Source: Candidatus Staskawiczbacteria bacterium RIFOXYC1_FULL_38_18
Lineage (GTDB): Bacteria; Patescibacteriota; Minisyncoccia; Minisyncoccales; Staskawiczbacteraceae
NCBI GenBank assembly: GCA_001822095.1
Contig: MHPP01000032.1
Location: 1 to 45,032, forward strand
DNA: 45,032 bases
Reading direction: 5' to 3'
In this document: positions 1-45,032 of the stretch, in pieces
Layout of the letters: the number at the start of each line of letters is the position of its first letter
How positions within the stretch are numbered: position 1 is the stretch's first letter
Program-made: the position numbers and the translations under genes
The notes under the pieces: generated by a model
What the model saw: the letters and a program-made list of their open reading frames with translations, nothing else
Database searches by the model: none
What the model was told of the DNA's origin: nothing

Positions 1-129
1 AAAAAATCATACACTTTTAGAATTATTTATCGCTCGCCCGAAAGAACGCTGACTAATGAAGAAATAAATAAGATACAAGAAGAAATCCGTGAAAAAACAA
101 AAACCGACTTAAGCGTGGTTTTAAGATAA
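1..129 (+). CDS. pheT: Phenylalanyl-tRNA synthetase beta subunit, C-terminal end (5' truncated by window)
   Basis: Frame 1 reads KKSYTFRIIYRSPERTLTNEEINKIQEEIREKTKTDLSVVLR*, matching the FDX-ACB domain end of PheT. Confidence 0.8.
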   Translation, partial: KKSYTFRIIYRSPERTLTNEEINKIQEEIREKTKTDLSVVLR

Positions 130-130
130 T

Positions 131-733
131 ATGAATTATGCGTTTATTGATTTTCAAAATACTGATACTACTACGAAGAAACTGCTTGGTTTTGCAATAG
201 ATTGGAAAAAGCTGTGTAATTTTTTGAAAAATAATTGGAAATGCGAAAAAGTGTTTTTGTATATTGGCGTTGACGACAGAGACTTGGAAATGGCAAAAAT
301 ATCTGAAGAACTGAAAAATAGCGGATTTATAGTAAGAGACAAAAAACTTTTTTCATATAAAAATAAAGACAAAGAAATAAATGTTTCCTGCCCAAAATGC
401 GGAAATAAATTTATAGAAAAAATTGATACGGGTTTTAACAAAAAAGCCAACTGCGATGTTGACTTAACGGTTGATGCTATGGATTTGGCAAAAAATGGAG
501 ATGTATTTTACATTTTTACCGGTGACGGAGATTTTGAATTTTTAATCAGAAATGTTATTTTAAAAGGAGTTAAAGCTTATATAATTTCAAGCGCAAAAAA
601 GATAATAATTAGAGACCGCTATTTTACATCACGACTCTCTAAGAAATTGAAAAACATATGTGGGGAGTTTCCCGGCAAAGCAAATTTGATTGAAATTAAC
701 GACCTAAAATTGAAAATTACAAATTTAAAGTAA
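131..733 (+). CDS. NYN domain (LabA/DUF88-like) protein with CPKC zinc motif
   Basis: YAFIDFQNT...TVDAMDLAKNGDVFYIFTGDGDFEFLI pattern typical of NYN/PIN-like nucleases. Confidence 0.75.
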   Translation: MNYAFIDFQNTDTTTKKLLGFAIDWKKLCNFLKNNWKCEKVFLYIGVDDRDLEMAKISEELKNSGFIVRDKKLFSYKNKDKEINVSCPKCGNKFIEKIDTGFNKKANCDVDLTVDAMDLAKNGDVFYIFTGDGDFEFLIRNVILKGVKAYIISSAKKIIIRDRYFTSRLSKKLKNICGEFPGKANLIEINDLKLKITNLK

Positions 734-735
734 AG

Positions 736-762
736 GAAAACGCCGTACAGGCCGGCGTTTTC
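736..762. terminator. Hairpin terminator
   Basis: GAAAACGCCG / CGGCGTTTTC inverted repeat just after the NYN stop. Confidence 0.6.
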
Positions 763-848
763 TAATGCAACCTAAGTATAGCAGATTAAGGGCCCTTGTC
801 AAGAGTCAAAGGTTAAAAATAATTAAACGCAGTTTTAAGATAAGATCT

Positions 849-1118
849 ATGATTAATATTTTAGCAATCGGAGCAACTATCGCTGGTGTCGTTGCGATTC
901 TCGCCTATGTACCGCAGGTGGCTCACCTGATAAAAGTTAAGGATTCAAAAGGAATAAGTTTTGTGGCTTGGCTTACTTGGTTTTTATGTAATTTTATATT
1001 GCTAATTTACGCGGTTTCTATTAAAAACATTCCTTATGTCATAGTCTATTTTCTTTCTTGTTTAGCCAATTTAACAATTATTTTTTTAACGGCCAAATAT
1101 AAAAATAAAAAAGCATGA
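849..1118 (+). CDS. SemiSWEET / PQ-loop small membrane transporter
   Basis: MINILAIGATIAGVVAILAYVPQVAHLIKVKDSKGISFVAWLTWF; PQ-loop motif, 3 TM; ATG at 849 preferred over 765. Confidence 0.75.
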   Translation: MINILAIGATIAGVVAILAYVPQVAHLIKVKDSKGISFVAWLTWFLCNFILLIYAVSIKNIPYVIVYFLSCLANLTIIFLTAKYKNKKA

Positions 1119-3268
1119 AACTAAACATAAAATCAACAGAAGAAAAAATTGAAAAGAAAGCGGTTGTAAAACCCGTCCCTAAAAAAGCCGAGCCTGTTAA
1201 GGTTGCAAAAGAAAAACTGGTTGAAAAGAAGGTTGAGAAAGTTGTTGCAGATAAGGGAGCGGAGCGGACGCTTACCCCGAGCAAAGGCGAGGGGAAAAAG
1301 GAGGAAAGAAAGACAGAGGTTGTAAAATCCGAGCCGAAGATAGAAGCAAAAAAAACAAGAAAAGAGGGTGAATACACAGCCAAGGATATTTATGTTTTGA
1401 AGGGATTGGAACCTGTAAGGTTAAGGCCGGGAATGTATATTGGTTCAACCGGAATTGACGGCTTGCATCACTTAATTTGGGAAGTTGTGGACAATTGTTT
1501 GGACGAAGCAATGGCAGGATACGCCAAGGAAATTGAAGTTGTTTTGTTGCCGGAAAACCGTGTAAGGGTTTCCGACGACGGCAGGGGAATCCCTGTCGAA
1601 AAGCACCCCGACACAGGCAAATCTACTTTGGAAACGGTTTTGACAACCTTGCATGCGGGCGGAAAATTTGGGGGAGAGGCTTATAAGGTTTCCGGAGGTT
1701 TGCATGGAGTGGGTATTTCGGTTGTGTGTGCATTGTCCACCTATATGCTGGCTCATGTTGAAAGAGATGGCGGAATTTATGAGCAGGAATATATGAGAGG
1801 GGTTCCAAGAGGCTCTGTTAAAAAAGTCGGCGAGTCAAAAAAAACCGGGACAACACAAACTTTTGAATATGACGACACAATTTTTTCGGGCGAGCTAAAA
1901 TATGATCCCAAAAGAGTTCTAAGTCATTTACGTCAGCAGGCATATCTAACAAAAGGAGTTAAAATAATTTTTCGCGACGAAAGAAAAAAAGAAGAAGAGT
2001 CCTCGTATGTGTTTTATTTTGAAGGGGGGGTGGGCTCGTATGTAAAATATTTGGTTCAAGGAAACCATGCAAGGCATCCCAATATTTTTTCAATTTCTAT
2101 CGAAAAAGATAATATTGCAGTTGAAGCGGCTTTTCAGTACACACAAGAAATGGAATGTACGGAAGAATCTTTCGCAAATAATATTTACACTGTTGAGGGC
2201 GGAACGCACATTTCAGGATTTAGAACAGCTTTAACAAGATCCTTAAACGATTACGCCAGGCGCGAAGGGTTTTTAAAGGAAAAAGATGAAAATTTTTCAG
2301 GAGATGATGTAAGGGAGGGATTAACCGCGGTTGTTTCGGTAAAAATAAGAACTCCGCAATTTGAAGGCCAGACAAAAGCAAAATTGGGAAATCCGGAAGC
2401 AAAGCCCGCTGTTGAAGCAGCCACCGCCGAAGGATTGTCTGACTATTTAGAAAGAAATCCAAGCGATGCCAGGGCAATTGTTGAAAACTGTTTGCTGGCA
2501 ACAAAAGCAAGATTGGCCGCAAAAGCTGCGCGCCAGACGGTTTTAAGAAAGGGAGCTTTGGAGGGATTGGCCTTGCCCGGAAAGCTTGCAGATTGTTTGT
2601 CCAGAAACCCCGAAGATTCAGAAATTTATATTGTTGAGGGAGACTCCGCCGGAGGTTCGTCAAAACAGGCCAGAGACAGGAGATTTCAGGCAATTTTGCC
2701 GTTAAGGGGAAAGATTTTGAATGTTGAGAGAGCAAGGCTGGACAAAATGCTGGCCTCAAAAGAAATTAAAGCGCTTATTATTGCCATGGGAACCGGAATT
2801 GGCGAAGATTTTAATATTGAAAAATTAAGATATCACAGAATTGTAATTATGACCGACGCTGACGTTGACGGAGCGCACATTAGGACACTGCTTTTAACAT
2901 TTTTTTATAGGCACTTTAAGCCCGTTGTTGACGCGGGACACATTTATATCGCCCAACCCCCTTTGTATAAAATTTCTTTTGGCAAAACAGCCCAGTATGC
3001 GTATTCGGACGGCCAGCGAGATAAAATTATAAAAGATATGGGTAAAGCAACGGCTTCAATACAGAGATATAAAGGTTTGGGAGAAATGAATCCCGAACAG
3101 CTTTGGGAAACAACAATGAATCCGGAAAACAGGACATTGCTTCAGGTTGCAGTTGAGGAAGCTCACGAAGCAGATAAAACTTTAGATATATTAATGGGGG
3201 AGGAAGTTGAGCCCAGAAAGAAGTTTATCCAAACTCACGCTAAAGCCGCCAAAAATATTGACATATAG
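1115..3268 (+). CDS. gyrB: DNA gyrase subunit B with ~90-aa Lys/Glu/Val-rich N-terminal extension
   Basis: LRPGMYIGSTGIDGLHHLIWEVVDNCLDEAMAGYA, EGDSAGGSSKQARDRRFQAILPLRGKILNVE. Confidence 0.95.
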   Translation: MKLNIKSTEEKIEKKAVVKPVPKKAEPVKVAKEKLVEKKVEKVVADKGAERTLTPSKGEGKKEERKTEVVKSEPKIEAKKTRKEGEYTAKDIYVLKGLEPVRLRPGMYIGSTGIDGLHHLIWEVVDNCLDEAMAGYAKEIEVVLLPENRVRVSDDGRGIPVEKHPDTGKSTLETVLTTLHAGGKFGGEAYKVSGGLHGVGISVVCALSTYMLAHVERDGGIYEQEYMRGVPRGSVKKVGESKKTGTTQTFEYDDTIFSGELKYDPKRVLSHLRQQAYLTKGVKIIFRDERKKEEESSYVFYFEGGVGSYVKYLVQGNHARHPNIFSISIEKDNIAVEAAFQYTQEMECTEESFANNIYTVEGGTHISGFRTALTRSLNDYARREGFLKEKDENFSGDDVREGLTAVVSVKIRTPQFEGQTKAKLGNPEAKPAVEAATAEGLSDYLERNPSDARAIVENCLLATKARLAAKAARQTVLRKGALEGLALPGKLADCLSRNPEDSEIYIVEGDSAGGSSKQARDRRFQAILPLRGKILNVERARLDKMLASKEIKALIIAMGTGIGEDFNIEKLRYHRIVIMTDADVDGAHIRTLLLTFFYRHFKPVVDAGHIYIAQPPLYKISFGKTAQYAYSDGQRDKIIKDMGKATASIQRYKGLGEMNPEQLWETTMNPENRTLLQVAVEEAHEADKTLDILMGEEVEPRKKFIQTHAKAAKNIDI

Positions 3269-3286
3269 TTTTAAAGGTGCTATACT
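3258..3286 (+). promoter_or_regulatory. Sigma70-type promoter with extended -10
   Basis: TTGACA - 17 nt - TATACT, TGC immediately before -10; overlaps gyrB stop. Confidence 0.8.
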
Positions 3287-3344
3287 AAATATAGCCCCTT
3301 TTCGGCAGTTTCTTTCACCATTTTTTTAACGCGGAGGATTTTGT

Positions 3345-3488
3345 ATGTGCCAGCCCGATCAAGACACCGTCCTGGAGCCATTCGCCAATGCCTATGACGA
3401 GGAGGACCGGCACGGGCAAATGGGCGAAGAGCCGGAGGATATGGCTCCGTCAGAACGCAACCCCCATCGGGATTTTTTGGACAGCTAA
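3345..3488 (+). CDS. Small acidic protein, 47 aa (not in ORF track)
   Basis: Promoter at 3258, SD GCGGAGGA, ATG, MCQPDQDTVLEPFANAYDEEDRHGQMGEEPEDMAPSERNPHRDFLDS*, then terminator. Confidence 0.65.
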   Translation: MCQPDQDTVLEPFANAYDEEDRHGQMGEEPEDMAPSERNPHRDFLDS

Positions 3489-3510
3489 AGTCCCACTGGG
3501 CCGGGACTAT

Positions 3511-3568
3511 GCCCTGTGCGCACACGAGTTAACTCTCGTCTTGTGTGTCACAGGGCTCTTTTTTTTAT
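3511..3568 (+). terminator. Rho-independent terminator
   Basis: GCCCTGTG...CACAGGGC long stem followed by CTCTTTTTTTT. Confidence 0.85.
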
Positions 3569-3594
3569 TTTCAAAAAATGCTTAAATAAAATAT

Positions 3595-4344
3595 ATGTCG
3601 CGCTGGTACACTCCTAAAAAAACAACCGGTTTATATGATGGCTCGAAATCCGAGCCGTTTAAATTATCTCGTTCAAAAATAGAATATTTTTTGGAATGTC
3701 CTAAATGTTTTTACGTTGACAGAAAATTGGGAATAAGCAGGCCAAATGGATTTCCGTTTAATTTGAATATGGCGGTTGATATCCTTTTAAAACAGGAATT
3801 TGATATTTATCGCGAAAAGGCTCTGGCGCACCCGTTGATAAAAAACTACAAAGTTGACGCAATTCCCGCAAAGCACGAAAAAATTGATGAATGGAGAAAC
3901 ACCTTAAGGGGCATCCAATTTTTGCACCAGCCCACAAATTTTTTAATAACCGGAGCAATTGACGACCTCTGGCAAAACTCAAAAGGGGAGTATATTGTGG
4001 TGGATTACAAGGCAACCGCAAAATTTGGAGACATAAAGGAGTTGGATAAGTCTTGGCATGAATGCTATAAGCGCCAGATGGAAATTTACCAGTGGCTTTT
4101 TCGTCAAAACGGATTTAATGTTTCAGACACGGGATATTTTGTTTACTGCAACGGAAAAACCTACAACAGAATTTTTAACGCAAAACTGGAATTTGACGTA
4201 ACTTTAATTCCATACACCGGAAATGGGGACTGGATAGAGAAAACTGTTTTGGATATTCACAAATGCCTTAATTCCGACCAAATTCCGGAATCAAATTCAG
4301 AATGCGACTACTGCAATTATGTTAAAACAGTTAACGAAGGCTAA
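3595..4344 (+). CDS. PD-(D/E)XK nuclease family protein (Cas4/RecB-like, Cys-containing)
   Basis: KLSRSKIEYFLECPKCFY...ITGAIDDLWQNSKGEYIVVDYKAT...ECDYCNYV. Confidence 0.8.
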   Translation: MSRWYTPKKTTGLYDGSKSEPFKLSRSKIEYFLECPKCFYVDRKLGISRPNGFPFNLNMAVDILLKQEFDIYREKALAHPLIKNYKVDAIPAKHEKIDEWRNTLRGIQFLHQPTNFLITGAIDDLWQNSKGEYIVVDYKATAKFGDIKELDKSWHECYKRQMEIYQWLFRQNGFNVSDTGYFVYCNGKTYNRIFNAKLEFDVTLIPYTGNGDWIEKTVLDIHKCLNSDQIPESNSECDYCNYVKTVNEG

Positions 4345-5368
4345 AAAAAGGGTTTTTGTGGCGATGTCAGGAGGCGTGGACAGTTCGGTTTCTGCGGCTT
4401 TGCTGAAGAAGGCCGGTTTTGATATAGTTGGAGTTTATATGCGCCAGTGGGCACCCCCAATTTTGGGAAAAGAATGCATTTGGAAAACAGACCGGCAGGA
4501 CGCAATGAAGGTTTGCGCAAAATTGGGCATTCCGTTTTTAACATGGGACTTTTCAAAAGAATATGAAAAAGAGGTTGGTAAATATATGATTGAATCCTAT
4601 AAAAAAGGAATTACGCCTAATCCGGATGTTATGTGCAATAAAATTATAAAATTTGGATTGTTTTTTGACAGGGCAATGAAAGGGGGCGCAGACTATGTTG
4701 CCACAGGACATTATGCGCGCACTTCGCTCGGCAACAAACTTTTTAAAGCAAAAGATAAAAACAAAGACCAAACGTATTTTTTATACACAATTAAAAAAAG
4801 TCAATTAAGCAAGATAATTTTTCCAGTTGGGAATTTAGAGAAGCCCGAAGTTAGAAAATTGGCCAAAAAATTTGGTTTGCAAAACGCAGAAAAAAAAGAC
4901 AGCCAAGGAGTCTGCTTTGTCGGGCAGTTTAACATGAAAGAGTTTTTAAAAATGTATATAAAATCAAAAATCGGTAAAATAATTGATGTAAACGGCGAAT
5001 ATGTGGGAGACCATGACGGCGCTTTCTATTATACAATAGGGCAAAGGCATGGCCTAGATATCAAAAACGGGCAAGGGCCATATTTTGTGGTAAGAAAAGA
5101 CATTAAAAAAAATATAATATACGTGGGCAGGGAAAAAGACTTGCATTCGTCAAAAGCCGAAATTAAAAATATAAATTGGATTCAAAAACCCAAAAAGTTT
5201 CCGGCATTGCTTGATGTTCGCGCAAGATACAGGGCGCCGTTGATAAAAGCCGAACTAAAAAAAGACGGCACGCTAAATTTCAAGAAACCAGAGCGCGCCA
5301 TAACTCCCGGCCAATCAGCGGTTTTTTATAGGGGCAAGCATGTCCTTGGTGGCGGAATAATCTGTTGA
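4319..5368 (+). CDS. mnmA: tRNA-specific 2-thiouridylase
   Basis: VFVAMSGGVDSSVSAALLKKAGFDIVGVYMRQW; KDSQGVCFVGQ; GQRHGL; exact start uncertain. Confidence 0.93.
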   Translation: MLKQLTKAKKRVFVAMSGGVDSSVSAALLKKAGFDIVGVYMRQWAPPILGKECIWKTDRQDAMKVCAKLGIPFLTWDFSKEYEKEVGKYMIESYKKGITPNPDVMCNKIIKFGLFFDRAMKGGADYVATGHYARTSLGNKLFKAKDKNKDQTYFLYTIKKSQLSKIIFPVGNLEKPEVRKLAKKFGLQNAEKKDSQGVCFVGQFNMKEFLKMYIKSKIGKIIDVNGEYVGDHDGAFYYTIGQRHGLDIKNGQGPYFVVRKDIKKNIIYVGREKDLHSSKAEIKNINWIQKPKKFPALLDVRARYRAPLIKAELKKDGTLNFKKPERAITPGQSAVFYRGKHVLGGGIIC

Positions 5369-5392
5369 CAGGGATGTTTTGCCTGATATAAT
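5365..5392 (+). promoter_or_regulatory. Sigma70-type promoter of the copper cluster
   Basis: TTGACA - 16 nt - TATAAT. Confidence 0.75.
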
Positions 5393-5394
5393 GA

Positions 5395-5409
5395 ACCTAT
5401 ACCATAGGT
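5395..5409. promoter_or_regulatory. Candidate CsoR operator (ACCTAT-ACC-ATAGGT)
   Basis: Perfect 6-bp inverted repeat immediately downstream of the -10, upstream of csoR. Confidence 0.5.
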
Positions 5410-5485
5410 GCAGGTATTTAATTAAAAATTAATAAAATTCTGGTATTTGTATAAATGAATAAATAAAAATTAATTAACAAAAATT

Positions 5486-5761
5486 ATGTCGGAAACCAAC
5501 AAAGAAAAAGCATTGATAAATTTTAAAAAGGCGCATTCTCTTTTGGCCAGAATTATTGGCATGACTGAAAAGGGCGAATACTGCGTTGATATTATGCAAC
5601 AGGATTTGGCTGCCATAGGGCTTTTAAGGTCAGCCCATGAACTATTAATGGAAAATCATTTAAATTCGTGTTTTAAAACCGCGATGGCTTCGCAAAATGA
5701 TAGGAAGAGAAAGGAGATGACCAATGAAATACTTAAGGTTACAAAGTTGTTTAACAAATAA
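5486..5761 (+). CDS. csoR: CsoR/FrmR (DUF156) family metal-sensing repressor
   Basis: Helical 91 aa with Cys-His-Cys ligand spacing (EYCVDIMQQ...ENHLNSC). Confidence 0.85.
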   Translation: MSETNKEKALINFKKAHSLLARIIGMTEKGEYCVDIMQQDLAAIGLLRSAHELLMENHLNSCFKTAMASQNDRKRKEMTNEILKVTKLFNK

Positions 5762-5766
5762 GAATT

Positions 5767-7224
5767 ATGAAAGAACACGTTTACAAAGTTGACGGGATGC
5801 ATTGCGCTTCGTGCGAAATTTTGATAGAGAAAAAACTTTTAGAAATTCAAAATATCAAATCTGTTGATGCATCCACATCCAAGGGGCAGGTGGTTGTGGA
5901 ATATGAGGGCGACAGGCCAAACCCCGAGAGATTGAGTAAAATGTTTAAGGAGGAAAACTATAGGTTCGCAGATATAAATAGCAAAAATCTGGATTCCCGC
6001 CTTCCCGCCTCCGCCGAAAGCTTCGGCGAGGCAAGGCGTGGGAATGACAAAAAAACGGCAGACGGGAAAACAAATACGACCTTGGTGGCTTTTAACTTCG
6101 CTATTTTTTTGATAATTGCCTTTTTATTTTTGCAGAAGCTGGGGATAGCTGATTTTATGCGAATAAGTTCTGCGTCCTCTCTGATGGCTTTTTTTGGATT
6201 TGGGATTTTGGCCGGGATCTCTTCTTGCGCGGCTCTGGTTGGTGGAATTGTTTTATCAATGTCAAAACAGTGGAATGACTTGTATTCTGAAACCTCCCAG
6301 CCACAGGTTGGTTCGTCCTGGGCGGGGAAAAAGCTTCAGCCCCATATTATGTTTAATTTGGGAAGGGTTGTTTCGTACGTTGTTTTGGGCGGAGTTTTGG
6401 GAATTATTGGAAGCCGGCTGCAAATTTCCCCGCAGTTTACAGCGTTTTTAATTATAGCGATATCGTTTTTGATGATTACCTTGGGGCTTCAAATGCTTGG
6501 AGTAAAAGCGTTCAGGAAGTTTCAAATTACAGCTCCAAAATCCGCAACAAGGTTCGTTTCAAATGAAAATAATTTTCATGGCAGAAACATGCCGTTTATT
6601 ATGGGAGCTTTAACTTTTTTTATTCCTTGCGGATTTACCATTACGGCCCAAAGTTTAGCTTTGCTTTCGGGAAATATTTTTCAAGGGGCATTAATAATGG
6701 GATTCTTTGCCCTTGGCACGGTTCCAATGCTTTTATTTATCGGGTTATCATCTGTTAGGTTTTCTTCAAAACCGCATACAGCGGAAAAGTTTTCCAAAAT
6801 TGCCGGATTTTTAGTTTTATTTTTTGCACTTTTCAATATTTCAAGTCAAATGAACGTTTTGGGTTTTACCGGGTTTAATAATATAGTTGCTTCAAGTCAA
6901 ACTCAAAATGTAAAGGTTAACGAAAAAGACCTGCCTTCAATTGTTGACGGTAAACAGGTTATTAAAATGACTGCTTATAGCAACAGAGATGTGCCTAATT
7001 ATTTTAAAGTGAGGGGGGGAGTTCCGGTAAGGTGGGAAATTACCGCAGATGAATCGGCGGGAGGTTGCAACAGTTCAATTATTTCCAGCAGCTTATTTGC
7101 GGGGGCAATTCCCTTGACTCCCGGACAGCTCTCAGTAAAAGAGTTTACTCCGCAAAGGGCAGGTAAATTCCGGTTTTCCTGCCAAATGGGAATGATTACA
7201 GGTATAATAGAAGTTGTAAATTAA
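5767..7224 (+). CDS. Three-domain copper protein: HMA domain, TauE/SafE-DsbD-like membrane domain, C-terminal cupredoxin-like domain
   Basis: VDGMHCASCEILIEKKL; GFGILAGISSCAALVGGIVLS; C-term FKVRGGVPVRWEITADESAGGCNSSI...FRFSCQMGMITGIIEV. Confidence 0.85.
   Translation: MKEHVYKVDGMHCASCEILIEKKLLEIQNIKSVDASTSKGQVVVEYEGDRPNPERLSKMFKEENYRFADINSKNLDSRLPASAESFGEARRGNDKKTADGKTNTTLVAFNFAIFLIIAFLFLQKLGIADFMRISSASSLMAFFGFGILAGISSCAALVGGIVLSMSKQWNDLYSETSQPQVGSSWAGKKLQPHIMFNLGRVVSYVVLGGVLGIIGSRLQISPQFTAFLIIAISFLMITLGLQMLGVKAFRKFQITAPKSATRFVSNENNFHGRNMPFIMGALTFFIPCGFTITAQSLALLSGNIFQGALIMGFFALGTVPMLLFIGLSSVRFSSKPHTAEKFSKIAGFLVLFFALFNISSQMNVLGFTGFNNIVASSQTQNVKVNEKDLPSIVDGKQVIKMTAYSNRDVPNYFKVRGGVPVRWEITADESAGGCNSSIISSSLFAGAIPLTPGQLSVKEFTPQRAGKFRFSCQMGMITGIIEVVN
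5989..6048. repeat. Palindromic repeat inserted in frame in the HMA-TauE gene
   Basis: ctGGATTCCCGCCTTCCCGCCTCCGCCGAA-AGC-TTCGGCGAGGCAAGGCGTGGGAATGAC; encodes LDSRLPASAESFGEARRGND in the interdomain linker. Confidence 0.75.
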
Positions 7225-7231
7225 AAAAAAT

Positions 7232-7456
7232 ATGAAAGTTACTGAAAAAACAACACTAAAAAAAATATTAAACAAAAAAAACGTGGAGGAGATTTTGGCG
7301 AAAAACGGTGTGCCTTGTTTATCGTGCCCAATGGCGCAGTTTGAGATTGATAAATTAGAAATTGGAGAAGTTTGTAAAATGTATGATTTGGATCTGGAAA
7401 AAATCTTAAAAGAATTAAACCTGCCTGACGGCAGACGGGTAAAAAATAATGGATAA
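7232..7456 (+). CDS. DUF1858 / hybrid-cluster-protein-associated redox disulfide-like domain protein
   Basis: 74 aa, [23 protein letters not shown] with CxxC. Confidence 0.7.
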
Positions 7457-9677
7457 GAAAATAAAATTACAAATTGGCGGAATGACCTGCGCCTCTTGCG
7501 CGGCGGTGATAGAACACGATTTAAAGAAAACAAAAGGAGTTAATTCCGTTAATGTTAATTTTGCCACCGAAAAAGCTTATATAGATATTGATTCTACAAA
7601 AATAGATGTTGAAAAAATAAAAAAAGTTATTAACGACTCGGGCTATACGGCATTTGACGATATGCCCAAAATGAATGCGACAGCAGGAGAGCACGACCAC
7701 CATAAAATGCAAAAAGAGGCGGAAATCAAAGGATTAAAAAACCGCTTTTTGTTTTCGCTAATTTTGGGATTGCCGGTAATTTATATGATTATGGGTAAAA
7801 TGATAGGCCTCCCAATGCCTTCTTTTTTTGAGAAATACGGAATAGCAATTCAGGCGGTTTTGGCAACCGCTGTTATCGGGGTTTGTTTTAATATCTGGCA
7901 GTCGGGGGCAAAAAAAATTATAAAAATGGGTCCGAACATGGACACGTTAATTTTGATTGGAACAGCAACGGCTTATTTTTATAGCTTGGTAAACGCAGCA
8001 CTTTTATTTTTAGGCAAAGAGATATCAATGGAGTCGTTTTATTTTGAGGCGTCAATATTTATCCTTGTCTTTATATCTCTGGGAAAATATTTAGAAGCAA
8101 TCACCAAGGGTAAAACCTCAGAAGCAATAAAAAAGCTTATGGGGTTGCAGCCCAAAACAGCAATTGTTATAAGAGACGAAAAAGAATTGGTTGTTGCTAT
8201 TTCGGAGGTTGTTGAGGGAGACATTGTTTTGGTGAAGCCCGGAGAAAAAATTCCTGTTGATGGAATTGTTGTTGACGGATATTCGGGCGTGGACGAAAAA
8301 GCCATTACGGGGGAATCAATTCCCGTTGAAAAGAAAAAAGGAGACGAAGTGATTGGAGCCACAATAAATAAAACAAGTGTTTTAAAATTTAAGGCTACAA
8401 GGGTTGGAAAAAACACAATGCTTTCGCAAATTATTAAAATTGTCGAAGATGCAATGGGCTCGAAGGCGCCAATACAGCTTTTAGCAGACAAGGTTTCGTT
8501 TTATTTTGTGCCCGTTGTATTGGTTATAGCTTTGCTGTCTGCTGTGTTTTGGCTTTTGGCGGGATATTCCTTTGCGTTTGCTCTAACAATTTTTGTGGCA
8601 GTTTTGATTATTGCTTGCCCTTGCGCTCTTGGGTTAGCCACGCCCACGGCAGTTATGATGGGCACAGGATTGGCTGCGCAAAAAGGCATTTTGATAAAAT
8701 CCAGCAAGGCTTTAGAAACAGCAAAAAATATAAATATGGTTGTGTTTGATAAAACAGGGACGCTCACAAAAGGAGAACCCGTCGTAACCGACATTGCGCC
8801 AATTACGGACGAAAATATGATTTTACAAATTGCGGCTTCTGTTGAAAAAAATTCCGAGCACCCTTTGGCCGAAGCAATTGTTAAAAAGGCAAAAGAGGGA
8901 AATCTTGCTTTGAGCAAGGTCGAAGGATTTCTGGCAATTCCTGGCAAAGGGGTTGAGGCAAGTTTGGACCAAAAAAAAATTCTGTTGGGCACTAGGTCTT
9001 TGATGAAAGACAATAATATTTCTGTTGATTTGATTGAAGATAAGATGATAACCTTTGAGGACCAAGGAAAAACAGCAATGATTCTGGCCATTGATAAAAA
9101 AGTTATCGGAATTATTGTGGTTGCGGACGTTTTGAAAGAAAATTCAAAAGAAGCAGTTGATATACTCCACAAAATGGGAAAACAAGTTGCTATGATAACA
9201 GGAGACAATAGAAGGGTGGGGCTGGCAATTGCAAAACAAGTTGGAATTGACAGAGTTTTGGCAGAAGTTTTGCCCCAGGGAAAATCAGACGAAATCAAAA
9301 AATTGCAGTCAGAAGGCAAAGTTGTGGCAATGGTTGGTGACGGCATTAATGACGCCCCTGCGCTGGCCCAGGCAAACCTGGGGATTGCTTTGGGGTCAGG
9401 GACAGACGTTGCAATGGAAACAGGAGAAATTGTTTTGATAAAAGATGATTTAAGGGATGTTGTGAGTTCTATAGATTTAAGCAGATACACATTGAAAAAA
9501 ATAAAAATCGGGCTTTTTTGGGCGTTTTTTTATAATATAGTTGGAATTCCTGTGGCTGCCGGAGTTTTATTCCCCTCGACAGGCTGGCTTTTAAACCCTT
9601 CAATTGCTGCAGCGGCAATGGCGTTTTCATCTGTAAGCGTTGTTTTAAATGCTCTTTCGATGAAGTTTTACAAATAA
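7449..9677 (+). CDS. copA: Copper-translocating P1B-type ATPase
   Basis: [23 protein letters not shown] in [23 protein letters not shown] locus [18 protein letters not shown]. Confidence 0.95.
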
Positions 9678-9682
9678 AAAAG

Positions 9683-9700
9683 CCGCAACTTGTGTTGCGG
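9683..9700 (-). terminator. Terminator for the minus-strand rimI-like gene (possibly bidirectional)
   Basis: CCGCAAC-TTGT-GTTGCGG, followed on minus strand by CTTTTTTAT. Confidence 0.65.
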
Positions 9701-9736
9701 TAAAATAATTCATCGTCGACAAACTGCGGGTTGTAT

Positions 9737-10225
9737 TCATGCTTCCACTACTTCTTTGTAGTATCTGCGCACCATGCGGTATGCGTCTTCGGGCGAATCA
9801 TCGTAATAATTATGCAATACGTCTTGAGCGACAAAACCATTGGTGCGAAAGAATAGCTGAGCCGCCAGATTTCTTTCTCTGACCTCGGTCACTATCCGAT
9901 TTCGCTTTCGCCATGGAAGACTGGCATATAGCTCAGTAATTATTTGACTGCCCACGCCCTTGCGTCGGAAATTAGGGGCCACGGCAAGGTTTATTACGTG
10001 AGAAAAATCGCTATACAGCCCATAAATAACAAAACCCACAACCCGATCCTCGCTGAGAACAACCCGGCCGACATCCCTGCGCGTGCGAAGACAGCAGAGA
10101 AAGTCATTTTCTGGCCAAGAGAATTCAAAGCTTTCATTTTCTATTGCGATAACCTCGGGCAAGTGTTTTCGAACCAACCAGGTCGTCGCAATGCGAAGCC
10201 CAGACCTTAAGGTAGCTGATGCCAT
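9737..10225 (-). CDS. GNAT acetyltransferase, RimI-like
   Basis: INLAVAPNFRRKGVGSQIITEL; NLAAQLFFRTNGFVAQDVLHNYYDD; strong SD AAGGAGGG. Confidence 0.85.
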   Translation of the reverse strand: MASATLRSGLRIATTWLVRKHLPEVIAIENESFEFSWPENDFLCCLRTRRDVGRVVLSEDRVVGFVIYGLYSDFSHVINLAVAPNFRRKGVGSQIITELYASLPWRKRNRIVTEVRERNLAAQLFFRTNGFVAQDVLHNYYDDSPEDAYRMVRRYYKEVVEA

Positions 10226-10324
10226 AAAACCCTCCTTGATTGGAAAAGACCCAATTTGTATTTTAACCCCGTAATACCATTAGTCAAGCTTGATTGTATA
10301 AAAATTTTATGATTAAATTAAAAT

Positions 10325-10726
10325 ATGGATAAAGCTATTATATTTACAATTATAGGAGTGGTCGTGTTAGGGCTTTTATTTTTTGGCGCGCAAAACGGAT
10401 TTTTGACAAAAATTTTTTCCGGATCACCAATTGCAGAAGTTGTTATGCCCGAAGGGATTATTTTGTTTTACGGCGAAGGGTGCCCTCATTGTAAAGTTGT
10501 AGACGATTTTATAACAGAAAACAAAATAGAAGATAAAGTTAAGTTTTCAAGATTAGAAGTTTGGTATAACAGGAATAATCAACTGATTTTGGAGAAAGCG
10601 GCGGAGACATGTGGAATAAAGGGAGACACTGTGGGAGTGCCATTTTTATATGACGGAGCAGGTAAGTGTATAATCGGCGACGTTGATGCAATTAATTTTT
10701 TTAAAAATGAAGCAGGCATACAATAA
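10325..10726 (+). CDS. Membrane-anchored thioredoxin/glutaredoxin-like protein (CPHC)
   Basis: N-terminal TM then ILFYGEGCPHCKVVDDFI...GVPFLYDGAGKCIIGD. Confidence 0.75.
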   Translation: MDKAIIFTIIGVVVLGLLFFGAQNGFLTKIFSGSPIAEVVMPEGIILFYGEGCPHCKVVDDFITENKIEDKVKFSRLEVWYNRNNQLILEKAAETCGIKGDTVGVPFLYDGAGKCIIGDVDAINFFKNEAGIQ

Positions 10727-11219
10727 ATTAGCAATTTTAAGCTCTGTTGTGTTTGGGTTTTTATGGGCAGGCGTGGCAAAAGCTGTTTGCCCTGTTTGCG
10801 TGGTTGCTGTTGGGGCCGGACTTGGCCTTTCAAGATGGCTTGGAGTAGATGATATTATTTCGGGGATGTGGATTGGCGCGTTGCTGGTTTCTATAACTGT
10901 TTGGACGCACGAATGGATTGTTAAAAAAGGGTGGGGATTTAAATTTAGCTTATACGTAATCGGGGCAATATATTATGCCCTCACAATTGTGCCACTTTAT
11001 TTTTATGATGTTGTCGGCCATCCATTAAATAATATTTTTGGAATTGATAAATTTATTTTAGGCGTTATTTTGGGCACAACATTTTTTATTGCCGCAGTTT
11101 TATTGCATAATTTTTTAAAAACAAAAAATAACGGCAAGTCATTTTTTCCTTACCAAAAAGTAGTTGTTCCGGTTTTGACATTAATAATAATTAGTTTAAT
11201 TCTATGGATGATAATTTAA
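10707..11219 (+). CDS. Polytopic membrane protein with CPVC motif
   Basis: MKQAYNKLAILSSVVFGFLWAGVAKAVCPVCVVAVGAGLGLSRWLGVDD; overlaps the CPHC gene; start at 10707 preferred. Confidence 0.65.
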   Translation: MKQAYNKLAILSSVVFGFLWAGVAKAVCPVCVVAVGAGLGLSRWLGVDDIISGMWIGALLVSITVWTHEWIVKKGWGFKFSLYVIGAIYYALTIVPLYFYDVVGHPLNNIFGIDKFILGVILGTTFFIAAVLLHNFLKTKNNGKSFFPYQKVVVPVLTLIIISLILWMII

Positions 11220-11728
11220 AAATTGACGAGTTTATCAAAAAAGTAAACGAAAGCAAAGATAACCAGCTTGATTTGTCTTCAGACGAGGATTTGTCCATTG
11301 CCATAATGAATTTAATTTCCATTGAGGAGCATTTCTTTTTTACCGCAAACAAAACCGGCAAGCCCGAATATTTTGATTTATTAAATACGGCACGCGAGAT
11401 GAGAAAAGATTTGCTAAAAAAAATTGTTAAGGATTCGGAAGGGGAAATATGGTGCATTTCAAAACATCTGTTGGCCGCTTCAATGAGGCTTATGGAGGTT
11501 GGCACAAAAGCGCAAGGGCAAGGCAAAAAAGAAGAAGCACAAGACTTTTTTAAAAAATCTTATCAGCTTTACTCGCTTTTTTGGGGGCTTAATTTAAAAT
11601 TGATAAATATGGGTGAAGTTAAAAAAATTGAGGACAATCAAATAGACAAAAAAGACGATGATAAAAAGGGGCTACTCGATAAATTGGGCAGTATAGTAAA
11701 GCATGCGATTGATTGCTGCAAAGAATAA
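11204..11728 (+). CDS. Conserved-looking hypothetical protein (helical, TPR-like C-terminus)
   Basis: ORF overlapping upstream gene; AQGQGKKEEAQDFFKKSYQLYSLFWGLNLKLI. Confidence 0.6.
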   Translation: MDDNLKIDEFIKKVNESKDNQLDLSSDEDLSIAIMNLISIEEHFFFTANKTGKPEYFDLLNTAREMRKDLLKKIVKDSEGEIWCISKHLLAASMRLMEVGTKAQGQGKKEEAQDFFKKSYQLYSLFWGLNLKLINMGEVKKIEDNQIDKKDDDKKGLLDKLGSIVKHAIDCCKE

Positions 11729-11734
11729 TAAGAT

Positions 11735-12631
11735 ATGAAGCGACAGTATATTTTTCTCTCTGTTCTCTTTCTCTTGGCATTAAATATCTTTTGCTGGAGG
11801 GAGGTTTTTGCGTTGAGTGAAGAAAAAATGCTAGAGGTGGATTTTTTGGATGTGGGACAGGGGGATTCTATTTTTATTAAAACTCCAGAAGGCCACCAGA
11901 TTATAATTGACGGAGGCCCAAATTCAATTTTGTTACAGAAACTGGCGGAAAGAATGCCTTTTTGGGATAAAACAATTGATTTGGTGATTTTAACTCATCC
12001 TGAAAAAGACCACATGACCGGATTACTGGATGTTCTGCAAAATTACAAAGTGGATTATTTTTTATGGACAGGAGTTATAAAAAATAGTGCGGAAAACAAA
12101 AAATTAGCCGCGCTTCTAGAGGAGGCGCAAAAGCCGAAAAGAAATTTTTTGGCGTCGCTGGACGGAAAAAGCAAATCAACAAAAATTTTGATTGCAAAGG
12201 CGGGAGAAAAAATAATGGCGGGGGAGGTTTTAATTGATATTTTATTTCCTCATGAAAATCTAAATAACCAGGAGCCCAAAAACACAAATGACACAAGCGT
12301 GGTCTCGCAATTAATTTTTGGCAATAATGAGTTTCTTTTTACGGGCGACATAAGCAGTTCTGCAGAAAAAAAACTTGTTAATGGGGGCGCTGATTTGTCA
12401 GCAAGCGTTTTAAAAGTGGCGCATCACGGGTCAAAATATTCAACCTCAGACATTTTTTTAGAAACCGTGAAGCCCGGCATCGCGGTGATATCTGTGGGAA
12501 AGAACAGCTACGGGCATCCTACACAAGAAACATTGAAAAGATTGGAAGAATTTGGTATAAAGATTTTAAGAACAGACACTAATGGCGACGTAAATATGGT
12601 GTCTGATGGAAAAAATATAATATTAAAGTAA
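11735..12631 (+). CDS. Secreted/anchored MBL-fold hydrolase, ComEC C-terminal-like
   Basis: VDFLDVGQGDSIFIKTPEGHQIIIDGGP; LTHPEKDHMTG; LKVAHHGSKYSTS. Confidence 0.88.
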   Translation: MKRQYIFLSVLFLLALNIFCWREVFALSEEKMLEVDFLDVGQGDSIFIKTPEGHQIIIDGGPNSILLQKLAERMPFWDKTIDLVILTHPEKDHMTGLLDVLQNYKVDYFLWTGVIKNSAENKKLAALLEEAQKPKRNFLASLDGKSKSTKILIAKAGEKIMAGEVLIDILFPHENLNNQEPKNTNDTSVVSQLIFGNNEFLFTGDISSSAEKKLVNGGADLSASVLKVAHHGSKYSTSDIFLETVKPGIAVISVGKNSYGHPTQETLKRLEEFGIKILRTDTNGDVNMVSDGKNIILK

Positions 12632-12641
12632 AAATTTTAAG

Positions 12642-13706
12642 ATGAAAGATTTAGATTTTCCGCTTTTTAAGACAAAATCAGAGATTTACAAGAAGTTTGA
12701 CCTAACCGACGTTAATTCCCGCCAGGAGTATTTTGAATACAAAGCCAGGCCGGAAATAAAAAAATTAAGGGAGTATTTAAAAAATAACACTTTTGTAGCT
12801 TATTTGATGGGGAAAAAATCCTCGGGCAAGGGAACTTATGCCAAAATGCTGGCTGAAGTTGTTGATAAGGACAGGATTGCGCATTTTTCAATTGGAGACA
12901 TGATAAGGTCTTTTGACGAAGTTTTAAAAGATGAAAACCAGAAAAAAGAATTGACTGAATTTTTGCAGAAAAATTATAGGGGATTTCATTCGTTGGATAA
13001 AATTATTGAGTCAATGGAGGGCAGGTCAACAAAAGTTCTTTTGCCTTCGGAACTGATTTTGGCTTTGGCAAAAAGGGAAATTGCAAAGCTTGGTAAAAAG
13101 GCCATTTTTATTGATGGGTTTCCTCGCGATATTGACCAGGTTTCCTATGCTTTATTTTTTAGAGATTTAATAAATTACAGAGATGATCCGGATGTTTTTA
13201 TTTTAATAGATGTGCCGACAACCGTTATTGATGAAAGGGTAAAATTCAGAGTTATATGCCCGCTGTGCAATGCCTCGCGCAATACAAAGTTGCTCGCAAC
13301 TAAAAAAATTGAGTATGAAAATAATAAGTTTTATTTGATTTGTGACAATGCCGGATGTCCTGGCGCCAGAATGGTTACAAAAGAGGGCGACGAACAGGGA
13401 ATTGAGCCCATAAGAGCTCGTTTGGAAAAAGACGAAATGCTTATTAAAGAAGCTTACAAATTGCAGGGAGTTCCGAAAGTTTTGTTGAGAAATTCAATTC
13501 CCGTTGATAAAACAAAAGAAGTTACAGATGACTACGAAATCACGCCAGGATACAATTACACCTTTAACGAAGCGGAAAATAAAGTTGAGGTGCAGGAAAG
13601 CCCTTGGGAAGTAAAAGACGACGAGGGTACGCTGTCCAACAGCTTAATGCCACCTCCTGTGGTTGTTTCCTTAATAAAACAGCTTGTCAAAGCATTGGGA
13701 ATTTAG
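12642..13706 (+). CDS. Adenylate kinase-like nucleoside monophosphate kinase with CxxC zinc lid and N/C extensions
   Basis: LMGKKSSGKGTYAKMLAE; IDGFPRDIDQVSYAL; CPLCNASRNTK...CDNAGCPGA. Confidence 0.8.
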   Translation: MKDLDFPLFKTKSEIYKKFDLTDVNSRQEYFEYKARPEIKKLREYLKNNTFVAYLMGKKSSGKGTYAKMLAEVVDKDRIAHFSIGDMIRSFDEVLKDENQKKELTEFLQKNYRGFHSLDKIIESMEGRSTKVLLPSELILALAKREIAKLGKKAIFIDGFPRDIDQVSYALFFRDLINYRDDPDVFILIDVPTTVIDERVKFRVICPLCNASRNTKLLATKKIEYENNKFYLICDNAGCPGARMVTKEGDEQGIEPIRARLEKDEMLIKEAYKLQGVPKVLLRNSIPVDKTKEVTDDYEITPGYNYTFNEAENKVEVQESPWEVKDDEGTLSNSLMPPPVVVSLIKQLVKALGI

Positions 13707-13710
13707 GCAC

Positions 13711-13739
13711 TTGACTTGTAAATTTATATGCGGTAATAT
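13711..13739 (+). promoter_or_regulatory. Promoter of secE-nusG-rplK
   Basis: TTGACT - 17 nt - TAATAT, followed by a GGCC hairpin and TTTT before secE. Confidence 0.65.
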
Positions 13740-13792
13740 AGAGGTGTAATGGCCTCCGGGCCATTTTAAAAACCGAGCAATATATAAAAAAT

Positions 13793-13987
13793 ATGACAAT
13801 ATCACAAAAAGTTAATATATTTTTTAAAGAGGTTTGGGTGGAAATGAGGCGGGTAAGTTGGCTTTCCCAAAAAGATATTATAAGATATACCCTTATTGTT
13901 TTGGCGGTGACTATTTTGGTTGCGGCATTTTTGGGCGGGCTGGACTACATTTTTACAACAATAATTAAGAGCTTTATTATAAGATAA
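13793..13987 (+). CDS. secE: Preprotein translocase subunit SecE
   Basis: FFKEVWVEMRRVSWLSQKDIIRYTLIVLAVTILVAAFLGGLDYIF. Confidence 0.93.
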   Translation: MTISQKVNIFFKEVWVEMRRVSWLSQKDIIRYTLIVLAVTILVAAFLGGLDYIFTTIIKSFIIR

Positions 13988-14538
13988 TGGCAAAACAGCA
14001 AATAGAACAAGACAGGAATTGGTACGTTATTCATACTTATTCGGGTTATGAAGACGCGGTTGCAAAAAATCTTAAACAAAGGATTGAATCTTTGGGCATG
14101 GAAGACAAAATTTTTAATGTAATTGTTCCAAAAGAAAAAAAGATTAAAATAAAAAACGGAAAAAGAAAAACAGTTGAGGAAAAAATTTATCCTGGTTATG
14201 TGCTTGTGGAAATGAATGTTACCGATGAGTCTTGGTATGTTGTCAGAAACACGCCAAGAGTTACGGGATTTTTGGGGGCGGGAACAACCCCAATTCCGGT
14301 TTCAAAATCGGACATGGATGACTTAATGAAAAGAATGGAAATGGGCGAGCCGGAATTTACAATTGATTTTGAAATTGGTTCTACGGTTAAAATTACAGAC
14401 GGGCCGTTTAAGGGCTTTGAAGGAAAAGTTTCAGAGCTTGATAAAGAAAGAGGAAAAATTAAAGTGCTGGTTAATATGTTTGGCAGAGACACTCCAGTTG
14501 AATTGGATTCATTACAAATTAAAAAAATAGGAGAATAA
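13987..14538 (+). CDS. nusG: Transcription termination/antitermination protein NusG
   Basis: [48 protein letters not shown]. Confidence 0.97.
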
Positions 14539-14542
14539 ATAT

Positions 14543-14968
14543 ATGGCAAAAGAAATAAAAGCTGTAGTCAAGGTGCAAATACAGGCAGGCAAAGCAACCC
14601 CGGCGCCTCCAATCGGACCGGCGCTGGCTCCTCACGGATTAAACATTGCAGAGTTCTGTCAAAAGTTTAACGCCGCAACACAGGCAATGGCGGGCTACAA
14701 AATTCCCGCCGAGGTTACAATTTACAAAGACAGGTCTTTTGTTTTTAAACTAAAAACACCTTTGGCTGCGGAGTTAATTTGCAAGGCAATTGGAATTGAA
14801 AAGGGTTCTGGAACTCCAAACAAAGTAAAAGTTGGGAAAATCACAAAAGCCCAATTGGCTGAAATTGCAAAAACAAAAATGCCCGATTTAAACACCACAG
14901 ACATTGAGCAGGCAATAAAAATCATTGCCGGCACGGCAAAAAACATGGGGGTGGACGTGGTCGGATAA
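14543..14968 (+). CDS. rplK: 50S ribosomal protein L11
   Basis: [36 protein letters not shown]. Confidence 0.97.
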
Positions 14969-14986
14969 TACACAATAAATTTAGTA

Positions 14987-15017
14987 AAAAGCAAGTGGTT
15001 TTTCCACTTGCTTTTTA
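14987..15017 (+). terminator. Terminator after rplK
   Basis: AAAAAGCAAGTGG-TTTTT-CCACTTGCTTTTT. Confidence 0.9.
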
Positions 15018-15075
15018 TTTGGCGCGGGTGGTAAAATGGGACTACACAAAAATATTATTAAAACAAAAATAAGTT

Positions 15076-16674
15076 ATGATTTTATCTGACACGGATATCA
15101 AAAAAAGTATTTCTCAGGGAACGATTAAAATTAATCCTTCGCCGGATTTTGAGGAGCAGCTCGGGCCGTGCTCTTTAGACTTGCACCTGGGCAATAGTTT
15201 TAAAATTTTTAAAGTAAGCCGTTATCCTTTTATTGATTTAAAAAATGGCGTTAATGTTGACGAGATGATGGAAGAGGTTGTGATTAAGGATGGCGGTTCT
15301 TTTATTATACAGCCGCATGACTTTGTAATCGCAGTCACAAAAGAAGAAATAACTTTACCATCAAACATTATGGGAAGGTTGGATGGCAGAAGCTCTCTAG
15401 CCAGGCTGGGTTTGGTTATACATGTTACGGCAGCCAGATTTGATCCGGGTTGGAGGGGCAGGGCGGTTATGGAGTTGGGAAATTTGGGAACAGTCCCTAT
15501 TGTTTTATACAGCGGAATGAGGATTTGCGCCATGACTTTTGAAAGCATTTCTTCTTCGTCTGAAGTTCCGTACCTTGAGCAAGCAGACCATAAATATGCT
15601 GACCAAAGCGGAGCCACGGCCAGTAAAATATTAGAAGAGCCCGGGTTAAAAGCGGTTCCTATGGTTGGCGCTAAAATACCGTCAGCAAATAAAAATCACC
15701 CGGAATATCAATATTTAAATTTACTGCAAGAGCTAATTGACAAAGGTCACGAGCAGGTTGATGCCGGCACCGGCGTTAAAACATACAGCCTTTTCGGAAA
15801 ACAATTTAGGTTTGACCTTTCACAGGGATTTCCCTTGTTAACAACCAAAAAAGTTTTTTGGAAAGGGGTTGTGCAAGAGCTTTATTGGTTTATGAGCGGA
15901 CAAAAAAATATTAAGTATCTTGTAGATAATAATGTTCACATTTGGGATGACTATCCTTACCGAATTTACCGCGAAAAAATAACAAAAGGCCTTGAGAAAG
16001 AAATGACCAAAGAAGAATTTATAGAAAAAATTGCAACAGATAAAGACTTTGCGGAACTTCATGGAAATTTGCCGCACGTTTATGGAGATATGTGGAGGCA
16101 CTGGCCCACAAAAACCGACAGGACAATTGATCAGTTGCAATGGCTTATAAGTAATATTCGAAATGATAAAAGCACGCATAGCGCAATAGTTAATTCCTGG
16201 AATCCGGAATATCTTTACGAAATGGCCGCTCCCGGCGAAGCCTGCCGTTTTCCGATTTGCCACAATATGTTTCAAATAAATGCTAATGGCGGGCGGCTTT
16301 CTTTGCAGCTTTATCAGCGATCATGCGATGTATTTTTGGGAGTGCCATTCAATATTGCCAGTTATGCTTTGTTAACAATTATTTTGGCAAAAATAACCGG
16401 AAACGAACCCGGCGAATTTATCCATACTTTTGGAGACATCCATTACTATGAAAATCACTTGGATGCCGTAAAGGAACAGTTGCTTCGCGAGCCGTTGCCC
16501 TTCCCGACAGTTAAAATAGATCAAAATTTGAGAGAAATAGACGACTTTAAGCCGGAAAGTGTGGAACTTATTGGATATGAGTCGCATCCGCCAATTAAAG
16601 CATCTCTTTCGCCGGTGGGTGGCATAGTCACCAAAGATTGGAAAGAATTCGTACAAAACAGTAAAAAAAATTAA
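15076..16674 (+). CDS. Fusion protein: N-terminal dCTP deaminase + C-terminal thymidylate synthase
   Basis: Dcd: GPCSLDLHLGN, GRSSLARLGLVIHVTAARFDPGWRGRAVMELGN; ThyA: GVKTYSLFGKQFRFDLSQGFPLLTTKKVFWKGVVQELYWF, PICHNMFQ, QRSCDVFLGVPFNIASYA, HTFGDIHYYENH. Confidence 0.93.
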   Translation: MILSDTDIKKSISQGTIKINPSPDFEEQLGPCSLDLHLGNSFKIFKVSRYPFIDLKNGVNVDEMMEEVVIKDGGSFIIQPHDFVIAVTKEEITLPSNIMGRLDGRSSLARLGLVIHVTAARFDPGWRGRAVMELGNLGTVPIVLYSGMRICAMTFESISSSSEVPYLEQADHKYADQSGATASKILEEPGLKAVPMVGAKIPSANKNHPEYQYLNLLQELIDKGHEQVDAGTGVKTYSLFGKQFRFDLSQGFPLLTTKKVFWKGVVQELYWFMSGQKNIKYLVDNNVHIWDDYPYRIYREKITKGLEKEMTKEEFIEKIATDKDFAELHGNLPHVYGDMWRHWPTKTDRTIDQLQWLISNIRNDKSTHSAIVNSWNPEYLYEMAAPGEACRFPICHNMFQINANGGRLSLQLYQRSCDVFLGVPFNIASYALLTIILAKITGNEPGEFIHTFGDIHYYENHLDAVKEQLLREPLPFPTVKIDQNLREIDDFKPESVELIGYESHPPIKASLSPVGGIVTKDWKEFVQNSKKN

Positions 16675-16685
16675 AAATAAAAAAT

Positions 16686-17225
16686 ATGTTTTTAGGAGCA
16701 AAACAATTATTACAATTAGTAAAAGACAAAAAATTAATGGAGGGCCTTTGCGAGCGCGAATTAACTTCTCCGGAGGGTGCGGGCTTTGACATAAGAATAG
16801 GGGAGATATATAAAATTTCAGGCAAGGGCTTTATGGGCGTTACAGAAAGAGAAACTCCAAAAATGGAGCTCGTCGCAAAATACGAAGAAGGAAAAAGCAC
16901 AAAAATAACATTAGAACCCAAAGTTTATTATTTAATGAAGACGATAGAAAAGGTAAACATGCCAGAAGACCTTTTGGCAATTTCTACGCCAAGGTCAACC
17001 TTATTCCGTTCGGGAGTTTATATTTTTGGCGGGCAAGTGCCTCCGGGATATTGCGGAGAGTTATCAATGGGCATATACAATTTTAGGGACGAGCCTTTTG
17101 AGCTGGAAATGGGAGCAAGAGTATTGCATATTATGTTTTCTGAAGTGGCCGGAGAATCAAATCTTTACAGAGGCCAATGGCAGGGGGGCAGAGTAACAAC
17201 CGAGCAAAAAGAAAAGCAGATTTAA
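16686..17225 (+). CDS. Dcd/dUTPase superfamily protein
   Basis: AGFDIRIGEIYKI; AISTPRSTLFRSGVYIFGGQVPPGYCGELSMGIYNF; YRGQWQGGRVT. Confidence 0.85.
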   Translation: MFLGAKQLLQLVKDKKLMEGLCERELTSPEGAGFDIRIGEIYKISGKGFMGVTERETPKMELVAKYEEGKSTKITLEPKVYYLMKTIEKVNMPEDLLAISTPRSTLFRSGVYIFGGQVPPGYCGELSMGIYNFRDEPFELEMGARVLHIMFSEVAGESNLYRGQWQGGRVTTEQKEKQI

Positions 17226-17230
17226 TTTCT

Positions 17231-17261
17231 AAAAAACAGCTTGAAACTCAGGCTGTTTTTT
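17231..17261. terminator. Hairpin between the Dcd-like gene and folA
   Basis: AAAAAACAGC...GCTGTTTTTT. Confidence 0.6.
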
Positions 17262-17285
17262 AGTATATTAAAGCAATATAAAAGT

Positions 17286-17774
17286 ATGATATCAATAATT
17301 GTGGCGTGTGCAGAAAACCGCGTAATAGGAAATAAAAATACTTTGCCATGGCATTTGCCTGCTGATTTTAAATATTTTAAAGAAACAACATTGGGCAAAA
17401 CAATTGTAATGGGATTAAATACTTTCAAATCTATTGGAGCCAAGCCGTTGCCGGGAAGAAAAAACGTAGTTCTAAACAACGACCCAAATTACGTTCCGCC
17501 CGAAGGCTGTTTTTTGGCAAAATCAATTGAAGAAGTTGTTGAAATGGGCAAAAAGGAGCCGGAAGTAATGATTTGCGGAGGAGCTTCGGTGTATAAACAA
17601 TTTTTGCCTTTGGCTCAAAGATTGTATTTAACTTATGTTAAGGCGAGTCCGGAGGGCGACACATATTTTCCAGAAGTTAATACGGAAGAATGGAAAGAGA
17701 CAAAAAGGGAAGATCATAAAGCCGATGATAAAAACAAATATGATTATTCATTTGTAATATTAGAGAGAAAATAA
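17286..17774 (+). CDS. folA: Dihydrofolate reductase
   Basis: MISIIVACAENRVIGNKNTLPWHLPADFKYFKETTLGKTIVMGLNTFKSIG; start at 17286 preferred over 17241. Confidence 0.94.
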   Translation: MISIIVACAENRVIGNKNTLPWHLPADFKYFKETTLGKTIVMGLNTFKSIGAKPLPGRKNVVLNNDPNYVPPEGCFLAKSIEEVVEMGKKEPEVMICGGASVYKQFLPLAQRLYLTYVKASPEGDTYFPEVNTEEWKETKREDHKADDKNKYDYSFVILERK

Positions 17775-17776
17775 AC

Positions 17777-19219
17777 ATGGCATATAAACCAACCATCGGT
17801 TTAGAAATACACGCAGAGCTGAAAACAAATTCAAAAATGTTTTGCGGATGTAAAAACGATCCTGACGAAAAACGGCCGAATTATAATATTTGTCCGGTAT
17901 GCACGGCGCAACCCGGGGCGCTTCCTGTTGCAAATGAAGACGCGATAAAAAAAGTTATCAAAACGGGACTGGCTTTAAATTGTAAAATTGCTGAGGACTC
18001 AAAGTTTGACAGAAAAAATTATTTTTATCCAGATTTGCCAAAAGGTTATCAGATTTCACAGTACGACCAGCCGTTATGCGAAGGCGGATTTTTGGAAATT
18101 GACGGGCATAAAATAAGGATAACAAGAATACATTTGGAGGAGGACACTGGCTCCTTAAACCATCCGGAGGGCGCAGATTATTCTCTGGTAAACTTAAACA
18201 GGGCAGGAGTACCTTTGATGGAACTTGTGACAGAACCAGATATCACTTCGGGCAAAGAGGCAAGAAAGTTTGGACAAGAGCTTCAGATGATTTTAAAATA
18301 TCTTGGAGTTTCGGATGCTGATATGGAAAAGGGGCAAATGAGGGTTGAGGTTAATATAAGTATTTCTAAGGGCAAAACTCTGGGCACAAAAGTTGAAATT
18401 AAAAATTTAAACTCTTTTCGCGTTGTTGAAAAGGCCGTTGATTTTGAAATAAAAAGACAGGAAGAGGTTTTGGAATCCGGAGAAAAAGTGGTGCAGGAAA
18501 CGCGGGGATGGCACGACAAAAAAGAAATTACTTTCAGCCAGCGTGAAAAAGAAGAAGCACACGATTACAGGTATTTTCCTGAGCCCGATTTATTGCCAAT
18601 GCATTTTGACAAAGACTATGTAAAAGAGATAGAATTAAGTATGCCAGAATTGCCGGATAAAAAAAGAGGAAGGTTTAAAAAAGAGTATGGGCTGGATGAC
18701 GCCTCTGTTGAGTTTTTTGTTGCTAATAAAAATTTAAGTGAATATTTTGAAAAAGTTGTTTCCGAATTTGAGGAGTGGACAGAAGAAAATGATAACCATA
18801 AAAAAGCCAGCAAACTGGTTGCCAATTATTTAATTTCAGATATTAAGGGTTTGTTGGGTAATAACGAGTTTAATGAAGCAGAGTTCAAAGTCACGCCGGA
18901 GAACTTTGCCGAATTTATAAAAATGCTTTACAAAGATGAAATTTCCAGCAAAGTTGCCAAAATGGTTTTGCTTGATATGTTTAATACGGGAGCCGACCCA
19001 TCACAAATTGTGGAGGATAATAAACTGGGGCGAATGACAGATGATTCTGAGCTTGAAAAAATTATAAAAGAAGTTATTTCAAAAAATCCAAAAGCTGTGG
19101 AGGACTACAAAGCGGGTAAACAAAACGCAATCCAGTTTTTGTCCGGGCAGGTGATGGCCGCAACAAGAGGAACGGCCAAGCCAGAAAAAGTTCAAGAGTT
19201 GTTAAAAAAACTTATTTAA
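17777..19219 (+). CDS. gatB: Asp-tRNA(Asn)/Glu-tRNA(Gln) amidotransferase subunit B
   Basis: IGLEIHAELKTNSKMFCGC; KNYFYPDLPKGYQISQYDQPLCEGG. Confidence 0.97.
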   Translation: MAYKPTIGLEIHAELKTNSKMFCGCKNDPDEKRPNYNICPVCTAQPGALPVANEDAIKKVIKTGLALNCKIAEDSKFDRKNYFYPDLPKGYQISQYDQPLCEGGFLEIDGHKIRITRIHLEEDTGSLNHPEGADYSLVNLNRAGVPLMELVTEPDITSGKEARKFGQELQMILKYLGVSDADMEKGQMRVEVNISISKGKTLGTKVEIKNLNSFRVVEKAVDFEIKRQEEVLESGEKVVQETRGWHDKKEITFSQREKEEAHDYRYFPEPDLLPMHFDKDYVKEIELSMPELPDKKRGRFKKEYGLDDASVEFFVANKNLSEYFEKVVSEFEEWTEENDNHKKASKLVANYLISDIKGLLGNNEFNEAEFKVTPENFAEFIKMLYKDEISSKVAKMVLLDMFNTGADPSQIVEDNKLGRMTDDSELEKIIKEVISKNPKAVEDYKAGKQNAIQFLSGQVMAATRGTAKPEKVQELLKKLI

Positions 19220-19229
19220 AGCAAATAAA

Positions 19230-19257
19230 GAGCGCTTCGGCAACGCGGGCGCTTTTT
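19230..19257 (+). terminator. Terminator after gatB
   Basis: AGCGCTTCGGCAACGCGGGCGCTTTTT. Confidence 0.7.
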
Positions 19258-19260
19258 GGT

Positions 19261-19446
19261 TCAGCGGAAAAAGTATTTTACGTAAAGGGATATTATCCCC
19301 GCTAGTACAGTTGAGACTATGGGGGTAAGTACACTCGCAACCAGCACTCGTCGTGATTTTGTTCTCGGAATATATAGGGCGGCAAGATAAATGCCCGCCA
19401 CCGAGAGCATGGCAATCACATCCAGCAGGGCATTGATCAAATCCAT
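19261..19446 (-). CDS. Small two-TM membrane protein (61 aa)
   Basis: SD GGAAGGGAGG upstream; MDLINALLDVIAMLSVAGIYLAALYIPRTKSRRVLVASVLTPIVSTVLAGIISLYVKYFFR. Confidence 0.55.
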   Translation of the reverse strand: MDLINALLDVIAMLSVAGIYLAALYIPRTKSRRVLVASVLTPIVSTVLAGIISLYVKYFFR

Positions 19447-19500
19447 TTTACAGCCTCCCTTCCATGAGAACTGCGGGACGAAAGAGCTATAAATATATTA

Positions 19501-20436
19501 CTATTTATTTAAAAATATGTCAATACGCTGCTTTGCTTTATGGGAACCACTTATCCAGATAATCCTTTTATCCCTCTGAAACCACGTCATTTGCCGTTTT
19601 GCAAAATGCTCAGATTCCTTTTGTATTTTTTCAATCATTTGCTCTTTTGATATTTTGTTTTGTAAATATTGTGCGACAAACCTGTATTCTAAGCCAAATT
19701 CCTCCAGCCTTTTCCACGATAAAGCTCTATGAAGTTTTTTGACTTCATTTATCATTGCGTTTTTTTTCAGTCTTTTTGCCAGGCGTTTATGGATATTCTT
19801 TTTTAACTCGCCGGGCGATTTTTTAATGCCGATTTGCAGGATAGAAAATTGGGATGTCAGACGTCCCGATTTTTGAACGGGTTTACCAGTCTTTAAAACA
19901 ATTTCAAGCGCCCTGACTAATCTGCGCGGATTTTTAGCATCAATATTTTTTGCCCTCTTTGGGTCAAGTTTTTTTAATTTTTTAAACATTCCCCCAACGC
20001 CCAATTTTTCCAATTTTTTTCTCAATTTCCAGTCCGGCTTAACTTCCGGAATTACAATTCCATCAACAACAGACTGAATATAAAATCCGGTCCCGCCAAC
20101 TATAATTGGCAATTTCCCGCGCTTTTGGATATTTTTAATTGCTTTTAACGCCAATTTTTGATATTGGGCTAAGGTAAACCTTCTTTTTGGATTGGCAACA
20201 TCCAAAAGCCAGTGGGAGATGCCTTGCATTTCTTTTTTTGTTATTTTACCGGAGCCGATATCCAGCCCCTTGTAAACCTGCCTTGAATCAGCCGAAATAA
20301 TTTCCGCTCCTTCTATGCCGAACTTATTTCGCCCTGAGCGTAGCCGAAGGGCTAATTTCACGGCCAAGTCGCTTTTTCCTGAAGCCGTCGGCCCCAAAAT
20401 TACAACTAGTTTGTTTTTTGTGCTGGCTGTTGACAT
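19501..20436 (-). CDS. miaA: tRNA dimethylallyltransferase
   Basis: VVILGPTASGKSDLAVKLA; IISADSRQVYKGLDIGSGK; PIIVGGTGFYIQSVVDG. Confidence 0.95.
   Translation of the reverse strand: MSTASTKNKLVVILGPTASGKSDLAVKLALRLRSGRNKFGIEGAEIISADSRQVYKGLDIGSGKITKKEMQGISHWLLDVANPKRRFTLAQYQKLALKAIKNIQKRGKLPIIVGGTGFYIQSVVDGIVIPEVKPDWKLRKKLEKLGVGGMFKKLKKLDPKRAKNIDAKNPRRLVRALEIVLKTGKPVQKSGRLTSQFSILQIGIKKSPGELKKNIHKRLAKRLKKNAMINEVKKLHRALSWKRLEEFGLEYRFVAQYLQNKISKEQMIEKIQKESEHFAKRQMTWFQRDKRIIWISGSHKAKQRIDIFLNK
20320..20355. repeat. Palindromic repeat inserted in frame in miaA
   Basis: TTCGCCCTGAGCGTAGCCGAAGGGCTAA; encodes LRLRSGRNKFGIE between LAVKLA and AEIISADSR. Confidence 0.65.
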
Positions 20437-20458
20437 GGTTATTTTTATGTGATAAGAT
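20430..20458 (+). promoter_or_regulatory. Sigma70-type promoter, plus strand, at the miaA start
   Basis: TTGACA - 17 nt - TAAGAT. Confidence 0.65.
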
Positions 20459-20464
20459 ATTTCT

Positions 20465-20674
20465 ATCGTGGACTTCGGTCCGTTTTACGTTCCTTTCACT
20501 CGGAGAGTCACATGACTCGCTTGACCCACTCCATTTCTTTCGTCTCGATCTCCTGACGCCGGGCACGGCCCACCACGATGAGCGACACTGGTCGCTCAAA
20601 ATGGTGATCGGTACCCCCAGGCCCCAACAACATTTTGCTAATACCAATAGCACCATGTCGCTGGGGCTCTTTTC
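20465..20674 (+). ncRNA. Stand-alone short transcription unit (structured RNA and/or 14-aa peptide MTRLTHSISFVSIS)
   Basis: Promoter 20430; GGAC-TTCG-GTCC hairpin; SD CGGAGAG + ATG at 20512 (stop 20556); AGCGAC/GTCGCT hairpin; terminator 20621-20674. Confidence 0.5.
20621..20674 (+). terminator. Long-stem terminator
   Basis: GCCCCAACAACATTTTGCTAATACCAATAGCACCATGTCGCTGGGGCTCTTTT. Confidence 0.7.
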
Positions 20675-21929
20675 ATACAATTTTACCATGTAAAATAAAT
20701 GGGCGGGCTTCGATGATTTTTACCTTAAGCATTTTTCCTAAAAGGTTTTCTTGGGAAACAACCTTTATTGTTTTATATTGTTCGTTTTTGCCAAAATAGC
20801 TGTCTTTTCTATGTTCATTAAATAAAACTAGTGTTTCTTTTCCGATAAATTTTTTATTATGCTCCAGCGCGGTCTCTTTTAGGATATCTGTTAGGATTTT
20901 TTCGCGATTTTTCTTTTCTGTCAGCGAAACGTTATCTTTAAGTTTGGCCGCTGCCGTGCCGGCGCGCGCAGAATATTTGTTTATATAGGCCATGTCATAT
21001 TTTACCTCGCGGAATAGTTTTGCGGTATTTAAAAATTGCTTTTTTGTTTCGTCCGGAAAACCCACAATTATATCAGTTGAAATGGCGATGTCGGGAATTT
21101 TTTCTCTTAACTTTTTTATTTTATTTTTATATTCGGCGACTGTGTAGTGGCGGTTCATTGATTTTAAAACTTTATCATCTCCGGACTGCACGGGCAAGTT
21201 TAAGTATGGGGTTATGTGTCCATGCTCAGCCATGGCGTTGATAACGTCGTCGTCAAAATCTTTTGGATGAGAGGAAGTGAATCTCACCCAGAATTCGCCT
21301 GGAATATCGTTTATCTTTTTTAAGAGTTTTGAAAAATTTGTTGAGCAATCTTTATAGGAATTTACATTTTGGCCCAAAAGCCAAATTTCTTTGTAGCCGT
21401 TTCTGATGAGATTTCTTACTTCTGAAATTGTTTCTTTTGCCGGCCGTGAAATTTCCCTTTCTCTTGTGTAGGGAACTACGCAGTAGGCGCAAAAGTTATT
21501 GCAGCCGGTCATAATCGGTACGTTTGCAGAAAACTGGTTTTCGTATTTTGGGGCAACATCCAGATAGTTTTCTGCATTTTTAACCTTTTTAATGCCCAAA
21601 ATCTCCGGAATCCTTTTAATGTCTTTTATATCCAAGACAATATCAAAGCCTTCAATAAATATTTTTTTGTCTTTTTTAAGCACGCAGCCAGTCAGTATAG
21701 TTTGTAGTTTATGGTTGGTAGTTTTTAGTTTACGAAATTTTTCTACAAGCCCGTGTATCCTGTCAACAGCAGACTGCCTTATTGAGCACATTGTCACAAT
21801 AATTACATCGGCCTTGGTTATATCGTCAGTTTTAGTATATTTTGCAGATTCCAAAACAGAAGCAACGCGTTCTGCGTCGCTTATATTCATCTGGCATCCA
21901 AAAACTATAACGTGATATTTTTTCATCAC
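20673..21929 (-). CDS. miaB: tRNA-2-methylthio-N6-dimethylallyladenosine synthase (radical SAM)
   Basis: VIVFGCQMNISDAERV; MTGCNNFCAYCVVPYTRERE; C-terminal TRAM-like region. Confidence 0.92.
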   Translation of the reverse strand: MMKKYHVIVFGCQMNISDAERVASVLESAKYTKTDDITKADVIIVTMCSIRQSAVDRIHGLVEKFRKLKTTNHKLQTILTGCVLKKDKKIFIEGFDIVLDIKDIKRIPEILGIKKVKNAENYLDVAPKYENQFSANVPIMTGCNNFCAYCVVPYTREREISRPAKETISEVRNLIRNGYKEIWLLGQNVNSYKDCSTNFSKLLKKINDIPGEFWVRFTSSHPKDFDDDVINAMAEHGHITPYLNLPVQSGDDKVLKSMNRHYTVAEYKNKIKKLREKIPDIAISTDIIVGFPDETKKQFLNTAKLFREVKYDMAYINKYSARAGTAAAKLKDNVSLTEKKNREKILTDILKETALEHNKKFIGKETLVLFNEHRKDSYFGKNEQYKTIKVVSQENLLGKMLKVKIIEARPFILHGKIV

Positions 21930-23533
21930 CTTATTTCTTCCTTGCGTTCTTTTATAAAATAGCGCCAGCCTTCCAAAAATTCCACAAAAGCTGAAAAGGG
22001 CATATCAATTAAAGCATTGAAAAACGCGGCTATGGCGTTATAGCGCCTCCACTTGTTTGAAAGCCATTTGCCAAGCCCTTGGACGGGCAGAAAGAATATA
22101 TCAGCCAAAAAACCAAAAAAACCTTCTTTTTCCGGTTCCATTGTAAGCTCCTGTGCCCGCTTTGCTACGGCTGTTCCTGCAAATAATATTAGGGCAATAA
22201 ATATAATATCTATAAATATTGAAATGGCCGGAAAATTAAAGTAATTCAACGCAAAGATTATTGCTCCAAAAGTTATAAAAGAAGAAAAAACATACACCAG
22301 AGAAAGAAACATCCTCATGGCAACGTTCTTTCTTCTATTGAGCTTTATTTCATAGGCGTCAATTTTTTCTGTCTTGTAGGTTATTTTCATTGTTTCCATA
22401 ACAACCGTATTCAGGTTTTTTGAGGAGGGCTTTTTTATTGAGATAACTATTAAAAACATAAGCGCCGTGGGTATTGCAACATCGGCGGCAAATATTGCTG
22501 GATTTGTTGAACTTCTTGTAACCACATCTATTATCCACTCTAAAATTACAAGAGAAAGTATTTTTGTTGCAAAAATTGAAATTGTCGAATAAACAGCGGC
22601 CCTTGAAATCCTGGTTTTTAGGGTGGCGGCTCTCTTTGTGTAGGCGTCTTTTATTTTGCCCTCCAGGATTTTTGGGTCTGAAATTTCTCCATTCTCGTTT
22701 TGAAACAAAATATCCCCAAGCAATAAATACGGAGTGTCGTACCTTTCGCAGACAGCGTAAAATTTATTTGAAAGGGGGTTAAGCAGGTTCTTTTCTATTT
22801 CTTGCCACGAAACAAAAATATCACGCGAAATGTCCGCAATTAATTGCCGGCTCGGTTTGTTCCATTCAGGATATTTATATTTTAACAGGTTGTAGCTAAT
22901 TATTGGCTTATCCAGTTTAAACAGGGCATGGCACACGGCAATATAGATTTGAATATCCTTTTCACTCTTTTTTAAAAGTCCCTTTTCGTAAATTTTGTTT
23001 GAAATTTTTATTTTTTCCTTCATCGCCCAAAACATATATTCAATCAGGGCTATTTCCTTAATTGCCGGAGCCAGCAAGTCTTCTATTTCGCAGGCAGCAA
23101 CATCCAACAGCCAATTGTAAAAATTTAATCCAGCTTTTCCATTCTTATTTTCGGGATTATTTTTTAAGATAAAAACATACTTGCTTATTATGTTTTGGAC
23201 GTCCTTAATTTTTGATTCCTCAATTTTGTCATTTGGAAAATGACCGCCCCGTATTAATTCTAAAACTAACCCTTCAGCCATTTCGCCGTTTTCAGGAAAA
23301 TTATTGAGCTCAAGCTCAAAAAATCTCCGTTTCAGTTTTCTGATAATTGCGGCCCTGCGCATTAAATGCTCTTCTTTCCATTCAACAACAGTACGCACTT
23401 TTTCATAAAAAGCAGCCACGCTTAAAGCGACCTCGTCCACGTTTATCGTGGCCGCGCCTTCTTTTTGAAGCCCAGATTTTTTTGCAAAATTATATTGGGA
23501 GATTAACTTTTTTGTTGCCTCGGAAAGTTCCAT
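21926..23533 (-). CDS. Hypothetical protein with C-terminal TM segments
   Basis: 535-aa ORF overlapping miaB start; hydrophobic segments such as YSTISIFATKILSLVILEWIIDVV. Confidence 0.7.
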   Translation of the reverse strand: MELSEATKKLISQYNFAKKSGLQKEGAATINVDEVALSVAAFYEKVRTVVEWKEEHLMRRAAIIRKLKRRFFELELNNFPENGEMAEGLVLELIRGGHFPNDKIEESKIKDVQNIISKYVFILKNNPENKNGKAGLNFYNWLLDVAACEIEDLLAPAIKEIALIEYMFWAMKEKIKISNKIYEKGLLKKSEKDIQIYIAVCHALFKLDKPIISYNLLKYKYPEWNKPSRQLIADISRDIFVSWQEIEKNLLNPLSNKFYAVCERYDTPYLLLGDILFQNENGEISDPKILEGKIKDAYTKRAATLKTRISRAAVYSTISIFATKILSLVILEWIIDVVTRSSTNPAIFAADVAIPTALMFLIVISIKKPSSKNLNTVVMETMKITYKTEKIDAYEIKLNRRKNVAMRMFLSLVYVFSSFITFGAIIFALNYFNFPAISIFIDIIFIALILFAGTAVAKRAQELTMEPEKEGFFGFLADIFFLPVQGLGKWLSNKWRRYNAIAAFFNALIDMPFSAFVEFLEGWRYFIKERKEEIR

Positions 23534-25263
23534 TATGATTTTGAGATAATTTTGTTTTTTATCTTGTCAACAAAATTGTTAATAGGCATTTGGCCCAAGT
23601 CGCCTTTTCTGCGCTCTCTTACTGCGACTGCGTTAGCTGCGATTTCTTTGTCGCCGACTATTAGTAAATACGGGATTTTTTGCATTTCAGCTTCGCGTAT
23701 TTTTTTGCCCAAAGTTTCGTTTTGGTTTTTTATTTCAACTCTAATATTTTTATCTTTCAATTCCTTCTCAATTTTTTTGGCATACTCATCGTGCCTTTCG
23801 GAAATTGGGATTACGGCAACCTGAACAGGGGACAGCCAAACCGGAAACGCCCCGGCCAGGTGTTCTGTCAAAATTCCTATAAATCTTTCCAAAGACCCGT
23901 AAACTACCCTATGAATTACAACCGGAGTTTTCTCTTTTCCGTCGGAATCTATATATGATAAGTTAAATTTTTTGGGTATCTGGAAATCAAGCTGTATGGT
24001 TCCCGTCTGCCAGTCGCGGCCCAAAGAATCTTTCATCAAAATATCTATTTTGGGCCCGTAAAACGCGCCATCGCCATTTTCTATGGTATATTTTTTTCCG
24101 CTTTTTTCCAAAATATTTTTTAATTCGCTTTCTGCTTTGTTCCAGCTTTTTACATCTCCCATAAAATCCTTTGGCCGTGTTCCCAGCCTGAAAGAATATT
24201 CTAAATTAAATATAGAATAGAATTTTTTGGTTATCGCCAGAATCCTCGCGTATTCGTCTGCGATTTGGTTTTCTGAAATAAAAATATGGGCATCGTCCTG
24301 GGAAAATTCCCTCACTCTCAAGAGTCCGTTTAATGTTCCGGATTTTTCAAAACGGTGCAATGTGTCTGAGTCGGAAAGCCTCAACGGCAGTTCTTTGTAT
24401 GACCTCGGCCTGGATTCGTAAACAACCATTGCATTCGGGCAGTTCATTGGCTTTAACCCGTATATTTCTCCTTCTTCGGTTTCAGAAATAAACATGTTTT
24501 CTTTGTAATGGTCCCAATGCCCTGATTTTTGGTAAAGCTCTTTTTTGTTTATCAGCGGGCTTTTTATTTCAAAATATCCTTCTTTCTGGTGCTCTTCTCT
24601 CCAAAAATTGATCAGCTCATTAAAAATAATTAACCCTTTCGGAAGCCAATAAGCCATTCCCGGAGCTGTTTCATGAAACATAAATAACTCAAGTTTTTGG
24701 CCCAATTTTCTGTGGTCGCGTTTTTCCGCTTCTTCCATCATTTTTAAATAATCCATCAGCCCTTTTTCGGTTTCAAAAGCAACGCCGTAAATTCTTGTCA
24801 GCATTTTATTTTTTTCGCTTCCTTTCCAGTAGGCCCCTGCAATTTTTGTCAGTTTAAAGCTGTTTGGGTCAATGGCGCTTGTGTCTTTTACGTGAGGCCC
24901 TTTGCATAGGTTATGAAACCAATCAGAATCATAAAAACTTAACTTTTTCTCGCCTGATTTTTTTAAGTCTTTAATAATTTCAGTTTTGAGCGGGTCATGC
25001 TTGTAGAATTTAAGAGCTGCGGCGAAGGTTGAACTGCCTTCCACAAACTTAATTTTCTGGGCAATTATTTCCCGCATTCTTTTTTCTATCCGCTCAAAAT
25101 CTTTTTCCGAAATCGTTTTACCTTTCGGGAAAGCATAATCTTGATAAAATCCATTTTCAATTGCCGGACCCATTCCCAAGCTGGCCTTGGGATATTTTTC
25201 CATTATCGCCATGCTCATCAAATGAGAGAGGGAGTGGCGTATATTTTCAATGTTTTCTGGCAT
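23533..25263 (-). CDS. thrS: Threonyl-tRNA synthetase (no N-terminal TGS domain)
   Basis: RHSLSHLMSMAIMEKYP; MNCPNAMVVYESRPRSYKELPLRLSDSDTLHRFEKSGTLNGLLRVREFSQDDAHIF. Confidence 0.96.
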   Translation of the reverse strand: MPENIENIRHSLSHLMSMAIMEKYPKASLGMGPAIENGFYQDYAFPKGKTISEKDFERIEKRMREIIAQKIKFVEGSSTFAAALKFYKHDPLKTEIIKDLKKSGEKKLSFYDSDWFHNLCKGPHVKDTSAIDPNSFKLTKIAGAYWKGSEKNKMLTRIYGVAFETEKGLMDYLKMMEEAEKRDHRKLGQKLELFMFHETAPGMAYWLPKGLIIFNELINFWREEHQKEGYFEIKSPLINKKELYQKSGHWDHYKENMFISETEEGEIYGLKPMNCPNAMVVYESRPRSYKELPLRLSDSDTLHRFEKSGTLNGLLRVREFSQDDAHIFISENQIADEYARILAITKKFYSIFNLEYSFRLGTRPKDFMGDVKSWNKAESELKNILEKSGKKYTIENGDGAFYGPKIDILMKDSLGRDWQTGTIQLDFQIPKKFNLSYIDSDGKEKTPVVIHRVVYGSLERFIGILTEHLAGAFPVWLSPVQVAVIPISERHDEYAKKIEKELKDKNIRVEIKNQNETLGKKIREAEMQKIPYLLIVGDKEIAANAVAVRERRKGDLGQMPINNFVDKIKNKIISKS

Positions 25264-25311
25264 AAATTTATGTATGTATAAAGAATAGTATTTGATAATG
25301 ATAGCACCTCT

Positions 25312-25447
25312 GTTTGTGGTAGTAAACCCCGTTAGAAGTTTGCCATTTCAAACATAATATTTTCTAATTTTTAGCTTCAAAATGGTTTTCTATGGCGACG
25401 CGCGTACGCGTGTCGCCATGTTTTTCACCACAAACTTCTAACGGGGT
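25312..25447. repeat. Inverted-repeat element with nested near-perfect palindrome
   Basis: 17-bp perfect IR ACCCCGTTAGAAGTTTG (25326-25342)/CAAACTTCTAACGGGGT (25431-25447); internal ATGGCGACGCGCGT/ACGCGTGTCGCCAT (25392-25419); alternative GTTTGTGGT (25312-25320)/ACCACAAAC (25427-25435). Confidence 0.85.
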
Positions 25448-25453
25448 AAATTA

Positions 25454-25481
25454 TTGACAATTTATAAAAATTATGTAATAT
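25454..25481 (+). promoter_or_regulatory. Sigma70-type promoter of the yjjX-like gene
   Basis: TTGACA - 16 nt - TAATAT. Confidence 0.65.
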
Positions 25482-25553
25482 AAGTTTAGTACCTAAGACC
25501 AAATATGGCGTTGCCATACCGCGTCGGCGGATTCCGATACAGGAGTATTTTCG

Positions 25554-26063
25554 ATGAGAATTATTGTTGGAACAAAAAACTCGCACAAACTTGAGGCTGT
25601 TGAAAGTGCTTGCGGGAGGGTGGGTATAAAAGCTCCTAAGATTTTAGGACTCAAGATTCCGTCCGGGCAAAATGAACAACCGGTAGGCCTTGAGGAAACC
25701 TATGAGGGTGCCTTAGCCCGAGCGGTTGGTGCGCAGAAAGAGTTTATTGACCCATGGGGTATTTTTGTCGGCATTGAAAGCGGAATAGTCAGGATTCAGC
25801 CGACGGCTTATGTCGACTTGGCGGTAGTTGTGGTTATTACTTCGGAGCGCAGGATTGTCGCAACTTCCAGCGGGGTTGGATTTCCTTACGATTATGTTGC
25901 AACCGCCAGAATCCGGGGTTTTGAAACCACGACCGTCGGCTCTGTGATTGCCGAAAAAACGGGCTGCGACGGCACGGACCCGCATTCAACCCTGACGCAC
26001 GGGAAAGTTTCACGAAAAGACATTCTTGTGCAGGCTCTAACGATTGCCCTTTCACAGGTCTAG
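25554..26063 (+). CDS. yjjX: Inosine/xanthosine triphosphatase, YjjX (DUF84) family
   Basis: IIVGTKNSHKLEAVESA; QPVGLEETYEGALARA; FVGIESGIV; SD CAGGAG. Confidence 0.85.
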   Translation: MRIIVGTKNSHKLEAVESACGRVGIKAPKILGLKIPSGQNEQPVGLEETYEGALARAVGAQKEFIDPWGIFVGIESGIVRIQPTAYVDLAVVVVITSERRIVATSSGVGFPYDYVATARIRGFETTTVGSVIAEKTGCDGTDPHSTLTHGKVSRKDILVQALTIALSQV

Positions 26064-26073
26064 GAGAGAAATC

Positions 26074-26358
26074 ATGGCTCTATGCGGGAAATTTGAGAAA
26101 GGCGGCCGGGTTCGCGTTATAAACGCCGGGCGAAACGCAGATATAACCGGGCTAGACCCAAAGAAAGTTTACACGGTTGGAGCAGTAGAGGATGTTCCAA
26201 AAGATTCTCAGCCAAGCATTGGCCATAGCCAGCTTGTTTTTCTGGATGGAGTGGTCTACCCTTCCAACGTAAGGAAGGGATTTACTGACCGCGATCCGGA
26301 GAAAAAAAGAAGGAAAATGTTTTCCGGCTTCTACTTTGAAAAGGTGTCGGAAAATTGA
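26074..26358 (+). CDS. Hypothetical protein (94 aa)
   Basis: SD TAGGAG then ATG; MALCGKFEKGGRVRVINAGRNADITGLDPKKVYTVG... Confidence 0.6.
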   Translation: MALCGKFEKGGRVRVINAGRNADITGLDPKKVYTVGAVEDVPKDSQPSIGHSQLVFLDGVVYPSNVRKGFTDRDPEKKRRKMFSGFYFEKVSEN

Positions 26359-26370
26359 GAGATTTTAGAG

Positions 26371-26396
26371 GCTTGCGCTTTGCCGCAGGCTTTTTG
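26371..26396 (+). terminator. Terminator after the 94-aa ORF
   Basis: GCTTGCG-CTTTGC-CGCAGGCTTTTTG. Confidence 0.65.
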
Positions 26397-26404
26397 TTTA
26401 TAAA

Positions 26405-26466
26405 TTATGCCTCTTTTGGAACAAGGATTTTCTGCACGTCGTCGGCGACGATTTTAATTTCGCCGT
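26405..26466 (-). pseudogene. Detached dnaE 3'-end fragment (last ~19 codons plus stop)
   Basis: Encodes GEIKIVADDVQKILVPKEA*, versus DnaE C-terminus GEIKIVADDVQEILVPKEA*; same orientation as dnaE. Confidence 0.88.
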
Positions 26467-26518
26467 TGAACGTGCTACGATTAAATAGCAACCAGACACC
26501 TATTTTGAGGAGGGCTAT

Positions 26519-26878
26519 ATGGCAAACGAGGAGCTCTTTGAAAAAGCAATCGCTTTGTTGCGGGAAGAACTTTCGTTGTGGGAGCATTATCCTGGCAGCG
26601 AAGGAAGAATCAGGCGAGAACGCACCTCAACTGCTATCGCCGATTTATCTGCTGGCAATATCTCAGAAAGCGTTTTAAGGGCGCTTAATGAGTCGGGCAG
26701 GTATTATCTCAACCTTTGCAACTTTGCAAGAAATCCCGAGCAACTGAAAAGCTGCGGCCTTCCGCAAGCGACTATTGATGATTGGGTCAAAAAACGGGAA
26801 ACAAATGGAACCAGGTCAACCGAGTTTTTTATACTCTATGAGAGCCTCCTTGATCTGGCAACCAGCGCTCCGCATTGA
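26519..26878 (+). CDS. Hypothetical protein (119 aa)
   Basis: SD GAGGAGGG then ATG; followed by terminator CCGCATtgaaagATGCGGTTTTT. Confidence 0.6.
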   Translation: MANEELFEKAIALLREELSLWEHYPGSEGRIRRERTSTAIADLSAGNISESVLRALNESGRYYLNLCNFARNPEQLKSCGLPQATIDDWVKKRETNGTRSTEFFILYESLLDLATSAPH

Positions 26879-26907
26879 AAGATGCGGTTTTTGTTTGCCG
26901 TAAAATA

Positions 26908-26936
26908 TTGACATTTATATTTTTATATGCTATGAT
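26908..26936 (+). promoter_or_regulatory. Sigma70-type promoter (TGC extended -10)
   Basis: TTGACA - 17 nt - TATGAT. Confidence 0.75.
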
Positions 26937-26955
26937 TAATAAGGAGCAGCTTGAA

Positions 26956-26997
26956 ATGCCTTTTGGTCTGTTGGGAATCAGGACCATAAGGAAGTAG
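26956..26997 (+). CDS. Putative 13-aa leader peptide MPFGLLGIRTIRK
   Basis: SD AAGGAG, ATG, stop TAG; 99 nt upstream of the zinc-finger gene on the same transcript. Confidence 0.45.
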   Translation: MPFGLLGIRTIRK

Positions 26998-27095
26998 AGT
27001 TTTCAGCCCTTAACCCCTCCGAAAGGAGCAAGCCGGGCATATCTCCTAATATCGTCAGTTACGTTTCAACGCAACCCGATTGAAGGAGATTGAAG

Positions 27096-27728
27096 ATGTC
27101 AGAGCAAAGATGTGGTGGATGTGGAAAAAAATTTCAACAGAACGATTCCGACCGAATCACGAGTAGCGGGAACGCTCTCGGCCGGGAGCCGGACAAGCAG
27201 TTGTGCTACAACTGCGCCTTGGAAAAGGTGACCGGCGGATCTTGCCCCGAAGAAGGCGACTTTAACACAGCGCGCCTGATTTCAGGAGAGATGACCGACC
27301 AGGAGTGGAGATGGTTGCAGGAAGACATGCGAGCTGTCGAAGAGAGTCGTTCCATCATCGAGCCTGACTCTGATGACGAGGACGATTACTACAACGACCC
27401 CGCGTGGTGCTATCGGTGCAACAGGGATACCGCTTTTTGCAAGTGCATTTGCTACGAGTGTGGCGAATTGCTTGAAGAATGCGAATGTCACTGCGCGCTC
27501 TGCGACACACCCAAGCCCGGCGGCGGACTTTGTGAAACCCATGCTCCAGGGTGGAACGAGTCTGTACAGGGTCCTGTCCCTTCAAACAGTGAGGAGGTCG
27601 GGCAATGTGAAGGCTGCGGCATCACTTTTAACATTGTGTTCGAGATTGAATCTGAGTTTCCGACTCCGTCGAAGACTATGAGATTCCTGTCTCGGCACAA
27701 CCGTAAAAAGTGCCTGAAATGCAGCTAA
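27096..27728 (+). CDS. Multi-zinc-finger/ribbon Cys-rich hypothetical protein
   Basis: SD GAAGGAGA; CGGCGKKF, CYNC, CYRC...CKCICYECGELLEECECHCALC, CEGCGITF, CLKC. Confidence 0.7.
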   Translation: MSEQRCGGCGKKFQQNDSDRITSSGNALGREPDKQLCYNCALEKVTGGSCPEEGDFNTARLISGEMTDQEWRWLQEDMRAVEESRSIIEPDSDDEDDYYNDPAWCYRCNRDTAFCKCICYECGELLEECECHCALCDTPKPGGGLCETHAPGWNESVQGPVPSNSEEVGQCEGCGITFNIVFEIESEFPTPSKTMRFLSRHNRKKCLKCS

Positions 27729-27736
27729 CATCACAA

Positions 27737-27770
27737 GCCCCGCAACGAGCGATCGTTGCGGGGCGTTTTC
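27737..27770 (+). terminator. Perfect 12-bp hairpin terminator
   Basis: GCCCCGCAACGA-GCGA-TCGTTGCGGGGC-GTTTTC. Confidence 0.85.
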
Positions 27771-27790
27771 TTTGTATGGAGTCAGTATTT

Positions 27791-30700
27791 TTAGGCTTCT
27801 TTTGGCACAAGAATCTCCTGCACGTCGTCGGCAACAATTTTTATTTCGCCTCCGCGATCGTCAACGCGCCCGGCCACAAAGACTATTTTATTCTCTTGCA
27901 ACGCAGTCGGGTTGCGTTCTAATAAATTTGGGAAAATCACAACCTCGGCTCTGCCCGACAAGTCTTCAAGTTTTATAAACAGCATTGGTTTGCCGTTTTT
28001 TGTAATAATTTTTTTAACAGAAGAAATTAATCCGCCAAACACAAGTTTTTTATCAACCAAGGTGTGGTCTACGAGTTTTATAAGAGGTGTTGTCCGCTTT
28101 TCAAAAAGTTTTTTGAAGCTGTTTAACGGGTGCGAGCTTACATAAAGGCCAAGCAATTCTTTTTCCCAGCCAAGCCTTTCAAATTCTGACGCGGGAGGGG
28201 CCGGCTCCAATTTTATTTCTTTGCTGGTTATTTTTATGCCCGAGGAAGCAAAAAGCCCCATTTGGTTTGAGTTGGTATTTTTATTGTTTTCGCGGGCAAT
28301 TTCAAGCATTTTTTCAAGGTTTTGCAAAAGCTGGTTTCTTTCGGCAAATTCGTCAAATGCTCCCGCCTTAATTAACGCCTCCATTGATTTTTTATTCAAA
28401 TCTTTTGACTTTACGCGGTTAATAAAATCGCTGATGGTTGAAAACCTCCCGTTGTTTTTTCTTTCTTCAACAATTGCGTCAATAATATTTACACCAACAT
28501 TTTTAATTGCCAGAAGCCCAAACCTGATTTGATTTTTTTCTGGCACAACAGTAAAGTTTTTTAAAGATTCGTTTATGTTTGGAGCCAGCACTTCAACGTC
28601 CATTTTTTTGCATTCATCAATTAAAAAAGAAATTCTTTCCACGTCGGCTTTTTCCGAAGTCAAAACAGATGCCATAAACTCAACAGGGTAGTGGGCTTTT
28701 AAATAGGCTGTCTGGTAGGCTATTGTGGCGTAAGCTGCCGAGTGCGACTTGTTGAATCCATACGACGCAAAAGGCAAAATCCATGTCCATAATTCCTGGG
28801 CAACCTTTTTCGAGGCGCCGTTTTTTATTGCTCCGTTAACAAATTTTTGCTCTTGCGCGTCAAGCAGGTCTTTAATTTTTTTACCAATGGCCTTTCTTAA
28901 AACATCCGCCTCGCCCAGGGTGAATCCGCAAACTTCCTGCGCAATTTTCATAAGTTGCTCCTGATAAATGCAAATTCCATAAGTATCTTTTAAAATTGGC
29001 TCAAGCGCCGGATGCAAATATTCAATTTTTTCCTTTCCGTGTTTTCTGGCAATATAATCTGGGATAAATTGCATTGGGCCGGGGCGATAGAGGGCAACCA
29101 TGGCCGTGATGTCCTCAAAAGTTGTAGATTTTAATTCTTTTAAATACCTTTTCATGCCGTCACTTTCAAGCTGGAACACAGATGTGGTCAGGGCGTCCTG
29201 CAAAAGTTTGTAGGTTTTTTGGTCGTCATAGGGAATTTTGTCCAAATCAATTGATAATTTATTGTGTAAAACATAAATTCTTGCCAGCGTGTCTTCTATT
29301 ATTGTAAGGTTTTTTAATCCCAAAAAATCCATTTTCAAAAGCCCAAGGTCTTCAATTCCGTGCATTTCATATTGGGTGATAATACCTTCTTCGCCTTCTT
29401 TGGTTGACCTTTGCAATGGCACAGAATCAGTTAAAGGATTTGCTGAAATCACAACTCCGCAGGCATGAGTTGAAGCGTGCCTGGCGACTCCTTCAAGTTT
29501 TTTCCCAAGGTCTATTAATTTTGTTGCCATTGGGTCGGTTTCATATTTTTCTTTAAATTCGTCAACTTTTTCCAGGGCTTCCGCCAGATCCATTCCCATG
29601 GGAATCATTTTTGCCATCTGGTCGCAGTAAGAATATGTATATTGCAAGGCCCTGCCAACATCTCGGATAACAGCGCGGGCAGCCATTGTTCCAAAGGTAA
29701 TAATTTGGGCTACATGGTCACGGCCATATTTTTCTCCGACATATTTTATAACTTCATCTCTTCTCCTGTCAGCAAAATCCAAATCAATATCGGGCATGGA
29801 AATCCTTTCAGGATTTAAAAATCTTTCAAAAAGCAAATTGTGTTTTAACGGGTCAACGTTTGTAATTCCGGTTAAGTAAGCAACAATAGAACCGCCGGCA
29901 GACCCGCGGCCCGGCCCCACAACAATCCTGTTTTGCTTTGCCCAGTTTACAAAATCTTGCACAATCAAAAAGTATCCGGCGAACCCGGTTTTTTCTATAA
30001 CAGAAATTTCATATTTTAGCCTGCCAATTATTTTTTGGTCAGGGTTTTTGCCGTATCTTTTTTCCAATCCCTGATAGCACAACTCTTCCAAGAATTGCGT
30101 ATCGGTTTTGCCTTCTGGCAAGGGAAACACGGGTAACTTTATTTTTCCAAGCTCAATGGTTAAATTGCACATGTCTGAAACCCTTTGCGTGTTTGCGAGG
30201 GCTTCGGGATATTCTTTGAACTCCTCCTCCATTTGCGCCGGACTTTTCATTGAGAAGTCGTCTTGTTTCATAGACAATCTTTCTGCGTCATTAATGTCGG
30301 AACCTGTGTTTATTAGCATTAAAACATCCTGAGCCTCGGCGTCTTCCTTTTTTAAATAATGAATATCGTTTGTGCAAACTAAAGGTATGCCGGTTTTTTT
30401 TGAAAGTTCAACCATTTTTTTGTTTGCGGTTGCCTGCTCAGGAATATTTTGGTGGCGCTGAAGTTCTAAATAAAAATTTCCCTTTCCAAAAAACTTTTCA
30501 TATTTTAGGGCGGTTGCCTCGGCTTCCTCATCTTTGTTTGAAATTAAGAGGCGCGGGATCTTTCCTTGTATGCAGGCGCTCATGCCGATTAATCCCTCCG
30601 CGTATTTTTCCAAGAGCTCTTCGTCAATTCTTGGTTTATAATAAAATCCGTCAAGCTGAGCTATTGAAACAAGTTTTACCAAATTTTTATAACCCTGCTC

Positions 30701-30982
30701 GTTTTTGGCAAGCAAAATTAAGTGGTTTCTTTTCTGGTCAACATTGGGCCGTTTGTCTGTGTGTTTTTCAAAAGCAACATAAACCTCGCATCCTATAATG
30801 GGCTTTATTTTTTTTGCCAGAGATTTTTTGTAAAACTCAATTGCTCCGTACATTACACCATGGTCAGTCAAAGCAACAGAATCCATTCCTAATTCTTTTA
30901 CGTAATCCAAAAGCTCGTCTATTTTAGGCAGGCCATCTAAAAGGGAATAGTGCGAGTGAACGTGTAAATGCGTAAATTTCAT
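27791..30982 (-). CDS. dnaE: DNA polymerase III subunit alpha
   Basis: PHP domain FTHLHVHSHYSLLDG; RIVVGPGRGSAGGSIVAYLTGITNVDPL; MPDIDLDFADRRRDEVIKYV. Confidence 0.97.
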   Translation of the reverse strand: MKFTHLHVHSHYSLLDGLPKIDELLDYVKELGMDSVALTDHGVMYGAIEFYKKSLAKKIKPIIGCEVYVAFEKHTDKRPNVDQKRNHLILLAKNEQGYKNLVKLVSIAQLDGFYYKPRIDEELLEKYAEGLIGMSACIQGKIPRLLISNKDEEAEATALKYEKFFGKGNFYLELQRHQNIPEQATANKKMVELSKKTGIPLVCTNDIHYLKKEDAEAQDVLMLINTGSDINDAERLSMKQDDFSMKSPAQMEEEFKEYPEALANTQRVSDMCNLTIELGKIKLPVFPLPEGKTDTQFLEELCYQGLEKRYGKNPDQKIIGRLKYEISVIEKTGFAGYFLIVQDFVNWAKQNRIVVGPGRGSAGGSIVAYLTGITNVDPLKHNLLFERFLNPERISMPDIDLDFADRRRDEVIKYVGEKYGRDHVAQIITFGTMAARAVIRDVGRALQYTYSYCDQMAKMIPMGMDLAEALEKVDEFKEKYETDPMATKLIDLGKKLEGVARHASTHACGVVISANPLTDSVPLQRSTKEGEEGIITQYEMHGIEDLGLLKMDFLGLKNLTIIEDTLARIYVLHNKLSIDLDKIPYDDQKTYKLLQDALTTSVFQLESDGMKRYLKELKSTTFEDITAMVALYRPGPMQFIPDYIARKHGKEKIEYLHPALEPILKDTYGICIYQEQLMKIAQEVCGFTLGEADVLRKAIGKKIKDLLDAQEQKFVNGAIKNGASKKVAQELWTWILPFASYGFNKSHSAAYATIAYQTAYLKAHYPVEFMASVLTSEKADVERISFLIDECKKMDVEVLAPNINESLKNFTVVPEKNQIRFGLLAIKNVGVNIIDAIVEERKNNGRFSTISDFINRVKSKDLNKKSMEALIKAGAFDEFAERNQLLQNLEKMLEIARENNKNTNSNQMGLFASSGIKITSKEIKLEPAPPASEFERLGWEKELLGLYVSSHPLNSFKKLFEKRTTPLIKLVDHTLVDKKLVFGGLISSVKKIITKNGKPMLFIKLEDLSGRAEVVIFPNLLERNPTALQENKIVFVAGRVDDRGGEIKIVADDVQEILVPKEA

Positions 30983-31028
30983 AATTCGTATGCCTTATTT
31001 TACTTTTTATATTATATTTATTCAACTA

Positions 31029-31057
31029 TTGACTCAAGCTCTTATATATGCTATAAT
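31029..31057 (+). promoter_or_regulatory. Sigma70-type promoter of ncRNA candidate (TGC extended -10)
   Basis: TTGACT - 17 nt - TATAAT. Confidence 0.8.
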
Positions 31058-31063
31058 TAATAA

Positions 31064-31318
31064 TATATAGCACATTGTCGCATCCCCCTCGTCTAACGAA
31101 CGAGGAGAGTCACGGGATCGACCGTCAAGCCGGTGGAGCGTATGTAGCGCGTTGCTGCTACTCCGCAGGGGAAGTTCTGCGTGGCTTGTCCAGCCTTTCT
31201 AATAAAGAAGGGTGTTAAAAAGGACTGGACAACACGAAGTCGCTCCCGGCGCAAATATAGCCGCGTAGAGGTTGCAAACACTTCAAAGTGAAATGAGTTG
31301 CAATCTCCGCGGCTTTTT
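31064..31318 (+). ncRNA. Structured non-coding RNA candidate (~255 nt), class unknown
   Basis: Own promoter, no convincing plus-strand ORF, successive hairpins CCTCGT/ACGAGG, GGAG..GTAGC/GCTGC..CTCC, CGCAG/CTGCG, GTCCAGCCTTT/AAAGG-A-CTGGAC, and terminator. Confidence 0.65.
31259..31318 (+). terminator. Terminator of ncRNA candidate
   Basis: AGCCGCGtAGAgGTTGCAA...TTGCAATCTcCGCGGCTTTTT. Confidence 0.8.
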
Positions 31319-31416
31319 ATCTAGAAATTTTTCTTGTGCATGCGCTGGACAAATTGCGAAAACTTTGTAATATAAGAGCGTTGCCCCTTTCCATTCTGGC
31401 ACAAAGGATTATTGCG

Positions 31417-31521
31417 ATGAAAAGACGCAAGCGCAGGAAAATAGTTTATTCGCCATCTCTGTGGTTTTTTGTCATTGTTGCGTTTGCTCTCGCATATTGC
31501 GTTTCGTCCATTATTCCTTAG
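31417..31521 (+). CDS. 34-aa cationic single-TM small protein
   Basis: SD AAAGGA; MKRRKRRKIVYSPSLWFFVIVAFALAYCVSSIIP*; TAATAT -10 upstream and terminator downstream. Confidence 0.55.
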   Translation: MKRRKRRKIVYSPSLWFFVIVAFALAYCVSSIIP

Positions 31522-31541
31522 CGGGAAAAAATTGCCCTGTG

Positions 31542-31568
31542 CGGAGAACATTGTTTCTCCGTTTTTTT
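31542..31568 (+). terminator. Terminator after 34-aa ORF
   Basis: CGGAGAA-CATTGT-TTCTCCGTTTTTTT. Confidence 0.75.
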
Positions 31569-31586
31569 GTGTGTTAAAATATAATA

Positions 31587-32261
31587 ATGAACTATCCGAA
31601 TTTTGACGAGGAAAAAAAGTTGTGGAAAAAGGGGTATAATTTTGTTGCAGGACTGGATGAAGCCGGAAGGGGTCCTTTGGCCGGACCGGTGGTGGCAGGA
31701 GCAGTTATTATAAATCCGAAGCACGGAATTCTAATTTCGGATTTAAAAATTCGGGATTCAAAACAAATGTCGGCTAATCAGCGCGAGGATGTTTATGAAA
31801 AAATAACCGTGTGTAAAGATATAACGTGGGGAGTGGGGATTGTTTCGGAAAAAGTTATAGATAAAATAAATATTTTGGAAGCAACAAAACTGGCAATGCA
31901 AAAAGCCATAAATAATTTACTTTCGCGCAACCCTCGTCATAAATTACGCTATCGCGCGAAAAGTGATGATGGTTTATTTTTGTTGATTGACGGGAATATG
32001 AATTTTGGATGGGGCTATAAATATAAATCTATAATAAAGGGCGACCAGAAGGTTTTTTCAATTTCCGCAGCTTCTATTATAGCAAAGGTAACTCGGGATC
32101 GCATAATGCGAAAATATCACAAAAAATATCCAAATTATGGTTTTGACAAACACAAGGGATATGGCACCAAGTCGCACTTTGCCAGTATCAAAAAATATGG
32201 GCCGTGCAAGATCCATCGGAAGACATTCCGGCCCGCAGGTCTGGAGTTATCCACAGCTTGA
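31587..32261 (+). CDS. rnhB: Ribonuclease HII
   Basis: VAGLDEAGRGPLAGPVVAGAVI; RDSKQMSANQRE. Confidence 0.95.
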   Translation: MNYPNFDEEKKLWKKGYNFVAGLDEAGRGPLAGPVVAGAVIINPKHGILISDLKIRDSKQMSANQREDVYEKITVCKDITWGVGIVSEKVIDKINILEATKLAMQKAINNLLSRNPRHKLRYRAKSDDGLFLLIDGNMNFGWGYKYKSIIKGDQKVFSISAASIIAKVTRDRIMRKYHKKYPNYGFDKHKGYGTKSHFASIKKYGPCKIHRKTFRPAGLELSTA

Positions 32262-32293
32262 CGTTTGTTTTTGGTTTATAAAAAAAGTATAAT
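32245..32293 (+). promoter_or_regulatory. Promoter module copy 1: DnaA-box-like TTATCCACA + TTGTTT-N17-TATAAT
   Basis: AGTTATCCACAGCTTGA repeated at 36049; DnaA-box end to -10 start is 33 nt in both copies. Confidence 0.6.
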
Positions 32294-32321
32294 TAAGAAA
32301 TTAAAATTTAAAAACAAAAAT

Positions 32322-32810
32322 ATGGACAAATCAAAAGGGTCATCTTTGGTGTTTATTTTTATATTAATTTTAATAATTGTGGTTTCTCTTGCCGGCGGAG
32401 CGATACTGGGAGTTTATTATCAAGGCCAGCAAAAGCCAACGACCTCAACTATCGTGCAGGAAAATAGCGAGGCGTTTGCCGCCATGCCCGCCCTGATTGG
32501 CAACTTAAACTCGTCTATATTTCTTCCAATAACAGCCCACGGAAACGTGAAAAAAATTGACGCTAATAAAATTACCTTAAACAACGGCCAGGAAGATTTT
32601 ACAATAAATGTTAACGCCGATGCAGATGTTAATAAATTTATTGCCGACCCGGCTCAAAAGAAGGCTACAGGGGATAGCACAAACTATATTCCTCAAACAA
32701 TTAAGTTTTTAGACATTAAAGTTGGAGATACAGTAGATATTTATGTAAAAGTTTTACAAAGCGGCCAATTGCAGGGTTTTTCGGTTATGATATATCCGAT
32801 TTCAAAATAA
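32322..32810 (+). CDS. Single-TM anchored protein with small beta-rich (DUF5666-like) extracellular domain, paralog 1
   Basis: N-terminal TM; GNVKKIDANKITLNNGQEDFTINV...IKFLDIKVGDTVDIYVKVLQSGQLQGFSVMIYPISK. Confidence 0.65.
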   Translation: MDKSKGSSLVFIFILILIIVVSLAGGAILGVYYQGQQKPTTSTIVQENSEAFAAMPALIGNLNSSIFLPITAHGNVKKIDANKITLNNGQEDFTINVNADADVNKFIADPAQKKATGDSTNYIPQTIKFLDIKVGDTVDIYVKVLQSGQLQGFSVMIYPISK

Positions 32811-32823
32811 ATTATTTAATTTT

Positions 32824-35800
32824 TTGTCTAAAGAATTTTTAAGCATAAATAAAACAAAGTATTTTTGGACAATTATTTTTGTTTTATTTTTGTTTGGTTT
32901 AAACTTTGTGAATCCTGCAAAAGCTTCTACGGAAATATACGGCCAGACTTTTAACTATTTGTGTTCAGGAGGAAGTGGCACAAGGTGTGCGTTGCAATTA
33001 ATCGGAAGCATCGGGAAGCCCTGCGAAAACGAGTTTGGCCGTAAAGACGATTCTATGTGCAAGCCTAAAACTAATAAGCCCATCTGCAGTAGAGGTAAAT
33101 GTATATTAGGACCGGCAACTGCGGGCAAATCATGTGCTACTGTTGGTGATAATGCGATTTGTGCTCATGAAGATGGAAAATGTGGCGGTCCTTTTGCGCC
33201 GGCCGAACAACCTCCGGCCGAGGATAAGCTTTGCAAAAGCTCGGGCGGGCATTCTCCTGTATATAGCACAGACGGCCTTGAGTGGAGATGGTCTTGTTTT
33301 CCTGTTGGCACAGGAGGAACGGTTGATGCTTCCTGCCACACCCCTAAAAAATCTGCCCCGGGGGAATGTGGAGGTCCTTTTGAGCCGTCGGAGAAACCAC
33401 CAACATTGGATAAACTCTGCAAAAATAACGGCTGGGCTTCTGTTATAAATTCAGACGACCCTTATTATTGGACATGGGATTGTAATCCATCGGGGTTAGA
33501 TAATAGCAAGCCTGCTTTTTGTAAAGCTCCTAAAAAAAAGATTGATGGATTTTGCGGTAAGGACAACGGGTTTGTTTTCACACCTACAGCCGAAGCATTG
33601 CAACCTCCGTCATCTGGAAATCAGCTTTGCAAACAAGGTACGGATTTTAATTCTGCAATTGGAAAAACCAGCTTAATGTCAATTGGAAAAACCAAAACTT
33701 GGGAGTGGTATTGTTTTGGTCAGGCGGGGGGAGTGGATGCGCCGTGCAAAACACTACCGCCAGAATCTACTAATGGGAAGTGCGGGGCGTTTATTCAGGG
33801 AAAAACATTTGAAAACCTAACCGCCGATAACGAGAATTTATGTGACATCGGGCTGTCATCTGATTTTGAGTTAAGCAATGATGTTAGATGGAAATGGAAT
33901 TGTATAGGTACGGGCGCAGGAACAAGTGCTCTTTGTTATGCGTGGAAGAAAGAATTGCTGAATATGTGCGGGCCGGCGGTAAATAAAGTTATTGATAGTA
34001 CTGTCTGCACTCATTTCGCTATTGGCACTATTGCTGATGAATTGTGCAATCCTGGATATACGCCATGGCAAAATCAATTTTTCTACGATAAGCATTATTG
34101 CGCATGGGAATGCACTACCAACTTAGGACCCCCCGTTCAGCAGTGCCACAGCCAGGTTGTCCTTGGTCCAAATTGTGGGCGTGCCATCACGAAAGAATAT
34201 GCATCAGGCACTTTGTCTGTACCAGTTGACGATGCATGCTCGGGAGAGGAATTAACTTATTATGTCGATGACGAAAAAAATTTAGTATTCGATTCAAACA
34301 CAGTTAAGTGGACATGTAAAAGTAATATCGGGGGTGCCGATAGTGAATTGTGTACCGCCAGTCGCAAACCAGGTCAATACGATGCAGCTTGCGGTATTTT
34401 TAAGAATTATCCTGCAGGCACTGGAGCGGTGCCGGCTATCCATGCGTGTAATTCGGTTTCGCATCCAGATAATTCCGCAAAATTAAAATTTGTTAAGGAC
34501 TATGCATCCTGGATATGTGTAAGCAATTTGGGCGGCAAGTCCAGTGATACTTGCGAGGCAAGACAGTCATCCTCCAGCACTTGTGATGCAAGAACAGCCT
34601 GCAGTAATCACGGGACTTGTTCGGTGCCGGTTACGGGCGGTACGGCAATTAATATTTTTAACGGATTTATCGGCAGTATTTTAAATAGTTATTTAAGCCA
34701 AGTTTATAATCAATTATTTGCAGTTACAACACCAAGCGCCTGTTCTTGCAGTAGTTGTAAATGCGATAATGGATGGACAGGAAAAAATTGTAGTACGCCA
34801 ACAACCTGTACGCCAACCTGCTATAGTTCTATAGCTTGGGCTACTTGTCAGCCCGGAACAACTCAAACAGGTTCATGCGCTTCAACTAATTGTGGAACAA
34901 CACAATATATAATTTCAACAAGGCCTTGTCCTCCTGTCTCCACATGCAATTCGGCGGCAGATTGCAACGGCCGTGGAACGTGTAAGGTAGACGGCACATG
35001 TGATTGCGGGAATAGCGGTTATACTGGAACGAACTGCGAAACTTTAATTGCGGGGAATTGTTCAGCGCTGGGCGAGTGCAATAATCACGGAGTTTGCGCA
35101 GCCGGCGATACTTGCTCGTGCGATGCCGGATGGGCTTTGCCTGATTGTTCTAAGGAAATTTGTACGTCTTGGACATATAATGCTTGGACTCCAGCAACTT
35201 GTCCGTCCTCAGGAGCTCAAACAAGAACAATAGCTACCCGTACGCCAACAGGATGCACGGGTGGAACCCCAGAGGCTCTTTCGAGAACCTGCACACATGG
35301 GTCTGTCGTTAATGGAACCTGCGGAACAGCTGATGACAAAATATATCCTCAAAGCGCTACGGGATTTGGCAGTGATACTATTTGCGCAACTGGAACAGCC
35401 AGCCCAAATCCTGTTTTTCCGACTCCGGGTAATAGTGTTGAATGGAAATGTATTGGCTCCAGCGGATCGGGTCCATGGTGTATGGCTTCTCATTGTAATC
35501 CTGCAACAGACTGCAACGGCCACGGAAATTGTAATGCAACTTCAGCAGAAAGCTCTTGGTGCACCTGTAACACAGGCTGGAATACCTCAGTAAGTTGCGC
35601 AGACTGCGCCACAGATTATTATCCAACAGTATTTTACGCGTCTTCATCGGCAAACGCTTGTGTTGTGCGCTGCACCCCAACAACTTGTGGCGACCACGGA
35701 TATTGTAACTATGCAACCCCAACAACCAGCCAGCCATGCACTTGTTTAGAAGGTTGGGCAGGCAGTACCTGTAATGTTTGCGCCACAAATTATTATCCGG

Positions 35801-36045
35801 TGGTGGGTAGTTGTGTGTATTGCAACCCGGAAACAACTTGCAATAGCCACGGAGCGTGTAACCCAAATCCAGCAGATATTTATAACATGTGTTATCAGTG
35901 CGACACTGACTGGATTGGTGGTGATTGCGGAACGCCCCAGCCATATAATTGTAATACTCAAACGTGGCAATGCACAGCGTGTACTAGTGGTATGTGCGTA
36001 TTTGGCGACAAGGCGCAGTGTCAGGGATATTGCGTCCCTTTTTAG
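32824..36045 (+). CDS. Giant secreted Cys-rich protein: ~8 W-x-W/C repeats, ~6 EGF-like modules, one TSP1-like module (TTG start)
   Basis: Signal peptide-like N-term; repeats such as CGGPFAPAEQPPAEDKLCKSSGGH...WRWSCFPVGTGGTVDASC; EGF-like CNGRGTCKVDGTCDCGNSGYTGTNC; WTYNAWTPATCPSSGAQTRT. Confidence 0.85.
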   Translation: MSKEFLSINKTKYFWTIIFVLFLFGLNFVNPAKASTEIYGQTFNYLCSGGSGTRCALQLIGSIGKPCENEFGRKDDSMCKPKTNKPICSRGKCILGPATAGKSCATVGDNAICAHEDGKCGGPFAPAEQPPAEDKLCKSSGGHSPVYSTDGLEWRWSCFPVGTGGTVDASCHTPKKSAPGECGGPFEPSEKPPTLDKLCKNNGWASVINSDDPYYWTWDCNPSGLDNSKPAFCKAPKKKIDGFCGKDNGFVFTPTAEALQPPSSGNQLCKQGTDFNSAIGKTSLMSIGKTKTWEWYCFGQAGGVDAPCKTLPPESTNGKCGAFIQGKTFENLTADNENLCDIGLSSDFELSNDVRWKWNCIGTGAGTSALCYAWKKELLNMCGPAVNKVIDSTVCTHFAIGTIADELCNPGYTPWQNQFFYDKHYCAWECTTNLGPPVQQCHSQVVLGPNCGRAITKEYASGTLSVPVDDACSGEELTYYVDDEKNLVFDSNTVKWTCKSNIGGADSELCTASRKPGQYDAACGIFKNYPAGTGAVPAIHACNSVSHPDNSAKLKFVKDYASWICVSNLGGKSSDTCEARQSSSSTCDARTACSNHGTCSVPVTGGTAINIFNGFIGSILNSYLSQVYNQLFAVTTPSACSCSSCKCDNGWTGKNCSTPTTCTPTCYSSIAWATCQPGTTQTGSCASTNCGTTQYIISTRPCPPVSTCNSAADCNGRGTCKVDGTCDCGNSGYTGTNCETLIAGNCSALGECNNHGVCAAGDTCSCDAGWALPDCSKEICTSWTYNAWTPATCPSSGAQTRTIATRTPTGCTGGTPEALSRTCTHGSVVNGTCGTADDKIYPQSATGFGSDTICATGTASPNPVFPTPGNSVEWKCIGSSGSGPWCMASHCNPATDCNGHGNCNATSAESSWCTCNTGWNTSVSCADCATDYYPTVFYASSSANACVVRCTPTTCGDHGYCNYATPTTSQPCTCLEGWAGSTCNVCATNYYPVVGSCVYCNPETTCNSHGACNPNPADIYNMCYQCDTDWIGGDCGTPQPYNCNTQTWQCTACTSGMCVFGDKAQCQGYCVPF

Positions 36046-36048
36046 AAA

Positions 36049-36097
36049 AGTTATCCACAGCTTGATATTTGTTTTTAAAAATTAAAAAAAGTATAAT
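36049..36097 (+). promoter_or_regulatory. Promoter module copy 2: DnaA-box-like TTATCCACA + TTGTTT-N17-TATAAT
   Basis: AGTTATCCACAGCTTGATATTTGTTTTT...AAAAAAAGTATAATTA, parallel to 32245-32293. Confidence 0.6.
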
Positions 36098-36132
36098 TAC
36101 GAAATAATTTTTAAAATTAGAAATTTACGCTT

Positions 36133-36582
36133 ATGGCAACAAATTCAAACAACAGCAGAAGTTTAGTAATTATATTAGTAGTGGCGGGAATAGTCATTTT
36201 TGTTTTAGGGGGAGTGGCGGGGGTTTTATTTCAAAATCAAAAAACAAACGGCACAATTGGGATTGGGACACCCGTAAATACTCCGGTGAAACTAGCGGAT
36301 AATTTAAAATCAAAAGCCATAAGCTCCATTATGCTTTATGGGAAGGTTGAAAGCATTTCCGGAAGAACCGTTAAAATTTCTAACAACGGGGATGTTGTTT
36401 CTGTTGCAATATTGGAAAACGCAATATTTTCCGCAGTAGACGCCTCCAAAAAATCACCGGTGCGGCAAGGCGCAAAATTTGAAGACATAAAAGTGGGGGA
36501 CAACCTAAACATTAGCGTAAAAGTTGCGGAAAATAATTCGTTTATTGGCGCCTCTGTTGTAATATTCCTTGCGCAAAAATAA
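36133..36582 (+). CDS. Single-TM anchored DUF5666-like protein, paralog 2
   Basis: GKVESISGRTVKISNNGDVVSVAI...KFEDIKVGDNLNISVKVAENNSFIGASVVIFLAQK. Confidence 0.65.
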   Translation: MATNSNNSRSLVIILVVAGIVIFVLGGVAGVLFQNQKTNGTIGIGTPVNTPVKLADNLKSKAISSIMLYGKVESISGRTVKISNNGDVVSVAILENAIFSAVDASKKSPVRQGAKFEDIKVGDNLNISVKVAENNSFIGASVVIFLAQK

Positions 36583-36588
36583 AACATC

Positions 36589-37041
36589 ATGAATAAAACA
36601 ATTTTAATCATCTTTTTTGCAATTATTTTTATACTTGTAGTTCTTTTTGCATTTGTTGCCGGAGTTTCTTTTCAAATGAAAAAAGATGCTCCTAAACTGC
36701 AAATTGGCGAAGAAAACGCCAAAACTGTGCAGGTTTTAACTTCAAGGCTGGTTCATTCAATTTATGCTTACGGAGAGGTAAAAAATATTTCGGGCAGAAA
36801 CATAACAATAAGCAACGGAAAAGACGACCTGACCGTTAAGATTAGAGACACTGCAAGTATTTTATTTTATAAAACTACAACGGCAAACCCAACGGGCGCG
36901 GCAAAGGAAATAAAATTTGAAGAAATAAAAAAGGGGCAGGCAATAAATATAAATTTAAAGCTTTTGCCAAACGGCTCAACCGAAGGAACCGCAATAACTA
37001 TTTTTGCCGAGCCGCCAATACCAGCGGTTATCAACAAATAG
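36589..37041 (+). CDS. Single-TM anchored DUF5666-like protein, paralog 3
   Basis: GEVKNISGRNITISNGKDDLTVKI...IKFEEIKKGQAININLKLLPNGSTEGTAITIF. Confidence 0.65.
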   Translation: MNKTILIIFFAIIFILVVLFAFVAGVSFQMKKDAPKLQIGEENAKTVQVLTSRLVHSIYAYGEVKNISGRNITISNGKDDLTVKIRDTASILFYKTTTANPTGAAKEIKFEEIKKGQAININLKLLPNGSTEGTAITIFAEPPIPAVINK

Positions 37042-37090
37042 TTGTTTTTAAAACGATTTAATTTTTTAAGTTTTTAGTTTTTTATAATCC

Positions 37091-40000
37091 ATGCAGACAA
37101 AAACAATAAAAATAATAAGCTTGCCAATTTTGGCTTTTGCTATTTTTTTATTTCTGACTGCTTTTGGAGCCGTAGAAGCAATTAATTCAAAAATTCCCTG
37201 CACCTGTCCTAGCGGCGGCACAGTATGCGCAAGCGCTTTTTGTCCTACCGATACAATGTGTCAGGAAGGATATTGTAATGACGGCTCAACTAATTTGATT
37301 TGTCCGCTTAATTGTCCCCTATATAATTTTAATGAATGCTCTGCGCCATGTTACAGAACTGAAATTGGTCCATGTCAATATACGGCCGTGCCGGGCATCC
37401 CCTTTATGTGCGTGCCAGATATATCCTATCCGGATCCAAGTTGTTCAATGGGTTTTGATTGTACAGGAAGTGGGACAGGCGGTGGCGGTGGCGGTGGGTT
37501 AATTGGCACATGCGCGACTTATGGATTGAGCGCAGGAAATGCTTGTATTAGTGAAGATGTTGGAGGCGGGCAGGGAAGTTCTTGTTCGTCTAATTCCGAT
37601 TGCCAGCCAGCAACTGGCCAAAAATATTGCGATTTAAGCACGGGCCAGTGCTCCACAGACGGAAATGGACTAATTTGCTCTCTTGATGTAGAATGTGGTC
37701 TTGGCACTTCGGTAAGCAGGTGTAATATTGGCGGAACATGTTCTGTCTCCGGGGATGGCGATGCATGCTCAACCAGCGCCGACTGCGGGGCATTAACGCC
37801 AAAATGCGATGAATCGGGGAAATGTGTGTTAACTAATTCTGGCGGTATATCCTGCGCAACCGATGCAGAATGCGCATTTAGATGCGCAAGCAGTGGTTTG
37901 GGAGTCAACAACCAATGCGTGCAGGGAGGCGATGGCGCGCCTTGTTATAACTCCATGTATCATACGCCGGACGATAATTTGTGCAAGCCTTATGGATGCG
38001 ATGACGCAAATCAACGATGTGTGCAGGGCGGAACCGGTAATTCCTGCGGAGGCCCTAATGATTATGTTACGTGCGAGCCCGATTGCACAATCAGCGGTAA
38101 TTGCGCTTTATATAGGTGCAATACGCAAAACCAGCGATGCGAAACGGGGCTGGCGGGAGGAATTATCTGCAATCAGAACGACCCTTTGGCTTGCAAATAC
38201 AGGTGCGCCACAAATTTTACTTGTTCTTCGGGAGGATTTGGGGCGGTGTGCGACCCATTTGGCAATCCAGACGCCTGTAAATTTGGTTGCGACCCAAATC
38301 CAAGCAGCCCAAGTTATATGAGATGCATTCAAGGACTTTACACTGAATTCCCTTGTAATATTTTTCAAACAGGAGATGCCTGCGCGTATAAATGTTCGGG
38401 AGAATCATGTGCATTGCAGGGGTGGAATAAGTATTATTACTCTCCATACACCACCACGCCCATTCCAAGCGACCCAAGAAGTTGTACCGATGATACAAAT
38501 TGCGCATATGGCTGTAATGCTTCTTTGCAATGCGTTCAGGGAATAGGAACAGGAGAATGGTGTACGCCCATACCTGGGAATCCTAATTCAACAGTTCCGT
38601 GTGATTACGGATGTGTTGGAAATAGATGTGTTCTAGGAAGTGGAGGTCCATTGTGCGGGCCTTCAAATGACGGAGCCGATTGTATAACAAGATGCGGAGC
38701 AACAAGCAATCCCTTAAACCCCTTAAAACCTTATCCTGATGATTATTTTGCATATTCTTGCATGCAAGGCGTTTCTACTGATTCTTTACCCTGTACGGTC
38801 GATTCGCAGTGCGGATATAGTTGTAACGAATATGACCAATGCGTTCCGTTTGGCGGAGGCGCTAGTTGTGACCCTTATAATTCGTTTTCATGCGGTTATC
38901 CGGAATGTGATCCGACCACAACCCCCTTTGACCCGGACGGGTGCGGAGGATGTGGAAATTTTTGCGGGCCAAATGGATATTGGTTTGCTTGCCCCTCAGT
39001 AAATCATTTAGTGGATCCACGCGATTCGGCCGGGCAATGTTTGTGCTATCCTAATCAAAACCCCGCCTTGGGATTTACCTGCGGGTCAAACGATTTTTTT
39101 GAACCGCACGTTAACACCCCGCCATACGCCCAACCGGTAACGTGCAGCCAATGCGCGGTGCAACAGCCCCCATATATAACAGGTCTTTCGCTTGCTCAAA
39201 ATCAATGTACCGGAATAGTGGGGCAGTCAGCGGTCAACCTTCAATGGGTTTATAACAGCCCCGACGATATTGATGAATTAAAATATGAGCTTCAAATAGC
39301 AAGAGACGAAGACACAAATTTTGATGACCCTGTTTTTTACAAAACAGTATTGCATTCCGCGCTAAACGGATCTACGAATTTTTCTCCGACTATTCCAATA
39401 ATATTTGGCGCAGACGTTCCCGGTTGCAATGAAAACATAGGGCAAACTTGTTATTTGAGTTTCGGCAAAAATTATCGTTGGGGAGTTAAAGTAACAGACG
39501 AAAACAATAAGGCTTCTGTGTGGCATTATTATAAGCCCGGCGCCTGTAGCGGACCGAGTTTGGATTTACTATACCTTGAGGGAAATGAAACATGGGTGGA
39601 GGGCACAACACACCAAATCGCGTGGACATCAGAAAATTTGGGTTCATCTACGGTTAATGTCTATTTTGGATCCACCTATTTTGGAACCACCTTTATTGGC
39701 TCGGCTCCGGCGTCTCAGAATTTTTATAATTGGGCAATACCCGTTCCTTCATGGTTGGTCGATCCTAGACATATTAGTATAATAACAACTACAAGTTTGG
39801 GACAAACGCTATCGGATGAAAGTCTTGGCCTTGTTTCAATTTCGCCTTGCGTTCCAAGTTGGACATGCAACGGACTTAGTTGTAGTGATCCAAACTCGTG
39901 GGGCGAATGTTCTGCTTCCGGAACTCAAACAAGAAGCGTAATAGATACAAACAATTGCGGAACAACAACCGGAAAACCAGCCGAATCTCAAACCTGCACA

Positions 40001-41044
40001 TGTGTTCCTGTTTGGCCATCGGCTTCTCCCGGTTGCACCTCCTGGTCTGTGTGTCCGGCTGGAGGAGGAACACAAGATAGAACTTGCACTTCAACGAATT
40101 GCGGAACACAGACAAGACAAGAGTCGCAAACCTGCACGCCTCCTCCCACTCTCACTGTTACATCTCCGAACGGAAATGAATCATGGACGCAAAGAACATG
40201 GGAAAATATTACATGGACGACTCAAAATATAGCCGGTGGATCAAACATCGATATAGATATTATACCTTTTCCATCGGGCAGTCCGCAGCAAATATATTTT
40301 GTTCCCGCATACGAAGGCATTTATACATGGAATGTTGGTCGGTTAGTCGATGGTTTTTCTTATGTACCAGTCGGCCAGTATAAAATTAGGATTAGTGTTT
40401 GGGATCAGGGAAGTGGAACTATGATATATGACGAGAGTGACAATTTTTTCACTATCACTAACCCTGTCGCTATAGTAAACACTAGTTCTATGCTGGCAAG
40501 TATCAGTAATATAACGTCGGGTATTAAGGATGCAGTGGCCAGCGTAAGCAGTGTTATAAAAAATGCGGTATTTAACACAATAATACAATTATTTAAAGCA
40601 ATAACAAATTTTGCGGGCACCGACGCTAAAGCGGATACTTGCACCGAATATGGAAATTTCACTACCGACCGGGCTCAGGCAGGCGTGTTTTCCACTCCGC
40701 CTCATCCGGGACCGTTTGTTTTCTTTGAATATAGCCCGGACAAACCCGAGCTGAACCGCCAAGTTTCTTTTTCTGACATTTATTCCCTTTGTTATGACAG
40801 CCTTGGAAACTCTTCTTTGTGCAAAAACACATCTTCTAACTATATTTGGATTTTTTATGACAACCCCAGCCAGCCCGCTTATACCAAAGGGAGCGCCTCC
40901 CATGTGTTTTCTGTTAACAATAATCCAGATGTAAATTTGCAAATTTGCGACGCCGACAATATTTGTTGTTCTGGTAATAAAGATATTGAGTTTGAGCAAG
41001 AGAACGCTAATTTGCCCAACTGGAAAGAAATTTCTCCGTTCTAA
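37091..41044 (+). CDS. Giant secreted Cys-rich repeat protein with TSP1-like, Kre9/KNH-like and C-terminal PKD-like regions
   Basis: Signal peptide-like N-term; ~12 repeats of the type QCVQGGxGxxC; YLEGNETWVEGTTHQIAWTSENL and SPNGNESWTQRTWENITWTTQNI. Confidence 0.85.
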   Translation: MQTKTIKIISLPILAFAIFLFLTAFGAVEAINSKIPCTCPSGGTVCASAFCPTDTMCQEGYCNDGSTNLICPLNCPLYNFNECSAPCYRTEIGPCQYTAVPGIPFMCVPDISYPDPSCSMGFDCTGSGTGGGGGGGLIGTCATYGLSAGNACISEDVGGGQGSSCSSNSDCQPATGQKYCDLSTGQCSTDGNGLICSLDVECGLGTSVSRCNIGGTCSVSGDGDACSTSADCGALTPKCDESGKCVLTNSGGISCATDAECAFRCASSGLGVNNQCVQGGDGAPCYNSMYHTPDDNLCKPYGCDDANQRCVQGGTGNSCGGPNDYVTCEPDCTISGNCALYRCNTQNQRCETGLAGGIICNQNDPLACKYRCATNFTCSSGGFGAVCDPFGNPDACKFGCDPNPSSPSYMRCIQGLYTEFPCNIFQTGDACAYKCSGESCALQGWNKYYYSPYTTTPIPSDPRSCTDDTNCAYGCNASLQCVQGIGTGEWCTPIPGNPNSTVPCDYGCVGNRCVLGSGGPLCGPSNDGADCITRCGATSNPLNPLKPYPDDYFAYSCMQGVSTDSLPCTVDSQCGYSCNEYDQCVPFGGGASCDPYNSFSCGYPECDPTTTPFDPDGCGGCGNFCGPNGYWFACPSVNHLVDPRDSAGQCLCYPNQNPALGFTCGSNDFFEPHVNTPPYAQPVTCSQCAVQQPPYITGLSLAQNQCTGIVGQSAVNLQWVYNSPDDIDELKYELQIARDEDTNFDDPVFYKTVLHSALNGSTNFSPTIPIIFGADVPGCNENIGQTCYLSFGKNYRWGVKVTDENNKASVWHYYKPGACSGPSLDLLYLEGNETWVEGTTHQIAWTSENLGSSTVNVYFGSTYFGTTFIGSAPASQNFYNWAIPVPSWLVDPRHISIITTTSLGQTLSDESLGLVSISPCVPSWTCNGLSCSDPNSWGECSASGTQTRSVIDTNNCGTTTGKPAESQTCTCVPVWPSASPGCTSWSVCPAGGGTQDRTCTSTNCGTQTRQESQTCTPPPTLTVTSPNGNESWTQRTWENITWTTQNIAGGSNIDIDIIPFPSGSPQQIYFVPAYEGIYTWNVGRLVDGFSYVPVGQYKIRISVWDQGSGTMIYDESDNFFTITNPVAIVNTSSMLASISNITSGIKDAVASVSSVIKNAVFNTIIQLFKAITNFAGTDAKADTCTEYGNFTTDRAQAGVFSTPPHPGPFVFFEYSPDKPELNRQVSFSDIYSLCYDSLGNSSLCKNTSSNYIWIFYDNPSQPAYTKGSASHVFSVNNNPDVNLQICDADNICCSGNKDIEFEQENANLPNWKEISPF

Positions 41045-41055
41045 TTAAAGCGAGC

Positions 41056-41083
41056 CCGCGGACATCGGGCGTCCGCGGTTTTT
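41056..41083 (+). terminator. Terminator of surface locus
   Basis: CCGCGGAC-atcgggc-GTCCGCGGTTTTT. Confidence 0.85.
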
Positions 41084-41166
41084 GCTAAAAGGGTTGCAAA
41101 AAAATAAATTATCTGATATACTAAAAAATAATTAAAAATTTAAAATTTTAAATTTAAAATTACGCT

Positions 41167-41412
41167 ATGGCTGTTCCAAGGCACAAACATACAAGGTCAA
41201 AAGTGGGCAAGACCCGGATGCATAAAAACATCAAGCGGGTTGTTTTAGGTGTTTGCCCAAAATGCAAAAAACCTGTTTTGTCGCACACAGTTTGCAGAAA
41301 CTGCGGATTTTATAAAGGGCAGGAAGTTATCAATGTTTTAGCCTCCTTAACAAAAAAAGAGAAAAAAGCAAGAGAAAAAGAGATTAAACAAGCCGAAGCG
41401 CAGCAAAAATAA
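41167..41412 (+). CDS. rpmF: 50S ribosomal protein L32
   Basis: [42 protein letters not shown]. Confidence 0.95.
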
Positions 41413-41417
41413 TTTTT

Positions 41418-41840
41418 ATGGCCAGCAGGCACTTATCACGTTCAATTGTTTTACAATCATTGTATGAGTGGGATTTTTACGGCAAGAAAGGAGTTTTAAA
41501 AAATGTTGTTGAAAGAAACATAAAGGATTTTGGCCCTGGTTTGGAAGATTTGGAATTTATTTACAAGCTTGCGGAAGGCGTGCAGACTCATATGCCGGAA
41601 ATTGACAAAATAATTGAAAAAGCGGCTCCCGAATGGCCAATTGCCCAAATTTCAATAATTGACAGAAATGTTTTAAGAATAGGATTATTTGAGCTTTTAT
41701 ACGCAGACAAAGAAGAAGTTCCGCCAAAAGTTGCCATAAACGAAGCAATTGAACTGGCAAAAACGTTTGCAGGCACAACCTCAGGAAAATTTATAAACGG
41801 AGTATTGGGCACGGTGTATAAACAAATAAATGAATTTTGA
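41418..41840 (+). CDS. nusB: Transcription antitermination factor NusB
   Basis: [47 protein letters not shown]-like end. Confidence 0.93.
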
Positions 41841-42519
41841 ACCATTAGAAAAAAAATTAGGATTGAAGTTTAAAAATAAAGACCTTTTGATGCAGGCTTT
41901 TACGCACAGGTCTTATATAAACGAAAACCCAAGCTTTCGCTTGAGCCACAACGAACGGTTGGAATTTTTAGGGGATGCGGTAATGGAATTAATTGTAACG
42001 GAGCATCTTTATAAGGAATTTCCCGAAAAAGCAGAAGGAGACTTAACCAACTGGAGAGCGGCATTGGTAAATGCAAAAATGCTTACCAGTGTTGCCGAGG
42101 AACTGGGGTTTAACGATTATTTGTTATTATCAAAAGGCGAAACAAAAGAAACGGGAAAAGCGCGAGCTTATATTTTAGCAAACAGCTGGGAGGCATTAAT
42201 TGGTGCAATGTATCTGGATTCTGGATATAAAACAACAGAAAATTTTATCAAAAAATATTTAATGATAAAGCTTGCCGATATTATAAAAGACGGCTCGTAT
42301 AAAGATTCGAAGTCAAAATTTCAAGAAGAGGCGCAGGAAAGAGTTTCAATCACGCCGGTTTACAGGGTTTTAAAAGAATGGGGGCCCGACCACGATAAAA
42401 AATTTACTGTTGGGGTATATCTGGGAAGCGAATTGATTGCAGAAGGGCAGGGTTCGTCAAAACAAGAGGCAGAAGAGGCATCGGCAGAACTGGCGCTTGA
42501 AGTAAAAAATTGGAAATAA
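41830..42519 (+). CDS. rnc: Ribonuclease III
   Basis: [34 protein letters not shown]-terminal dsRBD. Confidence 0.96.
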
Positions 42520-42531
42520 AAAATAAAAAAT

Positions 42532-42867
42532 ATGTTGACTATAAGATTAACAAGAAAAGGTAAAAAAAATCAGCCATTTTTTAGGGTGGTTGTTATTGAT
42601 AAAAGAAGAAGTTCAAAGGGCGGAAGGTCCGTTGAGGATTTGGGATACAAAAACCCCTTAACCAAAAAAGTTTCTTTAAACAAAGAAAGAATTTTATACT
42701 GGATTTCAAAAGGAGCCCAGCCTTCTGCCACCATTCATAATTTGCTTGTTTCAGAAAAAATTATTGAGGGAAAAAAATTACACGTTTCTAAATTCAGCAA
42801 GAAAAAACAGGCAGAAGTTGACGCCGTTAAAACAAAAATAGAAACAGAGACTCCGCCAGCCGTTTAA
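42532..42867 (+). CDS. rpsP: 30S ribosomal protein S16
   Basis: MLTIRLTRKGKKNQPFFRVVVIDKRRSSKGGRSVEDLGYKNP. Confidence 0.95.
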   Translation: MLTIRLTRKGKKNQPFFRVVVIDKRRSSKGGRSVEDLGYKNPLTKKVSLNKERILYWISKGAQPSATIHNLLVSEKIIEGKKLHVSKFSKKKQAEVDAVKTKIETETPPAV

Positions 42868-42878
42868 TTTAGATTTAA

Positions 42879-42906
42879 AAATCCGCCTCTTGGCGGATTT
42901 TTTTTG
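42879..42906 (+). terminator. Terminator after rpsP
   Basis: AAATCCGCC-TCTT-GGCGGATTTTTTTT. Confidence 0.9.
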
Positions 42907-42946
42907 GAGTTGTATAATAATGTAATATAAATTAAATACAAATTTT

Positions 42947-43327
42947 ATGGAAACAAAAAAAGTTTTAGTTGTGGAAGACGACCTTAATTTTTTGTCTATT
43001 CTTCAGCAGGCGTTTGAACAAGAGGAGGAAATTAAGCTGTTTTTGGCAAAAGACGGCCAAGAGGGGCTGGATGCGGCAATTAAAGAAAAGCCCGACCTGA
43101 TTCTTTTGGATATTTTAATGCCGATTATGAATGGAATAGAGGTTGCAAAAAAATTGCAGGAATCAAGTATAAAAACGCGAATTATCTTTTTAACCAATGT
43201 AAGCGACGTTGACACAATAAACAAAGCGGTTGAGGCTGTTAAATTTGGCGTTGAGTATATTATAAAATCAGACGTTCACGTTGCGCAAATTGTGGCAAGG
43301 GTTAAAGAGAAGCTTGAAATTAAATAA
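42947..43327 (+). CDS. Stand-alone response regulator receiver protein
   Basis: KVLVVEDDLNFLSIL; PDLILLDILMPIMNGIEV; FLTNVSD; YIIKSD. Confidence 0.92.
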   Translation: METKKVLVVEDDLNFLSILQQAFEQEEEIKLFLAKDGQEGLDAAIKEKPDLILLDILMPIMNGIEVAKKLQESSIKTRIIFLTNVSDVDTINKAVEAVKFGVEYIIKSDVHVAQIVARVKEKLEIK

Positions 43328-43331
43328 GCCC

Positions 43332-43598
43332 TTAAGATTCTTTAAACAACTCTTTTACTTTTGAAATTATCATTTCCTCCATCATTTTGCTTGTTTCTTC
43401 GTTCATGGGGCGGAATATGTTTAAATCTTTTTGGCCAACTTTTTTTGTGGGGTAGGTGAGTCTGTATCCTGAACCGTCAAGTTTTGTGTGAACACCAATT
43501 GACCCCAAATACATATTTTCGTTAAGCACAACACTAGCAAAAGCAACCAAACCATTTCTTGGAGTAATCGGAGTTATTTGTACGTCTGTTATTTTCAT
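43332..43598 (-). CDS. spoVG: SpoVG family protein
   Basis: MKITDVQITPITPRNGLVAFASVVLNENMYLGSIGVHTK...YRLTYPTKK...FRPMNEETSKMMEEMI. Confidence 0.85.
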   Translation of the reverse strand: MKITDVQITPITPRNGLVAFASVVLNENMYLGSIGVHTKLDGSGYRLTYPTKKVGQKDLNIFRPMNEETSKMMEEMIISKVKELFKES

Positions 43599-43720
43599 AC
43601 GTATTTATTAATAAAATTGTAATGTATATTATATAACCTAAATTCTGTAGTTAATTTTATAGGATAAGCATTAAAATTGCATTATAAAATTATTAATTAA
43701 GTAATAAAAAAGTAAAAAAT

Positions 43721-45032
43721 ATGAAAAAAACTTTTTTTAGGAATTGTTTTATATTATTAACCGGCGCGATACTTGTTGTAAGCGCTTTTTTTGTGTTTGC
43801 AGAACCCGTTTTTGCTGATACGGCCGATTACCCTGTAACCAGCGGGTCTGATAACAGCGGCGCGGCGTCTCAGACGTTTAATCCTTCAGACATTACTAAG
43901 CTCAACAATAGTGATGATGATAGAATGCAAAGCCAGGATTGGCCCAAAAATGTTTTTACTTATGACGAGACAAAATATATTGAATTTATTTTCAGTCCGA
44001 GCGTGCCTTCGGGCGCCTCAATATCCAGCGTGCAAGTAACTCATGAATATAGAAAGTCGGGAACTTTAAGTGGCGCAAAGCTGGAAATATGGAATGGGGG
44101 CGTTTGGCATGATGAGGTCTTAACTATTCCAGCGGTGTCTAACAACGACCTTTCTCAAACAATCGATGTTGGTTCTTATATAAATACGCCAACATCGGTT
44201 AACGAAATAAAAATAAGATTTTTAGCATACCGGGACGATAATAACAATACAAAAACTAGCCATGATTATATAAGGGTTTCTGTTGCATATACTGCAATTG
44301 ATTGGGTTGCTGTATTTAACGGCATACATGATTCATTAGTTGCGGGAGGGATTAACAACAATATTGATACCTGTGGAGCGACGCCAACGGCTTGTTTGGG
44401 TTTATATTTTGAAAAAACAGATTTTGGAAAAATAACTTTTAGCAGTTCATTGGATTTAACCGCCAGCGAAACGCAAACATTTTTGCAAAATTTGGGGAGT
44501 CAGTTAAATATTTCCAGCGAACAAGTTTCTCTTGATGTAAGCACAGCAACGGAATTTCAAAACAAAGGAGCCGCTTTGGAAATGTATGGTTTTCCTCATG
44601 GCGACGGAATTGATGCAGTTACTCAATCTGAATTGGTTGTTAAAAACGACAGCGGCGCGGTAATTGACCCCGCAGATCTAGCATATCCGTTAATCAGCAA
44701 TTTTGCTTGGGACAATTCCACCGGCACGGTAGCTTTTGGCGCCAGCCATTTCACAGGATTTTTCTTAAACGACACAATTAAGCCGTTTATAATATCTTTT
44801 AGCGTTCCGGAGGCTTCATCTTCATTAACTGTTTCCGGAATTACAGTTACTGCACACGACAACCGCGGAGTTGCCGGATATATGTTTACAGAAACCAGCA
44901 CCAAGCCGTTAGTCAGTTCGCTTGATTGGTCTTCGGGCGCGCCGTCAACTTATGTTTTTGCTACTCCCGGAACCAAAACACTTTATGCTTGGGTAAAAGA
45001 TGGCTATGACAATGTTTCTGATTTATATACAA
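43721..45032 (+). CDS. Secreted surface protein, 3' truncated by the window (not in ORF track)
   Basis: Open frame of 437 codons to window end; MKKTFFRNCFILLTGAILVVSAFFVFAEPVFADTADYPVTSGSDNSG... signal peptide and beta-rich/Ig-like segments. Confidence 0.8.
   Translation, partial: MKKTFFRNCFILLTGAILVVSAFFVFAEPVFADTADYPVTSGSDNSGAASQTFNPSDITKLNNSDDDRMQSQDWPKNVFTYDETKYIEFIFSPSVPSGASISSVQVTHEYRKSGTLSGAKLEIWNGGVWHDEVLTIPAVSNNDLSQTIDVGSYINTPTSVNEIKIRFLAYRDDNNNTKTSHDYIRVSVAYTAIDWVAVFNGIHDSLVAGGINNNIDTCGATPTACLGLYFEKTDFGKITFSSSLDLTASETQTFLQNLGSQLNISSEQVSLDVSTATEFQNKGAALEMYGFPHGDGIDAVTQSELVVKNDSGAVIDPADLAYPLISNFAWDNSTGTVAFGASHFTGFFLNDTIKPFIISFSVPEASSSLTVSGITVTAHDNRGVAGYMFTETSTKPLVSSLDWSSGAPSTYVFATPGTKTLYAWVKDGYDNVSDLYT

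Follow-up and report, generated by a model that had tools for sequence, protein, structure and literature searches.

We analyzed a 45,032-nt stretch of DNA (the window), which is contig C32 of the 687-kb draft genome (G000) of Candidatus Staskawiczbacteria bacterium RIFOXYC1_FULL_38_18. Our subject is a candidate RNA, RNA1, predicted in the 604-nt gap between the divergent genes dnaE and rnhB. The features of this region are as follows.

27791..30982, minus strand: dnaE (DNA polymerase III alpha), the divergent left neighbor, assigned by Pfam
31029..31057, plus strand: sigma70-type promoter of RNA1, 11 of 12 consensus matches
31064..31319, plus strand: predicted RNA1 transcript, about 255 nt, structured, without a convincing open reading frame
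31077..31122, plus strand: 5' hairpin of RNA1, bulged by 8 nt on the 3' side (AGAGUCAC, 31106-31113); main stems 0.92-0.98 in pairing probability
31129..31250, plus strand: multibranch core of RNA1; closing stems 0.86-0.97
31259..31318, plus strand: intrinsic terminator of RNA1, a long GC-rich hairpin and a T run; pairing probability about 0.97
31417..31521, plus strand: putative 34-codon open reading frame (ORF), MKRRKRRKIVYSPSLWFFVIVAFALAYCVSSIIP, read from the sequence, with the Shine-Dalgarno AAAGGA at 31404
31541..31570, plus strand: intrinsic terminator 3' of the 34-codon ORF
31587..32261, plus strand: rnhB (ribonuclease HII), the right neighbor, assigned by Pfam (RNase_HII)

The promoter of RNA1 consists of TTGACT (31029-31034), a 17-nt spacer and TATAAT (31052-31057), with the TG of an extended -10, and the predicted start of transcription is at approximately 31064. 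No plausible ORF was found inside RNA1. The longest frame, 47 codons from a TTG at 31075, lacks a Shine-Dalgarno sequence, as do the other open frames within the transcript. The G+C content is 51% in RNA1, 40% over the window as a whole and 21% in the promoter stretch. The RNA1 sequence is present in a single copy in the genome.

The minimum free energy of 31063-31325 was -98.5 kcal/mol, compared to -77.3 ± 4.5 kcal/mol for shuffled sequences (z = -4.66; none of 200 shuffles was as good). In the predicted fold, the 5' hairpin is followed by a core closed by the stems GCCGG/CCGGC and GAGCG/CGCUC, in which 31129-31140 pairs with 31241-31250. The core contains three hairpins, two of them (31164-31181 and 31186-31232) with pairing probabilities of 0.86-0.97 and one (31144-31161) that is weaker, at 0.58. 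The terminator hairpin (31259-31314) has a folding energy of -27.3 kcal/mol alone and runs into the T run at 31314-31318. The full transcript favors the terminator state by approximately 5.5 kcal/mol, and termination would therefore be the default for RNA1. An earlier sequence-only reading of this locus had described a structured RNA of about 255 nt with a strong promoter, no good plus-strand ORF and at least four clear hairpins ending in a long intrinsic terminator. Our results agree with this description on each point: the promoter matches the consensus at 11 of 12 positions, the folding is in excess of that of shuffles, four to five stable hairpins are predicted, the terminator is long, and no frame exceeds the 47 codons noted above.

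To place these values in context, we scanned the window coarsely, using 358 stretches of 255 nt on both strands and a fixed spread of 4.5 kcal/mol. Five of the 358 stretches had a lower z than RNA1, and one of the five was the antisense strand of RNA1 itself. RNA1 is thus among the strongest-folding stretches of the window and is not unique. Because other stretches score lower, folding alone is no proof of an RNA, and because the antisense strand is among them, the strand of RNA1 is set by the promoter and the T run and not by folding.

We searched for homologues of RNA1 in several ways. No homologue was found by blastn among 97 relatives, 11 of them in the same genus; the matches were short, and most fell on the promoter. 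As a control, we ran this search with the RNase P RNA of the genome, which gave a match in each of the 11 congeners (E 1e-5 to 1e-82) and in every one of the 11 additional family members sampled. A one-sequence covariance model of 31077-31250 recovered only RNA1 itself, whether run over 247 genomes of the order or over 383 drawn from the class. There was also no homologue in phages, plasmids or viral contigs; exact RNA1 words in viral contigs were chance matches only, and the best match of the covariance model there had an E of 4.3. No conserved aptamer was found upstream of related genes in the genomes searched. RNA1 is a single-copy orphan among these genomes, and its fold is predicted from a single sequence.

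The genes dnaE and rnhB are divergent neighbors across many Patescibacteria, and the content between them varies. The gap is 45-190 nt in most congeners. Unrelated small ORFs with ribosome sites lie in the gap in G007 (L033), G002 (L035), L053 and L061, and the gap of L054 holds a tRNA. At related loci, several of these slot genes are preceded by a promoter whose distance from dnaE is similar (promoter start to dnaE start: 50 nt in L033, 67 nt in L061 and 47 nt in the window). RNA1 is one more occupant of this variable slot, and not a case of conserved linkage to rnhB. The sequence-only reading had placed the RNA upstream of rnhB; RNA1 does lie 5' of rnhB, but the 34-codon ORF, which that reading does not mention, intervenes and the linkage is not conserved. 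The peptide encoded by this ORF has a basic N-terminus and one hydrophobic segment, and no Pfam match was found for 31417-31521. The ORF's own promoter is weak, and the ORF could be a downstream cistron if the RNA1 terminator is read through.

In ten Moranbacteria-like loci (L076, L084, L086, L087, L096, L103, L109, L114, L128 and L131), a conserved element, CUUGCAAAACCCAnnGAGCAAUCnGGGCUAUGAAGG, lies in this gap next to dnaE. One example is:

L103:5644-5698, minus strand: dnaE-leader element

In the two-helix structure of this element, 91% of the cells are paired and five of the ten pairs are changed on both sides. The covariation score over the ten loci was 0.36; shuffles scored 0.17, and slid versions did not exceed 0.18. 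A model built from these loci found three further ones (L079:2140-2194, L080:3961-4017 and L118:2421-2477, minus strand), all before dnaE and on the dnaE strand, with E of 8e-5 or better; there were no other matches below E 0.3 in 81 sources. In at least eight of the ten loci a conserved AUG opens a short frame, mostly 6-8 codons long, and in most loci there is an apparent intrinsic terminator between the element and dnaE. No Rfam match was found in the five loci scanned. We take the element for a candidate leader or attenuator RNA of dnaE, the gene of a replicative DNA polymerase, apparently undescribed so far; as such it may merit more attention than RNA1.

Elsewhere in the window there is a possible second RNA unit, RNA2, picked up in the scan for strong folding:

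20430..20674, plus strand: RNA2, between miaB and miaA and antisense to both; folding z -3.95

Its promoter, TTGACA-N17-TAAGAT, has 10 of 12 consensus matches and a TG, and its terminal GC hairpin (20619-20670) is followed by CTTTTC. The two units have the ten-letter word GGAGAGTCAC in common, at 31104-31113 in RNA1 and 20502-20511 in RNA2; if the first letter of the -35 box is position 1, the word begins at positions 76 and 73, respectively. TTGAC followed by GGAGAGTCAC at such spacing occurs exactly twice in the genome, both times in the window; the 246 other genomes of the order together contain two further cases. A common ten-letter word within a 5-nt offset was seen in none of 400 shuffle pairs, and at any offset in eight of 400; GGAGAGTCAC itself was chosen after it had been sighted. 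The word lies in a bulge in one RNA and in a hairpin arm in the other. No convincing homologue of RNA2 was found, making it an orphan too; a match in G033 falls within the coding sequence of an unrelated gene and is probably due to chance. We consider it doubtful that RNA1 and RNA2 (approximately 20464-20674) form a lineage-specific small RNA (sRNA) family with a promoter-proximal GGAGAGUCAC contact motif and a common target. The shared word is a lead.

Between 25260 and 25560, before a gene for a DUF84-family NTPase, the window also contains nested inverted repeats, AAACCCCGTTAGAAGTTTG ... CAAACTTCTAACGGGGT, around a near-perfect hairpin, ATGGCGACGCGCGTACGCGTGTCGCCAT. The arrangement resembles that of a small mobile element or repeat.

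The reading of RNA1 that we favor, tentatively, is that of a stand-alone, lineage-specific sRNA gene. RNA1 has its own promoter, a folded body, no ORF and a terminator that by default would end transcription, and this reading fits directly. We infer that the sigma70 promoter would start a transcript at approximately 31064, that the transcript would fold into the 5' hairpin, the three-hairpin multibranch core and the terminator, and that it would stop near 31319. The product would most likely be an abundant regulator that acts in trans, pairing with mRNAs via a few exposed stretches; putative contact sites are the bulge AGAGUCAC (31106-31113) and the loop AAGAAGGG (31205-31212). Such an RNA would probably be a young lineage-specific regulator rather than a universal cellular RNA. 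Several observations count against a stand-alone sRNA: no homologue was found in the genomes searched, several stretches of the window fold as strongly, and a small ORF with a Shine-Dalgarno sequence and a weak promoter lies directly 3', an arrangement that also fits a leader RNA. In addition, among possible targets nearby, no complementarity of RNA1 to the dnaE, rnhB or 34-codon ORF mRNA was significant relative to shuffles.

Separately, nucleotides 31176-31184 of RNA1 are complementary over nine nt to the region around the start codon of a 1317-codon ORF at 37091 (plus strand). This contact was better than all of 30 shuffles, but the ORF was one of 15 genes tested, and after that many tests the result is weak.

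The small ORF downstream is central to the main rival, which we regard as rather unlikely: that RNA1 is an attenuated 5' leader whose promoter at 31029 drives the 34-codon membrane-peptide ORF. A ligand, a protein or a translation event would then choose between the terminator and an antiterminator formed by 31175-31186 and the 5' arm of the terminator (31259-31270). Promoters in the same slot appear to drive small ORFs in congeners, which is consistent with a leader. The duplex 31175-31186/31259-31270 is unusual in itself: when the upstream sequence was shuffled 1000 times, only 13 of the shuffles equalled it. The energetics depend on how much of the terminator has been made. Before its 3' arm is present, forming the 12-pair alternative helix gains about 5 kcal/mol over the core plus the free arm, but once that arm is made the helix is 5.5 kcal/mol worse. 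The net gain from refolding is, however, ordinary: with the core shuffled, 104 of 400 sequences did as well, and with the tail shuffled, 143 of 400. RNA1 matched no riboswitch or T-box family (Rfam, E ≤ 10), no homologue was found in which the alternative pairing could be conserved, and the 34-codon ORF is itself putative. The same ORF enters a further reading, which we consider very unlikely, in which RNA1 belongs to a type I toxin-antitoxin system with the 34-residue membrane peptide as the toxin. The small basic-hydrophobic peptide encoded directly downstream fits such a system, as does a perfect 9-nt complementarity between 31186-31194 and 31344-31352. However, these nine nucleotides lie within a strong helix, 18 of 30 shuffled targets were as good, and RNA1 is on the ORF's own strand and not antisense to it.

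The lack of homologues bears on the two other readings. One is horizontally acquired or decaying DNA that retains promoter-like and hairpin sequences by chance and has no function. It fits the finding of no homologue in any congener; the turnover of the slot between species and the comparable folding elsewhere in the window point the same way. We nevertheless think this improbable, as RNA1 has an intact promoter, folded body and terminator in the correct order, and the G+C content is well above that of the surroundings. That RNA1 is a housekeeping RNA that has diverged very far, with SRP RNA as the most plausible identity, we find barely credible. What speaks for it is that no SRP RNA was detected in this genome with RF00169, or in any of the genus's 12 genomes (this one and the 11 congeners) with RF01854; the SRP RNA of the genus is either missing or too divergent for the models. 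However, RNA1 had no SRP-like match, including to the conserved S domain (helix 8), with either model even at E ≤ 10, and a housekeeping RNA would be expected in the congeners, as RNase P RNA is (11 of 11), and RNA1 is absent from them.

On the sequence evidence, then, the feature is real, and RNA1 is one orphan candidate that is most likely an orphan sRNA. We found no description of sRNAs of Patescibacteria (CPR) in the open literature, and small RNAs of this group seem almost undescribed. If RNA1 is a true sRNA, its presence in a 0.69-Mb genome and its absence from the sampled congeners would mean that even very reduced genomes turn over regulatory RNAs quickly.

We compared RNA1 to known classes of structured RNA. 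By eye, the sequence-only reading had left it unclassified, as neither tmRNA, RNase P, SRP nor 6S RNA, and that judgment stands: with Rfam 15 there was no match anywhere in the window at curated thresholds, and over 30950-31600 the matches at E ≤ 10 were meaningless, no family fitting RNA1. The models for RNase P RNA (RF00010) and tmRNA (RF00023) did not match RNA1 and found the true copies elsewhere in the genome (G000:C29:6009-6376, 103.4 bits, and G000:C4:4773-5123, 100.1 bits, respectively). The Rfam models therefore work here, and RNA1 is neither of these RNAs. RNA1 is similar to tmRNA in length class; tmRNA is marked by tRNA-like ends and a tag ORF, and ARAGORN found none in the window. 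Its GAGGAGAGTCACGGG resembles the conserved GAGGAAAGTCC of RNase P RNA superficially only, as had been suspected. The 6S RNA model (RF00013) also gave no match; 6S RNA is a long helix with a central open bubble, whereas the predicted fold of RNA1 is multibranched. Type III toxin-antitoxin RNAs are made of tandem repeats and precede the gene for an endoribonuclease toxin. RNA1 does not fit this class, as it has no tandem repeats, and the next ORF has 34 codons and no Pfam match.

Two kinds of regulatory RNA are closer. Attenuators and riboswitches, like RNA1, have a structured stretch, then an intrinsic terminator, then in this case a small ORF, and an alternative helix that includes the 5' arm of the terminator can be drawn in RNA1 too. 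Unlike them, RNA1 has no Rfam riboswitch, T-box or leader match, and the refolding gain of its potential switch, though not the duplex itself, is no better than in shuffled controls. Species-specific (orphan) intergenic sRNAs of bacteria have a sigma70-type promoter, a length of about 50-300 nt, stem-loops and an intrinsic terminator, and are poorly conserved. Typical sRNAs are smaller and less elaborately folded than RNA1, with its 255 nt and predicted multibranch core. At the level of sequence, RNA1 has the promoter and terminator of its own and the lack of an ORF that define a stand-alone sRNA, and it is like the orphan intergenic sRNAs in its promoter, stable stem-loops, intrinsic terminator, intergenic site and poor conservation.

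Follow-up and report, generated by a model that had tools for sequence, protein, structure and literature searches.

How members of the CPR recognise and hold on to their hosts is still largely open, and most of them are uncultured. Several large surface proteins, and one pilus system, provide the closest comparisons for the locus described here. Peribacteria encode large Cys-rich secreted proteins, with a cluster average of 7% Cys, that have been proposed to serve in attachment (PMC4736985), and Vampirococcus has giant adhesive surface proteins with PKD/fibronectin domains (PMC8080830); extracellular Ig-like and PKD proteins are highly expressed in methanogen-parasitising Paceibacteria (PMC10936435), and in Saccharibacteria host binding is borne by pili (PMC12206443). 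The two ‘giant’ proteins of our locus resemble those of Peribacteria and Vampirococcus in being very long and signal-peptide-bearing, with a proposed role in attachment (PMC4736985, PMC8080830), whereas no OB-type membrane partner, fixed chromosomal slot or C-terminal tail is described in the passages of those two reports consulted. Published work makes host attachment plausible for this class (PMC4736985, PMC10936435, PMC8080830); the source bacterium is itself probably host-attached.

The stretch of DNA analysed (the ‘window’) is 45,032 nucleotides long and is one contig of the 0.69-Mb genome (a MAG; G000) of Candidatus Staskawiczbacteria bacterium RIFOXYC1_FULL_38_18. Working from left to right along the + strand, the conserved left border of the locus is rnhB (RNase HII; 31587..32261), identified by translation and from the neighbourhoods of relatives, and present in 32/36 genomes of the window's bacterial family. 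Next comes anchor 1 (32322..32810), with an N-terminal TM segment and an extracytoplasmic, OB-like domain remotely related to DUF5666, the fold being assigned via homology to anchor 2; it is 162 aa long from ATG 32322, which is a more likely start than TTG 32265, the first codon of the alternative ORF 32265-32810. Giant 1 (32824..36045; translation, Pfam, Cys/TM count) is a secreted protein of 1073 aa with a TTG start. Anchor 2 (36133..36582; BLASTP, AlphaFold2), the sequence used for modelling, and anchor 3 (36589..37041; BLASTP, profile), just 6 bp further downstream, again combine a TM segment with an OB-like domain; giant 2 (37091..41044; translation, Cys/TM count), secreted and 1317 aa long, is the last gene of the cassette. 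A strong intrinsic-terminator-like hairpin (41056..41078, +; 8 pairs, 7 of them G-C, then T5) lies between giant 2 and the right border, closing the cassette, and no terminator excess over shuffles was found for the region as a whole. The right border is rpmF (bL32; 41167..41412, +), followed by nusB, rnc and rpsP in an order kept in relatives. Translation of the window thus places the five ORFs as the first-pass annotation had them, all on the + strand; two giants and three anchors, co-directional and head-to-tail, bordered by rnhB and rpmF. Two further ORFs of the window may be mentioned here: a signal-peptide-bearing, Cys-poor protein of 437+ aa, cut by the contig end (43721-45032) and probably another surface protein, and a short ORF (27090-27728, +) with 20 Cys in 212 aa and a CGGCGKKF start, zinc-ribbon-like rather than secreted.

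The reading we favour, whose chances we put at about even, is that these genes form a polymorphic surface-adhesin cassette in a fixed rnhB-rpmF slot, with a C-terminal tail, and possibly the OB anchors, holding the giants at the surface or on a pilus. Across the window's bacterial family the rnhB-rpmF gap is a variable slot, the contents of which differ between relatives. It is empty or almost so in G022, G002, G018, G031 and G027; holds an anchor alone in G006; holds same-strand anchor-giant cassettes in G000, G019, G014, G024 and others (in G030 and G010 it is the rpmF side that is seen); holds a giant with no recognised anchor in G033; and holds cassettes on the opposite strand in G007, G004 and, as far as its contig extends, G011. 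The slot giants vary from 344 to 1500 aa and carry different domains, and most of the complete cassettes encode one protein with a PxWxE tail, usually at their 3' end. The giant in the slot of G024 (L042:9936-12167) has a Pretoxin-HINT domain (70.2 bits, cut-off 27.7) at its end, where the tail would be. An assembly artefact is unlikely, since the same slot borders recur in many genomes.

Both giants are very Cys-rich, as first described, with 100 Cys in 1073 aa (9.3%) and 104 in 1317 aa (7.9%), against 0-3% in nearly all other ORFs of the window. In each the Cys total is even and the first Cys (residue 46 in giant 1, residue 36 in giant 2) lies past a single N-terminal hydrophobic segment, which is followed by no further TM segment and by a C-terminus without a hydrophobic stretch; signals and TM segments were assigned by hydropathy, without a dedicated signal-peptide program. 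Neither has an LPXTG-TM C-terminus, in keeping with the reported lack of a sortase motif, and we can rule out that they are LPXTG/sortase substrates: their only TM segment is N-terminal and there is no C-terminal motif-TM-basic end. A sortase-family gene is present elsewhere in the genome (G000:C14:6739-7143, L254), though the giants lack its motif. The description of the giants as EGF-like holds for giant 1, in which Pfam EGF_Teneurin matches four stretches (28.6 bits, cut-off 24.3), but not for giant 2, which matches no Pfam family. Giant 1 has CG...C...W.C...C repeats in its N-terminal half, an EGF-like C-terminal half and no PxWxE tail; giant 2 has a Cys-rich N-terminal half and a Cys-poorer C-terminal part that ends in a PKD domain and tail. 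The two show no convincing similarity past their Cys-rich composition and are not paralogs. Giants of relatives contain PA14, PKD, Fib_succ_major, Metallophos and Pretoxin-HINT domains (Pfam), and the window pair have the features of the large Cys-rich surface proteins of CPR: more than 1000 aa, about 7% Cys or more, an N-terminal signal and no cytoplasmic domain. Disulfide formation among their 204 cysteines is unproven, because a whole-genome search of G000 gave no match for VKOR and a sub-threshold match only for Thioredoxin_4.

The end of giant 2 consists of a PKD (Ig-like) domain, at about residues 1209-1298 (40715..40984, +; AlphaFold2, Foldseek, Pfam in homologous C-termini), and the tail LPNWKEISPF, directly followed by the stop codon (41012..41044, +; pattern searches). 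In the AlphaFold2 model of this region the PKD domain has a pLDDT of mostly 90 or more, with strands to residue 111 of 130, and then gives way to a lower-confidence tail that is extended and without secondary structure; the best Foldseek matches are PKD domains of ColH/ColG collagenases and a carbohydrate-binding module. Giants of relatives end alike (LPDWKEISPF in L039, LPDWREISPF in L046), the consensus being PLPxW[KR]E[IV]xP(F). In the anchor loci, 21/735 ORFs have P.[WY].E within their last 18 residues, against 1.4 expected (Poisson 5e-18), and all 21 have an N-terminal TM/signal. As a DNA pattern (tail plus stop), the tail gave 78 matches in 69/247 genomes of the order, with 15 for the reversed-pattern control. 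A sample of the phylum, in which other classes showed no more tail matches than the control (5 beyond the order vs 10), had suggested that the tail is specific to the order; a sample of the class overturned this, with 42 matches in 33/264 genomes outside the order and 4 in the control. These tails often end in R, W or K in place of F, and at 9/10 loci inspected outside the order such a tail closes an open frame, which by eye is PKD-like in most cases. In sister orders (L255-L261), tail proteins ending in PxWxEIxPR/K stand beside other conserved neighbours, a ~155-aa family and a ligase-like protein.

Within a set of 68 tails selected by the pattern, conservation extends to columns that the pattern does not fix, with P at -4 (36/68), L at -3 (40/68), K/R at +1 (52/68) and the final F (41/68), and Pfam PKD_4 is found in 35/68 of the C-termini that bear them. 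No model in Pfam or NCBIfam describes the tail, no CTERM sorting model matches any of the 68 C-termini at E 0.1, and the literature searched, of which coverage is incomplete, yielded no description of tail or slot. Like the LPXTG/sortase, PEP-CTERM/exosortase and GlyGly-CTERM/rhombosortase signals, the tail is short, conserved and placed at the very C-terminus of secreted proteins that are otherwise unrelated; unlike them it lacks both a hydrophobic segment and a basic end, the motif meets the stop after the PKD domain, and no NCBIfam sorting model matches. PamR (CPR pilus-system RbmA-like, NF058578) is CPR- and pilus-linked by name and shows weak local similarity in the PKD region, but the best score is about 15 bits against a cut-off of 300 bits and the giants are not members. 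To judge from its sequence, the tail looks like an undescribed cell-surface address label. That the PKD-PxWxE[IV]xP end is a class-wide C-terminal sorting or docking signal without a membrane segment in Paceibacteria-type CPR, with the pilus machinery or an OB-fold membrane protein as candidate receptor, we put forward tentatively, as somewhat short of an even prospect.

The three anchors are mutually homologous, as the first-pass annotation held (BLASTP E 2e-18 for anchors 2 and 3, 6e-13 for 1 and 3, 4e-11 for 1 and 2), with 26 invariant columns in their alignment; each has one predicted, N-terminal TM segment and zero Cys. In their own genome their joint profile matches only these three, and profile searches find family members in 72/247 genomes of the order. 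AlphaFold2, run on anchor 2 with 33 homologs (pLDDT 86), predicts a TM helix (6-37) and a barrel of five to six strands (strands 66-146), for which the Foldseek matches are overwhelmingly OB folds (RPA, RMI1/2, Ten1, the SilB C-domain, YgiW); none has E < 0.001, so that the assignment rests on agreement among the matches rather than on a strong single one. The ectodomain of anchor 2 is, on this model, a putative outward-facing, OB-like barrel. A PDB sequence search with the anchor profile returned nothing useful.

The label ‘DUF5666-like’ is right as remote homology but not as literal membership, which the Pfam score rules out: the window anchors do not reach the gathering cut-off of DUF5666 (PF18914), and among anchor homologs 3/32 match the family, with a best E of 0.009. 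Remote homology follows from profile-profile comparison with 15 bona fide DUF5666 proteins of the order, at 98.3% for profile A4, which includes three DUF5666-type (MacAB-type) relatives, and 97.1% for A2, which leaves them out, and from ORFs matched by both anchor and DUF5666 profiles (e.g. G063:C18, G157:C74, G184:C10, G053:C27). Anchors and DUF5666 have the strand pattern V.kI....iTL ... f.dik.GD.v.I ... dG...a.sV.I in common, whereas bona fide members in the order lie mostly in sigma/MacAB-type loci. A recurrent gene order there (L106, L113, L115, L118, L119) is (sigma factor, anti-sigma-like) - DUF5666-type - MacA-like - ABC ATPase - MacB-like - second DUF5666-type.

A related-locus search from the window found a single relative. 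A count over 62 loci shows that anchor homologs do adjoin secreted giants: the gene directly after the anchor or anchor tandem encodes one (secreted, 300 aa or longer) in 40/66 cases, while other genes are followed by one in 33/587 (Fisher 1.7e-26); in the window's own family the counts are 12/19 and 10/174 (6e-9). Genes were called with a simple longest-ORF script and signals by hydropathy. The figure of 40/66 is conservative, since several scored failures (L030, L041, L045) do have a large protein downstream, with the TM segment past the threshold or a small gene between. Pairing with secreted giants, then, bears out what had been proposed from the window, but Cys-richness as a rule does not: a Cys content of 5% or more is reached by 17 of the 40 giants, whereas 15 stay below 2%, among them neighbours of DUF5666-type proteins that are more distantly related and belong to MacAB transporter loci, near MacA-like proteins. 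Anchors thus pair with large surface proteins generally.

It was suggested at first that the anchors assemble, export or tether the giants. Any of these may be so, with export the least likely, as the giants bear their own Sec-type N-termini. In its direct form, tethering would have the OB domain of an anchor bind the neighbouring giant, with tail and anchor either a receptor-ligand pair or independent; this we consider possible, if unlikely. Besides the strong gene adjacency, it would account for tandem anchors ahead of giants in the window, L037, L039 and L046; a single outward domain suits a dock, and peptide-binding OB folds are known, the RMI core with FANCM peptide being among the Foldseek matches. 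Against it, no giant lies downstream of the anchors in L031, L033, L043 and L047, and some giants have no anchors: the inverted cassettes of G007, G004 and G011 contain no recognisable one, making the OB anchors non-obligatory. Nor are tail and anchor firmly linked at genome level; 72 genomes of the order have anchors, 69 the strict tail and 25 both, against 20 expected, an overlap so slightly above expectation that the OB anchors are not the general tail receptor. In L172, L173, L198, L201 and L237, where there is no OB anchor, another small single-TM protein (80-110 aa, nearly Cys-free) is encoded upstream of tail-bearing giants.

A second possibility, which we regard as doubtful, is that tail-bearing giants work as adhesins at the tip of type IV pili or otherwise associated with them, taking the part of PilY1 and docking to minor pilins by the tail, the OB anchors being accessory inner-membrane assembly proteins. 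Tail-selected proteins lie within three genes of prepilin/pilD in 14/35 cases, compared with 0/144 genes of rnhB-slot loci, a background that represents a single chromosomal region and was taken instead of a within-locus control, which is uninformative because the loci themselves are pilus-rich. In L049, L172 and L197-L203 the tail-bearing protein is encoded after pilD and/or beside minor pilins. The almost complete operon of L200 comprises a pilB-type ATPase, response regulator, pilT-type ATPase, pilC, prepilin, pilD, small proteins, a 996-aa tail protein and a GspH-like minor pilin (most of these names being assigned by reading the sequence), so that the tail protein lies between pilD and the minor pilin. 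Anchors, too, follow pilD in L029, L048, L049, L082 and others. In Saccharibacteria, PilX2, a minor pilin that carries a large additional domain, mediates host binding (PMC12206443), and like PilX2 and the PilY1 tip adhesins, relatives of our locus encode a large secreted protein among minor pilin genes. Arguing the other way, 21/35 tail genes lie more than 3 genes from any pilin gene; the window cassette, like other rnhB-slot cassettes, has no pilus gene adjacent; and no PilC/PilY1 beta-propeller domain turned up when the two window giants and seven relatives were scanned with Pfam. The tail protein is part of the minor pilin operon in relatives such as L049, L172, L200 and L201, not at the window locus, and PilB/PilT-type ATPases are encoded on other contigs of this genome.

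It is improbable, in our estimation, that the anchors are generic DUF5666 proteins with a role of their own, in envelope sensing or as chaperones, that sit near giants only through operon inheritance. Such a role would fit the distant DUF5666 relatives in the sigma factor/anti-sigma/MacA-ABC-MacB loci cited above, where there is no giant adhesin (L106, L113, L115, L118, L119); yet the association of anchors with giants is seen at several unrelated chromosomal sites (rnhB-rpmF, the type IV pilus operon and others) and involves giants of very different lengths and domains. Least probable of all, and very much so, is that some giants, instead of staying in place as adhesins, are factors to be delivered or released, the tail being a secretion or maturation signal removed on export: the Pretoxin-HINT end of the L042 giant, the exposed, linear tail of the model and the sortase-family gene of the genome would agree with this, but the giants mostly have adhesion-type domains (EGF, PKD, PA14) and few catalytic ones, and the stop follows the tail directly, with no TM segment as in sortase/exosortase substrates.

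Returning to the surface-adhesin cassette, which we prefer, the reading is based on large modular giants that have an apparently cleavable Sec signal but lack a membrane anchor, on the small membrane proteins with an outward-facing OB-like domain encoded upstream, on the PKD domain and free linear tail that end the 3'-terminal giant and are shared by secreted PKD proteins across the class, and on cassette contents that differ between relatives. It is weakened by the near-chance overlap of anchors and tail among genomes of the order and by the few genes that combine the two: an anchor lies within two genes upstream of 5/36 tail-selected genes, against 4/373, and 13/40 of the giants that follow anchors bear the tail. 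The tail-less giant 1, the lack of an adjacent pilus gene in the window and the missing VKOR match also count against it. Sec would export the giants and signal peptidase would release them, whereupon the terminal PKD-tail could serve as an ‘address’: by docking to a partner in the membrane or pilus it would keep the giant at the surface, and the OB anchors encoded alongside are candidates for such a partner locally. The Cys-rich, EGF-like arms would then extend to bind host or neighbouring cells, and swapping of cassettes would alter binding specificity. The original partner of the tail may be the pilus, or the platform that assembles it, because tail-bearing giants of relatives sit in type IV pilus operons by pilD and minor pilins; such an arrangement would be PilY1-like in its working without the giant being a PilY1.

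Two elements, the PKD-LPNWKEISPF end of giant 2 and the variable chromosomal slot, go beyond the first-pass annotation. The rnhB-rpmF slot is a natural series of cassette swaps among close relatives and is comparable with host range. The tail offers a handle, readable from sequence alone, on surface proteins that probably act in host contact—otherwise unrelated giants across one class, often encoded with pilus genes—and it poses a concrete receptor question, namely what binds PxWxEIxP. If the sorting-signal reading is true, going through C-termini would reveal a large part of the surface proteins that a largely uncultured class uses in host contact.
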